Source: Acorus gramineus (lineage: Eukaryota > Streptophyta > Magnoliopsida > Acorales > Acoraceae). From it: a stretch of DNA of 64,000 nt. The notes below the pieces were generated by a model, which saw nothing but the letters and a program-made list of their open reading frames with translations, had not been told where the DNA came from and searched no databases. Positions within the stretch are counted from its first letter, which is position 1. The number at the start of each line of letters is the position of its first letter. The position numbers were made by a program, and so were the translations under genes. The DNA is taken from assembly GCA_030737835.1 (NCBI GenBank), contig CM060856.1, positions 10,581,670 through 10,645,669 on the forward strand, in the 5' to 3' direction. This document shows positions 1-64,000 of the stretch, one piece after another.

Positions 1-905
1 TCACCTCCCATTTGATTTACTTAAAAAATTTGGATGAATTTTTGCAATCTCTTAATCTGAAAAGTTTCACTCATCACGAGATATATGTAAACAATCCCAT
101 CGTATGCAAAACTGTTACATTTTGATAAGCAGATATTTGAATGGTTAGAAACATTTGGGCTGTGCAATACTTTTTTAACCAGTTGGAGGAAAACCAGAAA
201 TAACAGTGTGGATTTCATTCAGATGATGTCCATTGTCAGTGCATTGGATCCATGCCAATGACGGATAAAGTGATTGTGAAAAAAATAAGGGAAAGAAGGA
301 CAAAGTGATGTTTGAAAGGCCGGGAAAAAAACCATCTAGCTTATAGTAAATTGGTGACACACAAAATTAACAAGCAGCAAAATTTCTGTAATCGGATGTC
401 TTAACAACTGTAACTGACTTTATGAAATTACGACACATTCCTCAATAGGCAATATCTGGTATCAATGACGAATCAAACCAAATCGCACTTGTTCAACACA
501 TGTATATACCTAAAGGCCAGAATATTATGGGTGCTCTTTGGACATGGGAATTGCAGCATTGTACCTATCATGTGAGTCGCACATGCACATTTCCTCAGCT
601 GACTCACTCAAATGCACTGCAGAACATAAACAGTTGACACTGATATCATGCACAGAAACTTAGCATACATTTTCCCCGATAGCAATTAGCAAAGGGACCA
701 CCAGATCATCAATATCAGTTAACTGCTCAACTTATCTGAGGGCTTTTTTAGGGGGGGGGGAAGAATCTTTAAATTTCACAAGAAAGGAAGCATAACAGAT
801 ATATAAAAAAAAAATTAAAGAAGGCATTACTTAAATGTGACAGTAAAGAGTTGATAAATAACTGCTGATCTCTTTAAGGGAAAAAAAAGAAGTAGAAGAG
901 ATTAC
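1..905. other. Intronic sequence of the GTG/GPHR gene
   Basis: No exon of the expected next segment (helix after DDQKEQ, then the ABA_GPCR domain) can be found on the minus strand here. The stretch is therefore read as part of a long intron continuing off the left edge. It is AT-rich, with homopolymer runs such as the G run near 751. Confidence 0.6.
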
Positions 906-5637
<4,732 letters not shown>

Positions 5638-6064
5638 TGAAACCCCTCTCTCTTTCTCTCCTTTGATCGATTGTTGCGTGAATTCAAAAAGGGGGGATCG
5701 ATCGTGGACGACCCTCAACGGGAGCTCAGTCGTTCGTGTTAAGATACGGGTTTCCTTTTCTGGTCTCTGCCGACTTTTTTTATTGGTTTTCGGTTGGGGC
5801 TCTTGGGCTCATTTAGAAAGTCCGATTCGGGCTGGCTGTACAATGAGCCCATGAATGCAGGAGTTGTGGAGGGTGGTCTTTAGCGATTTTTTTTCGAATA
5901 TCGCCGTGTGTGGTCCATCGGGAGTTGTGCTTTGTGATGCATGCGGACCTTTCGTCGGTTAAACCGATTCAAACTATTGTTTTCAATAGTTCTATGGGCC
6001 GATATAAGAGTCTTGCCCCCATTATTTAAGACTCATTGACAAGCATAATGAGGTGTCATTTTTT

Positions 6065-7174
6065 TTAAGTCTGTCAATTAGACAGATACGGATCAAATAG
6101 ACCCATATCCGTATCTATATCCACTCTATCTGATCCGTATCTGAATTAGATATTTAAAAAAATATCCATATTCGTATCCGTATCCGATGGATATTAAAAA
6201 TAAGGGTTAAAAACATTCAAGTCCTTGCGAACATGTGTAATCCCATATAAGTCCTTATCAAAGTTGAAGCAGCCGTACAAGTTCTTAAAATTCACAAAAA
6301 CCCATATACATCCCTAATTTAAAGAAAAAATTAATCATAACCTAACCTACCCTACTTAACTTTAACCTATAACCTTGAAATGATTAAATTATCATCAAAT
6401 GTTTAACCATTTTCAAACAAAAATCTCAATGAAAATTAAGAAACATAAAAAGTTTTACAATGATAATTTGATTTTTACATAGACTAATTTATTTTTATGA
6501 TTGTTTATGAAGACTATAATGTCTATATGATTACATAGTGATAAAATATTCTGTCAAATTTGAAACAAATTTTAACTTAAGGATAATAATTAAGTTTTTT
6601 TGAGTTTTTAAGAACTTGTGTGTCTATCCCAACTTTTACAGGGACTTATATGAAATTACCCATGTTCGTATGGATATAAATGTCTTTAACCCTAAAATTA
6701 AATATCCATATCCGATCCGAAAATCCGGATTCGGATACGGACAATTATCCAAAATATCTAAAAATTTAAAATAAATATGAAATGACTAAAATATCCAAAT
6801 ATCCAATATTAAAAAATAAAAATCATATATTTAATATTTGAAACATGTAAAAAAATATAATAATTACCTAATATAAAACATAAAATTATAAGTATATATA
6901 TAAAACATTACATACTTTAAAGTAAAAAAAAAAAACACTTACCAATTTCAAAAATATAAATATTTAATTAAATAAATAATAATATAATAATATTTTTGGA
7001 TACGGATATTTTTCATATCGGATATGGGCATATCCGTATCCGATCCGAAAGTTTTCGGATACGAATAATTTTTTGGATACGAATATGGATTTTTCGGATA
7101 TTGATATTTTATGTAGTTTCGGATACGGATTTGGATCGGATACAGATATTTTTTCAGATAATTGACAGGCTTAA
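6065..7174. mobile_element. 1.1-kb terminal-inverted-repeat element rich in GGATATCCG units
   Basis: The left end reads TTAAGTCTGTCAATTA and the right end TAATTGACAGGCTTAA, an inverted match at 15 of 16 positions, with TTAA at both outer edges. Just inside both ends are many degenerate GGATACGGATATCCGATCC-type units (6085-6200, 6700-6770, 6998-7147), inverted between the two sides, so the whole can fold on itself. No transposase is present. The 69-codon reading frame across 6996-7205 is only this repeat translated. It is best described as a non-autonomous DNA element of unassigned superfamily. The TTAA flanks may be the target duplication or part of the terminal repeat. Confidence 0.65.
6203..6693. 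mobile_element. MITE-like element nested in the 1.1-kb element
   Basis: The left segment (AAGGGTTAAAAACATTCAAG, then CGAACATG, GTAAT, ATATAAGTCC, ACAAGTTCTTAAAA) is repeated in inverted orientation at the right (TTTTTAAGAACTTGTGTG ... GGACTTATAT ... ATTACCCATGTTCG ... TTTAACCCT). The terminal repeats are long and imperfect (about 90 bp) with GGGTTAAA tips, around an AT-rich core with no coding capacity. It interrupts the GGATATCC-rich element, so it inserted later. Confidence 0.65.
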
Positions 7175-7643
7175 CTCCCTCATTAGTTGTTTGTTTGACT
7201 TTTAAAAAATATTAAAAATGCAAAATACAATATTACCCTCATTCAAATCCTACATTTTCCTCTCTCATTAAACCCATCCTCACTTTTTTTGAAAAACAAA
7301 TGAACCTATTTGATTTTGAAAATCTATTTTTTTCAAAACCAATTCAAAATAAAAAAAAAATCTTAAATCTTAAAAGAAACTGAAAAACGAATTCATTATA
7401 AAAAAAAAACTCATTTATTCAAAAACACTTAAAAAGATTGAATTTTTATTTGCAATCTCTTATTCAATTAGAAAACGATGGTAATAAGGAATAATCAATT
7501 TTTTTTTTAAACGTTGATGTTAATTTGATGATTATTTAATTACAATCATCAGACAAAGTATTTGCGATGGATGCAAAGTTTTTTTCGATGAATGCAGAAA
7601 TAAAACACAAATCACGATATAAAACAAGAATTAAGAATAAAAG

Positions 7644-7723
7644 TAAGTTACATTTATAAAATGTAACTTAATTTCAATAATAAATTGCATTAAATGTCAG
7701 TTACATTTGTAAATGTAACTGAC
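7644..7723. repeat. Two adjacent near-perfect hairpins sharing an AGTTACATTT arm
   Basis: 7644-7670 has perfect 12-bp arms (TAAGTTACATTT and its complement) around a 3-nt loop. 7696-7723 has perfect 13-bp arms (GTCAGTTACATTT) around a 2-nt loop. A further half-site (GTAACTGAC) lies near 7769. This could be a decayed transposon end or a cruciform-prone site. Confidence 0.8.
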
Positions 7724-9578
7724 TTTTGTTATATATAACAATTAAAAATCGGTTAAATTCTACAAACGTAACTGACTTTCAGATATAATGCATGTTTATA
7801 TTAGAATAACATGTCATTAACTTTTGAAAAACAATGTATATAAATTTAAAATAATAGTTTGAAATGTAACTAATTTTTGAATGTTACATAACCCAAGCTA
7901 ATATAAAATAATTAAGATCAAACGCCACATCCAAGAACAAATTGAAATAAAGGCCGAACCAAATGTTGCTTATTTATTTTTTAATGGTGGTTCCAAAAAA
8001 ACATAATCCTATATAAAAAAACGAATTCGTTAATTTTTTTGAAAGAAAAAGGGATATTTTGCCATGATAAAAGCTTTTTTAAAACTAAATCAGTTTCCAT
8101 GGGACAATAAAAAAGTTTTTTTGTGTAACAAACAAGTAATAAATCCTTGAAATAAGACAAATTAAATGGATCTAAAAATAGATTTAACATTTAGCACAAA
8201 ATTCAATAATAAAAAATTAAAACAAATGCAAAACAAGAAATGTAACCTAAATACAAATCTTGTTTTAGGTGGAGAAGAAAAAAGAAGATGCAAGTGAAGA
8301 AGAAAAAGAAGCCATAAATTTAATACAAATTCTTTTTTTTTTTTTCATCTTATAAAACAAAAGAGTGAAGATACCATAAATCATGGGATTTGATCCTTTA
8401 AAAAAATTCATGCCACATCAAACCTATTTCTTGATTATGGGGAGTGATTATCGAAAAAGGAAGAAATGGTAAAATAGGTATTAACACTTGTGTTATGTCA
8501 TAAGGTTTATATGGGGCCCATGAAATGGGGCCTGTTAATCATTATTGGTTGATTTAATTATGAATTGAACAATTAATAAATTGATTTATATTAATTTGAT
8601 TTTATTTTAAAAAAACTGAATTAATTAAATTGAATTGAATAATATTCAAACAGGGGATTATTCATAATTAATATTTAGATTATTTTTTTTATATTAAAAA
8701 CTATATTTTTGTAATATCATTTGTTTTCGTAAAAAATGAATATACCAATATATATCATCAATTCTGGTATTTTGATATTTATGTGGAGTTGTAAATCAGC
8801 CCTCAAAAAAACTCTAATAAACTCAGATTAGTAGGAACAAAAAATTATATGTATATATATATATAACTGTACAGTTCAATTTAGTTCGGATTAACCAAAC
8901 AAAAGCAGGTATAGTTTTGAATTTTCGATTTGATTTTCAGTTCAATTCAATTTTTAAGTTACATGTGATGATAGTTTGTTTTAATTTTAATTTGCAAATA
9001 TGCTAACCAAGCGAATTATATCCCCGGTTTGAAAGCACAATGAAAACTCTAATATCTAGCAACAAACTTTTAACACAGTAAATGACAAATTTTTCCAACG
9101 TCTCGCGCAAAGTGAGAGGATAGTATAACATTAACCTAAAATGTGTAATTGTGTACGGTTAAAAATTTGTTCATGTTTTGAGTTATATATTGTATTAAAA
9201 AATTTAATTCCTTGAGCGGGTTTGGATAAGGAAATAATAAAATTCGGGATATACAATCATAATTGTGAAATAAAACAATTTCTATTTTATTTTATTTTTA
9301 AATATTTCCATCGGGTAATTATTTTTTTCTTTTTTTATTTAAATAATAAATAAAATGTAAAAATGATTTATAAAAAGTAAGAATAATTTCACATATGTAC
9401 TTCCTCAATTTACAGATAGTGAAAATGTAATTTAACATGTAGACCTCAATACATGTGAAATGAAGGGTGACATAAACTGCTATTTCCACATCTATCCCAA
9501 TGCCTAAACAGAAGATAAATATATAGACTAATTAATATGCGCCGGTGTAATAATATAATAAATTACGTTAGCAATTTG

Positions 9579-9798
9579 AACTGCGTGTTTTCAAAAGTCA
9601 CTATAAAAATAAACTTCATTAAAAAAAAATTAACGACTTGTAAAAAAGATGTTTTTTTAAAAAAATATAAAAAGTGAGTTTTCTAGAAATCAAATTTATT
9701 TAAATCATTTTATTAAAAATCATACTTTTCTTATGTGTTTTCAAATGCATCGTTAGTGAGGAGCACCAAATGCAAAAGGTGCGTTTGAAAACACAGTT
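9579..9798. mobile_element. 220-bp MITE-like element
   Basis: The left end AACTGCGTGTTTTCAAAA and the right end TTTGAAAACACAGTT are inverted repeats apart from a CG indel. The interior is AT-rich and non-coding. Superfamily and target duplication are not clear. Confidence 0.45.
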
Positions 9799-10599
9799 TA
9801 AAAGACAATTTTTTGCTTTATACACAATTTTTTAAGATGTAAACATGAGAGTTGTTTTTTATTTAATTATGAAATTACATTTATTACTAATAACACAAGT
9901 TTCTTTTGTTGAAATAAATACAATTTTCAATAGTCCTTTTTTCATTGTAATAACGAAGACAACTTTCCAATTAAGGGTGTGTGTGTGCATGATAGAAAGA
10001 GAAAGAAAGTGAGGGAGAGTAAAAAAATTTTGTTTGATCATTCAAAAAGCTATTATGTGTGCCAAACAAGAAAAATAAAAAAAATTCCATAACTTTCTCA
10101 CTCATATTTTATCTTATTAGAAAAACAAATCTTTTTTTTTTTTTCAAAGATGAGAAATTGAGAAAAAATAATAAAAAATTTTTTTAACACATGCATAGAC
10201 ACCAACCATAAAAGTTGTTGGTAAAAAAAATATATTTTATTTTTCAATATTTTTTCTTTCACTCAAACTCTGCCTCACTTTCTTTAATTTGTTTTTTAAA
10301 TTTGTGCACGAACACATCCTAAACAAACGAGTCGATTTGTAATATATATTTGGCTAAAAAAAAAAGGTAAAAACAACTCAAAACCGAGAACCATAAACAA
10401 ATTCACGGAATCACGATCAACAAAATAAAAACAGAGAAAGCAAATCACCATGCAAGGAGAGACCGCTGATTGGATGGTGGAAAACAGTCCATGTAAATGA
10501 CCGTATGCCATCAGCAGGTAGCGCGCACAAAAATCATACAACCATGTTGAGAAGAGAAAAAAACAAAGAGAGAAAAAGACAAAAAAAAAAGAAATAAAA

Positions 10600-10940
10600 A
10601 ATTTCCCACCGACACGTCATCTCCGGCATCCCTAACCGTTCATGACCCTCCAAGCCATCCAGCAATTACTTTCTCAACCGACACGTCACCTCCGACAGAC
10701 TATTTCGAGACCTTCTCACCGACACGTCACAGTGGAATCCGGACTGGGGAAACAACGGCGTTCGAGGAGGGGGTCCGCATTTCGACGCGTTGTGTTTGAC
10801 CCGAGACCCGAAGCCCACGCTGACGTGGATCAGTCAGACAGGGCCAAGTCTTTGGAGTCACGCCTGATCACGTGATGGAGGCCAGGCCTTCACAGCCTGT
10901 CTCGTGGTCCCCCCCCTTCTCTCTTACGTCATCCATGGCT
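10600..10940. promoter_or_regulatory. GC-rich promoter-like island with a cluster of ACGT-core (bZIP/bHLH) sites
   Basis: In an otherwise AT-rich region this stretch holds three copies of CCGACACGTCA (10609, 10678, 10719), TGACGTGG (about 10821), the palindrome ATCACGTGAT (10867-10876, G-box core) and TTACGTCAT (about 10924). CCGAC is the DRE core, and CACGTC/CACGTG/ACGTCA are bZIP-type cores. No convincing gene starts on either side: rightwards lies the GRF 3' end on the opposite strand, and leftwards only weak reading frames. It may be a promoter of a non-coding or antisense transcript, or a relic. Confidence 0.4.
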
Positions 10941-11468
10941 CGCAAATCCAAGCGCACGCTGTCCGACAACTCTCTTTTTTAAAGCCCCAAATGCCACGCA
11001 ATCACTCAAACCAATTTCATGCGTGATATTCTTTTTTACATGAAGTTCAGTATCAGATACTCATGCAGAATTTTTTATAATCATTGGATTTCACTTTGAG
11101 AGCAAAATCTGATTCAAACAGACTCATAATAATAATAATAATATGCTTGGCAGCAGCCAGACATGGCCCCTGGCTTACCTGAAGTGTGTGTGAGAGGGTA
11201 CCAGCAATTACCTTTTTCTTTTGTATCAGGAACAAAAATCCAACACTTAGCATATTTATAGTCTTACAAAAGGCAGGCATAGTTTTTAAATAGGACAGAA
11301 ACATCACTCATGCACTGATGCAGCTTAAAATCATAAAGACAAAGCCTCACCACAGGAGTTGCAAATCCATATAAAACAAAACAGCAGAGGACCAGAAAAA
11401 TTTCATTCCGAAGAGACGGGAGTGCTGTAGAAAACAACGCTGACAAAGCAGAAACCGTAGGGGTCTGC
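10941..11468 (-). other. Probable GRF 3' UTR and downstream flank
   Basis: This non-coding stretch lies immediately downstream of the GRF stop codon. It contains an (ATA)n tract near 11128-11142 and no conserved reading frame. The polyadenylation site cannot be placed. Confidence 0.45.
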
Positions 11469-14400
11469 CTAGGGTACTGACGACACTTTCTCAGTCATCT
11501 GCACATGTGTAAGTGGGGAGTGATGGTTAGGAGAGGATTTGCTAATTGCAGAGAAAAATTGAATTTGATTAGTTTTGGACTGACCGTTTGGGGATCGGGA
11601 GCTTGTTGCAGAGAAATCAGAGGAAGCCATGGGTATTGAAATGGAGAGCTGGGTAGTTGAGAAGGACGAGCGGTTGGACCTCTCATCGTCTAAATCAGAC
11701 CATGAGTCCCTCGCTTTGGGCCACTCGTCGAAGAAGGGTCGGAGAGACTGGGCTTCCTGTTTTACTGGCTCTGCGGCGCAGAATTCACTCCCGAAAAATA
11801 AATGCTGTTGCTGCTGCTGCTGCTTGGACAATGCAGATGCGAGGGTCGAGTGCCCGTAGTCTTGCATGGATTGCTGCACGTGGGGATAGTCGCTTTGAAG
11901 AAGTGAACCATTTCTGGGCTTTGAAGGTGGGAAGGGGGAGACTCGAGATGGCATCAGACGCCATGTGCTATCGAGAGAGGAGTCCATCGCAAGGTTTCTC
12001 ACGCCCCCAGATGCTTCAGAGAAGAAACTATGTTCATCAACATCTCCTTTTACTCCATGGAAGTACCTGTTTGTTTTTGTCCGAGCAGAGGAAATATTAG
12101 AAGTGTGCATGATTTGGAAAAAAACAAGTTACCAATGATTACAAGATCATATTTTAAGTAGAAGAAACCAACAAATAAACATAGCCCATCCCTTCTTTTG
12201 CATTTTTAAAGGCCTAGGTTATTTTTTTAAAAAACAAATTTACAATACAGGCAATTTCATTTTGCTTCATGCATCATATGTACTTTCCAGCTTTAATATT
12301 ATCGGGATCATTTCATGCTTCAAGGAATTTGATTTCTATCATTTTGAAGCACCATTGAGATTTAATATGACAATGTAAACATCAAACAATTTTTAAGGAC
12401 CACTAGCAGAAGGAAAGTTCGACAAAGCATAATGAGAATCGATAAACAGCAGACAAGAATTAAATGTTGATCATTTGCTTCATGCATCATATGTACTTTC
12501 CAGTTTTAATATTATCGGGATCATTTCGTGTTTCAAGGAATTTGATTTCTATCATTTTTAGCACCATTGAGATTTAATATGACAATGTAATCAAACTATT
12601 GTTAAGGACCACTAGCAAAAGGAAAGTTCGACAAAGCATAATGAGAATTGATAAACAGCAGACAAGAATTGAATGTTGATCAACCACATACAACTGAATA
12701 TAGAATACAGGATACTTTGGCACCAAAGAACATGTGCTGCAGCTGAATCATGAGCAAAAATATGTGTTGACTTAAGCATATTAGATCACAATACAAAAGG
12801 AAAATATTTTCACTTTTTTTTTTAAAAAAGATGACTTTTAGAGAACCTATTCACTCAAGAAAGAGATAATATGAAGATTTATCCTATAATTCAAGACAAT
12901 CTTTCACTTTCCTTTATTATGATAAAAGATGCAAATAAATTCTAAGCCCTACCCACTTTTATACACGAAAAAAAAATGTTGAGATTAACTTAACGCTGCT
13001 TTAAAAATACTTGGAGTGTATTAACACATTGAATATAAGGCAATGTAATTGAAGAAACTTTACCAACATCAATTGAAAATTCCACCTAGAATTTAGTGAA
13101 TCTGAACTGAGTCTTGCCCAGATTAATTGCAACTGGTCTTTATTGCATTCTTTTATCAAAAAGGAGAGTTTGTGGTGTGATAGCAGAAACGAGTACAAGA
13201 GAGCAGAAACAGGGCTACCCACAGAATTGTTTTGACCTTGTAAAGCTAAAACCATGTCATAGGAGCTAAATACTTTGTCAGGTAAACACTTTGACAAACA
13301 GCAGCAAACTAAAATTTCAACAATGACAAACAATTATTATCAAATTGTTTTCATCAAAATGATGGAGCAAAAAAATGTACATGTCAAATAGACAGAGGAT
13401 CATGGACCAACTATAAGACCAGCACCATAACAGGTGATGAGAAAAGGACTGTAAGTCATTACATTTTCGGTGTATAACTAACAGGTTTTGTCAGCTAGAA
13501 TTTCCACCTGCATCTTACTGCAGGGGCAATCATCAACTACCTCCTCTGATACACACAGAAATCGGAGTGCTATAGAGGGATAAATTTCAGACGACACAGG
13601 GCAACTGCTTCAGAAACCATTAATATCATAACCTTTTTATTACTTCCACAGGCACATTTATTCAACAACATGCATGACTGACTTCAAAAAGGTATTACTC
13701 ACAGAGCAGTACAGAACCCAAAACTCACGGCTTCTTGTTTTTTTTTTTTTAAAAAAAAGAAAGATTGGACTATCATATTGAAATGGCTCCTCTCGAACAA
13801 AATGGAGATTAGGGATCTACTACATGACAAAAGATAAATGATCAAAAGGTCACAAAGAAACCCTCGCCTAAGAAAACATGACTTTATTTTTTTTTATCTT
13901 CTTAACTATATCGTTTAGCTGATCAGGTAGTTTGTATGCACATAGTGATGCCCTCTCATAGATTAGACAGAGACGAAGTTTAGATTTTGAACAAAGTCTA
14001 TCAAATTAGATATTCCTCAAGTGCATTAACAGAATGGAAACATAAAAATCTTAGGTAGAATAGCGCACCTGTAATCTTTGTTACCAATACCATAGGGACC
14101 AGGAGGTTCCATCTGCAAGGAAGACACATTGCTGCTCCCTGAGCCAATGGTGTTCAATGGCAGGCTCTGGAAGCTTCCACCACTGCCACCACCGCCAGCA
14201 GCAGTGGAAGAGGATGCGGCAGAGGCAGAGAGTGATGTGAGGGTCGATGATGACTGAGTGAGGGAGTGGGTTTCCACAGGCTTTCTTGAACGGTTGCGGC
14301 CACGATGCATGTGCCGCTCGCAGTATTTGGAGTCCGGATAAGCGTCCTTGGAGCACCTCCACTTCTTTCCGTCTGTCCTCCTGCACCGCCCAGGCTCTGG

Positions 14401-15876
14401 GTCCAACTTCTTCCCGTAATAAGTGCAATACCCCACTGTGTCAAACAAATCATTGCATAAATACCGGAACAAATGTGCTTTGTAGAACATCTTATAGAAG
14501 AGCTAGACAATGTAGATCATGTAAATGCAAGTATCATGTGACTAGGCGATACACGAGACTCAAATCAAATATATCTCAAATAAATATTCACCGCAGTAGT
14601 GAACATCATTAAAAAAATAGTATTAAACGACGCCAAAGATTGATAAAATAAAAGCTTCCAATGTTCCATACAAAATCAAAAGGGTAATGAAAAGGCAATT
14701 TCAGTTATTGTTTCAAATACCTCAACATGATACTAAAAACAACTAAAGAAATAGAATGAATGTGAAAATACTGAAAGGACTGCAGAAGAACCAAAAAAAA
14801 AAAAACTGATTTGCATTCAAATCAAAACAAAGCAGGACGAACAAAAAACTGATACACGCATCTCAAATTAAAAATATCTCATATTAATATTCACCGCAGT
14901 AGTGAACATCATTAAAAAATAGTATTAAACGACGTCAAACATTGATATAATAAAAGCTCCCAATATTCCATACAAAATCGAAAGGGGAATGAAAAGGTAA
15001 TTTCAGTTTTTGTTTCAAATACCTCAACATGATACTAAAACAATTAAAGAAATAGAATGAATGTGAAAATGCTGAAAGGACTGCGAACCAAAAAAAACTG
15101 ATTTGAAACCAAATCAAAACAAAGCAGGACCAACAATAAGCGACCCTATCCCATCATAGAAACTATGAAACATCAATAGAAAGTTTTCAAACACAAATCC
15201 AAAACATGACACTAGAACCAAATAAATACACAAAATCATTGGAAAGAAACACATAAAAACCCCTGATTTCCAACAAAAACGATATACAGAACCCACAAAT
15301 CCGTGAGGGGAATGAGACAGATAAAAACCAAACAGTTACCCCCAGTAATAAAAACAAATAACAAACAATATTTTACTGAAACATTGAGAAGAATGTGTAT
15401 CATTCAAAATAAATAAGGCTTTCTTTGAAATAATTAAAAAAAAACACAAAAAATCCGTTGTGAATCAAATAATAGCAATCCCATCAACGAAACAAAAACA
15501 AGACACGATGAAATGACAATCACTGAAAAAAAAATCAATAGCTTCGATGATCATTCAAAATAAATACTTCAAAACATACATTAAAAACTCAAAACAATAG
15601 AAAATAGAGACAAGACTGCCATCGCAGACCTAAAAAAGACTAGAAGAACTAAAAAGCTTCACAAATATAAAAATAAAAGGGGATCATACTGGTTGGGTGG
15701 TGGAAGAAGCGAGCGGACATGGCTTCGAAGCTCTTCCGAATGGGGAGGAGGAGGTCAGGAGGGACCGGCATCCCCGCCATCAAGTACTTGAAGATCAGCG
15801 CCTGGTGTTCAAGTTCCTTCCACTGCGACGCCGTGAACGGCGGAACCCCCGCCGCAGATGCTGTCGTGCTGTTCAT
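11469..15876 (-). CDS. GRF: Growth-regulating factor (GRF) transcription factor, QLQ-WRC, 383 aa
   Basis: Three exons: 15690-15876, 14069-14435 and 11469-12066 (1152 nt including the stop). The QLQ domain is at about residues 13-48 ([20 protein letters not shown] ... [14 protein letters not shown]) and recruits the GIF co-activator. The WRC domain is at about 74-116 with the C3H pattern C80-x9-C90-x10-C101-x2-H104 and basic nuclear-localisation residues (RGRNRSRK). Then come Ser/Gly-rich linkers, a polyQ stretch (KQQQQQQH), an FFD..WP motif and a TQL motif; no clear GGPL motif is seen. Family role: nuclear activator of cell proliferation in leaves, flowers and roots. A miR396 site lies in the WRC exon. 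Both introns (1254 and 2002 bp) carry internal tandem duplications. Which of the angiosperm GRF groups it belongs to is not resolved here. Confidence 0.95.
12261..12682. repeat. Tandem duplication (about 213 + 209 bp) in GRF intron 2
   Basis: Copy 1 (12261-12473) and copy 2 (12474-12682) abut directly. Both start TTTGCTTCATGCATCATATG and end AATGTTGATCA, with scattered substitutions and small indels. The divergence argues against an assembly artefact. No coding content. Confidence 0.93.
14272..14293 (-). promoter_or_regulatory. miR396 target site in the GRF mRNA
   Basis: The plus strand reads TTCCACAGG followed by CTTTCTTGAACGG, the complement of the conserved GRF target. It matches miR396 with the usual one-nucleotide bulge, and encodes the RSRKPVE segment just after the WRC core. 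In other plants this site mediates cleavage that lowers GRF mRNA in older tissue. Confidence 0.9.
14548..15136. repeat. Tandem duplication (about 297 + 286 bp) in GRF intron 1
   Basis: Copy 1 (14548-14844) and copy 2 (14851-15136) share blocks such as ATTCACCGCAGTAGTGAACA, CAAATACCTCAACATGATAC and AAAGCAGGAC in the same order, with about 10 percent divergence by eye. No coding content. Confidence 0.9.
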
Positions 15877-16130
15877 CTCTTTCCCTCCTTAAAACTGCGC
15901 CGCAGGACCACCAGACCAGTAGAAAAAAAAAAGACGAGAGAGAGAGAGAGAGAGAGAGAAAAGCTGCAAAGAGAGCAGCAGCAGCAGCTCAGACATACCC
16001 CGAACTGCCAAAAAAGAGAGGCGCAGAGGGAATGGCGGTCTCTCTCCAGGAGGAAATGTAGGGTTTCGCCATTTTAGTAACGGATGTAGATAGAGAGAGA
16101 GAGAGAGAGAGAGAGATGTGAGAGGAGCTT
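15877..16130 (-). promoter_or_regulatory. GRF 5' leader region with GA/CT microsatellites and a telo-box
   Basis: Upstream of the GRF start are two GA runs on the plus strand (15935-15959 and 16092-16116, CT on the sense strand), a CAG-rich stretch near 15975, and TAGGGTTT (16060-16067), a telo-box in the gene's orientation. CT-rich 5' leaders are common in plant growth regulators. The transcription start is not defined. Confidence 0.5.
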
Positions 16131-19100
16131 TTTATAAGGCCCCTTTTATCTGTTGTTTCTGATAAGGAAGACAGAGTTTGAACGAATCGATGCAGCTATT
16201 AATGGAGTTGTTGTGTTTGTAGAGAGAGAAAGAGAGAAAATACAGAGAGAAACAAATGGGTCTCTGTTTCTGCAAAGTTTTGGGTTTCTGAGCTCTTGTT
16301 GGGAAGGGGAGGCGGTATCTCTGCCCAAGCAGCCAAAAAAATATATTTATAAAATCTACTCAAATACTATTTTATTCTATTTTATTTTTTAATGTGTGTG
16401 TGAATATAACAAAGTAGTACATGTACATGTACAGTTACATCTGCTACAGTATATGTTCGGTATTCCATACGCTCGAAATTTCAAATCCCTTCCTTCTCAC
16501 TATCCTCCGCGGGTGAAACCGTCTTAAGTTATTCCGATAAGGACAACAAACAACACAACTTGTTTAGAATTGTTAATCTCCTCCTGGAAACATCACTAGC
16601 CGTACTTTTATTTGTCACAACACGCGATGGATCTAGATCGGGGGGTTTTGGATAAAACGATATGGACCGTCGGATTCGGTCACGGAAACGCGTGTCGGGC
16701 GATTATGGTCCCCCCACGGAGAGGGCTCTGATCCGTGGAGAGGGAGCAGATGCTCTTCCTTTCACAAAACCCATCCAATCCCAATCAATTTAGCGTGTCG
16801 GACTCGTACGAGACACCTCCCCAAAGCATCCCCCTCCATTTTTTTTTTCTTTCTTCTTTTAAACATTGAACGTGGACGGGACCGCCTCTATCACCATCAA
16901 ACGCGCACCACCCACCGTACATAAAAACAAAAACCCACCCAGAAAAAAAAAAAAAAAAAAAACCTCATCAGATCTCAATTAAACGGATGATATTTATTCA
17001 CACAATTTTTAGTACTTACACATGTATCGGAGAGTGTGAAATTTTTATTTTTATTTATCTTGTTTTGGTGAGGATGGGATTTTCAAGGGTGGGTTTGTGA
17101 TGATAATGGAGTAGATAGAGCAATCATTTGTCCGGTTCCCTTTGCTCCTTTGGACCGCACCCACAAGGACATGGCTTAGCTGACACGCTTTTATGTTGCA
17201 CATTAATGCAAGGGTCCCCCCCCCAAACCACCTCTCCTTTTTCTTTTATTGGCTTTATTTCACCCCCACTTTATGTACCACTCACTTCACTCCACTCTTT
17301 TGAACGGTGGGAATTCTCCCATTAAGCTTCATCCGAGAGAGAATAACGGTGTCTACAACCACCGGCGACACGGAGACCACAAAAAAAAAAACATAGGGAC
17401 CTTCAAATGTGCGGTGCTGATTGTGTGAGTTCAGCAGATCAGCGGTTCAGATGGGAGAGAATGTTTTGATGATGGGGTTTGACTTGTGGGAAGCCCTATA
17501 GTGTGGGCTAGGGGCCTAGCCGAGCCGTTTGGATGTCCAGGGTTCGAGCCTTTCGTACAGTACTCAAACATGCTTTTCTTTTTAAAAAAAAAAAAAAAAA
17601 TTTGTGTTGTTTTGTTCTGCTTTTCCAGCTGTAACTATAGCAGAGAAACGGACGGTTCAGATCTGATCAAGTCATATGCCTAGTACGAAATCAGCAGTTA
17701 TTTCAACGCAATAATAATGATGATGGATGGGTTATCTATGAATAAAGAGTGAGAGTAAAGTGAGAGAGAGATAAGGCGAAGGAAATGAATGGAGGGAGAA
17801 ATTAAAAAAATGTATGGGAAAACGGGAACATCGTATTGAGGTAGAGTCTAATCAAAGGACTTGGGGGGACAGACGTGGTGAGCGATCACGTGATAAAAGT
17901 GTGATGAGAGAGAGAGAGGGGGGGGGGGGGGGAATAGTTTAGGGAGAGCTAGCTGTTGATCACTGGGTTGTTCAATGGGACCCACATTGGAATAGTTAAA
18001 TCCTTACCGTACCACTGAGATCTCAGACCACTCTCTCCCTTCCTTTTGTTATGGTGGGAGGTCTCTCAAAGGTTTAAATTTTATACATACAGATATCATC
18101 CTCAATCGTGTCACATTCTTTTAAAGAAAAAAATTCAAATAACATGACCTGAACTTCCTGGAATCCATGTAACAAATATGGTTATAAATCTAAATAGCTA
18201 ATTGAGTGAAACTTTAGTTAATACATGAAAAATATTCTATGATATTATGATTAATTAACTTTAGTTAAAAACACAATATACTAAAAAAATCTATAATGCT
18301 TTAAAAATATAAAAAATCTTTTATAAATAACGATTTTTTCCTTTTATTATAAAATCTTATCTAAAATGATAAAAACGTTATTTATACATGATTTTTTACA
18401 TTTTTAACATATTGTAGAGTTTTTTTTTATATTATGTTTTAATATAAGATTAACTAAACATAATATACATCATCTGCTAACAAAATTTTAATTGAATGTG
18501 TTATTTGGATTTACATGGGTGTTTTTAAATGGGTATATAGATTTTTCGCTTTTTAAAATTTAAAACTGAGCATGATTTTTGTATTACTAAATCCCATGAA
18601 TAGATACTAGAATAGATGTTGAATAATACATATAAGATAAAATGCAATAATAAAATAAATAAATAAAACTGTTTTGATGGTGGGCATATGTGATATGGGT
18701 GTCAAAAAATAATAAAATGGAATAATGTGGTATTAGTAATTCAAGCCTCTTAGAAATTTGATCATTTCACTCGATCTATGTAACTAGTATGAAGAATATC
18801 ATATATCAAATCGTATTTTTATTTTTTATAAATTAGTAAAATTTTACATATCAAATCATTTTTATATTTTATAAATTTTTATCAACGTTTTATTAATCTT
18901 TTATCTACAATTTATCAATAATTAGCCAAACAACAAAATTTTTGATATTATGTTCAATAAAAATAACTAAAAATAAAATATTTTATTTCATTGATACTGT
19001 TATCTTTCTAAAATAACCTATTTTTTTATATGTGAAAAAGAATGGTTCAATGAAGATCTTGTTTTATTCGGAGCTAGCCATTTTTCTTTAACTTCCTACT

Positions 19101-20800
19101 GTCTCCCGACTCATTATTTCCAACAAAAAAAAAATCAGATGACTTTAAAAAAGAGTTTATATTCACTTCACATACAAAGTGTCTTCCAAAGGTGTGATAG
19201 AAAAAAAAAAAAAAAAAAAAAGCTTCTGAAAACTTGAAAGATAGGTTTGGTCTCCAAACTTTTGAACCTGAAAGATATACTGTGCACGAGGGGGCAAGTG
19301 ATATAATGGACCAGCCCAGCCTGCACTTCCCCCATATAAAAGAGGACCTTCAAATGCACTTTTAAATTCTGGTCCCACATAAATAGTTTCTGATACGGGC
19401 CCATTCAAATCGTGTTTGATTTGGGTGAGACAGCTTTCACAAGGATTGGCTTTGGGCTCTCTTTTTTTGAAAATGTCATGTAAGTTCGCCTCTAGTTCGT
19501 GACCATTTGATCTTTCAAATACTAAATTTCTTTCATATAATACAAAAAATTTATATACTGCAAAAAACAGTACGCACGTATTTTAAAAAATTTGAAAATT
19601 TTCAAACAAGATATGTACCTCAGGTGCGTGTGCGCGTGGGGTAACAGAGACTATTTGTAATTTTGCTTTTATTTTTTTATGGGATTGATGTGAAAGTTTA
19701 GTCCTTGTATTGATTCAAATTATTCACCTGTATATAGATCTTATTTAAATTCACTTATCCTACTAATTTTGATTATGTAAAATTGTTTTTAAATAATTTT
19801 TACAAACTTTAGCTATTGAAAAAAGTTTGTTTTACATTTTAAAAGTCAACAAAATAATTTAAATAAAATCAGTTTAAGATTTTTTTTTATAAAAAAAGTT
19901 TTTATCATTTTTAAATGCCTTAATTTTTTAAATGTGTATACTTCAACAGCATTAACTTTAATGTGTATACTATTTTTTCATGGAAAGCAAAAAAACAAAA
20001 AACAAAATCTTCATACATTCAAATTACCAAACATATACCTTGTAAGTTTTAAGGATAAATAATATTTCACATTGGAATATGACTACGTGTAACATCATCC
20101 ACTCAAAATTATTTTGAGAGTTATATACCTCGTGTGTCACCTTTACTTAGTGTAACAAGGTTGAAGTTTTTTATATTATGTATGTGATATCAATCCATTT
20201 ATTAGAGTTTATATGTTTCACTTTTTATAAAGGATGTACATCTCAATGACATATATAAATTTTAAAACAAATTAAAATTATGAAAGATTTGTGTTTGAGA
20301 CTACAGAACGGTTCGAGTGTAATTACTGATTGTAACTATTTTCTATCATTTATTTTTAACTGGATGCATCCCGGTCTAATTCAAATTGTTGGACGCAAAG
20401 ATTTTATAGCGCGTGCTATGTCCATGGGCCCCATGGATCCGACTTAAGAGTTTCATGGGCTTTCCGTACTCTTATTCATAAGCCCGCAGTACATACACAC
20501 AGACTAGAGAGCGCTTACTCTTAGTTTTTTACAGCTCAAAATATAATCATATATAACTCGTTAAAAATACAGTGAAACATATGTTTTTTCTTACACTTAT
20601 TTAAAATGTTTATTCAACTTAAAATGAAGCGATGTATATTTTTTTTATCAAAATATATACATCATTAAATGATGCTCACTATTTTTTTAATTTGAAAATA
20701 TGTGTGGCTTGAGTTTTAGTTAGTAAAAATAACTGAGTCTAACATTCTCCATACATTATCTTTAGAGTAATTTAGACTGATCAGTCTTACTCCCTGGGCG
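16131..20800. other. GRF upstream/intergenic region, no gene recognised
   Basis: Moderately GC-rich up to about 18060, then AT-rich. It contains a second ATCACGTGAT palindrome (17885-17894), a GA run followed by a G tract (17906-17932) and a tRNA-like SINE candidate (17495-17600). The 78-81 codon minus frames at 19163-19408 run through a poly-T tract and match nothing I know. Confidence 0.5.
17495..17600 (+). mobile_element. Possible tRNA-derived SINE fragment
   Basis: A Pol III B-box-like GGTTCGAGCC (17541-17550) is followed about 35 bp later by TTTTCTTTTT and a 17-nt A tail (about 17583-17600). The A box is poor (GGGCTAGGGGCCTAGCCGAG region). Target duplications are not obvious. Confidence 0.3.
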
Positions 20801-21318
20801 TAGGGATAACAGTGGGATAGGGTAAATGGGAAACCCCCCAATCCTATCCTCATGTCGAACCTGAACTTAACTCGTCCCAACCCGATGAAGATATAAAACG
20901 GGTTTGAGATTCAAGGACAAAACCAGCCCTTCCCCACTATACCATGTCAATCACTTATATCATCATATTAATATGATACATAATTAAAACTAACTAAACA
21001 TATATTATTATTATTATTATTATTATCATTATTATTATTAAATACTTAAACATGTATTAAGAAATATTATATAAAAAAATTATTTAGTTTATAATCTAAA
21101 AAAAGGATAAAAAAATTATTTAAAAATTTGAGATTCTTAATTTCGTTTTCTTCTAAATGGGATAAGACGAGACATGACGGGTTTGAGTTTGAAAAACCGT
21201 GGGGATGGAGTTGAGACGGAATAATCAAACTCATCAATGGTATGTGATATGATTTTATTAACAGGTTTATGATTGAGATTTATCAAACCCGTTTCAACCT
21301 AGCATGTTGCCATCCCTA
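20801..21318. mobile_element. hAT-like MITE with TAGGGATRRCA termini
   Basis: The left end TAGGGATAACAGTGGGATAG and the right end TGTTGCCATCCCTA form a terminal inverted repeat of TAGGGATRRCA type, a tip I associate with plant non-autonomous hAT elements. Just inside are GGGT/ACCC-rich segments (CCCAACCCGATGAAGATATA) and an AT-rich core with a TTA microsatellite (21005-21043). A diverged relative is at 24324-24867. Confidence 0.6.
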
Positions 21319-22917
21319 CATGGCCCCCCTACTCAAGCCCCGTGTTTGTTTAGAGGATTAAGAGAGTGGTTAAGTTGTGAATAAGTTTATTCCTCAAAAA
21401 CAAATTTGTTTAGTATGAATAAACGTGTTATAATTATGTTTGGATAAGTTATAATAAACCCTTGTGACTACAAATGGAGAGGTAGATATAGTTTATTCAT
21501 ATTTATTGATCCAAAATTATAAACAGAGACAAATATGACAGATATAAAAGACAAAAATTATCAATATAAAAAAATTAAAGCAACATAACAGAAAATCATT
21601 TAATTCTTATCTATCTGGCATAAATATTTTATATAAGGATAACATATTCATGAACCAAACAAGGGCCAAAGGTTCAAACTTCAAGCACACAGATGGGTGT
21701 CACTTGCAGGGTCAAAAATAAGATAATCGAAAGGACAATCATGCATTTGTTCTCCACAATTTTTTTTTATATACATGTTCCTTATGATAAAACATGTATA
21801 CATGTATACATTTATTAATCCATTTTTTAAAAAAGTGATGGGAGTATGAGACTACACTCGAGACTATAAAATAAAAATTGGCCCCTTTGGAGACGGGTTT
21901 GAACAATTTTTGGCTTTTGGATATATAGGAAACTGTTTTTTTTAAACCCTTGTTTCCAAATAGGAAAACTGGTGTCAAAAGCTGTAAATAGAAAGTTACA
22001 GAGAGACAGCTTCCTTTAAAATCAGTTTTAAATCCAGCTTTTATCTAAAATCAATTTTTCAATCCTACAACCACACACACAGCCTTAGCCTTGAACAAAA
22101 AAAAAAATGATCCTGCATTCATATTATTTACTGTGCACTATTACTTCTTTTCTATCAAATTGAACAGAAAACAAGGCAGATTCGCTTTAGTTTGAGCAAA
22201 TAACAGTACTGCTGATTCTCAAATGCAGCAAATCAAAAGCTTTCAAAACAAAAGCAAGTAAATGATGCGGTATTCTGAATAAGAGCTGAATGGTTTAATT
22301 TCAAGATATTTGTTCTCAGATATTCTTTCTTAAATCTAAATAGGCCTGACATAATGATTTAATTTCAGATAAACTACTCATATAGTCATTATTAGTTCTC
22401 GAGAAACCAAAAAAAAAAAAAACAAGAATGACTGTAGACTGTGGTCCCACTATAAAAAAATGCCCCCTTTGAATAACTTTCCATAATGGCGAAAGCAGCA
22501 GCCCAGCTGCAATTGAGAATTTCACGTCCCATAGTTTCAGTCTCAGCTTCTCCTTTGTAAGGCAATTCACAGGTTATATACACTATGGTCTTTCAGATAC
22601 CTGTAAAAAACAAACAATGGAAAATAATAGATAGTATCAGGAGGCAACATTTGTGATTGATTTCTATGGCATCAACTACATAAAAAAAAATGATACAACC
22701 AGCTTGACTTTTAGCTCCATTGTTAGTCTTATGGGTTAAACATAGTATGATCTCTATTTAGATAAATGTTATAAACATTTATATGGAGGTTCCTTCATTA
22801 CCGTTGGCCAAAAATGAGGCCAATATAATGGCCTTAATGTATTTTTATTAAAAGAAACTGATGAGTGAACCTTTTTTTTTTTTTTTTTGGAAGAAATGAT
22901 GAATGAAGACTAACCAA
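21319..22917. other. Intergenic region / 3' flank of the TMEM45-like gene
   Basis: AT-rich with oligo-A and oligo-T tracts. The minus-strand 84-codon frame at 22316-22570 contains a homopolymer-encoded FFFFF run and no recognisable domain. Part of the right end is probably 3' UTR of the gene at 22918-26298. Confidence 0.5.
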
Positions 22918-25900
22918 TCATTGCACATCGAAGCCCCCATCATCCTCATCAACGGATGTCAAGCGCTTCAAATCGGGATGCCCGTATCTTGAGGCAGCAT
23001 AACAGTACGAGGCGATGGTGGCCGCGACGACAACAAACACCAAGGAGAACAGCTGGAAGTTCGCAAAGAGTTGCCCGCGGACATCGTGATCAGTGGACAG
23101 GCATGATATGGAATTCTCTTTGAGCCTGCAACCCTCAGGCATCATCGGCCCATAGAGCACAAATGCGGTCTGGTAGAACCAGAGGCCCTGGAGGGTGATG
23201 GACATGCCATTGGAGAGGTCCACAGGAAAGCTCGTGGGGACCAGCGCGCCAGCGACGCATGATGCAACGCAGACGGCGATGAGGAGGACCAGGAGGAGGT
23301 GGTAGTGCCCTTCGAGACCCTTGTGGGTCGTCGAGTGGAAGGCGAAGAGCAGGTACTCTGAGGTGAAGGCGGTGGCCGCTATAAGGCATAATGTGCCTTC
23401 TGGAAGCTGAAGATACCTGGAATTTCAGGGAAACAATAGCCAGAGAGTATGTTAGCTGCAATTGCATGAGCAATGTATGCCAGATTCTTCAATGACTGAC
23501 TAGCCCAATGGCCAATGTGTTGATTTTAATATAGGGTGACATAAGTGTTACTAAATGACATGTATTATTGAGATATAATTTTGAAGAGATCATAATGTTC
23601 TATCCTCATGTAGAAATTTAAAAAAAAAATCAAAATATCAACAATTGGTGGAAAACAAAGACATGTGCTCATAGATGGAAAATAAACTAACTAATGTTGG
23701 ATTCATTGTCACCAAAATACATGTATCCGTATTAACATTTGCTTACATATATGGTAATCAATTCCATTTTTATGAAAAGTACAAGGGAAAGTAATTTTTG
23801 CAATCAATCCCCTCCAAAATGTTTTTTTTTTTTTTTTTTTTGAAGATACATACTTTCTAATGAAATAGATACCTCTACAAAAAAAAATTTAAAAAAATTA
23901 TATAAACTAAATCTATACCTTTTCACAAAAAATAAATCATATGCTAGCCAAGTTGGAACTGACAAAAGAATCACAAGAAGAGTGACTGTGTGTATCATCA
24001 CCACAGTTGTATAGATATCAGAATGCTGCTGTGATTCAATCTAACAATCTCAAAGAAACCGAGCCTAACACAAGCTTGGGCTTGAGCCCATTGGACCTTT
24101 AGTGGATCATGGGTTATGATCTGTCTGTATAAATCATGTTTTATTCCAGTCCAGTGTGCAACCATTGCAGCGCCAATTTTTTTAAAATTTTTTTAAAAAA
24201 ATATATGCATGCTTAATGAATTACATAGTATTATGAAAAATGAAATATATACATAGATAAATAATAACATATTTTTTATTTTCCTGAAAATTTTATAATA
24301 AAAAAAATTCATACATTAGAATTTGGGATGGGAATTGGATGGGATAAATGAGAAACCCGCCTCGATCCGATTCTACTGGGATGAGTTTGGTCCCATAAAT
24401 TTCAAACCCGAATGCAACCCGTCCGAACCCGATGAAGATATAGGACAACTTTGAGATTCAAGTAAAAAACATGTCATGTCCCGTTTACCTCATGTATATT
24501 ACTGTGTTCTTCAAAATTAATATAACACAGTAACTAAGATCAATCTATCATATGCTATTATTGTTATAATTGATAAAATACTTCAAACATGTATCAAGTA
24601 ATATATAAAACATAATGAATAAAGATGATTATTTAGTTTATAAGCTAAATTATTTTTAAAAAATATTGAAAAATGTTTTAAAAATTGGGATTCTTGAATA
24701 ATTTCCCTTCTTTATGGGATGAGACAAGACATGTTTGGGTTTTTTAAAAATCCGTTAAGACGGGTTTGAGACATAATAATTAAACTCGTCATAGGTTTGA
24801 AACGAATATGGGGACAAGAGATTAAAAATGATTAAACCCATCCCAACTCTTCTCGTTGTTATCTTTAATTATAACATTGAAGTATATATTGCAGTTGCAC
24901 TAGAAGAATATAAGCTTCATTCAGAGTACTGGCTCAAGTGGCAACTGGAAAACGAAGTGAGTGTCTAAGAGCATCTTTAACAACACTCCATATCTCCAAA
25001 TTTAGAGTGTAGTATACTCCAACCACATTCCAAATCCATCTTCAAATTTGGAGATTTGGATTTGGCCCTCCAAATTTGGAGGACACCTTCAAATCAACTT
25101 TTTCACTTTTTACTTTATACACTAATTAATTCAAACTAATATATGTTTAGATCCGCTAATTCATTTTTAACAAAAATGCTATAGTTGGAAAGATCTCATT
25201 GAGACATTCAAAATGAAACTAATATTAAATTATTTTAGAATTAATTTTAAATAAATCTTCACTCAGTTTGATTATTCAAGAATTATTTATTTATTTACTT
25301 AAAAAAATATTAATTTAAAAATAACTCTAAAACCATTTAATATTGAAGTCATTTTAAAAGTCTTAATGATATCTTTTTAATGATATAATTTTTATATAAA
25401 TAAATTAATAATAATAATATTTATTAATGAATTTTTATAAAAAAAAATGGAGGTGATCCAAGCATGAATTGTTTATATTTGAAGACTGGGTTGAAGATGT
25501 TATAAGAACTCTTAGAAACGAATAAAAAGAAGATACAGAGGGTCCCTCCACATTTATAATCTTAAAAATAAAAAAACCTCTTAAAAATAGATCAGCATTC
25601 CCATCCCAAACTCAACTAATATAAATTTATGAATATAAATCTGACAAAGAAAACGTATCACCATCATCATTAACTCTTTTTGGTACCACCATCATCATTC
25701 ATTAATAACATTTTGCATTAAATGATTTGTTTGTGAAAATTATTGTATGCATCAGTGCATGCCTAAAATTTACCCACTTCCACCCACTCAATCAACACCA
25801 AATCAATGACTCCCTTCTTAGAAAGTCAAATCAACCCGATCGTCAATAAAAAAATAAAAAAAACTTTGATCACCACCGTCGATTCACATCAATTAAACGG

Positions 25901-26298
25901 CCGATAAAAAAATCACACCAAAAAGAAAACAAACAAGCAAAGTCTGACCTGGTATTCTCATGGACGAGGGCGACGACGCCGAACACGAAGAACATCAAAA
26001 GCATCCCCGCGTGTTCGAAATCGTTCATGTGCGACGGATTCAAAACCCCTCCGTCGACGAAGATCTTCAGGTGCGTCGAATACAGGAATTCAATGCAGAG
26101 GTCCACAAACGCACCCACCGTGATCACGTAGAGCTCCAGGTGCCTGACCCGCCCTCCCCACCAGTTCACCGGGTTCCAAGACCTCACCCGGAACGATTTC
26201 GGGTCCGACGCGTACCTCAACACGGCGCACCATAAGTGCCAGCATCCGACGGCCAGGAACAGCGTCCCCGGCAGCGCGTGCCCCTTGAACGATCCCAT
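22918..26298 (-). CDS. TMEM45 / DUF716 family membrane protein, 282 aa
   Basis: Two exons, 25949-26298 and 22918-23416, are joined across a 2532-bp intron at AG|G within the codon for Arg117, giving 282 residues. The protein is strongly hydrophobic with about seven predicted spans (roughly 10-28, 54-73, 95-113, 122-143, 155-176, 195-212, 235-258). The N-terminus MGSFKGHALPGTLFLAVGCW, the HMNDFEHAGMLLMFFVFG segment, the HSTTHKGLEGHYH His cluster between spans and the LWFYQTAFVLYG segment are family hallmarks as I remember them. The molecular function of plant members is not established; one report links a tobacco relative to virus response. The cytosolic tail is acidic (TSVDEDDGGFDV). The two exons are GC-richer than the surroundings. 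The intron hosts an old hAT-like MITE. Confidence 0.9.
24324..24867. mobile_element. Diverged hAT-like MITE in the TMEM45-like intron
   Basis: It shares ordered blocks with the element at 20801-21318: ACCCG..CCCGATGAAGATATA, TTGAGATTCAAG, ATGGGATGAGACAAGACATG, GACGGGTTTGAGA and CCCATCCCAACTC. The ends are decayed (TGGGATGGGAATTGG; GTTGTTATCTTTA). It is an older copy of the same family. Confidence 0.6.
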
Positions 26299-26931
26299 CC
26301 GTCCGATTCAATTAGACCTCTTTTTTGTGGGTTGAATGAACCTACGTATTGAAAAAAAGACAAACGTGTCGTTAAGAAATGGAGCCCACTGTTTCTTGAA
26401 CGGGAGAGGAGTGGATTATTAGGATGAGGGGGAGTGAGAGTATCATCATGTTCTTTTAAAAAAAGGTTTTTAGGAATCTGAGTAAAACCGCGATTGTTTA
26501 CTGAGAATCGGCGAGGAGAATACGTGCGAGGGTTATAATCGGTAAGTTGATCGATCGTCTCGAATGAATTCCTCGCTGGAGCGCATGAAAAATGAATCAG
26601 GTTTTTTTTAGTCAAATATCGCCATCGGTTTTACTTTCAAAATCGTTGACTGAGTCCATTAGAGCTACAATTCAGCATTTCTTGTTCTTTTCTTCTTCAT
26701 TAAGATTTCGTTTGAGATCAGGAATCTAAAGCTTCCAAAAGAGAAAACCAAAAAAATTAAAATAGTTTGAACAAAGAGAGATAAAAAAAACAAGCTTTAA
26801 AATCACGAGAACTGAAACGATTTATCGGATCCTGTAAAAGTAGAAGCACAGATCTGGAGCTCGTAATAGCAGGGTTTAAGAGATCGCAAAACTAGTAGAT
26901 CAACTAAAGCTGAAATACAGATCCACACGGC

Positions 26932-26959
<28 letters not shown>
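26932..26959. repeat. (GA)n microsatellite
   Basis: Perfect GA run about 630 bp upstream of the TMEM45-like start codon. Confidence 0.9.
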
Positions 26960-26962
<3 letters not shown>

Positions 26963-27520
26963 AGCAAATAATATAATAAACTGTGATTTTCGGGAGATCG
27001 ACGTACCAATTAGGGAATCATTGGAGCTCCAAAAGTTTCCTCTCTGTCTCCCTCTCTTTCTGCGTATGTGTCCCTCTGTTTTCTCTCTCTGTGTGTGTCG
27101 GTGAATGAAAAGCTCAGAAGAGAAAAAGTTAGCAATCACGAGGTCTGGGTTTGGGTAGGAAAGGCAAGGTCCTTCCTATTTTTTTAATTATATAAATAAA
27201 AATAATTAGGGTTCTTGGGCCGCCTTCGTCGGGTCGGGTCAGAGGCCACCAGATCACTTGCTGACGTGTCCGCTGAATGAGGTCGACGCGAGGGGGTCCC
27301 CCAGGGATTGGATTCGAAACGTCTCCGTCGTCTTTTCTATCGACAAAAAAAACTTTGCAGTTACAAGTTACAACTCTCAGTGGGCTCCACCATTTACTCA
27401 ATAAGATCGGGGACGTAATTTCATAGTTTAAAGTCCACCGTTGGATAGGGGACTCGTGGAAGGCCCCATACATCTTGACCGTCTGATTCAAGGCTTCTCA
27501 TTCAATCCAAACATGAGAAT

Positions 27521-27920
27521 TAGGGCTGGTAAATGAACCAAACCACTCGGGTTCAGCTCGAGTTCGGCACAGTTTAAACTCGTTCAAGCTCGTTCATTTG
27601 TCTAAAATTCGATTAGGCTTGAGGCCTAGATCAAACTTCATTTTGTGTTCAAATTCGACTCGTTGTGTTATAAAAAACTTACTTGAAACTTGACTAAACT
27701 CCTTTATAAAATTAGAACATTAAATTAATATAAAGTTATGCTCGTTTAGGCTCATGAACTTGACTCATTTAAATTAAAATTTTATTTTCAATCTCTAAAA
27801 ACCCTAAAATGAAGAAGAACGTTAGACTCGTTGAGACTCGTGAGCTCAACTCGGCTTGACTCGTTTATAAACGAGCCGAACTTGAGCATGTCAAAGCTCG
27901 ACTCATTTGACTCGTTTACC
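27521..27920. mobile_element. MITE-like repeat rich in ACTCG / CGAGC units
   Basis: The left end TAGGGCTGGTAAATGAACCA and the right end CTCGTTTACCACTATTA are imperfect inverted repeats (GGTAAAYGA core). Inside are inverted runs of GCTCGAGTTCG/GAGCTCAACTCGGCTTG type. This GTAAAYGAG-tipped, CTCG-rich pattern is familiar from dispersed plant elements. No coding capacity. Confidence 0.55.
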
Positions 27921-28329
27921 ACTATTAGAATCATATACGGACAACACAATAGTATGATATAAAAGAAATAAATAAATAATAACATAAACATGAAAAAAAC
28001 CTAATATTCGCATTCATACTCTCTCCTCCCACAACTATATACCTCCTGAGGTATATACCTCATGATTATTTTTACATTTGTTAAAAATAAATTAATTCCA
28101 TTTATAACGAAACTACATAAATTTTTCATTAAAACATATAACTTAAGATGATATTTACTATTTTTAAAATATCAAAACATTTGAACGGCTGTTTGTGGGA
28201 CTGTCAGTGGAACTGTCCCTAACATCAATTCATATTGAAAGCCATGCAACTCTTGAAATACATTGATGACAACAGACAAATGAATATAAACAAGGGCATA
28301 GCAAAAGAACTGATATTACACATGATATC

Positions 28330-28350
28330 CCTCTCTCTCTCTCTCTCTTC
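28330..28350. repeat. (CT)n microsatellite
   Basis: Perfect CT run in intergenic DNA. Confidence 0.85.
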
Positions 28351-29732
28351 GTTTTTTGTTTCTCTATCAATTGCGACAGCTGGGCCTCCCATTTTCATCC
28401 CCACACAAATACAAATATTGAGGGGGATGGGATCTGAGGGTCAGATTCTCAATCTTCACCTCTTGAATGAAATAATTCATCTGTGTGAAAAAGAAAACCA
28501 AGAAAATACTGATTCTCAAGTGAAAGCTATATGAACCAAATTTAGGTATGAAGCTCGCTTAGGTGGCATCCTTTCTCATCTATCCATCCATTGTAGCAAA
28601 AGTAGATGTGATCTATATTTTTTGGTGGGTAAGCATGTGATCTATCCAGTGTTGCATTCCATATATTCCTGTGAATGTGTAATGTGTGAGTTTCTAGGAG
28701 AGTTGACTCAAATCTTAGAATAATTTTAGACACATGTCAATCCCTCATTGGGGGAGTGAATCTACTGGCAATAATAATGGGTCCACTGGAACCCATCGCA
28801 AAAAGTATGGGGCAAGGATAAATTTCTTGACCAACCTCACTTTTAAACCAGCTTTATGTTTATCCAGGCAAAAAAAAAAGTACATGACTTCATTTGGAAG
28901 ATATATGAATGGGGGCTAAAACCGGCCACGGAACTTTCCCACAAAAAGATGACAATAGCTCAAGAAAGGCATAGCATGGTAAATGTCCAAACTTTTGTCT
29001 GTTGTATGCATCATGAGGTGTCTCTTGGACACCCAAAATGGAAAACCAACATGGGAAAATGGATCCCCCCTTTATACAAAGTGGAATATAGTAACCAGTA
29101 AAAGTAATTACCAAAAAAAAAACGACAGCTGATTAGAGCAATCTCTTCCATTTAACAATTTTCTAGGTGTACAGTAAGATCTAACAAGAGAAATGTTACT
29201 GCTTTTAGGCTTACCAGGCCCTTGAAATTAGGCTTAGATTAGGGCATGTTCAATTAGAAGTAAGAGATATAATTCTTCAGGCTGTATAATGTTCAGATCC
29301 ACAAAATGTGGCCTTCAGTGCACTTACTTCAACCTTCTTTTCTGAGATGTGTTTTGATGTTTGATTTCACACTTTTAGAAGTTCCTTGTCATTTTCACCT
29401 TTTCTTCCCAGGTTTACACATCCAAAGCTATGTGGACAGGAAGACCACATCTATCATCCATTAATAGTATGACATGGCAAGTGCAAAAATCTAAGGGGGA
29501 TTTCCAGTGTGGGAGATTTGTTACCAACCCATTTAAAAAATGATTTTTTTTTTGTTTTAGTTAAAATAAGTGCTAAGAGGGAAAAAAAAAAACACAAATG
29601 TTAATGAGAAGAAAATCTAATGATGCAGGACAAAAGAATAAAAAAATGATACGCAAACAACTTGAATGAACCCACTCACCTTTGCAAGACTCAGGGCATG
29701 TTTGGTGACCATGCCAATGTTGTCTTCTCAAC

Positions 29733-32700
29733 TTAACCACCCCTCTTTGAGACATTAATTAGATACTGAACAGCAGATTTCTGATTCACTTCGAAGATAA
29801 ATGCCATGCCCCTCATCTGAAATAGAAATAAACAATCTATTATATGTATATGAAGTAATGTCCTCCACAGTAGCAGAGCACGTCAGCTAACTGTACAAAT
29901 AATTCTTCCATGTACTTGACCATAGTTGCAGCCTACTGATTATATAGCCACTGGTTTGCTAATTGTATAAATGCCTCCGTGAAAAAAATTTAACAAGAAT
30001 GAAAATAAGTGGCTGTGAGGCTAATTTTGATTTCATAATAACTTTATCAATGACAGGTGCCTGCCCAAGCAAGGACCATTAAATTATTCAACTGCATTAA
30101 AGATTACTAAAGATAGATGACCAAACATAGAAGTCTATAGCAACCCAATGGTCCTATGTGGAAGCATCTTGGAGAAGGGAGTAAGGGTAAAAGGTCACTT
30201 ACCTCAATCAAACAGCCTGAACTAAGTTTCAAATGCTGCTTATTCATTACTTCCTTGCCGTTAACAAAGATCGAATGCCTTCCGATGTTTTTTATGAAAA
30301 AAGATCCATCTTCTGTCATTTTTATAGTTGCCTGGGTAAATGAGCAAACACAAACTATCGACAAAGAAGAAAATGGGTAATAGAAAATTTAGATAAATAG
30401 CACATGAAAGTTGAAATAGATTATGAGGATGAGATATGAAAGACTTCAAAAGAAAATTGGAATGGCATATCAGGATGAGGTAAGAAAGATTCAACCAGAC
30501 AAATTCTATGGGAACTAATTTACACAAGGTGCAACATGCCTACAAATGTATAACTAAACTACATTGATCCCATGTGATTTTCTATCATAGTTGATCAATG
30601 ATAAACTTTTTGGTACAATTGTTTTTTATCGTGTGGCCATTTGCATTGACGCATTTATATAGTTATTTTAAAATAAATCAGTTTGATTGTGGGGTAATAA
30701 TGAAATAGTACATGAGTATGTGAAATTGTGAATCAAGCAAGCAATCACATGTACTATTACCATTGATGCATGACAGAGAAGAGAAAGAAATCAATATTCC
30801 ATTACAATTCTTCAAAATCACATACAGGTACAATATATTTCAGCAATTCAACAATAGCACGTGCTTTCATAACTATCATCATCAAATTTTGTATACTGTT
30901 TTCCCACAAAACAGTACATCAATATATTAAAATCAATTAAAAACCAAGCTTCAAAAGTCACAGCATAATGCACCTCACAAAAATATGCGTGTTTCAAATT
31001 ATAATAAAGTTCAAATTAGATAGCAAGGAATTTATTACCTGACGACGAGATATTTTATTAGCACGGCCTTCTCTTCCCAAGTCAATGTCAACGTGTATAT
31101 CTTCTGCCCCTCTCCCAAGTGAAACCTAAATTACAAATAAATGATTTATTATGATGGAATTATAAATGAATGAATATGATCTCCAGAAAGCAAAGAATTT
31201 TCTTAACTGATATAATTGCATGCCAATAGACAGCTCCCACGACAATATAACATCAAAATTATATTAGTATACAATGTAAATTTAGCACTGAGCTTGAATT
31301 ATACAAATATGGTTCCCCAATGTTCTGATCAGTGCATCAATTTGCAAAATGAATCTTACAAGAGCAACAACAAAAATACTTGAATGATCCAACAAATCTA
31401 TGTCATTACTTCCAAATTCGTAAAACAGACAGTGGTTTGTTATGACTAATATATACAATTGTACAGATCAGATCAACATGCTACCAAAAAAAAAAAAAGA
31501 TGATGAAATGCATGAGTGGAAGATAAACAAAAGAAATAAAACTAGGCATGGTAACATTCATATATGTTACTATGTCTTATGTCTATAAGAGACGCAGCTG
31601 AAGCAAACATAAGATCAAATCTGAAAATCCCATGACAAAGGCAAGAATGGCATAATATGACGATTACTCCGTAGTTCAAAACGATTACAGTGCAATTGAT
31701 GTATGCCTATCATCTAACATTAAAGATTTTCTAAATGTTCTCTAAACTTACATCATGTGAGATATTCAGCTTGTTGCAAGCTGCAACCCAGCATCTAATA
31801 TCATAATCAAGATCTTTTAAAAAATAGAAAAGATAAAAACAGAGATAGAACATAACCGACATCTTTAGCCAATGCATCTTAATGAGTTTGAAGGATCCTA
31901 CATGTGGTTGTCCAAAAGCATAACACTTGTGATCTATATATTTAATCTTACATGGCATTTACATGAATGCTTTTACAGATTTAGCTGTAGGCAACCTTCT
32001 CAATGTTATGAATAAAACAGAAATATACATGCTACATGCTCCAATAAATAGACAAAGGCATGCTAAATGCTCCAATAAAATATCTAGAAGACACTGACTA
32101 ATTATATGAAGAAAAAAAATGATATCTAAAATCATGATAGGAGAATAAAAGATAAGGCGAGCATGTTTCTACCCTCTTCAGATGCAAACAACTGATTCAC
32201 AGGTCAATTAGTGAATCACTATATCAGACAAACTTTTGAGAGAGATTATCTTGTGATTACCTCAGTTTTCTTGATATAATGTTTCATACGACGGCCATAT
32301 ATGACTGCAAAAGCTCCATGAGATGCAATAGCCCTCTGCATATAAGCACGTGCACCTTGCTCCAATCTTATGATGGCCTTCTTTGTATTATTGTTTTGAT
32401 AATTGGAAACTATCAGTTACAAAACAAGAAAACAATCAAACAAAATAAATACAATGTACTATTATAATGTATTGTATAATTGGAGCTCAGATGCACATCA
32501 GATTGCAATGGGGTGTTTAGTATACACACATGGATCAGGTCATTGGGTATATAGAACTGACAATAACTGACAGAAAAGAAGAAAAAAACGCACACCAAAA
32601 CACACTCAAGTGGCATTCACTATACATAACAACATGATGTTCAAATATAAAACAGAGAGCTCCATCAAAGATAACTACGCATGAGAGATTCAAGTAATCA

Positions 32701-35700
32701 ATTTCAAACGTAATTTTATGACACACCTTCCTTGGTAAGGCATGATTCCCGAGTATCTATATCCAGATCCATATCAAGTATCTGCAAGCACATGATAGCA
32801 ATGAAATGATGATATCAGTTTCCAGAGGTGACAATATATCGCTACAGAAAATTTCCCAATCTCTCTATTGATCTCTAGCCATATTAACCCAAAAGAAAGT
32901 TTTTACTCACCAGGGTCTCAATGTCAGAGAAATAAGGCGAATCATCCCCACGATTTGGAAGTTGTTCGTCTTGATGTAAAGTAGACAAGATCATCTCTGC
33001 ATCCAGAAATCCATCTTCCATGGAAGCCTGTTCCACATGCAATGATGCACACTTTTGCAATTCAGAAGTCATATTTGCTCCGCGGCCATCATCTACTTCT
33101 ACAGACCCAATTTTAGCATTACCGGGTCCTTTTAATGCCTTGTTTAGAGAACCAGTTGAATTGTTCAAGTTATGCCTATCATATCCAAATTTTGGTACAT
33201 CTTTTCCTGGCACATTGATAAGAGAAGGTTGCAGATCTGCAGATGCTGAAGCAGCTGGACTTGTGTCCCTGCCAGCATTACCCAATTGTCTAGAGGCTAC
33301 AACTATAGAGTAGTTGTCTGACAACACCTTTCTCAACCTTTTACCATCAGTCAACATTGAATCCATTTCTTGTCGCATTCCTGTCTTTAGTGATGGTGCA
33401 GGAATTTTTGTGAGTGTTTCATCTTTTATCATGAGCCCATTAAATCCCTTTCCACTACCCTTCAAACTATCAGGAAAAACCTTGGTTGAGAAAGAATCCA
33501 TTCCAGACGTCTCCACCGTATTATTTTGTACTTCAGAGGAAGCAACTTGTAGAGGGTCCTCAGTGAGAACATAAACCTCATCATTGCAGGGAATTTCAGT
33601 GTCCTCCGTATTCAGTACACAAATCATAATTTCTTTGCAAGGTTGAAGGGAATGAGAATTTTGTACAATAGCCTCTGCCAAATCAATCTTTGGATCATTC
33701 GCTTTACAACATACTTCCGCAATGACAGAATGCGACCTATCACTAGGATTAACTGGCCCTTTAATGCATGTCCCATCAGAAATAACATGGTGTGAGTGTA
33801 CAGGTGTGACTGCTTCAGGCCCACTTGAGTCTGGCATATCTACTCCGTGCTCATCATTGGGAGAGCTCAACAGGATGGAGCTTAACCCATCGAGGCTCAT
33901 GTCTTTTGACTCAACATCCAGGTACATAAGCTCGTCATTGCCAAAGTTCAGAAGAGAATTTTGGAGTTCAATAAGGTCACCTTCACAAAAAGCCATTGGA
34001 TTATCCAATCCGTCTGCACAAATTCCAGCATTCAATTTAGGATCTGAGCAAGTAAGATCAAAACCTGGTGTATCTACTTTTTCCAACTTTGGCATGTTTA
34101 ATGTGGAAATATCCTCAACTCTTTCCCATATAGGCATCACAGGATGTTCTGATGAACACCCCAGCTGATGATATGAAACTCCACCATCCAACACTGATGA
34201 GCTTGGATCCTGAAGACCTCTGAAACCGGAGCAAAGACCATCATGTTTGTTATCTACTAAATCAAGTTTCAAATTCAAATCCTCACTGCCAAAGAGGTTG
34301 TCCGCCGGTGATGTCTGTGCCGATACCATTCCACTAACCTCCGGGCGATTCCCAAAGGACTCCAGATTTTCTCCAGGCATCCTGGGAAAACTATTACCCG
34401 CATCTCTGGGCCGACAGGAATTCCTCAAACCATTTCCTACAGAATTGTTGATGGGAATGAAGGAAACATTCTCCGCAAAGCCATATAACTTATCTTGATC
34501 CAATATCTCATCTGGAATTTTAACTTTGCGCGTATCCACACAACAGTGGAATGGGTTGCTTGGAGCATCAGGAGCAGAAGCACCAGTCCTATGCATCACT
34601 GGGAAAGCATGTTCAGCAGCAGTATTAATGCCTGTTTCCAGATGTTTAAAATGAATAGATGTAGAACCTCCAGAGAAACTAGTAACTCCTGAGATGCATT
34701 TTCCAACAGGACATTCAGCTTGAATTTTTGGATTGACATGTTCACTGGTACATTCACCAGATCGCATGAGAAAATCACAATCAAGATTATTATTAGGTTC
34801 ACTGCAAATACGCTTTCGCATGGCATAGTAATGGCTGCGGACACTGTCAACTTTTCTTTTCCCAGAACCCCTCTTTCCATTGAAACCACAAGATTTCTTG
34901 GATTTTGAATAATTTCTCATGGGAACTTCCATCTCAACCTCTATCATTCGTGCAGATGCCTCTTCCGAAATCTTTGGGTTGTAGAGGAGAGAGTGCCACC
35001 TGTCTTGAAGTTCTCGGACACTGAATCTGCGGGAGAAAGGAACTGCACCTCTGGCCAAACACTCTAAAGAAGCACCAGCCTGTCAAGTGCAAAGCTAAAA
35101 GACTTCATGGAACGCCTTAACATACCCAACACTCCGCAAACTCAGCACTCCATGATGTTTCATGAGAATAAAGAGAAGAAGTAGAAATGTTAAAGACCAT
35201 ATTAATCAGTCGCAGATTAGTGCGTCAGATCAATGTGATGCAGAATGCAGACCCAGAGACTACATAAATCCCATATGTTAATACATTAAGTATTGTACAG
35301 CTGAGAGCTTTGAAAGAAATTTTTTTTATATCTGTGCATATGCCATGTATCATGCATTTTAAAGGGTTTCCGTTCATAGGTGTCCATATTGCAGCCTTGC
35401 AGGCAGGCACACGTAATGTTAGACTGACTCCTACAGTATGGTTAATGGCCTAAGCCCAACTATCAATTCTCTTCACAACTATTATTAAATATCAATGAAG
35501 CTGGATCAGAGAATGGAAGCTCTCTATTCTCTACCCAATTTTAATGGGTTTTCCTTTTTCACGATAACTTGTTAATCCACTCATCGTTGTACTATTTTCC
35601 CCTTCATCAATTAATGCATTCACATTCACAAAATCATGCCAACAAAAAACATGAACAATTGTGCATGTGATGTGTGATTCAGAATTCATCATCATCATCA

Positions 35701-35790
35701 TAAATCGTATGTTTTTCTCACCTCCACTGCATTCTTCAGGAGGACATCGTCTTCAGGAATCCATTGTGTTAGAGGGGCGACCGCGCCCAT
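29733..35790 (-). CDS. EMB1967: MCRS_N-FHA domain protein (EMB1967/MCRS1-like), 913 aa
   Basis: Seven exons: 35722-35790, 32911-35079, 32727-32781, 32261-32409, 31039-31125, 30203-30331, 29733-29816 (2742 nt with stop; all phases agree). The N-terminus MGAVAPLTQWIPEDDVLLKN, followed by FSRRFSVRELQDRWHSLLYN, is the microspherule N-terminal (SANT-like) domain. A long Ser/Asp-rich, probably disordered region fills exon 2. The C-terminus (about 797-895) is an FHA phosphopeptide-binding domain with VIYGRRMKHYIKKTEVSLGR, GRANKISRRQ, and NIGRHSIFVNGKEV. Human MCRS1 is a subunit of the INO80 and NSL chromatin complexes, and the Arabidopsis homologue EMB1967 is embryo-essential, so a nuclear chromatin role is inferred. 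KRGSGKRK in exon 2 is a plausible nuclear localisation signal. The start codon is supported by the conserved MGA..WIPEDD beginning. Confidence 0.92.
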
Positions 35791-36893
35791 CTCGAGACCT
35801 CACTATAAGAAGGAATAGATTCAGTAGTGGACGATCGCGATAACGTAAACATGAAGAGACAGAGAGGGGAAGGGTTACCTGGGAACGGTTGAAGAGGCAA
35901 TCGATCACAAGCCGTCGCGGGAGAGGGGTTTGGTAGGGTTTCGTATTGAAATTGCGCTTGATAGGGTTACAGATGGAGGGGGAGGGAGTGAGAGGTGTCG
36001 GACTGGCGGGAGAGGGTTTGTGAGGGTGGGTTTTGCGAGAGGTTCGTCTCGGTGTACGGTGGAGGTCCGATAGGACCTCTTCGGAATCAAATCTGGACCG
36101 TTCATCGAAACGAGACTTTAATGACGAGGACCTTGCGGCCCAAGAAACATGAGTTGGCCGTCAAATAGTGATACAGCAGATCTCAGCCGTTCGTGGTAGA
36201 GATGATGCGTTAAACAGTTTCATCATTCGGTCAAAGGTTTCATTTCACATACCTCGAAAAATTCCTTTTTAACCTTTTTCGAATTGAATTAAGGCTCCGT
36301 GGTTTTTTTTTTTTTCCGTGGAATTGTATTATCAAGGATTATATTATCAGACTTCATTTTATCAATAATTCAAATTAAAACTTTATTTCATTTTTTTCTA
36401 ATTAAAACTTTTCCCATGAATGGAAGTGGTAATGATCAAACCCAAGTTCCTTGGGAAAGAGGGGACGCCAATGAAGCAGCATTTTATGTAATTTCATCCC
36501 AAAATTATTTTGTTAAAAGGAATCAGGAGTCATACATTTCATTATTATTAAGATAAGAAATTATTTTCCAATCATATAACACATTGTTAAAAATAATCCT
36601 CAGATTATAAGCTAAAATCAATTGGGGGGGGGGGAGGGATCAAAACCCAATAGCATGCAACACGAATGGTTCGATTTCAATCCACCCAACTAAAAGTTTT
36701 AAACAAGACAGCTACATTAAGTCCCATCTAAATCCACAATTGCAGTGCGGTTCAGTCTGCATAGCCCACATTACATGAATCAACAATAACAGATAACAGT
36801 CAAATTCTCCTCTTTTTTTTATCTGTACATGAAAAGAACACCCAGACTGCAATTTTCTTTGGTTTGGTTCTCCCACATGAAGAGATGTCCCAG
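35791..36893. other. MCRS-like promoter and EF-hand gene A 3' flank
   Basis: 35791-36120 is relatively GC-rich, with a telo-box in sense orientation for the minus-strand gene (TAGGGTTT, 35934-35941), and probably holds its 5' UTR/promoter. The rest is AT-rich with T and G homopolymers (for example 36626-36635) and no gene; the part next to 36894 is likely 3' UTR of the next gene. Confidence 0.5.
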
Positions 36894-39800
36894 CTATTCG
36901 AAGTCGTCCTTCGAATCCTGGAGCATGACAACACCAAGGGCAACAAGGGAGGCATAGATCGAAGCGGGGATCTTCTGCACAACAGTTCCAACAACAGGCA
37001 CCCCCTCTGTTGCTCTCTTCGTCATCAATGCCACCGCGGGAGCTACAAGTAGAGCAATTAGCAAGTTTGTGCTGACTTGAGTTAGTGTGTCGGACGTCAG
37101 CTTCTTGATGAAGGCAGCAAATTCTTCCCGGTCAAGCATCCCATCGAGGTTGAGGTCATAAGTCTGTGTGGAAATGCGACAGAGAATGACTAAAGATCAT
37201 GCAAAAATATTCTGAAGCAAATTTGGAGTCCATTCAGTATTGTTCATTGTTACAATCAAGAATGTATGACAACAGATGTGAATTGAACACAAAAACTTCG
37301 GTGTCGTGTCAGTTCAGAGTAAAATGCCTGCATGTGCATCAAAACAATATCAATACACTAACCATGAATTTCAAATCACATATTTAACGGGTTAATCATC
37401 CAAATTTCTGTGTTGGTCAGTAATCAGATAGTCTCAATTTCTATGTACTGCTGTCAGCTTGGTTGCGAAATAGACAGTTTTCATTTGAAAGTACTGATTG
37501 CTATAGCAAAGCTCATTACCTCTTGAATAACAATATAAGAAAAACAGAAAAAGAGAGGACAGTGATGATTGCTTGTATCACCATGGACAGAAAATTGCGA
37601 AAAAAATAAAGAAAATTGTATGTTTGATATGGAGTGAATCTGTGAAAGTATAAAGGTAGGTACAGAACCATCAGTTTTACATAATAATCATAATAATTTC
37701 CCGTTATTAAAATAAAAAAACATGTGGGTCATTATACGTGTCAAATACAAAAGTGAAACTCAAGAATTTTTCTGGAAATTCTTTTTTTCAATTTTTGTTA
37801 CCCAATAAAATAAAGCTGATGCCAAAACATCCTAGACTGTGACATGGCCAACTTCAACATATCTGACATGGGATGCTTTCATTTTGAGAGAAAGAGAGGG
37901 GGAAAATCAAAGAAAAACAAAGAAAGAAGACCACCAGAAACAATAACAATGAAACAAATTATACAATGATTAGTATCCAAAGAATAAATTTGCTCAGCAC
38001 GTGGATCAAGCATTTTATAGCGCCAGGTCCCACTATCTACTTGCTTCAGACATCTGCATATCATTATAAGCTCAACACCGGTCCACAAACTACTTTTGTT
38101 CCAAAATCTAATAATGAAGCACAGTTGGTCTAAAAAGATGTCTGATAAACAAGTTAATTAATTAGTTGATAGGAGTGAACTGAAAATGTAAACTACAGTT
38201 AGCCTTCAAACATCCCTAGTTTCATTTTTCTGAAAAGGGATGATGTTGACTGCATGGTAGTACATCTGTACAAAGAAATAACAGGCAAAGATAGATCATA
38301 ACTGTCAAACTTCATTAACTGCCCCATTATTTAATCGGTCCAATAAGAAAGACCCTTTGTCGTCATTACAGAGACAAGTGAACAACCAGTGCAATATGTT
38401 CAATTAACTAGAGCAATTCAAATGCGCATGGAAGCTAAATTCAGAAGAAAGGGGATCATGCCAGATAAAGTTAAGGAAGGCCATCATCTAGAGTGGTCCC
38501 ACACTCCCACATATAGCAGAGTGCTAGGCAGAGAGAACTGTATACGGTCAAAGTTAACTAGTCAAAAAATTATTTGTGTGGACATGGCTCTATCAACCAG
38601 AATCTTTTGATCCCATCTGATGAAGCTAAGGGAAGTTTACCAAGCTTCAATACATGTATGGTGTTCATAGATCTTATATGGCATGATCTTTCTTTCAATC
38701 CCCCCTCTTCTATAAGATATTTAAAAAGGAAATCATCTGTCATAAAATGCAATCTCCACGAATGTGATGATCACTGGAGGCAGTATGCAAACAATAATAT
38801 ACACAGCACAAACAGAAACGCAATGGATAGGAAGACAAACTCTATAGATAGCAGATCAAAAGTTACCTTGAACTTCCCAAGTGACCATGAATGGAATTTT
38901 GCTGGCATAAACATTGCAACCTTGTAAATTTTCAAGCATACGCTGGAAAATTTAAGTTAAATGCATGATGCGGACTCACTCAAAGAAACACATCGTAGTT
39001 TATCGTTCTTTGCAAATGGTTTATTCACAATCCAATGGTGAATGGCCTATACAATGAGAATTTCTTACATGACTCAAACATCCTCTTCGGACTCCCAAAC
39101 AATCAGAAGAAGTCACAACCAACAAAACTGTCTTAATTGTCATCATGCATGTGATCTGAACCCACAATTCAATATTTGACAACATAATTTACAACCATGA
39201 GGTCATGCATTCAAATCCCACACTTACCTATCAAAAAAAAAAATGCTAGCCTACAAATGAAGGTCTGGTTGGCTTCATGCAGTGCACATCGAACACCTTC
39301 AACCAGGACAGGTTCTCAAATTTCATTTTTGTTCAAATACAAACTTTCAACATGTTGCATGGACTCCCAACAGAGGGTTAGCTCCTTGGTTAGAGCGACG
39401 GGGTTTCTTGAATTCAAATGATACACAGGGTTTGTGGGTGATTCTGTGCACTCAAGGATTTCCCAATTAACGTTAGGATTCCATAAAAATATGATGTATG
39501 GATGTTAAATACATTCGGCTTTTGCACGCCTTGTGATTTGACGAGACGCTAAATAGTGTCAAACAAATGCAAAGCCAAAACTCGAAACAGGTTTCCAGAG
39601 AGAGTAGTGATGTATGGCTTACCTCCATCATAGTTAAGACCTTTTGTTTTGAGGGGGGATCGTTATGAGACCCCGGCAAGTACTTGTTAATGTCACTGTG
39701 ACCAAACACAATAACAATTAAACATCGATTCGTCATAGAATCAATTGTTATTCATTTTAATAATAAAAAGAGGGAAGATTAAAAAAAATACTTGTACACA

Positions 39801-40074
39801 AAGAGGACCATGATATACAGATCTTCGAAAGAGAGATGGTCCTTCCCGTAGTCATTTCTGAAACGATCAAACGCCTTGTCCGTTATCTTCCTTATCTGTC
39901 TCTCCTTCCACTCTTTACCTGCTCATATGTATACAAAACCAGTTATGAAGAAAAGAAAAAAAAGGGTTTTTGACTTGAAGAACCAAAATTAAGATCACAA
40001 ACCCAATCTCTGAAAGTTTTGGAAAATATGGTACCTTGGAATTTCTCTTGAATGGTCGTCAACACTTGCCCCAT
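36894..40074 (-). CDS. Small EF-hand calcium-binding protein with C-terminal hydrophobic segments, 169 aa (paralogue A)
   Basis: Four exons: 40035-40074, 39792-39918, 39623-39695, 36894-37163 (510 nt). It begins MGQVLTTIQEKFQGKEWKER; Gly2 makes N-myristoylation conceivable but unproven. One canonical EF-hand loop spans 83-94 (DLNLDGMLDREE) with ligands D83, N85, D87, D91 and E94 and G88 at position 6. Two hydrophobic stretches follow (about 113-128 LLIALLVAPAVALMT and 149-165 IYASLVALGVVML), suggesting membrane association. This matches a plant family annotated only as calcium-binding EF-hand family protein; its function is not known to me. The last intron is 2459 bp and contains SINE-like fragments. 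Gene B at 45870-46992 is a paralogue with the same exon plan (40, about 125, 73, about 268 nt) and orientation. Confidence 0.88.
39180..39245 (+). mobile_element. Possible SINE 3' fragment in EF-hand A intron 3
   Basis: A B-box-like GCATTCAAATCCC is followed by ACACTTACCTATC and an A tail (about 39232-39242), which resembles the end of a tRNA-derived SINE. No A box is seen. Confidence 0.3.
39374..39425 (+). mobile_element. tRNA-like SINE head in EF-hand A intron 3
   Basis: TTAGCTCCTTGGTTAGAGC (39377-39395) is a good Pol III A box of tRNA type. It is followed after about 12 bp by TTGAATTCAAATG, a degenerate B box. The spacing is too short and the arms are wrong for a working tRNA, so a SINE head or tRNA relic is more likely. 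Confidence 0.4.
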
Positions 40075-41173
40075 GGTCTGATTGAGAAAGGTGAAACTGT
40101 TTTGAATCGAAAGTCGCAGAAGTTTTTTTAAACTGCGGAGGCGAGGAGGAGAGACGAACTTTAGGCTCCAAGTCACTATCTAAGGTGAATGTGATCACCT
40201 CCGGTTATTAAAATGAAGTGTTTTTTTAGGGCCCGATTGATATGAGACCGATTTTTTTATTTTTTATTTTTGGGAGCCACGTAAATAAGTAAATTATATT
40301 CAGAAACATATTTGTATCATTCTAATTTTAAAATCATAAATTATTTGACATTATCAAAGCAATATTCAAATATTTATATCTCTTTCGTGTGTATATATAT
40401 AGTCACTTTTCTTTGACACTCTATTATCATTTGAAAAGACCAAAAAAACCCATGCCTTCTACAAATTATAAAAAATATCCAGATATCAAATTATCAAAAA
40501 CACGTACTTGATAGTTTATAATCAAATTCAATTTTCAACAAGTTTATAATCAAAATCCGGAACAAAACTCAAATTTTCACAAACTCATTTCATGGAAACC
40601 CAAAAAAATTACAACATGTTAAAAAAATAATTAATACGTAGAAAAACCAACCAATAATAAATACAGGATATACCAAACAAATAGAGTCATCAACCCTACA
40701 CATCGAAAACCCAATTTCTTCAGAGCAATTAAATTAAAAAACAACAAAAGGCAACATCGTAAAGACTAGAGAGACAACAAACAGTCATCAATCCCTCCAA
40801 AGGTTTACTTTCCCCATCCGAATTGAAACTCATCTAACCCACCTCGTTATGGGTCTGCAGAGTCTGAGAGGCCCAGTCAGAGGTTCCGGCGATGAGGGGG
40901 ACGGCGAGGAGAGTCTGCTGAGTCTGAGAAGGTGGAGGGAGGGAGAGGTGGAGGAGGTGTCTGATGGTAGTGGTGGGGAGGGAAAGGAGGTGGGGTTTGG
41001 AAAGCAAGCCATGGGAGTGGTCCGAGTGGAGGGGTTTGAAGAGGTGAAGGAGACGGGTTCTTGAATTTTTTCAAATTGACAAGGGTATTTTTGTCTTTCT
41101 ATTTTTATTTTCAACATAGCTTTCGCTACCGGGCTCCTCACGTGTATCGAGCCAAATAACGAAAAATTTTCTT

Positions 41174-41513
41174 AGCCCCGTTTCGTTGTGCGTTTGAACG
41201 CGTTTTTGCTTTTTGAAAAGCTGAAAAGTTAAAATCGTACAGCTAAACGGGACAGCTTTTTACAGAATCGGAAACTGGATTCCTTTTAATTTTTCTCTCG
41301 AAATCTGTGTTTTAAAAAGCTCAAAAACAACGTTTTTTTGTTGGAATCGATTTTTTGAATTGAAAAGCAACTTTCTTTGCCAAACATTAAACTCCTTTCA
41401 AATATTGATTCCTGATTAAAAAAAAAACATCATAAAAAAGTCAAGGTCTAATCATCTTAAAAAGCAGCTTTATTCCAAAAACTACTTTTCAATCTGTGTT
41501 TCCAAACGGACCC
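41174..41513. mobile_element. MITE-like element with CCGTTT termini
   Basis: The left end GCCCCGTTTCGTTGTGCGTT and the right end CTGTGTTTCCAAACGGACCC are imperfect inverted repeats, a GGGYCCGTTTGG-type tip common in plant MITEs. The interior carries repeated AAAAGCT/AGCTTTT words and no coding capacity. Confidence 0.4.
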
Positions 41514-42009
41514 TTAGACCCGAAACGAGTTTGAAAAGCTTTTGGATTTATAAGAAGTTATTTTTTTAAAATCGTTTTCAAACACCTCTACAAAACTAGT
41601 TTTAAACTCAATTTTTACATAAAATCAGTTTTACAATCGTGCAATAAAACCGAGCCTTTTGAGAGACACTTGGATCTCTTTTTTTAATTTTTTTTAATTT
41701 AAATTAGTATGATAGAGAATATAGTGTTGTTACACATAGTTTTTTTCCTTTCCAATTCCAGTCATATATGCCTCAATAAAAAAATCAACAAAGTATATAC
41801 TCACATTGACGAGTATATGCTTTGATATAAATTTTTCACATTTTTCATAAATATATCCATGAAATTCATTTTAGCTCTTTTGAATAGCATATTCAATTTG
41901 AAATATATATAAATGACGTATATTATAAAATTTATATGTTTGTGTTATATATTTTTCATATTTATTATTCTGTTACAATGTATGGGTGGTGGAAAAAATC
42001 TGCACCGTA

Positions 42010-42720
42010 TTAAAAAACAACATGTGTCAGAACTTAGAGGATATGAGCCACCATATCCGACAATGAACCTAAAAGCGGAATACCGAATAGGTGAGACACG
42101 CCCAGATTGAACTAGGTCTGGTCGAACAGTCTTACACTTTGTGAGCGAATGTCATCCCGAGTAAGTGAGATATAACAAGATTGTCAGGTCTAATCGGATG
42201 GTCTTACACTTCGCAAACGAATGACTAGGCACACGCAGAGCAGGACTCCGTGTACCGACCATACCAAGACCAAGATCTCGAAAATGGTTAGACACCCCAT
42301 AATGCCAGTAACTGTTAGGTGGGTGGTTAATGCCCATTACTTGTAAAACGTGAGTAATTAAGAGCACGTTTAGCTACAATAAAGCAATACAATTATCACA
42401 AAACTCGCCCACTAAGCAATCATTTAGGGAGAGTTGTTACAATGGCTATAAGACCAGTAACAACAACCATCTAGCCCATGAACCTTATATAAAGGAAGGT
42501 TAACAACAAAATGAGGGAACCAATTTCATATGAGTTCACTTTGTTAACAAGCTATCTTAAGAGTGAGATTATTCACATTTGAATTCCTTACTGATGCATC
42601 TGTTCAGAGTTTATTTGATTGGCATCAGACCGATGTCCTACTGATTCCCTTTTGAGTGCAGGATTCACGTTCGATCAAGTCCGGATTCGAGAAGAAGACT
42701 CTAACCGATGAAATTGACAG
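42010..42720 (+). mobile_element. Decayed LTR-like fragment (Gypsy-type by appearance)
   Basis: A TATA-like CTTATATAAAGGAAGG (about 42483) is followed by a GAGTGAGATTATTCACATTTG stretch, CATCAGACCGATGTCC, GAGTGCAGGATTCACGTTCG and GATCAAGTCCGGATTCGAG. This order resembles the R-U5 part of plant LTRs. Upstream it is moderately GC-rich with two similar half-repeats (GGTCTGGTCGAACAGTCTTA at about 42115 and GGTCTAATCGGATGGTCTTA at about 42186). No primer-binding site or pol domain follows, so it is a solo or truncated LTR. Confidence 0.4.
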
Positions 42721-44061
42721 AAATTGATAAATACACCTTCAGTATGATATTAGAAACAGATGATCTGCCATAAATTTTAGATTTTAATAGTATTAAAATA
42801 TATTATTAACCATCAATATTTTTCAAATTTTCAATCGTGATCACAACGTTTTTGCTTGTTTTAACCCTTATAAATTTATTAAAGCTTATTCTTATTCTAC
42901 ACCATTATTTCTTCTTTTAATATCTTAAAATTTTAAAAAAAAATATATTAAATATAATCACATTCTTTAACAAAATTAATTAAAAAAAAATTATATTACA
43001 CACCAAATATCATTAAATTTAAGAGAATTTAAGTTTGTATGCACATTTTAAACAAATCTAGATCACTATTGTCAAATGAATTAGTATATTTTCAATTTAA
43101 TTTTATATTAATTTATTATTTTTATTGGTGGGGTGTTCTTACTCCTTAGGGATTTATTAGCATGATTTTTTTTATATATTTTATGTTGATGGATTTTTTT
43201 TAGGATCATTGACAAAATATATATATATTTTTTTATTTTTAGTTAACAGTCTAATAATACTGGGGAAACGCTGGGGGAGAAGTAATACGAAAACATCTAA
43301 AGGCGAGGGATTAATACGGTGTTCAGAAAAGATTCCGTTTTGATTTTTTGAGATACAAATAAGCGAAAGAATCGGATAAACGCTATCGGCAATCGTTGGA
43401 CACGTGGCGAGGTTTTGACCGACGACAGAGACGGACAGAGACCACCAGTTTCACATGATCGCACCACCAAAATACTTTATTTCATTGTCCTAGACGGCTT
43501 AGGCCGGGGGGTTCGCCAAGGTTTTAACCTTGCTGATGGTAAGGTAGACAATGTTTCGTTAAAAGCTCAGGTAGCTCGGTTATTGTGTGTCTTCATCCAC
43601 GGGTTATTCTAAGCCCTTGTTAGTCTGTTTCTCTGCTACAATTAGTGACACAGTTTTATAATGTATGATAAGACTTTGTGTATTGTTCTATCTGGACCTT
43701 CTTATAAAATTAAAAAAAACTTTATTTCATTATTACAGTTGTTCTTGAACCGTACGTTTTAATCTTTATATGTAGGCTAATGTTACATCTAGTCCATTTT
43801 TCAGCTCGATCTAAATCTAGTATATAAGTATTTTAAATTATTTAAAAATAACATATCTTATTTAATGGGGTAAACGTTTTTATAAAAAAATGAAACATGT
43901 ATTTTAATTAATTGCATAGATTCATGAAAAAAATCATTGAAACAAATACTCTGCTACGATAAGTATATGCTCAGATAATTCTTTATCGACGCATATGATA
44001 TTGGAATTGAGACTAAAATAAAAACTGTGTGTAACAATACTCTTACATATGATTACTGATG

Positions 44062-44735
44062 CAGGCCGACACTAAGATTGACAAAAAGAAATGGGCCCAA
44101 GGCGAGTTTATAAAAGGGACCCTGGATTCACTTAATTTTTTTTTCTACTTTTATTATTCTAGAAAATTGAATATTTTTTTTTATTTTCAATTTTTTAAAC
44201 AACTAAGAATAATAAAAAAGGAACAAACAATGAAAAAATATGGATAAATTTTTAAAAATTAAATAAACTAGTTCAAAAACAAGACAAAAAATCCAAATGA
44301 AAAAAAAAAAAAAATAAAATAAAATGTGACCCAATACTAGTTTGCTCTTTGTCTATAGAATAATAATTAAAATAAAATCTAGGAAATGGATTTTATCCAA
44401 CAAATTAGACATCTAAAAAAAAAAACAGAAAATAAAAAATAAGATAAAAACAAATGAAAAAAGATTAACAAACAAACTGAAAATAAAATAAAATCTAGAA
44501 AAAAATGTGTTCTTCTTTACAAATCACATAACAAATAAAAAAACTCAATGAAATAGAACAAATATAAAATATGAAAAAAAAAATTATAATTTAAACAAAA
44601 GTTAAATAGAAAATAAAATAAAATTCTAATAAAATAGGAATAAATAACATTTTTTAAAGATTTTTCGGCCCTCTAATTGTGGGGGCCCTAAGCGACCCGC
44701 CTTGGTCATCTATGCTCAAGGGCGACCCCACATTT
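44062..44735. mobile_element. Degenerate hAT-like element
   Basis: The right part (TTTCGGCCCTCTAATTGTGG, GGGCCCTAAGCGACCCGCCT, TTGGTCATCTATGCTC, AAGGGCGACCCC) closely resembles the terminal region of a widespread plant hAT element with GGGCCGGCCC-type ends. The left part (GCAGGCCGACACTAAG, GGGCCCAAGGCGAG) looks like its decayed partner. The interior is A/T homopolymer-rich with no transposase. Confidence 0.5.
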
Positions 44736-45869
44736 AAATAACTGATGCATATATTTATGAAAACAAATACATATAATAGATATTAACATAATAGAATATA
44801 TGTACACTACATTAGTTGATTCAATTTCCTATTTGAGCGTTGTCACACAAAGTTTTGTTTTTTTTTTCAACCCCATATATTTGCATTGATAAGGAATATG
44901 CATCGATATAATTTTTTTATATTTTATATATGGATGCATCCATGTAATTATTGGGCTATTTTTCTCATTTTTTATAAAATCATGTATCTTATTAGACGGA
45001 GTATATTATTTTAAAAAAAATTAAAAACACGCGTAAATTAGAATTGGGATTGAAAAATGGGCTATAAGTAATATTATCGTATTCTATGCTAAAAGGGCCT
45101 TGAATACAATGTTTAAAAATTAACCTAACCTAGTCGATAAAACAAGCTAAGCCTTTGATCTGTTTGAATTATGTTTTGTTGGCTCTTAAAGACTTATTCT
45201 TTATTTATATTGAAATAGTTATTTATCATTGTGAAAAATAATTTAATGATTCAATCATTTTCGCACATTGCATTTTTCTTAAGTAAAAAAAAAAGAAACC
45301 AAATCCGTATGTCCCATGAACATTAAGCAAAATTTCTATAACTCAAAACGAAGAATAGAAGACACATTTATTTTGATTAGGATACATCAAAGTGAATTCT
45401 GATTCCCCAATAAAAAAATCAAAACCTTATTCAATATTATTGCACAATATTTAGAGATTGACTTAAGCATCTTCAATCAATTACTCAAATGTATATTAAA
45501 ATTTAAATTTAAATAAAAATAATTTAAAAATCTCTTCAACTATTTTTTCATACCTATATCAAATTAAACTTCTACTCAATTTTTCATTCAGCTTAAAAAA
45601 GACTCAAACATTTATCTATATTTCAAACTACTTTTCTTTTTCTTTCAACCCCAAATTTTTAAGCTAATTAATGAATTTTTTAAAAGTTTTTGAACAGAAC
45701 ATAGAGCGATGACGGGACACATATCATTTCAAATAAAACATTTACTAAAATTTTTAATAAAATTTGAATATAGATTTAGATTAAGTGCGGGAGATAGCCT
45801 TAGATGGATCACACATGCATAAAAAAATTTTTAAAAAGGGGGAAGGGGGATTCACTCTGGAGATATCAT

Positions 45870-46582
45870 CTAATCAACCCGAACATCTTGCAGAAGAACA
45901 ATGCCCACTGCACAGACGGGGACGAACACTTGAGTCGGGACCTTCTCCACAACTCGCTCAATCAGGGGCACTTTTTCCGCTGTATTCTTTGCGAAGATCG
46001 CTATCGCGGGTGCTGCAATAATTGAAATCAGTATCTTGTTAGCTAGGTACTTGCGGAGGTCTTTTTGGATCCTCTGTAAGATGAACCCATGAAACTCCTC
46101 CTCCTCCAGAACTCCACCATGGCGGGTCTTCAAAGCCTGATTGACGAATCATTATCTATTAATTAAAAAGGTATTTATATACTCATTCTATTTTACAATC
46201 ACATTTGCAATCATTATGTTACTGATGAATGATATAGTATATAAAATAAATCTTCAAAGCTTGATGGAAGAACCACATATAATTAATTATAAAGGGGTTG
46301 ATACACACCCAGTATGTGTTGTAGTCTCGTTTGTAGTTGTCACGTCATTACATAAGTATGTATAATTTATTATGAAAAAATATATTCATTAAATTTATAT
46401 GTATATGTATTTCACTTTATATAAAAACTTATATAAAGTTTATTTATATGTATATGTGTAGCGCACCTTTGCAGCTTCGTCAACTTCAGGGATGGTGGGT
46501 GGGTCTTTATGAGGGCTCATGAAGTGCTTGTTAATATCACTGCATTGAGGTAGAAAAACACAACCCAATAATTGATGATTGG

Positions 46583-46622
<40 letters not shown>

Positions 46623-46992
46623 CTTACTTGTAAACCATCAAAGTGGCGTGGTGGAGATTGGTTAATTTGAGAAAGGGAAGGCCAATTTTCTGATCTATCT
46701 CTGCCAGCTTGTGGAAATTTCTATCACATATCTTTCGCAGTTGTGGCTTGCCTGTGATATTTGGATAACAAAAGAAGACCAAAGGAAACCTGAATTACAT
46801 ATGGGTCGAATGACATTCTTTACGTGACACATGCAATCAATGTTGGGTGTGCAAATATAAGGTTTTCTGAAGATTCAAACGCGTAGAATTCTTAGATCGA
46901 GAAGGGTTGGGACATAACAAGCAGAAAAGGAAAGAAAAGAAAGGAAGCTTGCCTTGCATCCTCTCCCATAATCGTCCCAACGTCTGGCCCAT
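45870..46992 (-). CDS. EF-hand-family small membrane protein with degenerate EF loop, 167 aa (paralogue B)
   Basis: Four exons: 46953-46992, 46628-46751, 46467-46539, 45870-46136 (504 nt, phases agree). Exon 1 (MGQTLGRLWERMQG) is 40 nt as in paralogue A and exon 3 is 73 nt as in A. The first intron begins GC (CAAG|GCAAGC), a GC-AG intron, and no nearby GT donor would preserve the phase. In the position of A's EF loop it has KTRHGGVLEEEE: K82, R84 and G86 replace D, N and D, so calcium binding at that loop is probably lost while E93 and the hydrophobic core remain. The C-terminal hydrophobic segments (ISIIAAPAIAIFA; VFVPVCAVGIVLLQ) are retained. Intron 2 is only 88 nt and contains a 34-nt CT run. 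The protein is clearly diverged from A but the frame is open, so it is probably functional. Confidence 0.82.
46586..46619. repeat. (GA)n microsatellite inside an 88-nt intron
   Basis: A GA run on the plus strand, CT in the transcript, lies eight bases downstream of the exon 2 boundary of EF-hand B. It fills over a third of the intron (46540-46627), so its length may affect splicing. Confidence 0.9.
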
Positions 46993-48254
46993 CTCTGCTC
47001 ACACATTACCCTGTTCTCTCTCCCCCGTCTCTTGTAGACGCATATTTAATTCCTTATTTTATTCTCTCCCATGCTTGGATGTCACGGCAGGTATGGTATT
47101 TCTTTAGAAAATTATTCATTTGGTACATAAACTTTATTTAATTATTTATTTAATTAAAATGTTTATTCATTACATTTTATATAATAAAGCATATAATTTC
47201 ATAAGACATTTATATACACACACACTCAAATAAAGTGTATGAAACACTTACCCGCGTATGAGGTGTGACTTAGGTTATTCGCTCCCGATAGCTATACCGG
47301 GATAGATAACAATCCAGGCTGAATAAGCAACTTTTTGTTTGATTTTTTTTTTGTTATTCTCATTGGGAAACGTAAAAATGACTTTTTTGTTGTTTGGTTC
47401 ACCTTGGATAAAGTGATGATAAATGGTTGATAATGGATGAATAAGAGTTTATGATTTTTTAAATGACAATTATATTATCTGGGAATAGTGTGAGAGATGT
47501 ATGATTGATTTGATAGATGTGATAGTTTTTAAAATCTGTGTGAGTCTGTTAGATGATATAAATTTTTTAAAATGACAGAGAATGGTATTTTTATCTATTG
47601 GTATAGATAAACTTTGATAAACAATTCTATAATTTTTTTAGAATAGTTATCAGGCTTTATCTTAGCTTATTTAGACATAACTATTTATTTATTATGTCAA
47701 AATAAACATTTTTTTTTACATATTTTTGTTCTCTTTTCTCTGAATTTATTTCTCTAATAGAAGATGTAAAAAAATATACATGAGACACGTACGTAATACT
47801 TGTTTAACAAAAACAGAAGATGACAGACTTCAACCAATCGTGTTATGATGGGCAAGAATAAAGTGCATTGATTGAATGGTGACATCATGAAATCAATGAC
47901 GTGATTTATACATAAGCAATGTTATATGCAGATTATGCAAGAGACCATTCATGTATCATCACAGCTATCTCATTAAGCAAAGTATATGGATCATTATTAG
48001 TTTTTAAAATTATTTAAAAATGTCTATTCTGTTCAAAATTAAATGATGGACTCTTTCAATTAAATAATTTAAAATGTGTACGGTGAGACCCTAACATTAT
48101 CATGTAATATATAAAATGCCCTTGATAAAAAACATACAATACATCTTATCAAAAAGATAACAAAATAACATACAATACAGACATCAGAAACGTATACACG
48201 GTGCCTTCTTAGTTCTTACACAGAAATACAATGAAAGGAAATCGGACCCGTTAT
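46993..48254. other. Intergenic, no gene seen
   Basis: EF-hand B upstream region followed by AT-rich DNA with oligo-T tracts; the far end is probably 3' UTR of the UGT gene. A short CCGATAGCTATACCGGGATAG stretch (about 47285) and similar words near 47650 hint at a decayed element, but the ends do not pair convincingly. Confidence 0.4.
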
Positions 48255-49824
48255 TTAAGCGGAATTCCTAATAACAGACTCCAGAAAAGCATCCAAAGAA
48301 GCAGACGAGCTCTTGGGGAATCCGTCGGCGAAGACGGCACGCACCGAATCCGCGCGCCTCCTCGCCTCCTCATCGCCCAAGAGTCGCTCAATTCCTCGCG
48401 TGACGTCATCCTTCGTCACCGCATCCGGCTCCGCTCGGATCATGAAGCCGCACCGGAGCCGAGCCGTCACCAGCTTGGCGTTGTGGAACTGGTCACCGTC
48501 GATGGGCCAGGCAAGGATAGGCACACCGAATCGGAGAGCCTCCACCGTTGAATTCCACCCGCAATGGGAGATGAACCCTCCCGTGGACGGGTGGCTCAAG
48601 ATCAACAGCTGCGGAGCCCAGCCGCTTATGATAAGCCCTCTATCCCCGGCTCGGCCCGCCAAGCCATCCGGATAGTATCCAACCGGGCCGGGTCCGGGCC
48701 GTCCTTTCGGTTGGATCACCCATACAAAGGGCCGGGTGGACTCTTCTAGCCCGGCTGCCAGCTCAGCCAGCGAAGCTTCACTGGGACTCCTCAGGCTCCC
48801 GAAAGAAACGTAGATGACGCTGCCACGTGGCTTCGAATCCAACCATTCGAGGACCTCCCGCTCTCCGACGTTCGATTCTCGACCCGGTCGAATCTCGGCG
48901 TCTTGGACGGGCTGATCAAGCGAGTCCCAGAGCCGACCCGGCAAGAGTGGGCCCACAGCCCACACTGGTTTGCGCTTCTCGTTCGCCAGGTATTCGATGA
49001 ATGGACGCTCCAGATCGTCGCACGTATTGAAGAGCATGGCCGCTGAACCGTCCGTTCCCGCTATCCGTGGCGGCCGCATAAGCGAAGGCGGAGGCGGAGG
49101 GAGTCCTTCGATTCCGGGGGGCGGAGAGGGCGGGCGGTGGACATGTGTCATATCGGAGAGCGTGATAGTCACGTCGTCTGGAAGGCCGGGGACCGTCCGT
49201 TCCTCCCCGGGAACCAGCGATCCTTCCATCTGTACCTTCCACGGTTCCCGCTATCCGTGGCGGCCGCATAAGCGAAGGCGGAGGCGGAGGGAGTCCTTCG
49301 ATTCCGGGGGGCGGAGAGGGCGGGCGGTGGACATGTGTCATATCGGAGAGCGTGATAGTCACGTCGTCTGGAAGGCCGGGGACCGTCCGCTCCTCCCCGG
49401 GAACCAGCGTTCCTTCCATCTGTACCTTCCACGTGGCGTGATCTAGCGCCGCCGAGCAGGCGCTGGAGGTGAAGATGGTGACGGCGGGTATGTTTCGTTT
49501 GAGGCAAGTTTCGATGACTTGGTGCATCATATCATCCACGATGACGCAGATGATGGAGGAGGAATCTCGACCGTCGGATGCGTGGGAGAGGTAGTCAATA
49601 AGGGGATCGATGGTGGGTTGTTGAAGCGGAGGTGGACGAGGACGTGGGGAGGAGTGGAGGAACGTACGGACGAGTGGGTGGTGGTGGTGAGGGACGGATG
49701 AGGAATTTTTGGGGATAAGAAGGGCGACATGGTAATTTCGGGCTGCGAGTTGGTTGCAGAGCTCGGTGCACGGGAAGATGTGGCCCGGGTCGTGGTAAGG
49801 GACGACGACGATCTCGCGCGACAT
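48255..49824 (-). CDS. Family 1 UDP-glycosyltransferase (UGT) interrupted by a 190-bp tandem duplication
   Basis: The ATG at 49824 opens MSREIVVVPYHDPGHIFPCT; the His in DPGH aligns with the catalytic His of GT1 enzymes. The C-terminal half has the PSPG sugar-donor box (WAPQLLILSHPSTGGFISHC, GWNSTVEALRFGVPILAWP, DGDQ), whose final Gln usually indicates UDP-glucose. A 190-bp direct duplication (49054-49243 and 49244-49433) shifts the genomic frame: read straight through, the N-terminal frame stops at 48916 without a PSPG box, while the C-terminal frame begins in the second copy. Removing 190 nt, for example by splicing 49426|49235, gives 459 residues, a normal UGT length. Family role: cytosolic glucosylation of hormones or secondary metabolites; acceptor unknown and UGT subgroup not assigned. 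The gene is GC-rich and has no other intron. It could be functional with a new intron, a pseudogene, or an assembly artefact. Confidence 0.85.
49054..49433. repeat. 190-bp perfect-register tandem duplication inside the UGT coding region
   Basis: Copy 1 is 49054-49243 and copy 2 is 49244-49433, both beginning GTTCCCGCTATCCGTGG and ending GTACCTTCCACG on the plus strand. I find two mismatches (GTCCGTTCC/GTCCGCTCC and CAGCGATCC/CAGCGTTCC). 190 is not a multiple of three. Confidence 0.95.
49236..49425 (-). other. Candidate duplication-derived intron (190 nt) in the UGT gene
   Basis: On the sense strand both repeat copies contain GGAAG|GTACAG. The GT of the first copy (49425-49424) and the AG of the second (49237-49236) would bound an intron of exactly one repeat unit, joining TGG AAG|GTA CAG in phase 0 and restoring the full UGT frame. 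Against it, the interval is GC-rich and lacks a pyrimidine tract before the AG, unlike normal plant introns. Confidence 0.4.
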
Positions 49825-52160
49825 TTCGATCACTCTCTCTCTGCTTTGTTTCGCATTGAGATCTTTATTGTGGGGGTGGGTTCCTTCCGATACACGTCAC
49901 CGACATTGTCATTGATTTTGACTTATGGGTTTGAGTTGAGACTTTTGACTGATCGGTGAGTACGTAGTCTTCATTTTGGGTCGTTAAAAATGTTTTATAT
50001 TTTCTAATACAATTTATTCGTAATAAAATAAAATCTAATTTTCGAGAATAATCTCTCAACCTTATTTGTATAAAATAAAATTAGATTCAAACATCACTGG
50101 GCTTTTCCTTTTTATTTGTTGTTGAGGAGTCTTCTTCACATTTATGGAACAAATTAAAATCTCGCATTAATTTAAATTTATGCCTTCATTACTTTTATAT
50201 CCGTATAATTTAAAATTTAATTTCTATCTTAAAAATAAAAATTATTAAATTTTATCTCAGATTATCTGAATTTAAATATTATTCCAATAAAATTGTGATA
50301 AAATTTAAACTTTTTTTTTAAAATCATATTGAGCTTTCTTGGTTTGTTTCCGTGTCGGCTTTTTAAGTAGAAATATAGACCACTCATAGATGATATTTAA
50401 AGACTTCATCTTCTCTTTCTTTGACCTGGAGGTCCTTTAGTCAGTCTTAATATACGGTCGAATTGGCCTCTCGAAGACGAGGAATTGAAAGAAAAGTAAA
50501 AAAGAAATACAATAAGTATGGTCTAAAACCGAAGAAAGTACAAAAGTAAAACCTATATAAACATGGTCATACTTCATTTTATATAATAACATACACTTAA
50601 ATGGAAGAATGTAAATTAAAAAAAAATAAACAACAGTGTGGATTATGATTGGGATGACATTTCATTTTCCAATAATAAATGAGGGCCACTCTCGTTAAGT
50701 TATTGAGTTGGATCTTGGGTCATGTTTATGTGAATGAGTCCCTCTAATTGCACCCTTTATTTTCTGGTGCACACCCCTATATTTACACACCCAACAAAAA
50801 TCCATCATATTTTTTAAACACCCCTCATATATAAAATGAAATTTGATTTTTTGAGTACACCCACCCTTTGAAGGCATTTGAAAAACCCAAGAACTCTAAT
50901 TTTTTATATCACTCCTTCTCCCCCTCATCACAAGCTGTTCCATGCTCTCCCCCATTGTCCACTCAAGCCGTCTGGTGCTCTCCCTTTGTCGACATTTGTC
51001 GTCTCGTGCTTTCCCTCTCCGTCGACATCTCATGACCTCTCTTGCATGAATGTGCTATTTTTGTTGAACCACCTAGAAAATTGAAGAATGGGCTCCTGCT
51101 GCTAATAATGACACTGCCAGTGTCAAGGTATATCACATCCGTCGACACTTATATTGTTGACGGTGTCCCAGAAAATTGAATAAATATTTAGACAACTGCG
51201 ACGACACTGAAATTGTCAACATAATTTCACTTTCATATACTATGTTATGAAGAGATTTATTTATTTTTGTGCATAGGTTCTAGTTGCTACATGTTCAGTT
51301 ATGTGATCCCCGCAACACAAGTATTGTAGACATATACACAAAATATCAACATTGCTATTGTTACACAGGTTCCAGATGCTATGGGTCAGTTCTGTAATTT
51401 CACGACACAAGCATTGTCAACATATATACATAATATGTCGACACTGCTATTGTCGCATATGTTCTAAATGTTACAGGTTCAGTTTTGTGATCCCGCGACA
51501 CAAGTAATGTCAACATAAATACAGAATATCGACACTGATATTGTTGCATAGGTTCCAGATGCTACAGGTTTAGTTCTGTGATCTCCATGACACAAGCAAT
51601 GTCGACATAAATATAGAATATTGACACTGCTATTGTCGCAGATGTTTCATATTGTGAATGCTCATATAAGATCATAGAAATAAACCCTAGAGAAACCCTA
51701 CAAATTTTCACCGTTCGAAACCCTATATAAACATCCAACAACCCTAAACATGCATAAACATGGAGGAATATAAATCCGAATGTTTTGGGGTCTTCATGCC
51801 GTGATGTTTTTTTAGCCAAACTTCTTAAGTACGTGAAATCTGTCGTGTGTGCCGCCACATCACCACGTTGCAAGTCAGACCTTTTCCTTCACCGCTTCAA
51901 TTGGTCTCCTCTTCCTCCTCCTCCGTGCGTTCTCTTGTGTGCGCGAGAAAGAGATAATTTTACGGTTGTGGAGAGCGTGTGCAGCGTATAGATGATTTTT
52001 TTATAAAAGAAAATAATAGGTGTTTAAATAATGGAACGTGCATATGATCCGAATATAAATGAATCTTTTATATACTATCCAATAATAGAGTGCACCCCAA
52101 TTTGAGAGGTGAACCCTACGTGAACATGCCCGGTAACCCGGTTCACTACCGGGGACATAA
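49825..52160. other. UGT upstream region and intergenic DNA, no gene
   Basis: Mostly AT-rich. It contains a 92-bp tandem array (51271-51640) and, before it, related GTCGACA words (51000-51215). The short frames at 50878-51148 and 51562-51991 are not supported by any domain. Confidence 0.5.
51271..51640. repeat. Four-copy tandem array with about 92-bp period
   Basis: Units start near 51271, 51363, 51455 and 51545 (next boundary near 51638). Each contains in order GCATAGGTTCCAGATGCTAC, GTTCAGTTCTGTGATC, CGACACAAGCATTGTC and TCGACACTGCTATTGT variants. The copies differ at many positions, so the array is old. Related fragments occur to the left. Confidence 0.85.
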
Positions 52161-52172
52161 TTTCCCGCCAAA
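52161..52172. promoter_or_regulatory. E2F binding site in the ORC3 promoter
   Basis: TTTCCCGCCAAA, reverse complement TTTGGCGGGAAA, is the classical E2F consensus readable on both strands. It ends 70 bp upstream of the ORC3 ATG. Arabidopsis ORC genes are known E2F targets at G1/S. Confidence 0.85.
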
Positions 52173-52219
52173 ACGATACGCTGCTTGAAGGAGACGCGAG
52201 ATTCATCGTAAACTGACCG

Positions 52220-52228
52220 AAACCCTAA
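52220..52228 (+). promoter_or_regulatory. Telo-box upstream of ORC3
   Basis: AAACCCTAA, 14 bp before the ORC3 ATG. Telo-boxes are frequent near starts of plant genes for replication and translation; this one may lie in the 5' UTR. Confidence 0.55.
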
Positions 52229-52242
52229 TTTTAACACCCAAA

Positions 52243-55200
52243 ATGTCGCCCTCCGCAACATCGGTTTCCGATTCTTCTCCTCCCTTCACCGCCTCGGAAT
52301 TCTCCGAAAACAATCTAGAGGTTCTCTCTCTCTCTCTCTCTTTCTTTGTCTCACTCACTCTTCTCCAATTACGTTCAACACGACAATCTCTTACTTTTTA
52401 TTTTGAAGCCCTTCTTTGTTCTACACAAGGGACTGTCACGGAAGCCGGAGAGGAAGTCCCCTTCGTCCCTAAGAGCGAAGCGAAGGATCGATTTGTCTCC
52501 GCCACTGTCCCCCAACCCCCCCGCGAAATCCAAGGCTGCTCAATCCGAGGGGGCAGTCGAATGCGCGTATGAACGGCTGCGCTCCGAGGCTTTTCAGCGA
52601 ACCTGGTCGAAGATCGAGTCCACCATCAATGTATGTCGAACTCCATCTTAAATTATGTTTCGATAAAACATTTTACCTTCTTCGTGATTCAAGATTCTTC
52701 ATTGAAGGGCGTTTTGAGGGGGATCAATGCAGATCTCTTCGATGAGGTCCACCATTGGGTCTGCGATTCGTTTGCAGAGATCAGGTCTATCGGAGTGCCT
52801 TCTGCCGCTGAAATTGTACAGCCGTATCCGCTCATAGTGGATGGCATTTGCAGACAGATTTTCACTGCATTGATCCTTACTAGTAAGCACCTAGTCTTGT
52901 AAATCTTATGATAGATATTTTTTTTAGATGTGGAACTATATAATAAGTTTTCCCTTCTGTTTGAATGTTTAGAGAATATCGAGTTTGTTGATGATTTGCA
53001 AACTTTCAAAGAGCTCGGTGAGCAGTTGAAGTTGAAGGGATGCCATGTGGTGAATCTCTCGCAGTCAGATTTTGTGATCAAGAATGGGATCGGCGGCTGC
53101 CTTAAAAGCCTGTTGGGGCAGCTTGTTTCAGATGCCTCTGATGTGAGTATAATTGATGCTCATTTGCTTTCCTATTTTCGAAACCCACATATTTATGTTT
53201 GTGTTTTCACAAAATCAGGTAGCTGATATTGCTGTATTGGCTTCGTGGTACTGTAAACCCGCTAATAATGATAAACCTGTGGTGGTGATCATTGATGATA
53301 TGGAGCGATGCCAGGGTTCTGTCCTTGCTGATTTCATTTTGATGTTGAGGTGATTGATTAAATGTGAAAAGGTTTTGTTTTATGAATCATTAATTTTGTG
53401 AGTTTTAGTTTTTTTATTTGGTTGATTATGTGGTTGTTTGAATACAGTGAATGGGTAGTTAAGATTCCAGTGGTGCTTATAATGGGAGTCACTACAACTG
53501 TTGATGCCCCAAGGAGGCTTCTCCCGTCAAATGCGCTGCAACAGTTGCGGCCTTGCAAGTTCATGTTGGGGTCTCCAACTGAGAGGATGAATGCCATTGT
53601 CGAGGCAGTCCTCTTGAGGCCATGCTCGGGGTTCACCGTGGGTTACAAGGTTTCTTTGTTTCTCCGGGACTACTTCACTAGGCATGATGGGACAGTGACT
53701 TCATTCATCAAGGCTATGAAGGTTGGTGGCCTATTTCTTTTTTCTTCATTTTCATAGCATGATCTTATGGGTAATGCAGTTTTATCTTGTTATATAATTT
53801 ATTATTATTATTATTGAAATACGCAGATTGCATGCATGAAGCATTTTTCTATGGAGCCTCTTAGTTTCTTGGGGTGTGGCATATTTGATGAAGATTTTCA
53901 GGTAAGAGCTCTTCCCTCCACTTGACAAAGCTAACGCATTGCCCTGTGATGGATTTTCTCTGATTTTATCCATCAATTGACATGATGAATTTGGAACACA
54001 CACACTCTCACTTACACAACTTTGGTACATAGTGATATTTGGAATGTCTACTATTAGAAACCAAGATGCACGTTCAAATTGTTATTTAAAATTGGAAAAT
54101 TCTAAAAAATTATCACCCCTGACGCATACATATCTGTTTACTAAATTTTTGATAGCCTTAGATGCCAGAAATTTTTTACTGCCCTTTTATGAAAATCTAG
54201 AGTGAGTTAATTGGAAGTGAACCAGCCAAGTCTGGCGTATCATTCACCTATTGTTTTATTTTTCTAATGCAGAGTTTTTCAAGAGACGTGGGAGAATCAT
54301 TGCCTTATGCGACGCTCAAATATGCTTTTGACCTTCCATCATGCCAAAGGTATGGATCAACATATGACCATTATCTAGTTGGGAGTATAATTATGTGCTT
54401 CATATTTAGTTCACTGACAGATTTTATTGGTAGAGAGCAATTTGCTGAGAGAACTGTTGATATGTTGACCAATGGTTTGGCTGAATTAAAGAAATTATGG
54501 GATTGCTGGAGCTCAGTGGTTCTGGTAAATCCTATTGGATATTTCTCTCTTGAAGTACATTGTTTCTTCATAAAATTTGATTTAATGTTATTTTTTTAGA
54601 TCTGGTTCTTTTACATTAAAAGTTTTAAAAGTTTCTGTGAATGAATCATCCATTTGCTAACACATGCATGTTTAGTGCAGTGCATCTATGAAGTTGCAAA
54701 GCATAGCAAAGTGCAGCTCTTGGACATTGTTTGTGAGGCCCATAACCCATCCTTATGCAATTTAAGGGCTACGGATCAATATTTGCCAATGACTTCGACT
54801 GATTACAGTCCACACAATGAAGGATTTCCATTGCTGAGAAAGGTTGGCATTATTTCTCGGGCAGTACATAAGGTAAGGTATGTATTGGTGTTTCTATTTT
54901 GCTTTGATTATTAATTTTTTTTTGCAATGTTCTTAAAATTATTATTCTCAATTAAAAGTATTCAATTCACAGTTAAACATATTATAATCAATTTGCCTAC
55001 AAATGAAACTGTTCAGTTTTTGAGTTACATTCCCCCAATTCCATCCTGTGGCTATATATATGGCTATACAATGCTGATAGTTTACCAGCAGATCAAATGT
55101 TGTTAATGATTATCATGTCAGTTGTCGATCTTTGTAATTGCATGTCCAAGTGCATTCCATTATGTGTTATTCCTTTAATATGAAAAGCTGCAGGTTATCT

Positions 55201-58200
55201 ATGTTATGTGCAAACAATGCACATTCTCGATAACTCGTCTTTAAGTTTGATGTGGAATTTAATTAAAATCCCAAGAACCATGTAATATTACATTTCAAAA
55301 TGTGTGGAGCCCAGAAAATGCATCCAATCATAAGATGCTTTGAGTTGCAAGTTTCTATTGGACTAGGCTTCTTCACCTGAATATCAACATGACCTAGATT
55401 TTCATGTCAGTTCATTTATAGTTAGAGCATGCTGCTATGTTTATTTTTGGCATCCTTCAAGTTCAGTTGAAATTCACTCAGAGACACACCAATACAAAGA
55501 AATTGCATGGGTATCCTGTGGATTATGTATGTTACATGGATCCTATTAGTTTATCTATTCCTTCTTTCTGATGCGTTTTATTTGTGTCAGGGATCTTCCA
55601 GCAGTGTCACTCTCTCATTTGCTTAATATTTTGGAGGGACACACTCAGGAAATGGCTGAGGTATAAGATGCTGTAATATAGAACAAGCTCTTCTGTCAAG
55701 ACTGTATGCTCATTGCAGATTTATATAAATATTTATTGTTAGGGGTTTCTTAAAATTTATGTCATTAGCCTTTTCTAAAAAGTCATTTATCAGAAAGAGA
55801 ATCATTTTTAAAATAGATCTGGTTGAGGTTGATGACATGGCAGATAAATTTAGTGTTTCGGCCTTCCAGGTTAAAGATATTTTCCTTTGATCGAAGAGTT
55901 AGAATTCATTAAAAAAATCCATTTCTGGGAAGCATTAACTTCTTTTTGCTGGACAGAATTGTTTGAAAAGTGTCATCAACCCCGAATGACTTTTGGTTTT
56001 TGTGTGAGATTGAGTTAAATGATCCATTAGCATAATTTGTTATCCATATTTTCAGATGGATGATATGAAGGGTAGTTCATTATAAAAACAGGGAAGTTTA
56101 AGGTGTGACTCATTGAAGTCTTGTCATTTTCTTAGTCATGTAAGCAGAAACATTTAAGTTGAGTCCTGTATTGAGTTGTGTGTGAATCCTGCCAACTTGC
56201 AAACTTATCTGCTTAAGTTTTTGTTTGTTGGTATGTTACAAATTCCAATGGTTTATGCGTACAAGAACTTTCCTTTTATATGTGCAAACTTGAAATCAAT
56301 CTACGGATGCTTATTTTATTCTTGGATCATATGTTTTCATAGGTTCATCAGAAAGTACAGGAGCTGCAGTTGGCATTAAGATCTGAGGATGATGGCAATA
56401 ATATCAAACCTGCAGCTATTGACTTGCGCAAGTAATTTTTCATTTCCTGATCTCTTCTTTCATTCTGCTTCAGTTCAAGCATGTTCAAGCATGTAATGTA
56501 CATTTTCCCATACAAGTCTTCCCTTTATATGTAGCTGCTACATGAGGAACCAGTGCTGCATGTTTATAACAGTTACATTTGTATGTTTGTGTCATTTATA
56601 TCCTCTCACATTTCAAGAGTTGCATCGTCAACTTATTTTTATCATTTGCATTCATGTGATAGGAGATCTATCTATCGAAGCCCTTTGAATGTGGAAAAGG
56701 GCTCAAAAAAACTGAATGAAAAAGCTTCCATTCTCATGGAGGATATGATCAGGTAAGGCCACATCACTCAAGAAAATATAATGTTCTATTTGGGCAGTCT
56801 AAAATCTCATCAATTTCTTGTTGGTTTCTGGAACAGGGATTATTTGAAACCTATTGAATCTGCGCCTTTTCATGAAATCATATGCTTTAAGCATGTTGAT
56901 GTGCTACAGTCTGTAAGTGTTCTGTCTTCATAGTATCTTGCATTATTGCTATGCTTACTGGTTTCATTGCTATATGGAAATCTCTTACTGCATTACTTCA
57001 GTACTCACTATTCATATTATTGGCTTGAATCCTTTTTTTTTTCTTTGCCCATTATTGCTATGCTTACTGGTTTCATTGCTAAGTGGAAACCGTATCATTG
57101 TTAAGATGAATTACCGATGTTCACCATTCTAAAAAATAAAAAAGAAAATGCATTGTTTTGTTATATCCATGCAGATTTTGGGGGAGGATCTGGGCTTGTA
57201 TCCCTAAAACAATGAAATAACTTATGAGAATTTGAATGGATGTTGATAACAATGCGTAAGAGAAATGTTGTGGCAATTTGAAGCAAAAGATATCAAGGAA
57301 CTGGGCTTTTTCCTCTATATAGAACTGTGTCATGTTTTTAACCTTGTAAATCTTATAAATTTAGTTAATGGCGAAGATATTCTCCCTTACACCTTGTCAT
57401 CCATTTCATGTCCTTGGTGTTTACTATGATATGAATATAATTTGGGGAGACACCCCATCCTTTCTCAAAATAATATTGAAAAAAAAAACATATGATGCAT
57501 GTATTGGTGGTTGCATGGTCTTTTTGGAGGCAGAAGCTCTGCAGCTGTTCTTTCAGAATAGGAATTTTTTTTCCATTATCAGAAATTGGATTAATGTTGA
57601 TTTTGAACTCGTATTGATGACTGCTTCATTTTCCAAATGTTTTATTTCCACAGGCTCTGATTGGAGATCCGAGGAAAATGATTCAAGTTGATCTTGTGAA
57701 ATCCAAAAATTATCTTCAATGCAGCTGCTGCAGGAGTGGGGGAGTTCTGTTGGCTTCAATGCATGATACATCATTAATGTAAGTAATCTGCTCTTTCCGT
57801 TGGATCTGTTGTAGATGATGATCATGCTTCTTATTTTAATGCAATAAGTTTTCTAATGCTTCGACCATATAACACCCCCAGCAATACCATACAATCTTTC
57901 GAGATGTTTGTAAAGACATTTAATTTTTTTAATTATAACGTAGTCTGTCCAATCATCTATAATGCATTAGATAATGATATGATGATTTTTTTTTGGGGTT
58001 TGTAAATAAATTGTTTTCTTGAAAAATGTATAGTTACAATTTACAAATGAACATTTGATATGGAGGCTGGGTGCCTCCACTTAATTGCTATAGATTACAT
58101 TCTGTGTTGTAAACACTTGCTATTAAGGAGGTAACCTCGGTGCATCCCCTAGCAGCAGATGTCAACAGTGCAGAATGGTCTCTAAAGTCTTACATGAGGA

Positions 58201-59515
58201 CCTTTTACAAGAGGATTTCCCACAGTACAAAAGGACTGTATAAATCAACAAGTTCTTCTTGTCCTAACAGTCATATTCACCCGCTTGAATGGCCATTCTT
58301 TGGTCATCCCAAATGTCTTGAGCATGGAAGAAAGAGATTCCCATGCTCTGTTGTTTTTTGGCCAGAAGATCAGCTGGAATGTTGCCTTCAGGTGATTTGC
58401 TATGTTCTCTGATGCATTGGGAAATAGCATGAGGTTATCGGCTAAACCGATGTGGCTTAATGTTTAATTGGCCATTCAAGTACTTATCGACACTTCTATC
58501 TTCAACAACTGCTTGGATTTTTTTAAGAGAGAGAGCTTCCATTACTAAGACAAAAAGAAAGGGTTATAGTGGATCACCTTGTCTTGTGTTTGAAAAACAT
58601 ATAATCACTTTATGCTGTCATATCCTGTCCAATTCTCTATAATGCAGTAGATAATGATATAAAGAATTGTGGAGAAGGTTTTATCACACTTCTACAAATT
58701 CTAGCTTATGAACAAACCATTTTGAATGACTGACTTCTCATTTTTCTTTGCTGCATGTGAAACATGTGGTCCCAGGTACTCTTTAGCTCGGGAGCATGGT
58801 GATCTTATAAACCTGCATGATTGGTATCAATCATTCAAAGCAGTAGTGAGTGTCTCGAGCGCTAAAAACAAGCGTAAGATGCCAAAATCCCCATTCAAGA
58901 AGAAAAAACTAGCTGCTGATCTGGCACCAGACACAAGTGAAGCAACACTTCAGTATCCTTTTATCATTCTCTTGTCAATTTTGTGCTCATTCATCAGCAT
59001 GCTTTCTATTATGCCGGAGTTCATGAAGGGGGACCAGTTTTTTCACGCTTAAGTGATAATCAACCATATAATCTGTTTAACGCCAACAACTAACTGAAAA
59101 CTTGTAAGCTGAAACCCATTATTTCAGGTAGATTTGAAGAGGGTAGGTGACAAATTGCTTGATTGAATTAAGAAAACTGTACTACAGCCAAAATTTTGTA
59201 CCACGGTTAAAACATCATGAATTGTGGGCACTTAGTTATGTCTGGGTGATTTCAGTAGTGTAGTCCATGGTTTTATGAGTGATCCCTTTCATTTAATTAA
59301 TACATTGTCCGTCCCATTTTCAAGTGACAGCATTGTAAATACTGTTATTTTCTGACATCCAGTGACACGCCAACGCTCCATGAACATCCTTAACTTGAGC
59401 TTCTCCCAGAGCTCGTTTTTGCAGGGCAGTCACAGAGCTCCAAATCACAGGCCTTCTCCGGATGCCGAGCAAGCGACGCCCAGACTTTGTGCAGAGGGTC
59501 GCCTTCGGAATTTAG
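52243..59515 (+). CDS. ORC3: Origin recognition complex subunit 3, 740 aa, 17 exons
   Basis: Exons: 52243-52320, 52409-52630, 52708-52882, 52973-53142, 53219-53349, 53448-53721, 53827-53901, 54273-54349, 54434-54524, 54681-54877, 55591-55660, 56343-56431, 56663-56752, 56837-56912, 57654-57778, 58776-58952, 59410-59515 (2223 nt, every phase consistent). Recognised by PFFVLHKG after exon 1, KNIEFVDDLQTFKELGEQLK, the Walker-B-like VVVIIDDMERC (236-246), LSEWVVKIPVVLIMGVTTTV, SGFTVGYKVSLFLRDYF and the C-terminal TELQITGLLRMPSKRRPDFV. ORC3 is a structural AAA+-like subunit of the nuclear ORC that marks replication origins and loads MCM. SP sites near residues 56-61 (IDLSPPLSP) could be CDK targets. 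A basic stretch (KRKMPKSPFKKKK) precedes the last exon and may be a nuclear signal. The promoter has an E2F site; the last intron has two in-frame acceptors 15 nt apart. Confidence 0.96.
56941..57091. repeat. 42-bp direct repeat in ORC3 intron 14
   Basis: CATTATTGCTATGCTTACTG and following bases occur at 56941 and again at 57050 (109-bp spacing) with few differences (CTATATGGAAA versus CTAAGTGGAAA). Confidence 0.75.
58140..58625 (-). pseudogene. LINE (L1-type) reverse-transcriptase remnant in ORC3 intron 15, antisense
   Basis: On the minus strand from 58584 the text RQGDPL*PFLFVLVMEALS is the conserved non-LTR reverse-transcriptase block. About 130 bp further, in another frame, HIGLADNLMLFPNASEN corresponds to the FADD active-site block and what follows it, with F to L and D to N changes, and the reading continues toward 58245. 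In-frame stops and at least one frameshift show it is dead. It sits in an intron of about 1 kb, opposite to ORC3 transcription. Confidence 0.8.
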
Positions 59516-60387
59516 TATTCTCAATCTCCTGAGCCTTTTACTGTAAATTATAAACTGTATATGTAAGTCCCACAGAAACTTGAATGAGCTGTGTTAGTTA
59601 AATCAGTCGAGTGAAACGTCAGTGTCTCCACGTGATGTGGCAATTTCATATGGTCCCATTACGGAACCCCATAAAAGCGAAAGCCACCTAAGTGTGTCGG
59701 TGCTAGTACACGTGACGGGGGAGAAAATATACCCAACGATAATAATGTGTGACCAGAAATTTGGGAACATAAAAGACAAATCACACGTGCTTATTTGGAG
59801 GGGTAAAAATTGATGTACTAGGTTTGGGCTCGCTCTCTTCGGCTCCAGTAGTGATTGTTGCTCTATTGAACATCGAAGACACAGGGAGATGTTGAACTAG
59901 GGTTTTGAAAAAAAAGATTTTTACATATCTCAATAAACAGAATTAGCTTTCTATTTATAATGTTGTTAAAGTTGCCCTTGAGACCATTACCAATGGTGGA
60001 TCTCTTCTCAATTCATGGATCTCTATTCTGGGGATCAAAAATATATATTTTAGGGATTTGTCAATTAGCTATTGATTAGCTTGGTCAAAGATATATATAT
60101 TTATCAGGGATTTTAGGATCGGTTCCACTGTTGATGACTCTTTATTAAATATTCAATGAGATATATTGGATCATTGTTTCCGTCGAATCTGAGCGGGCTG
60201 ACGGGCAGGGCTACGCTAGATTCGGGTCGCCTAGGTCGCAGACTATCGCATTCAGGTTATGGGCCATGGGTGGTCAGATCTGTTTTGGTGGGCCAGGAAA
60301 ATGGGCCCCACACTATCATGTAGAGTTATTTAACCATTTCAAACCTCAACACGGTCTGCATTGACTTCATTTTCTTTGCCCTCTAAA
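59516..60387. other. ORC3 3' flank and CDI-like promoter
   Basis: Mixed-composition intergenic DNA with ORC3 3' UTR at the left. A GC-richer patch (60185-60300) precedes the CDI-like start. No other gene is seen. Confidence 0.5.
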
Positions 60388-61182
60388 ATGGTGCTTCCGA
60401 TCATCGCTGATATCAACCGAACCACCACGTCAAATGGAAATCCGCCATCAGAGCCGTTCAAGATCTTCGTCGGCTACGACTCCCGCGAGGACCTCGCGTT
60501 CGAGGTCTGCCGCCACTCCATTTTGAAGCGCTCCTCCATCCCCGTCGAAGTCATCCCGATCCGACAGCCCGACCTCCTCCGTGACGGGCTCTACTGGCGC
60601 GATCGGGGCCCCACCGAGTCCACCGAGTTCTCCTTCACGCGTTTTCTCACGCCCTACCTCGCCGGCTTCTCCGGCTGGGCCATGTTCGTCGACTGCGACG
60701 TCCTCTACACGGCGGACATCAGAGAATTGACGGACCTGATCGACAACCAATACGCGGTGATGTGCGTGAAACACGAGTACGCGCCGAAGGAATCCACAAA
60801 GATGGACGGGGCCGTGCAGACGGTGTACCCGCGCAAGAACTGGTCGTCGATGGTCTTATACAATTGCGGGCACCCGAAGAACCGGGTCCTGACGCCGGAG
60901 CTCGTGAGTTCTCAGACGGGCGCGTACCTTCACCGGTTCATGTGGCTTGAAGACGAGGAGATCGGGGAGGTCCCGTTCGTATGGAACTACCTGGTCGGGC
61001 ACAATCACGTGGACGAGAGGGACCGGGAGGGGACGTTCCCGAAGGCCATACATTACACGGAGGGTGGTCCGTGGTTCGAGGCGTGGAAGGATTGCGAGTT
61101 TGGGGAGATGTGGGTAGAGGAGATGGAGGAGTATTTGAAGGAGAGACGGAAGACGTTTGTGGCGGCGCCACTTGATGTTTGA
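60388..61182 (+). CDS. CDI: CDI-like nucleotide-diphospho-sugar transferase, 264 aa, intronless
   Basis: The ATG at 60388 (AAAATGG context) opens MVLPIIADINRTTTSNGNPP; the in-frame upstream extension to 60361 begins with TTG and is not used. The protein has KIFVGYDSREDLAFEVC at about 25-41, FSFTRFLTPYLAGFSGWAMF, then a DXD motif DCD at 102-104 (metal/nucleotide-sugar binding in GT-A folds), and HYTEGGPWF near the C-terminus. This matches the plant CDI family of single-exon GT-A-like proteins; the Arabidopsis member is reported to be required for pollen germination and tube growth. The sugar donor and acceptor are unknown. No signal peptide is visible, so it is presumably cytosolic. The coding region is very GC-rich, with C/G at third positions, in strong contrast to its AT-rich flanks. 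Confidence 0.9.
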   Translation: MVLPIIADINRTTTSNGNPPSEPFKIFVGYDSREDLAFEVCRHSILKRSSIPVEVIPIRQPDLLRDGLYWRDRGPTESTEFSFTRFLTPYLAGFSGWAMFVDCDVLYTADIRELTDLIDNQYAVMCVKHEYAPKESTKMDGAVQTVYPRKNWSSMVLYNCGHPKNRVLTPELVSSQTGAYLHRFMWLEDEEIGEVPFVWNYLVGHNHVDERDREGTFPKAIHYTEGGPWFEAWKDCEFGEMWVEEMEEYLKERRKTFVAAPLDV

Positions 61183-61956
61183 GATGGTACTTCATCTTTT
61201 TAGTTCCTGTGTGTATTTCTTATTTTTTTTTATTTGCATTTACCTTCTGGTGTTTTATTAATGGATAATGTTACTATTTTTTTACCCCCAATTTTAGCTT
61301 ATAATTGTTTTAAATTTTTTGAAAATAGTATTATTGATGTCAATGTTTATATAAAAAATAAAACATATATTCTAATGAATTGTATAAATTTATTTATAAA
61401 AAATATAAAAAAAATTTCTATTGAAACATTTACTTCGTTAATGTGAGTATATGCTCCAGTAATTTTTTATTAATGCAAATAAGACTAGAATTGGAGCTAA
61501 AAAAAAAAAAAAGTGTGTAACAGAGCTCTTAATAAATCTTCATGAACAATTACTGCCCAGATAATTCACATTACAAAGAGCACAGGACATGTTAACTTGG
61601 CATAAACAGGGTTTCTTTGTCATCTTTGAGGGTTTGTTAGAGACTATCACACGTTATGACGGTAAAAAAACGATATATGTATTATGAGTTGCTGATGCTC
61701 TCATACATGTCAACCTGAGATTTATTTGTGCAGAGGGTAGCGTTTGGACTTTTTAGCTTTTTTGAGAAATTGAATCATTGAAGCTGTATTTATATTACCA
61801 TTTTTTTTTTATGGTGAAAAGGCTATGTAATCAGAGGATATTCAATATTAATTATCAAAACTCATATAACTCATGTACATTATATACCTGGGCCTCCTGT
61901 AATATTTTCACTGCATGTCGGCTAATATCATGTACATATGGTTTTAATAAGCGACG
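61183..61956. other. CDI-like 3' flank, no gene
   Basis: AT-rich, with a poly-A tract near 61500. The short frames at 61234-61446 and 61778-62002 are low-complexity or overlap the LTR. Confidence 0.5.
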
Positions 61957-62264
61957 TGTTGTGAATATGGTGGTGGATAACCACCACTTCTCTAACCCAT
62001 AACCTCCCCCACTCTTCAACCCCATAACCCCCTCATCCAACTCCATAACCCTCCTATCTTAATTACCCCACTATCTCCCCCTCACCTCTATAGACTTGTA
62101 ACTCTCCACCTTTGGGATTCCTCTATGCACCCTATAAATAGAGGGGTTCTCTCTTGTAAACAATCAACAAATAGTGAATAAGAATCTCTCTCTACTTCTC
62201 TTCTATATGCTTGTGTGCTTTGTTCTTATACTTTTATATATCATATTCTATTTAGTTTACAACA
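61957..62264 (+). mobile_element. 5' LTR (308 bp) of a probable Ty1-copia-type retrotransposon
   Basis: It begins TGTTGTGAATATGG and ends TTTACAACA, giving the inverted tips TGTTGT/ACAACA. A TATA box (CCCTATAAATAG) lies at about 62141, followed by a CT-rich R region (AATCTCTCTCTACTTCTC). Directly after it comes CGTTATCAGCACGAG (62265-62279), a leader/primer-binding sequence I remember at this position in plant copia elements. The 3' LTR is not in the window, so the target duplication cannot be checked. Confidence 0.7.
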
Positions 62265-64000
62265 CGTTATCAGCACGAGAAGCTCTTTGTTAAAGAGAAA
62301 GGTTTGTATTCGGTGGGTTCTTAATGATCTATATAAAAAATATACTCCCCCTTGATGTTATGTATTTTTATGTAAATCATCTACTACATACATATGATTA
62401 ATTTTTTTCAATATGCATGGAACCATATGCAAATTATGTGTAGAACTCATATACATCTATCTTTTATTTTCATCTGATGTACTGCATACATCTATCTTTT
62501 ATTTCCATGCATGCAATCCCCGTGAAAATTTTCCATACATATATTATGATATGATTAATTTATGAAAACTAGTATGCAATTTTCTCATGCAACAGTATGC
62601 GACATCTATCATTTGATTATTTATTTTTCATGTAACTGTTTCATGTTTGTCATCTTTTATTAAAATTTAAATATTATACATCTATGTGTAGAACCAGAAG
62701 TTCTCACAAATATCAATTAATTTGATATTTATATTTGATTTGAAATTCATTTTAATGTTACAATGTCATGTGTCCCTATAGGATCATACAAAAATTGTAA
62801 TTACATGGATCCCTGAAGGACCATGTAGAAGTTATGAATAATGTGTTCCAATTAAGACCATGTAAATTTTATTCTATCCCTGAAGGACTACAAAAATTAT
62901 TACATGGATCCTTGAAGAATCATGTAAAAGATATTATTAAAAATGTCCCTGAAGGACTATGATTATATTGTATCCATGAAGGATCATACAAATTTTATTT
63001 TATTTTATCCCTGAAGGACTGTACAAAAATTATGATTATATGAATCTTTGAAGGATCATGTAAAATTTTATTTTGTTCTATCCCTGAAGGACTATACAAA
63101 AATCATGATTGTTCGTGTCCCTGTAGGACCAAACAAAAGTTATATGATATATTTTTTGGGTCCTTGAAGGACCAAATAATAAAAAAAAAAGATCCATGTA
63201 TCCCAGCAGGAACATGTAAAATTTTATTTTGTTCTATCCCTGAAGGACTATACAAAAATTATGATTGTTCGTGTCCCTGTAGGACCAAACAAAAGTTATA
63301 TGATATATTTTTCGGGTCCTTGAAGGACCAAATAATAAAAAAAAAAATCCATGTATCCCAGCAGGAACATGTAAAATTTTATTTTGTTCTATCCCTGAAG
63401 GACTATACAAAAATTATGACTGTTCGTGTCCCTGTAGGACCAAACAAAAGTTATATGATATATTTTTCGGGTCCTTGAAGGACCAAATAATAAAAAAAAA
63501 GATCCATGTATCCCAGCAGGAACATCTAAAATTTTATTTTGTTCTATCCCTGAAGGACTATACAAAAATCATGATTGTTCGTGTCCCTGTAGGACCAAAC
63601 AAAAATTATATGATATATTTTTCGGGTCATTAAAGGACCAAATAATAATAAAAAAAAAGATCCATGTATCCCAGCAGGAACATGTAAATTATGATTAGAT
63701 TTCACTATCATCATCATAATGAAGAGGATTTAAATATTAATACCTCATTGACAAAGGTCCACCGACCATAATGCCTCAAATATGCTCTAGTTGTAGCGAT
63801 ATTGAGAGCATTAATTTTATATATTCTCGTTGTCGAACAACGATTTTTTTAAAATATCATGTAACTCAACTCAATGGTATAGCATCATTACCCGAAGTAA
63901 ATGCATTTTATTTTATGTTCGCTATGGGAGTTGTGGTCATGAATGATGAGATCATGATTTATATAGTTGAGAAAGCACAACAATCATAAAGTTTGTAAAG
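62265..64000 (+). mobile_element. Retrotransposon leader / start of internal region, truncated by the window edge
   Basis: This follows the LTR and consists of AT-rich DNA, then the repeat block at 62780-63690. After it a short frame starts at 63771 (MPQICSSCSDIESINFIYSR), with several Cys but no recognisable gag or pol domain before the right edge. It may be the start of an element-encoded protein or a chance frame. Confidence 0.5.
62780..63690 (+). repeat. Hierarchical tandem repeat: short TCCCTGAAGGACTAT motif within a 156-bp higher-order unit
   Basis: From about 62780 a motif of type TCCYTGAAGGAYYAT recurs every 30-50 bp with variable spacers. From about 63058 these are organised into a regular unit: GATCCATGTATCCCAGCAGG starts at 63191, about 63347, 63501 and about 63659 (periods 156, 154 and 158). 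Each unit contains CTATCCCTGAAGGACTATAC, GTGTCCCTGTAGGACC and GGGTCCTTGAAGGACC, which are themselves partly self-complementary. The units are nearly identical, so the array is recent. The 104-codon frame at 63164-63478 is only this repeat translated. Confidence 0.85.

Follow-up and report, generated by a model that had tools for sequence, protein, structure and literature searches.

A young, frame-breaking 190-bp tandem duplication in a family 1 glycosyltransferase gene of Acorus gramineus: probably a loss-of-function allele rather than a newborn intron

The analyzed window, a 64,000-nt stretch of contig CM060856.1 from the Acorus gramineus assembly GCA_030737835.1, contains no N at any position. 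A gene for a family 1 glycosyltransferase (UGT), which carries a tandem duplication inside its coding sequence, lies on the minus strand of the window (48255–49824; ATG at 49824–49822, stop codon ending at 48255). On the plus strand, positions 52244–58930 are occupied by a presumably ORC3-like gene, annotated by hand with the last exon left out; it has no fewer than 15 introns, of which two end in GAAG. In addition, a plus-strand ORF of 273 aa at 60361–61182 gave no PDB match at E 0.001; presumably, it resembles a plant glycosyltransferase family 8-like protein.

Self-comparison of the sequence revealed two head-to-tail copies of a 190-bp unit at 49054–49243 and 49244–49433, identical at 188 of 190 positions. 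The unit at 49244–49433 is the first copy in the minus-strand transcript and would be mostly intronic if the transcript were spliced, while the unit at 49054–49243 is the second copy and would be mostly exonic. The pair is too long and too alike to be a chance match. The copies differ at 49200 (T) versus 49390 (C) and at 49220 (A) versus 49410 (T); one of these differences is silent, and the other exchanges Ser and Thr. The run of matches is exactly 190 positions long, so the junction is blunt, with zero microhomology. Each unit contains one AGGT on the minus strand, located within the site AAG/GTACAG (the slash marks the possible exon–intron boundary). An earlier inspection of the DNA by eye (hereafter the sequence-only reading) had described a recent 190-bp tandem duplication in a UGT gene; its coordinates, copy number and two mismatches were all reproduced, and the low divergence between the copies agrees with a recent event. 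At plant substitution rates, two changed sites in 190 suggest an age of roughly a million years, which has a wide interval and is not a firm date.

When both copies are kept, translation gives 302 aa and ends at a premature stop codon at 48918–48916 on the minus strand, as seen in the ORF translation; the unit length leaves a remainder of one when divided by three. Removal of one unit (49236–49425) yields a 459-aa protein whose PSPG box is intact, so that the frame claims of the sequence-only reading held on both points. According to the Pfam search, the one-unit protein belongs to the UDPGT family (PF00201, E 2.4e-22). Its best PDB match was 9bcm (E 6.4e-112), aligned in three stretches that cover the duplicated part too. 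The name of the 9bcm record is 'Glycosyltransferase' only, and the identifier 9BCM appears in none of the papers listed by a literature search; the protein is presumably UGT95A1. The PSPG box (WAPQ...GDQ) is located downstream of the frameshift at 48489–48620 on the minus strand, as determined from the one-unit protein and the paralog alignment with coordinates counted by hand; its name and 44-residue bounds are those usual for the family. The alignment with paralogs also shows that the catalytic motifs keep their histidine and aspartate, residues that presumably have the same roles as in other UGTs. The combination of a UDPGT domain and a PSPG box, which marks plant family 1 UGTs, was established for the one-unit protein only. 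The present protein is similar to plant family 1 UGTs and 9bcm in its UDPGT match and PSPG-type motif, and its duplicated part can be aligned with 9bcm, both having a proline-rich stretch there. In the present gene, by contrast, the frame is broken unless one of the units is taken out. Apart from the duplication, no lesion was found in the UGT coding sequence.

The genome assembly (398.6 Mb, 137 contigs) was searched for related sequences. One DNA search retrieved the locus itself only, with no second copy or allele among the best candidates scored. Among the best candidates scored in the protein search, 77 matches had an E value of 1e-20 or better; the best-scoring match outside the locus was 36% identical, with partial stretches reaching 47%, and there was no close paralog or second allele by which the two differences could be polarized. 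Eighteen of the matching loci (L004–L021) were considered for alignment, of which the 13 with an ORF longer than 400 aa were used and the other five were dropped. The one-unit protein is colinear with these distant paralogs, and a second unit's worth of sequence is absent from the duplication site in all 13 aligned proteins, two of which (L009 and L015) are shorter there. Because the 13 paralogs, all of them distant, lack a second unit, the ancestral state was probably a single unit. Two paralogs, L017 and L019, are near-identical UGT genes located about 107 kb apart on the same contig (C6).

The sequence-only reading had further proposed that the duplication could be a newborn intron, with the GT of the first copy and the AG of the second delimiting exactly one unit. 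Splice sites were scored with matrices derived from 15 hand-annotated introns of a single neighbouring gene, the presumed ORC3-like one, and all splice scores given here depend on these matrices; the joined exons of that gene translate without a stop, the last exon being omitted since its junction was unclear. The putative 190-nt intron (49236–49425, minus strand; AAG/GTACAG ... GTGGAAG/G; 459 aa) has a donor score of 5.2, an acceptor score of -3.0 and a GC content of 0.66. The donor ranks first among the 68 GTs of the UGT gene, tied with its own second copy, and lies inside the native leave-one-out range (-0.4 to 10), as expected of a usable 5' splice site. As for the acceptor, the native scores are 4.1 to 10.2 for fourteen sites and -4.8 for one. 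The absence of a pyrimidine tract before the acceptor had been named earlier as a weak point; the 17 positions before the AAG include 5 pyrimidines, and the final 20 nt contain two T versus 5–12 in native introns. AAG acceptors occur in 2 of the 15 native introns.

A better acceptor than the AAG at 49236, also in frame and not named in the sequence-only reading, is the CAG ending at 49230, 6 nt downstream (GGTACAG/A); its score of 1.8 is still below 14 of the 15 native acceptors. With the same donor, it defines a 196-nt interval (49230–49425, minus strand) that would give 457 aa with the loss of Val-Gln and has the top near-unit score. A further alternative of 175 nt (49251–49425, minus strand; acceptor GATAG/C ending at 49251) is in frame and would give 464 aa with a very weak acceptor (-8.6); the frame is therefore restored by acceptors at 175, 190 and 196 nt alike. 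The only branch-site-like word of the YTNAY type in the interval is CTTAT (49268–49272, minus strand, offset 153), whose A precedes the AAG end by 33 nt and the CAG end by 39 nt. A C-rich tract is located upstream of this word and not between it and the acceptor. In total, 389 GT-AG pairs of 60–800 nt allow translation to continue to the normal stop codon; when these are ordered by summed score, the 196-nt pair comes third and the exact 190-nt pair 20th. Besides the 196-nt pair, the 15 top-scoring pairs listed comprise 14 that give proteins of 262 to 426 aa and are therefore unlikely to yield a useful enzyme. A product of 459 residues is likewise obtained with another 190-nt pair (48965 to 48776), but it is a different protein.

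In composition, the interval is exonic in character. Its GC content, noted as high in the sequence-only reading, was measured at 66%, with 34% A+U and 16% T, versus 24–38% GC, 62–76% A+U and 33–51% T in the 15 native introns; the exon parts of the UGT gene have 58% and 62% GC, so that the interval is not AU-rich relative to its exons. The predicted folding energy is -0.36 kcal/mol per nt versus -0.02 to -0.21 in 11 short native introns, which is partly a GC effect. The predicted unpaired fractions are 0.35 for the donor, 0.47 for the CAG and 0.05 for the AAG, and those of nine native introns range over 0.12–0.58 for donors and 0.03–0.52 for acceptors; the donor and the CAG are thus predicted to be as accessible as native sites. 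In the GC-rich UGT paralogs L017 and L019, a 179-nt intron is predicted that has 27% GC, compared with 63% in the exons on either side; it is the best-scoring open pair and not an annotated intron, and the two near-identical genes count as about one case. Paralog L020 shows an AT-rich dip too, and it was left out because its best pairs (GC 0.29–0.39) disagree on the donor; L012 was also left out of this comparison.

Previously, AU-rich sequence has been described as defining plant introns, according to a review (PMC2682935). The same review states that AU below 59% was not tolerated in a synthetic intron in tobacco and that monocots, whose introns average 63% AU, are more tolerant, about 20% of their introns being near 50% GC. 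At 34% AU, the present interval is outside both the tobacco and the monocot ranges given there. The maize Bronze2 intron, a GC-rich one for which higher GC in the flanking exons improved splicing (PMC2682935), points in the opposite direction and by analogy may favour splicing of a GC-rich interval.

In silico duplications of the UGT coding sequence were used as chance controls. AGGT occurs in 383 of the 1190 possible 190-bp units of this sequence; for three further coding sequences in the window, the counts are 716 of 1904 (38%), 1453 of 1985 (73%) and 330 of 632 (52%). It is not unusual for a duplicated unit to include this motif. The chance that a duplication hits the AAG/GTACAG site is about 16%. 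The score of the real exact pair was reached by 188 of 1190 simulated duplications, 181 of them containing the real site. The near-unit score, defined by donor/acceptor pairs of 175–205 nt that give at least 454 aa, was reached by 58 of 1190, of which 9 had the real site. A coarser run (170 units, 7-base steps) gave 27/170 for the exact pair and 8/170 for the near-unit score. The splice pair of the real duplication ranks above that of most simulated ones without being exceptional. The best pair of any length was rejected as a measure, as 139 of 170 simulated duplications at least equalled the real one and it therefore had no power. As for the otherwise intact frame, 0.79 disabling lesions are expected without selection at the observed divergence, with P(no lesion) of 0.45, on the assumptions that indels amount to 12% of substitutions and that 80% of them are disabling; P(no lesion) varies from 0.91 to 0.06 across 0.24 to 7.2 changes. 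Since the frame had a chance of about 45% of staying intact without selection, it is uninformative as a sign of function or splicing.

Similar duplications are present elsewhere in the genome. Tandem duplications in a 200-kb sample include units of 219 bp at 97% identity (L029), 194 bp at 94% (L039) and 409 bp in three copies at 98% (L024), and another tandem pair in the window has a 209-bp unit (12261–12682). No tandem array of period 50–500 was found in 70.5 kb around 18 UGT paralog matches, which indicates that UGT genes as such are not often affected by events of this kind. Two-copy tandem duplications whose unit exceeds 150 bp are those of 190, 209 and 302 bp in the window (49054–49433, 12261–12682 and 14548–15097, respectively), 219 bp in L029 (6783–7219), 194 bp in L039 (8323–8686) and 199 bp in L040 (6322–6704). 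Five of these six units are 190–219 bp long, near the nucleosome repeat length, a set too small for a test. Further two-copy arrays have units of 53–91 bp. The window also contains an array at 51267–51646 with a 92-bp unit in four copies at 77% identity, the 183-bp reading of which is a doubled 92-bp unit, and an array at 62958–63688 with a 155-bp unit in four copies at 96%.

Intron gain by tandem duplication of AGGT (the Rogers model) has been documented for ATP2A1/ATP2A2, fission yeasts and a potato RdRp variant (PMC4974935). According to the same paper, few recent intron gains have been proven together with their source. A table in a review (PMC3443670) includes 188 intron-gain events, with Arabidopsis and Oryza among the species and many entries imprecise. 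The present locus has the arrangement assumed by this model, namely, a head-to-tail exonic duplication containing AGGT, in which excision between the AGGT sites restores the frame (459 aa). It shares with vertebrate ATP2A1 (Hellsten et al. 2011) the head-to-tail exonic AGGT segment, and in both cases excision from the GT of copy one to the AG of copy two would remove a single unit. However, the ATP2A1 unit is described in PMC4974935 as carrying a pyrimidine tract and a branch point, whereas a tract before the acceptor and AU-richness are missing here; for ATP2A2, the same paper reports that splicing was reproduced experimentally, whereas it is putative for the UGT duplication. The potato RdRp intron, as presented there, likewise goes back to a recent tandem duplication in a plant; its cryptic donor lies in a former exon, and the copies are still similar (ten nucleotides differ). 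In contrast to the wholly exonic UGT unit, the potato unit contained a real intron end with acceptor, tract and branch site; its GC content is 36%, compared with 46% for exon sequence, and its splicing is backed by 106 RNA-seq reads (PMC4974935). Small tandem duplications formed by fill-in at break ends and end joining, described in PMC8355091 for human and mouse cells, resemble the present one in the two-copy head-to-tail unit and the blunt junction, the latter suggesting a similar cause for the UGT event. None of the papers listed in the literature search on UGT examples and intron gain by duplication was recognized as dealing with the present locus.

Taken together, the young frame-breaking duplication is probably a recent loss-of-function allele or incipient pseudogene. 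A staggered break, repaired by fill-in and end joining, would probably have duplicated the 190-bp coding segment in tandem and thrown out of frame a UGT gene without a close second copy. The transcript would most likely keep both copies and encode a truncated 302-aa protein, which may be expected to be inactive. Against this explanation stand the lack of any other lesion, the donor that is the best of 68, the fair CAG acceptor, the small number of simulated duplications (58 of 1190) reaching the near-unit score, and the UGT regions without arrays. That the gene was dispensable before the event, the duplication being one hit in a dying gene and possibly polymorphic in the species, is very unlikely: other lesions need not be expected yet (0.79 expected, P(none) 0.45), but none is present, and the histidine, the aspartate and the PSPG box are kept. 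An assembly artefact, in which two allelic or overlapping ends of a single genomic copy were joined head to tail, would fit the intact remainder of the gene and the two differences in 190 bp, a plausible level of heterozygosity. We consider it unlikely, however, given a window without N, a DNA search with no second allele among the best candidates scored, and a clean junction at the exact unit; with duplications of similar size elsewhere, the artefacts would form an odd series.

The remaining alternative is a newborn spliceosomal intron formed by duplication of a proto-splice site according to the Rogers model, with an active enzyme being made; the GT of the first copy would pair with the AAG (190 nt, exact) or, more likely, with the CAG (196 nt, loss of Val-Gln). 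Of the sequence-only reading, the geometry, the frames, the PSPG box and the low divergence stood. In favour of an intron are the geometry, the top-ranked donor, the three frame-restoring acceptors, the CTTAT word 33–39 nt upstream, the AAG acceptors of two native introns, a near-unit score equalled or beaten by few simulated duplications, and a donor and CAG as unpaired as in native introns; in addition, the mechanism is documented elsewhere (PMC4974935 and PMC3443670), and GC-rich flanking exons aided Bronze2 splicing (PMC2682935). The proposal is opposed by the exon-like composition (66% GC, 16% U), the stable predicted folding (partly due to GC), the AAG score of -3.0 and its low accessibility (although one native acceptor is at 0.03), the two T in the last 20 nt, the CAG that scores below nearly all native acceptors, and the AT-rich intron predicted in the GC-rich paralogs L017/L019. 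The sequence does not bear out the step from duplication to a newborn intron; the geometry is right but the support for splicing is weak, and splicing at useful levels is rather unlikely. Similarly, it is doubtful that a wholly exonic GC-rich duplication is spliced mainly via the CAG and was caught within about a million years of intron gain. If this were true, the gene would have been caught before AU-richness and a pyrimidine tract evolved.

If the interval is spliced, the locus would exemplify the AGGT model in a plant with purely exonic material, its parent unit being still about 99% identical, and would show that splicing can come first and AU-richness later. Without splicing, the duplication would be a null allele of the ordinary kind, useful as a negative case in which the right geometry combined with the wrong composition does not make an intron.
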